A stretch of 5,235 nucleotides of DNA from Desulfobacteraceae bacterium (GTDB lineage Bacteria; Desulfobacterota; Desulfobacteria; Desulfobacterales; Desulfobacteraceae): positions 1-5,235 of the forward strand of contig WFQS01000491.1 of assembly GCA_015486915.1 (NCBI GenBank), in the 5' to 3' direction. The notes under the pieces were generated by a model. That model had not been told where the DNA came from. It saw only the letters and a program-made list of their open reading frames with translations, and searched no databases. This document shows positions 1 through 5,235 of this stretch, in pieces. The position numbers were made by a program, and so were the translations under genes. Positions within the stretch are counted from its first letter, which is position 1, and each line of letters opens with the position of its first letter.

Positions 1-133
1 AATAAGTTGAACAGAAATAGCGCAGAATTCCGGCCCATGTACAAGGCGCATTAAAGGTTGCATACTCAACGTATTCGGCCTTTGATGCAACGAAGTAGAT
101 GGGCCGGAAGACAAGCAATCTCGTTCAACTTAT
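1..133. repeat. Imperfect palindromic element with terminal inverted repeats (MITE/REP-like)
   Basis: The outer arms ATAAGTTGAAC (2-12) and GTTCAACTTAT (123-133) are exact reverse complements. Nested inside are a second exact 11-bp pair, TTCCGGCCCAT (28-38) with ATGGGCCGGAA (99-109), and an inner pair GTTGCAT (57-63) with ATGCAAC (85-91). AAAGG (53-57) can alternatively pair with CCTTT (79-83). The whole stretch can therefore fold into one long interrupted hairpin. No open reading frame of note lies inside. The size, nested symmetry and intergenic position suit a non-autonomous mobile palindrome, but no target-site duplication is visible and the left end touches the window edge, so mobility is inferred. 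A structured RNA is the main alternative. Confidence 0.65.
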
Positions 134-344
134 AAAATTTTCGATCCTAAGGTTCTATACAAATCAGGTGTTGCACATAATACTTTCAGGCAGGATTGTA
201 CCGATAAAACAGTTAGCTTTAAAGCTCATAACTGCCACAAGGCCTGTCATATGGCTATCATAGGGCTTCAAAGTGTCAAAAAATCTTACAAAAAATTTAC
301 GAATTTTATAAGAAAGTCTTTGTAAAAAAACGTGTGACTTTCAT
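134..344. other. Non-coding intergenic stretch, no gene seen
   Basis: No convincing reading frame, tRNA or terminator is visible here. The stretch is AT-rich. CATAACTGCCACAA at 227-240 resembles the first hairpin box of the dispersed repeat described elsewhere in this window (TATAACTGCCATGAGG). On the minus strand, 270-293 reads as a degenerate version of its second box (AGATTTTTTGACA). These look like decayed relics of the repeat family and are weak calls. Confidence 0.4.
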
Positions 345-413
345 CTTTTGTCAGAATCTTTGATTCTTTTAGGCAAATCCGGGCCAATCCAGATCGGCCT
401 CACGGCCGTTATA
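345..413 (-). repeat. Dispersed structured repeat, minus-strand copy upstream of ssb
   Basis: Read on the minus strand from 413, this copy starts TATAACGGCCGTGAGGCC, continues with GATCTGGATT and a GGCCCGG segment, and ends with the hairpin AGAATCAAAGATTCT followed by GACAAA. The last 21 bases (347-367) are the exact reverse complement of 3330-3350 in the plus-strand copy downstream of the flavoenzyme gene. The GATCTGGATT segment also matches the array unit at 3946-4059. The copy ends 11 bp before the inverted repeat in the ssb promoter region. It could be a mobile palindrome or part of the upstream regulatory region. Confidence 0.7.
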
Positions 414-423
414 AAAATAACAA

Positions 424-464
424 GTGTCACTTATATTGACACGTTCACCTTATTAAGATAAGAC
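424..464 (+). promoter_or_regulatory. Candidate ssb promoter with overlapping operator-like inverted repeat
   Basis: TTGACA at 436-441 is a perfect sigma-70 -35 hexamer. The -10 match is weak: TAAGAC at 459-464 with a 17-bp spacer, or GATAAG at 457-462 with a 15-bp spacer. The -35 overlaps an inverted repeat, GTGTCA (424-429) and TGACAC (437-442), separated by 7 bp. This arrangement suits a dimeric regulator, possibly of the CRP/FNR type, but it does not match a specific box that I can name. The -35 and the inverted repeat are seen directly; promoter and operator function are inferred. Confidence 0.4.
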
Positions 465-508
465 TTTTAAACTGGGGGTTTAAAAATAATTAAACATGAT
501 TATCATGT
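465..508 (+). promoter_or_regulatory. Two palindromes in the ssb leader
   Basis: TTTTAAAC (465-472) and GTTTAAAA (478-485) form a perfect 8-bp inverted repeat around TGGGG. Just downstream, ACATGAT (494-500) and ATCATGT (502-508) form a 15-bp palindrome with a single central base. Both lie between the candidate promoter and the ribosome binding site. They could be operators for an autoregulator or SOS-type control, or a folded leader. No named regulator's box is recognised. Confidence 0.4.
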
Positions 509-546
509 AATGCAGAATTAATAATAAATAGAAAAGGAGATTATAA

Positions 547-1053
547 ATGGCTGGTCTTAACAAGGTTATGATTATTGGCAATCTGGGAAGAGATCCTGAA
601 ATAAGGTATTCCCAGCAGGGAACAGCAGTGGTGAATTTTTCCGTTGCCACAAGTGATACATGGCTTGATAAAAATACAGGCCAGAGGCAGGAACGTACTG
701 AATGGCACAGGATAGTGGTCTTTGGAAAACAGGCTGAAAACTGTGAAAAATATCTTTCAAAGGGCAGGCAGGTCTATATTGAAGGAAAACTTCAGACAAG
801 TTCCTATGAAAAAGACGGGCAGACCCATTATGCAACGGATATTATTGCCAATACTGTCCAGTTTCTCGGCAACAGACAGGATGGCGGGGGATATCAGCAG
901 GGAGGCGGTTACCAGGGGGAACCGGCAGGACAGAATTTTCAGAACAACGGCTCCCAGGGACAGGGAGGACCGGATTTTAAGGGTGGCGACCCCATGAATC
1001 AGGGAGACACACAGAAAGTTCCGCAACCTCCGGAAAATGATATTCCGTTTTAA
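547..1053 (+). CDS. ssb: Single-stranded DNA-binding protein SSB
   Basis: SSB coats single-stranded DNA in replication, recombination and repair and recruits partner proteins through its C-terminal tip. The 168-residue product has the usual layout and length. An OB fold spans about residues 4-108, with the hallmark [11 protein letters not shown] (11-21) and [11 protein letters not shown] (51-61). The aromatic DNA-stacking positions of the E. coli protein are kept as W39, W53 and F59, with Y87 apparently replacing W88. A Gly/Gln/Asn-rich linker (about 112-150) follows, and the protein ends in the acidic tip ENDIPF that binds partners. The start is supported by AAGGAG at 534-539, 7 bp before ATG. 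The gene ends in three in-frame stops (TAA TGA TAA, 1051-1059). It leads a same-strand cluster of redox genes rather than sitting beside uvrA or rpsF/rpsR. Confidence 0.97.
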
Positions 1054-1082
1054 TGATAAAAAGAATAATCAAGGAGAACACA

Positions 1083-1199
1083 ATGAAAACATTAGTTGTT
1101 TATTCAAGTAAGACCGGAAACACAAAAAAGCTTGCCAGTGCAGTGTATGAAAGCTTAAAAGGAGAAAAAGAAATTTTATCGGATCAAATAAATCATTGA
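1083..1199 (+). pseudogene. Truncated flavodoxin, N-terminal remnant
   Basis: A 38-codon frame begins MKTLVVYSSKTGNTKKLA, which is the first beta strand and FMN phosphate-binding loop (S/T-x-T-G-N-T) of flavodoxins. It then makes a short helix (ASAVYESLKG) and stops at TGA 1197-1199. Flavodoxins usually have about 140-180 residues. Only 39 bp remain before the next gene, so the rest of the fold is absent rather than frameshifted. It has a good ribosome binding site (AAGGAGA, 1071-1077) 5 bp before ATG and lies 29 bp after ssb, so it is probably still transcribed and translated. It cannot bind FMN as a normal flavodoxin, because the later loops are missing. An internal deletion in an ancestral ssb-flavodoxin-DUF1638 operon is the simplest reading; a retained micropeptide is less likely. 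Confidence 0.8.
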
Positions 1200-1238
1200 T
1201 GTTTTGTATTTTACACATTAAATTTCAGGAGGTTCAGT

Positions 1239-1889
1239 ATGAACACCGTTTCTTTTGAAGATATTGCCATTGTTTCCTGCGGTACATTGACCATGGAACT
1301 GACCCGTTTAAAAGAAGAAGGATTTCTCAATGCAAAAAAAATCCTGTTCACCGTTCCGGGGCTTCATCAGGATATCCAGGAGCTTGAAACCCAGCTTATC
1401 CGCCAGATTAAAAAAGCAAGAAAAGTGTCAGAAAAAATCCTTGTAATTTACGGTGGAAAATTCTGCTATGTAAACGCAGATGAACCATTAAAAACAATGA
1501 AAACAATAATTGATAACCAGGATGGTAAAATTGCAAGAATAAATGCCACACACTGCATGGATATGATAGCAAGTGAAGAGGAACGGGAAAAAATAGCCGA
1601 TGAGGTTGCAGGGGGAGAAAAAGTATGGTGGATGACTCCTGGGTGGGTAAAATTTCGCAAACAGGTCTTTAAGGGATGGGACAAGGGCCTTGCCAATGAA
1701 AATTTTCCAAGACATACCGGAGGTGCCATTGTGCTTGATTCCATAGGCTATCTTGATAAATACATGGAAGAAAATCCTGAAGAATTCTTAGAATACTGCG
1801 ACTGGATGGGAATTCCCATGCAGGCATATCCAGTGACCCTTGACAGGTTTAAATCCCTGCTTTCAGAACAGGCGGAAGTATTAATGTAA
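1239..1889 (+). CDS. DUF1638-family protein
   Basis: The 216-residue product resembles the DUF1638 family, small cytosolic proteins of unknown function found in anaerobes and methanogens. Visible features are VSCGTLTMEL (12-21), with C14 after the first strand; PGLHQD (40-45); IYGGKFCYVN (70-79), with C76 in the place where family members carry a Gly/Cys-rich loop; NATHCMDMI (102-110), with H105 and C106; and an aromatic stretch near 130-147 (WWMTPGW, then KGWDKG). C14, C76, H105 and C106 could bind a metal or corrinoid-like cofactor, but that is inference. No signal peptide or membrane segment is seen. The start is fixed by a perfect AGGAGG (1227-1232) 6 bp before ATG. It lies between the flavodoxin remnant and the flavoenzyme gene, 49 bp from the latter, so it probably belongs to the same transcript. 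The family assignment comes from recalled motifs. Confidence 0.75.
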   Translation: MNTVSFEDIAIVSCGTLTMELTRLKEEGFLNAKKILFTVPGLHQDIQELETQLIRQIKKARKVSEKILVIYGGKFCYVNADEPLKTMKTIIDNQDGKIARINATHCMDMIASEEEREKIADEVAGGEKVWWMTPGWVKFRKQVFKGWDKGLANENFPRHTGGAIVLDSIGYLDKYMEENPEEFLEYCDWMGIPMQAYPVTLDRFKSLLSEQAEVLM

Positions 1890-1938
1890 AACTGAGGATT
1901 GAAAAGCAAATTACATGGATCGATTTTAAGGAGAACGT

Positions 1939-3279
1939 ATGAAATTTCTGATTATCGGCGGTGATGCAGCGGGAATGAGTGCTGCAAGCAGGGCAAAGAG
2001 AAAAAAACCTGATATGGATGTAACCGTTCTTGAAAAAACACAGGATGTATCCTACAGCGCCTGCGGAATGCCTTATAATATAGCAGATCCGGACAGGGAT
2101 ATGGAAAAACTTGTTGTAAGAAAAGCAGAAGTTTTTATTGAAAAAAACAGAATAAATCTTTTAACAGGCCATAAAGCCTGTAAAATAGATCCGGAAAAAA
2201 AAATTGTTACAGGCTTTGATTCCCTGAATAAAAATTTTTCTTTCCCCTATGACAAGCTTCTCATTGCAACGGGTGCATCTCCCATGTTACCGGATCTTCC
2301 CGGGTTTGACCTTCCTGAGGTCATGACTTTAAAGAGCCTGGAACAGGGCAAAAAAATAAAATCGTTTATCAGGGGAAAAAATATAAAAAAAGCCGTTATC
2401 GTGGGTATGGGATATATCGGCCTTGAAATGTGCGAGGCACTTACGAAAAGATCTGTAATGGTTGACATGGTCAAACCCCGGTCTGTGTTTCTCCCATGGA
2501 TGACACCTGATCTTGCAGATGTAATAAAAGAAGAACTGAAAATTAATAATATAAATATATATCCGGGGCACGAAATAAAGAAAATTGAATCAAAAGCACA
2601 GGGTGTATCCGTTGTATGCGACGATTTTTCCCTTGATGCAGATCTTGTACTTGTAGCATCTGGAGTTAAGCCCGAAAGTGGTATTGCAGTGGATGCAGGT
2701 CTTGAAACAGGAATATCAGAAGCCATTTCAGTTGACAACACACTTTTAACTTCTGACAAAAATATCTATGCAGCAGGGGACTGTGCAGACGCAATTCACG
2801 TTGTAACAAATAAAAAATGCTGGATTCCCCTTGCATTAAGGGCCAATAGAGCCGGCTGGGCCGTTGCCGATAATGTATGCGGACTTGATACAAAACTTAA
2901 AGGGGTTGCAGGCACAGCAGTATTTAAAGTGTTTTCCCTTGAAGTCGCAAGAACCGGGCTTTCCATTAAAGAAGCAGTGAATGCCGGATTTGATCCTGTG
3001 GAAATTTCCATAAAAACAAGGTCAAAGGCACATGGACAGCCGGGATCGGCGATAATTCATGTATCCATGACAGGGGATAAAAAAACAGGACGTCTTATCG
3101 GAGTCCAGATGGTTGGAAAAGAAGGCGTTGCACATCGAATCAATGCTGCATCCGTTGCCCTTCATACGGGAATGACCGTTGAAGATTTTTCGCAGACTGA
3201 CCTTGCCTACGCTCCGCCCTTTGGACCTGTATGGGACCCGCTGCTTACAGCAGCCAATCAGCTTATAAAAAAACTATAA
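1939..3279 (+). CDS. CoA-disulfide reductase / NADH oxidase-type FAD-dependent oxidoreductase
   Basis: The 446-residue product is a full-length member of the single-cysteine pyridine nucleotide-disulfide reductases (CoA-disulfide reductase, NADH oxidase/peroxidase, NAD(P)H polysulfide reductase). The order is: N-terminal FAD motif GGDAAG (7-12) with E32 ending the second strand; redox Cys42 in SYSACGMPY (38-46); ATGASP (110-115); NAD(P)H-binding GMGYIG (156-161) with E163; second FAD motif IYAAGDCAD (276-284); and a C-terminal dimerisation domain ending in DLAYAPPFGPVWDP (421-434). Y424 may match the catalytic tyrosine of CoA-disulfide reductases. There is no C-terminal rhodanese domain. These enzymes use NAD(P)H to reduce CoA disulfide, per- or polysulfides, or oxygen; the sequence alone does not settle which. 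AAGGAG (1928-1933) lies 5 bp before ATG. The gene is probably the last of the ssb operon. Confidence 0.93.
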   Translation: MKFLIIGGDAAGMSAASRAKRKKPDMDVTVLEKTQDVSYSACGMPYNIADPDRDMEKLVVRKAEVFIEKNRINLLTGHKACKIDPEKKIVTGFDSLNKNFSFPYDKLLIATGASPMLPDLPGFDLPEVMTLKSLEQGKKIKSFIRGKNIKKAVIVGMGYIGLEMCEALTKRSVMVDMVKPRSVFLPWMTPDLADVIKEELKINNINIYPGHEIKKIESKAQGVSVVCDDFSLDADLVLVASGVKPESGIAVDAGLETGISEAISVDNTLLTSDKNIYAAGDCADAIHVVTNKKCWIPLALRANRAGWAVADNVCGLDTKLKGVAGTAVFKVFSLEVARTGLSIKEAVNAGFDPVEISIKTRSKAHGQPGSAIIHVSMTGDKKTGRLIGVQMVGKEGVAHRINAASVALHTGMTVEDFSQTDLAYAPPFGPVWDPLLTAANQLIKKL

Positions 3280-3284
3280 TTTTT

Positions 3285-3410
3285 TATAACTGCCATGAGG
3301 CAGATCTGGTGACTCTCAGACTGCCTCTAAGAATCAAAGATTCTGACAAATATAGGGTCGAAGACGCGGAGCCAACTCTTATTCTTAAAGGAACTTAGCA
3401 GGAGTTTTTA
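3285..3410 (+). repeat. Dispersed structured repeat, full unit after the flavoenzyme gene
   Basis: This unit starts 5 bp after the stop codon. It has a first hairpin, CTGCC-ATGA-GGCAG (3290-3303), the palindrome CAGATCTG, and a second hairpin AGAATC-AAA-GATTCT (3330-3344) followed by GACAAATATAGG. A less conserved part ends in AGGAGTTT (3400-3407). Its first 72 bases (3285-3356) match 4193-4264 at 70 of 72 positions by direct reading. The next unit begins at 3411, 126 bp later. The hairpins could act as processing or stability elements for the operon's 3' end, but neither is followed by a clear U-tract. Confidence 0.75.
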
Positions 3411-3440
3411 TATAACGGCCATGAGGCCGTTATATAAAAA
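3405..3440. repeat. Perfect 16-bp inverted repeat between convergent genes
   Basis: The left arm TTTTTATATAACGGCC (3405-3420) and the right arm (3425-3440) are exact reverse complements around the loop ATGA. This is the GGCC version of the first hairpin of the dispersed repeat. It lies between the convergent flavoenzyme and thioredoxin genes, where a shared terminator would be expected. Its polarity is reversed, however: the T-run is on the 5' side and the A-run on the 3' side on both strands, so it lacks the U-tract after the stem. On the minus strand, a nearby short palindrome (TAAGAT and ATCTTA, 3444-3456) is followed by a T-run and could serve as a weak thioredoxin terminator. Confidence 0.75.
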
Positions 3441-3484
3441 CGATAAGATTATCTTAACAGAACCGCAATCTTAACTCGAAATAC

Positions 3485-3802
3485 CTATAGGACCTTGTCA
3501 AGGAGAACCTTGTCAAGGCTCGCACAAAGCGTTTCTTCAGATTTAAGTCCGACAAATTTTTCTATTTCCCTGCCATCCTTAAATATAATAAGGGTGGGGA
3601 TACTACTGATATTGAATTTAAAGGCAAGAGACCTTTGTTCATCAATATTTATATCAAGGACATTTACTCTGCCCCTGTACTTTTCCCTGATTTCTTTAAT
3701 TATAGGAGACTGGTGTCTGCATGGCCCGCACCAGGGTGTGTTAAAGTCAACAAGGGATATTCCCTTTTCAATAATTTTGTTAAATTGATCTGATTCTGTC
3801 AT
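3485..3802 (-). CDS. trxA: Thioredoxin
   Basis: The 105-residue cytosolic product is a single thioredoxin fold, which reduces protein disulfides and is itself recharged by a reductase. The active site WCGPC (24-28) sits in VDFNTPWCGPC (18-28), with buried D19. The cis-proline P69 lies in SSIPTLIIFKDG (66-77), followed by the usual EKFVG turn. Length is typical. AGGAG (minus strand, 3810-3814) lies 7 bp before ATG, which supports the start. The C terminus ends in LDKVL repeated twice (96-105). In the DNA, ACCTTGTCAAGG occurs at 3492-3503 and 3507-3518 with a 15-bp period, pointing to a five-codon slippage duplication that lengthens the last helix. The gene stands alone and converges on the flavoenzyme gene; no thioredoxin reductase is in the window. 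No clear promoter is seen, and the region just upstream is repeat DNA. Confidence 0.95.
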   Translation of the reverse strand: MTESDQFNKIIEKGISLVDFNTPWCGPCRHQSPIIKEIREKYRGRVNVLDINIDEQRSLAFKFNISSIPTLIIFKDGREIEKFVGLKSEETLCASLDKVLLDKVL

Positions 3803-3835
3803 TTACAAACTCCTGAAATTCAAGTTAAAATCTCA

Positions 3836-4320
3836 TATAACTGCCATGAGGCAGATCTGAACAGCATTACAACGCCTCAAAAAATCATAGATTTTGACGA
3901 ACATAAAAAGAGCATCAGTTGCTTTGTCAAAAATGAGCTCTTCCTTATAAAACAGCCCTGAAGCCGATCTGGATTCAGGCCCGGGTCTACCAGTAAAATC
4001 AAAATTCTGACATAAAATGGGGTCAAAGGCGAGAAAACCAGCAGCATCTTAATATTACGTTTTTTACATAATAAATCTGCATGGCCTAAAACATGGAACC
4101 AGCGTCCTGCCACGAAATAGAAAATTTTGACAAAAATGGAGTCTAAGAAACGAAACAAAATCTTCAAATATTGAATTATGAAAGGAGTTTAATATAACTG
4201 CCATGAGGCAGATCTGGTGACTCTCATACTGCCTCTAAGAATCATAGATTCTGACAAATATAGGAACTCTTACTCCGAAAGGGATTTTACAGGAGTTTCA
4301 TATAAAACCGCCATGGCCAT
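3836..4320 (+). repeat. Degenerate tandem array of structured repeat units, no gene
   Basis: About five units of the dispersed repeat follow each other head to tail, starting near 3836, 3946, 4067, 4193 and 4301, so the period is about 108-126 bp. Typical parts are a first hairpin box (TATAACTGCCATGAGGCAG in the best units, decayed to ATAATAAATCTGCATGGCC near 4067), a second box with the pattern AATCAnAGATTCTGAC (at 3882, 3997, 4117 and 4232, with changes), a GG(G/A)GTC segment, and AGGAGTTT before the next unit (4183-4190 and 4291-4298). The unit at 4193-4264 is nearly identical to 3285-3356; that at 3946 matches the minus-strand copy upstream of ssb. A minus-strand frame through 3877-4167 follows the repeats and has no recognisable product. 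The array may be an accumulation of mobile palindromes or a source of structured RNA. Confidence 0.7.
3875..3952 (+). repeat. Left copy of a 78-bp inverted pair flanking the ferritin-like gene
   Basis: Read on the plus strand, these 78 bases align without gaps to the reverse complement of 5081-5158, with 69 identical positions by direct comparison. The pair shares the second hairpin box (AAATCATAGATTTTGACG here), the ACATAAAAAGAG segment, ATCAGTT and AATGAGCTCTT. This left copy forms most of the first unit of the tandem array. Confidence 0.8.
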
Positions 4321-4557
4321 ATTCGCACAAATTAACACGTCTGAGTTATAATTAGCGAAATATAAACGGATAGGCGGCAGGATTGCTGATATTTTATTTA
4401 AAAGAGCACTGAGGTTTAAAATTTGCTGTGTTGTGTTTTCGTGGAGTCAGGTATAAATCTGAAACCATGGTTAAAATTGCTACATCAATAGTTCCATATA
4501 TGATAATTGAAAAAAATTATCAAGACCTATATGCTGAAACCTCGAAAAAAATTTTAT
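4321..4557. other. Intergenic stretch without a recognised gene
   Basis: No gene is supported here. The only structure is an AT-rich perfect inverted repeat, TGATAATT (4501-4508) and AATTATCA (4515-4522), lying downstream of the minus-strand ferritin-like gene. It has no T-run after the stem on that strand, so it is at best a weak transcript-end hairpin. A plus-strand frame starting at 4428 runs into the antisense of the ferritin-like gene and is not credible. Confidence 0.45.
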
Positions 4558-5061
4558 TTACAATGGCCAGAACTGATTGTCGAACCAGATTTTTTCTCTT
4601 AAATCCTTGTCAATATCAAGAAGCATGTTCAAATGATCACGTTCCCAGTCTGAAAGCCATTTATAAAGCTCTTTTGCCTCTGGGTCGGACGTCATTTTAG
4701 CATTTTCTGAATAAAAAGATATGGCTCTTTCTTCCATGGCAATGCCTGCGCCAATTGCTGCTGCTTCAAAACCGGCAGCTGATATCTTTTCTTTGATCTC
4801 TTTAGTCAATACAGCTGATACCACTGAACCGGTATCTTTTTTTAGAACAGACCCGGCTGCAAATTTCTTTTCTTTCTTATAAATTTTAAACTGGTCGGAT
4901 AATGTTTTTATATGTTCCTGCTCTTCATCAGCCAGCATTCTGAAAATCTTCTGTACTGACCTGTTATCGGATTTTTCAGCAATATTTTCATAAAAGGCCT
5001 TACCCCTGAGTTCCAGCAAAATAGCCTGCTTTAATATATCCAGAGTATTATTTTCTTCCAT
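4558..5061 (-). CDS. Rubrerythrin-like ferritin family protein (no rubredoxin domain)
   Basis: The 167-residue product is a four-helix ferritin-like di-iron protein of the rubrerythrin group, acting in the cytosol. The duplicated iron motif is complete: E17 in LELRGKAFY (16-24), E47-x-x-H50 in DEEQEHI, E110 in MEERAISFY (109-117) and E140-x-x-H143 in DWERDHL. This is the carboxylate and histidine set for two irons. The C-terminal rubredoxin domain of classical rubrerythrins is absent; the chain ends after a short tail, DNQFWPL. Relatives reduce peroxide or handle iron in anaerobes, but an electron donor would have to be separate here, and a neighbouring redox protein such as the thioredoxin is only a guess. 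ATG at 5061 is preceded by GAGAGG (minus strand, 5069-5074) at 7 bp. A dispersed-repeat copy fills the leader. Confidence 0.88.
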   Translation of the reverse strand: MEENNTLDILKQAILLELRGKAFYENIAEKSDNRSVQKIFRMLADEEQEHIKTLSDQFKIYKKEKKFAAGSVLKKDTGSVVSAVLTKEIKEKISAAGFEAAAIGAGIAMEERAISFYSENAKMTSDPEAKELYKWLSDWERDHLNMLLDIDKDLREKIWFDNQFWPL

Positions 5062-5080
5062 AATTTTTCCTCTCTATTTT

Positions 5081-5158
5081 TTTTATAAAAAAGAGCTCAT
5101 TTTTTATAAAGTAACTGATACTCTTTTCATGTTCGTCAAAATCTCTGATTTTTTGATG
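5081..5158 (-). repeat. Right copy of the 78-bp inverted pair, in the ferritin leader
   Basis: This is the minus-strand counterpart of 3875-3952, with 69 of 78 positions identical. It contains the AAATCAGAGATTTTGACG hairpin box and AATGAGCTCTT. It lies between the candidate promoter and the ribosome binding site of the ferritin-like gene, so it would form part of the transcript leader. The leading TATAAC/GGCC hairpin of the full repeat unit is not present on its upstream side. Confidence 0.8.
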
Positions 5159-5183
5159 AAAAAAATACAAAATTACAATATTT

Positions 5184-5212
5184 TAAATATGTCATGAAAA
5201 AAAGTTTGTCAA
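5184..5212 (-). promoter_or_regulatory. Candidate promoter of the ferritin-like gene
   Basis: On the minus strand a perfect TTGACA (5207-5212) is followed, after 17 bp, by TATTTA (5184-5189), only a partial match to the -10 consensus. It lies about 125 bp before the start codon, with the 78-bp repeat copy in between. The -35 and spacing are good, the -10 weak. No Fur- or PerR-like box is clearly seen. Confidence 0.35.
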
Positions 5213-5235
5213 ATATTAATAATTTATGTCTGCAT

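Follow-up and report, generated by a model that had tools for sequence, protein, structure and literature searches.

Genes and repeat units of the window

The DNA analysed here, referred to as the window, is the whole stretch of 5,235 nt. Its genes are ssb, a DUF1638 gene, and genes for a FAD/NAD oxidoreductase, a thioredoxin and a rubrerythrin-like protein. The FAD/NAD oxidoreductase is 73% identical to proteins of Desulfobacula MAGs, and the best organism-named match of the DUF1638 protein is 'Candidatus Magnetomoraceae bacterium gMMP-1' (81%); the host therefore probably belongs to the Desulfobacterales. Between ssb and the DUF1638 gene, at 1083-1199, there is a 38-codon frame starting MKTLVVYSSKTGNTKK, read from the sequence as a truncated flavodoxin-like start.

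Sequence comparison of the window with itself revealed a 77-nt direct-repeat family, D1, at 3280-3356, 3831-3907 and 4188-4264, with a 61% copy at 222-298, and an inverted repeat, I1, in which 3877-3952 and 5081-5156 are 89% complementary. The central feature is an array whose units start at 3836, 3951, 4072, 4193 and 4306, in steps of 115, 121, 121 and 113 nt; outside it the window holds three further copies and a doubtful one. Two kinds of model were used to delimit them: R1, a covariance model of 98 positions built from 29 units, including 306-413, 3836-3950 and 4193-4305, and subtype HMMs, whose training sets include 306-413, 3285-3408, 3836-3950 and 4193-4305. The features are as follows.

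227..329, plus strand: possible very old unit, doubtful, overlapping the opposite-strand unit 306-413; R1 E 0.011, 61% to the reference copy of D1.
306..413, minus strand: complete unit of the D subtype (3' hairpin GAAAGTC..GACTTTC) with the AATC/GATT module, upstream of ssb; first noticed as inverted repeats I2, I3 and I5; R1 E 1.7e-13, HMM E 2.4e-29, both trained partly on this unit.
3285..3415, plus strand: complete B-subtype unit with the AATC/GATT module and an extra GGGTCGAAGACGCGGAGCCA segment, starting 5 nt past the stop codon of the FAD/NAD oxidoreductase gene; R1 E 3.3e-9 (absent from R1 training), HMM E 1.5e-24 (trained partly on it).
3404..3441: perfect palindrome (inverted repeat I11, 100% complementary, 4 nt apart) with 17-bp arms GTTTTTATATAACGGCC and GGCCGTTATATAAAAAC and loop ATGA, made up of the 3' end of unit 3285..3415 and a bare first hairpin.
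3836..3950, plus strand: array unit 1, A subtype (3' hairpin GAGC..GCTC); R1 E 1.5e-13, HMM E 3.3e-28, both trained partly on this unit.
3951..4071, plus strand: array unit 2, degenerate, with a C/D-like 5' half (AACAGCCCTGAAGCCGATCTGGATTC); subtype HMM E 4.1e-6 over 3943-3992 (not in training), R1 E 0.89.
4072..4192, plus strand: array unit 3, probable relic, recognised mainly by AAAATTTTGACA, a B-type 3' end AAAGGAGTTTAATATAA (both read from the sequence) and its abutment; nhmmer E 0.2 for 4102-4144.
4193..4305, plus strand: array unit 4, B subtype, complete; R1 E 5.6e-15, HMM E 6.6e-28, both trained partly on this unit.
4306..4320, plus strand: truncated start of a next unit (AACCGCCATGGCC), abutting the TATAA of unit 4; read from the sequence.
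5083..5156, minus strand: 5'-truncated A-subtype unit, inverted relative to the array and 89% complementary to 3877-3952 (I1); HMM E 6.6e-11 over 5081-5139 (not in training), R1 E 0.012.

The R1 matches at 306-413, 3836-3950 and 4193-4305 arise partly by construction, since these units belong to its training set, and the only independent HMM matches in the window are those at 3943-3992 and 5081-5139, because the other four lie in the training sets. The initial annotation of this DNA had described a gene-free tandem array of five head-to-tail double-hairpin units. The repeats, the gene-free stretch and the approximate spacing were all recovered; the array itself is more decayed than was claimed. 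By R1, HMM and nhmmer it contains two clear units, one moderate unit and one relic, followed by the truncated start at 4306-4320, and it cannot be counted as five full units because 3951-4071 reaches only E 0.89 with R1 and 4072-4192 is a weak HMM match at E 0.2.

A second dispersed repeat occupies positions 1-148, with inverted ends AAGTTGAAC...GTTCAACTT and arms TTCCGGCCCATGTAC/GTAGATGGGCCGGAA. One copy in the Desulfobacteraceae genome G090 is 89% identical to the window, and it matches many other contigs of G090 at about 86-92% over about 115 nt.

Relatives of the units

The family was reached first by a short core pattern and next by R1. An HMM of the five units gave a best E of 0.84 against 69 close Desulfobacula loci, and BLAST with one unit matched none of 14 genomes. 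The core pattern GCCNTGARGCNGATCTG, taken from the window units, matched exactly at 182 places in G090 (2.9 Mb), at none when the pattern was reversed, and once each in four of the other 85 genomes of the family. A stricter pattern run over 389 genomes of the order matched 178 times in G090, eight times in G185 and once each in three others. With the subtype HMMs at E up to 1e-3, 218 copies of six subtypes were found in 120 G090 contigs (998,665 bases), and six in the window; copy densities in G090 are biased upward because the contigs were partly chosen for holding a match, and the genes of this genome are rough ORFs.

R1 at E up to 1e-3 matched 50 of 86 genomes assigned to Desulfobacteraceae from their locus titles, many of them with at least 48 copies or near that, all counts being lower bounds; a deeper search of three genomes gave at least 142, 145 and 100 matches. 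Under strict filters, 25 of 192 genomes drawn over the class matched R1 and 167 gave nothing; 23 of the 25 are on the list of family genomes and two (G133 and G141) lie outside it. On viral contigs, 61 stretches had a single match each, which we took as chance. The initial annotation had proposed searching relatives with a covariance model and had named a lack of further copies among the outcomes that together would leave only chance similarity; further genomic copies were found.

The window gave no match at E up to 1 to any of 4227 Rfam models, and when 25 loci from other genomes were scanned, the Rfam gathering scores were passed by rRNA, tRNA and RNase P alone, the rest being weak. The family is thus set apart from Rfam by search. 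A candidate RNA, Desulfotalea-1, is tabulated with no Rfam accession (PMC2864571). No description of such repeats in this bacterial group was found in the open-licence literature. We conclude that the family is a real and widespread one of short non-autonomous mobile repeats, undescribed as far as we searched.

Structure of the unit

The unit of this large family is about 93 nt long and non-coding. It starts with WATAAC, which is followed by a first hairpin NGCC-ATGA-GGCN, a variable middle, usually CACAACRAA, a last hairpin GAAA...TTTC and the end WTATAA; palindromes thus lie near the ends of a unit that has no terminal inverted repeats. The GCC/GGC hairpin with an ATGA loop, as seen in the initial annotation, proved to be a general feature of the family. 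The same cannot be said of the AATC/GATT hairpin followed by TGAC: by regular expression it is a local module of four of the six window copies and 36 of the 218 G090 copies, and most relatives have CACAAC at its position. The supposed AGGAGTTT box is no separate element; it is the 3' arm of the last hairpin (GAAACTC...GAGTTTC) in one subtype.

An alignment of 125 columns, A2, was made from 29 units of G090, G185, G053 and the window. Its two hairpins (columns 7-18 and 81-119) have 93.1% and 88.7% of cells paired. Over both hairpins there are 60 double-changed cells against 24.0 in 500 shuffles, none of which reached 60, and the covariation score is 0.308 against 0.087 in shuffles and at most 0.123 in slid-arm controls. 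Two cruder measures differed less from the shuffles: pairs with any double change numbered 6 against 5.1 (86 of 500 shuffles reach 6), and further pair types 18 against 15.2 (30 of 500 reach 18). The compensatory changes whose absence the initial annotation would have counted against its proposal are therefore present in the stems. In 95 units of G090 the first hairpin is closed by G-C in 26, by T-A in 25 and by C-G in 23, and this N-GCC/GGC-N stem covaries, with 74 of 95 Watson-Crick against 30 in shuffles. An alternative first stem, GGC-N/N-GCCTC, does not covary at that base in G090 (21 of 60 against 17.6 in shuffles, p 0.16).

In a sample of 20 units, taken singly from 19 genomes and from the window, the middle arm can also pair with a downstream arm ending right before CAAC. 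The possible pairings include TGGGC..GCCCA, TGGCC..GGCCA, TGAGGC..GCCTCA and TGTGGC..GCCGCA, so that the second stem also appears to vary in step across genomes. Of the 18 units of the 20 that could be parsed, 16 fold singly as the second stem, as judged by eye and without a control. The middle arm can, as predicted from the sequence, pair with the arm before or after it, which would be a switch-like arrangement.

Several variants of the unit were noted. Units of the F subtype in G090 (L137, L144, L148, L108 and L114) have a large internal insert and a total length of about 250 nt; the unit is therefore able to carry passenger sequence. In locus L281 of G090 a unit beginning at base 79 has a 5' half of the E subtype and a 3' half of the B subtype, a sign of recombination between subtypes. 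In G185 (L168 and L169) a first-hairpin version CCGGC-ATG-GCCGG exists alongside the usual one.

Mobility of the units

Two empty sites were identified. The first lies between a universal-stress-protein gene and the next gene, where G026 reads CACAATAA|CAATTC and in G034 a 95-nt stretch of unit sits precisely at the joint of AATAA and CAATTC. Another unit occupies this left junction in G040, where the right flank is different (AATAATTCC), and G039, G025 and one G061 copy of the site are without a unit. Two separate insertions probably account for the different units at this junction, which would then show target specificity. The second was led to by the joined-flank frame of L288: G090 carries a degenerate unit where an IS transposase gene ends (3'), and in G061 and G079 the two flanks are contiguous without it. 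The other long frames in that scan of joined flanks (25 of 126 blocks listed) were judged to be chance fusions of neighbouring genes, and a comparison of window 3278-3408 with L008 was rejected as an empty site.

Young copies were found as well. Fifteen copies in G040 (L407-L421, those of 93 nt among the 18 matches listed) are 95.7-100% identical pairwise, with a mean of 98.3%, six being identical, and lie in unrelated flanks. Copies of the approximately 250-nt F subtype are 97-100% identical over 83-181 comparable nt in several G090 contigs. In G038, of three letter-identical copies (those with the shared top score), two stand directly behind two different older units and one in unique DNA. 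The units move, as is evident from the precise empty sites, the near-identical young copies and the copies behind older units, and mobility is demonstrated here in the copies of relatives, not in the window's own. The self-propagating element of the initial annotation is accordingly borne out as regards movement; nothing points to the units' being self-driven, for they code for nothing and an enzyme-carrying relative was not found.

Insertion target and ends of the units

The left target AATAA is already present in the G026 empty site, that is, there is a short fixed target at the 5' flank. The copies show that insertion takes place directly 3' of WATAA, and that the unit runs from C-NGCC to TTTCWT-ATAA with some additional A. 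On the right, the 15 fresh G040 copies finish in TTTCWTATAA and an A-run of variable length (1-7), TATAA being directly followed by A in all 15. The 3' boundary varies, because the right end in G034 is TTTCATAAAAAA, not TATAA; the A-run after that unit is absent from the G026 empty site. The 15 young copies have no shared inverted ends, and their 5' flanks differ up to WATAAC, save a pyrimidine four bases before it in 15 of 15 (T in 12, C in 3), which is perhaps part of the target. A T-run on the left and an A-run on the right were considered as inverted ends and rejected, as the two are uncorrelated in G090 (r -0.08, n 57) and G040 has no inverted ends.

A target duplication was sought by comparing left and right sequences of 4-6 bases at 13 offsets. 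Beyond the ATAA overlap, no match of 5 or 6 bases was clear of the shuffles. Only the ATAA position stands out: among 47 copies with both ends free, left and right ATAA go together in 28, where shuffles give 23.8 (p 0.004, the smallest value in 39 comparisons), and in 58 of 102 against 52.4 (p 0.019), with p 0.048 in a fixed-offset test. In G040, where ATAA is nearly constant, nothing stands out in the duplication test. A 4-base duplication of ATAA is possible; either it or the joint decay of old copies would give the association. We favour the terminal ATAA as part of the unit rather than as such a duplication.

Growth of the arrays

In G090, 46 of 50 abutting pairs are head-to-tail (p 4e-10), and 34 of the 46 head-to-tail joints lie between different subtypes, the other 12 being homotypic. 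One of the 15 fresh G040 copies stands directly behind another unit, and the G038 copies show that identical young units come right after the 3' ends of older units of other kinds and point the same way as these. Since every copy ends in (W)ATAA, which is the target, and young copies stand behind different older units, arrays grow head-to-tail. The window array, consisting of A, C/D-like, relic and B units and a truncated start, is kindred to the G090 arrays, older and decayed, and we infer that it was built by successive insertions followed by decay.

We therefore consider it probable that the array consists of copies of a mobile element of about 93 nt, non-coding and strongly folded, moved by an enzyme supplied elsewhere in the cell. 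A copy would land directly 3' of WATAA and leave a new (W)ATAA at its own 3' end, where the next copy could land, and the window array would have grown in this way copy by copy and later decayed. The moving form may be a folded strand recognised through its hairpins, with the enzyme presumably cutting at a specific sequence. The simplest status for such units is that of a genomic parasite tolerated between genes. Some points speak against this explanation: the mobilising enzyme, or a relative carrying it, was looked for and not found; mobility is seen in relatives and not in the window's own copies; the left and right ATAA are associated, as duplication or joint decay would give; the 3' boundary varies, as G034 shows; and the conservation of the stems could also reflect selection for a host function.

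Candidate enzymes and alternative explanations

The genomes were searched for two kinds of enzyme. Y1_Tnp genes occur in 69 of 86 genomes, namely 45 of 50 carriers of the family and 24 of 36 non-carriers (p 0.012, uncorrected for genome size). The carriers with no Y1 match are G015, G022, G027, G033 and G062, several of these genomes being fragmented and maybe incomplete. Reverse transcriptases (RVT_1) occur in 58 of 86 genomes; 39 of the 50 carriers have one, as do 19 of the 36 non-carriers (p 0.02). Among the 11 carriers where none was matched are G015 and G089, each with 48 copies or more (incompleteness is possible). Neither enzyme is found in every carrier. In G063, whose first bases encode dnaN and gyrB by reading of the translation, 60 of 95 copies among the matches listed (142 matched) fall on one strand class by replication arm (p 0.013), in a single post-hoc test with the terminus assumed at mid-genome and a noisy GC skew; this is a weak hint of a single-strand process. 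The same genome has 16 reverse-transcriptase matches of near-equal score within about 73 kb (C1, about 2.36-2.43 Mb) among the matches listed and 30 in all, possibly group II introns.

The most probable alternative is a form of the explanation above that names the enzyme: the units would be non-autonomous derivatives of IS200/IS605-type elements, moved as single strands by a Y1 (HUH) transposase in trans, as has been supposed for the PATEs of haloarchaea. Insertion 3' of a short fixed target, the want of a duplication of five or more bases, hairpins close to both ends, a right end resembling the target, the higher frequency of Y1 genes in carriers and the mild strand bias in G063 all fit it. 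Set against these are the five carriers in which Y1 was not matched, one of them being G015 (at least 48 copies in a genome of 1.9 Mb that may be incomplete), and the two Y1 genes of G090, in whose flanks, the only two loci read, no unit-like ends were seen by eye. Moreover, the IS608 layout has a guide sequence, and a first hairpin that begins one base from the left end leaves no room for an IS608-like one. We regard a Y1 transposase as a serious candidate, though on balance not the likely one. One of the Y1 genes of G090 (contig C227, L163 and L296) is RAYT-like with a 286-aa frame; a partial unit lies about 1 kb upstream (L296:7845-7908), and the flanks of the gene are unlike unit ends by eye.

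An ordinary cut-and-paste transposase with target ATAA would make a 4-base ATAA duplication into which later copies land. Most copies do have ATAA at both ends, as do 14 of the 15 fresh G040 copies, and the association of left and right ATAA exceeds the shuffles. The 15 fresh copies, however, share no inverted ends, and one of them, L421, has AAAA on the left and ATAA on the right; the G026 empty site reads ATAA|CAATTC but the right side in G034 is AAAAAA|CAATTC. Furthermore, ATAA is retained on the right by 8 of the 15 G090 copies that have none near the left end, and among 37 copies without ATAA at the fixed left position only two have an identical right 4-mer (both AAAA), although just 19 of the 37 are informative, because the other 18 read TAAA, i.e. 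ATAA shifted by an extra A. Such a transposase is improbable.

A lower probability still is given to the integron-like scheme, a site-specific recombination of a folded single strand in which circular units are added singly at a WATAA end. It would account for heterotypic arrays of controlled orientation and for two different units at one left junction; integron core sites contain G|TT, and AATAA|C, read on the other strand as G|TTATT, shares it. The remainder of the attC core is unmatched by eye, the two AAC motifs of the unit face the same way, and there are many unrelated insertion sites.

Equally unlikely is that the units are conserved cis-acting or small RNAs, such as switches or attenuators, multiplied for gene regulation. 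The strong covariation of the stems and the middle arm that pairs with the preceding or the following arm would suit an RNA, as would the stems of B-type units, which have 34 G.T against 3 A.C pairs (65 against 16 for four subtypes together), although the fold itself favours G.T. On the other hand, the first-hairpin closing pair has 3 G.T against 6 A.C, and the last stems of 48 A-type copies 22 against 36; as the counts conflict, the written strand is not clearly selected as RNA. Of 133 copies in G090, 32 have both neighbouring genes co-oriented with the unit and 29 both opposite, 19 lie in divergent and 7 in convergent gaps, 20 in rough ORFs and 26 at contig edges. The orientation of the neighbouring genes gives no sign of a regulatory role, even if divergent gaps are more numerous than convergent ones. 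The repeated RNA module of the initial annotation thus has the kept stem pairing in its favour, but gene orientation and the G.T and A.C counts give it no consistent backing.

Retroposition, by reverse transcription of a short-tailed (A) unit transcript at WATAA sites, seems slightly less plausible again. The A-run of variable length after the 3' end of fresh copies and the G034 A-run missing from the empty site of its relative G026 are what it would leave; the 11 of 50 carriers with no RVT_1 match count against it, and so does the A-run in G090, which peaks at a length of 8 (16 of 99 free 3' ends; two have a length of 9) and therefore looks encoded, not untemplated. Plain tandem duplication through slippage is very improbable as the main origin of the window array in spite of its regular spacing, since neighbours are of different subtypes both in the window (A, C/D-like, relic, B) and at 34 of 46 joints in G090, where the 12 homotypic pairs could have arisen by slippage.

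Comparison with known repeats

We return to the reading of the units as short elements moved by an enzyme from elsewhere in the cell. A short, enzyme-dependent mobile repeat is an already known kind of element, to which the family would belong. By analogy, and as far as the accessible parts of the cited papers describe them, the nearest kinds are the SMRs and PATEs of Haloquadratum (PMC3119063) and the BOX elements (PMC3049150). The SMRs of Haloquadratum walsbyi, of about 110 bp and in dozens of copies, strongly prefer other mobile elements as target, have terminal inverted repeats, make no target duplication and are given there as mobilised in a way not known; the SMR-A group inserts within palindromes of other elements (PMC3119063). 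Like SMRs, the present units are short, coding-free and mobile, and their mobiliser was not found; unlike SMRs, the young units have no shared inverted ends and land behind WATAA, including the ends of other units. PATEs share their ends with IS605-type transposons (PMC3119063). The units resemble them in having no terminal inverted repeats, near-terminal palindromes, a short 5' target and no coding capacity, and differ in that no IS605-type parent was found for the family, ends having been read at two G090 Y1 genes only.

The BOX element of Streptococcus pneumoniae is a single boxA...boxC element with a repeated internal boxB (PMC3049150). Both are modular, folded and interspersed and form tandem arrays of modules; here, unlike in BOX, whole units with their own ends are stacked. 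As with the REP/BIME sequences accompanied by RAYT (PMC2817692), there are often more than 100 copies per genome, palindromic and extragenic, whereas BIMEs alternate in orientation and 46 of 50 joints here are head-to-tail, with a unit of about 93 nt and at least two hairpins. The MITE-like tandem arrays of Thiohalocapsa PB-PSB1 are likewise arrays of short folded repeats; those repeats, unlike the present ones, match terminal inverted repeats of IS elements in the same genome (PMC10907252). The terminal inverted repeats that define MITEs are absent from the units, as judged from the 15 young G040 copies. In Desulfobacterium autotrophicum HRM2, 2357 exact repeats of at least 50 bp were counted (422 per Mbp), among which there may be members of the family; the accessible part of that paper describes no such element (PMC2702500).

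Implications

A more particular version of the preferred explanation is put forward tentatively, as being less probable than its opposite: the units would be a new class of minimal mobile element, a folded strand some 93 nt long whose middle arm could pair two ways. It would be inserted base-precisely behind WATAA by an enzyme other than a Y1 transposase or a reverse transcriptase, and would form cassette-like arrays because each unit has its own 3' landing site. What would be new in this family is the combination of a fixed target left at each copy's own end, no inverted ends, and a mobiliser that was looked for and not found.

The repeats recur between genes in many genomes of an ecologically major group of sulfate reducers. 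Genomes of a single contig offer young subfamilies, recent insertions and precisely matched empty sites, so the movement of short repeats that carry no enzyme is directly testable in this group. For annotators, the finding would be a caution against taking such arrays for riboswitches or CRISPR-like loci.
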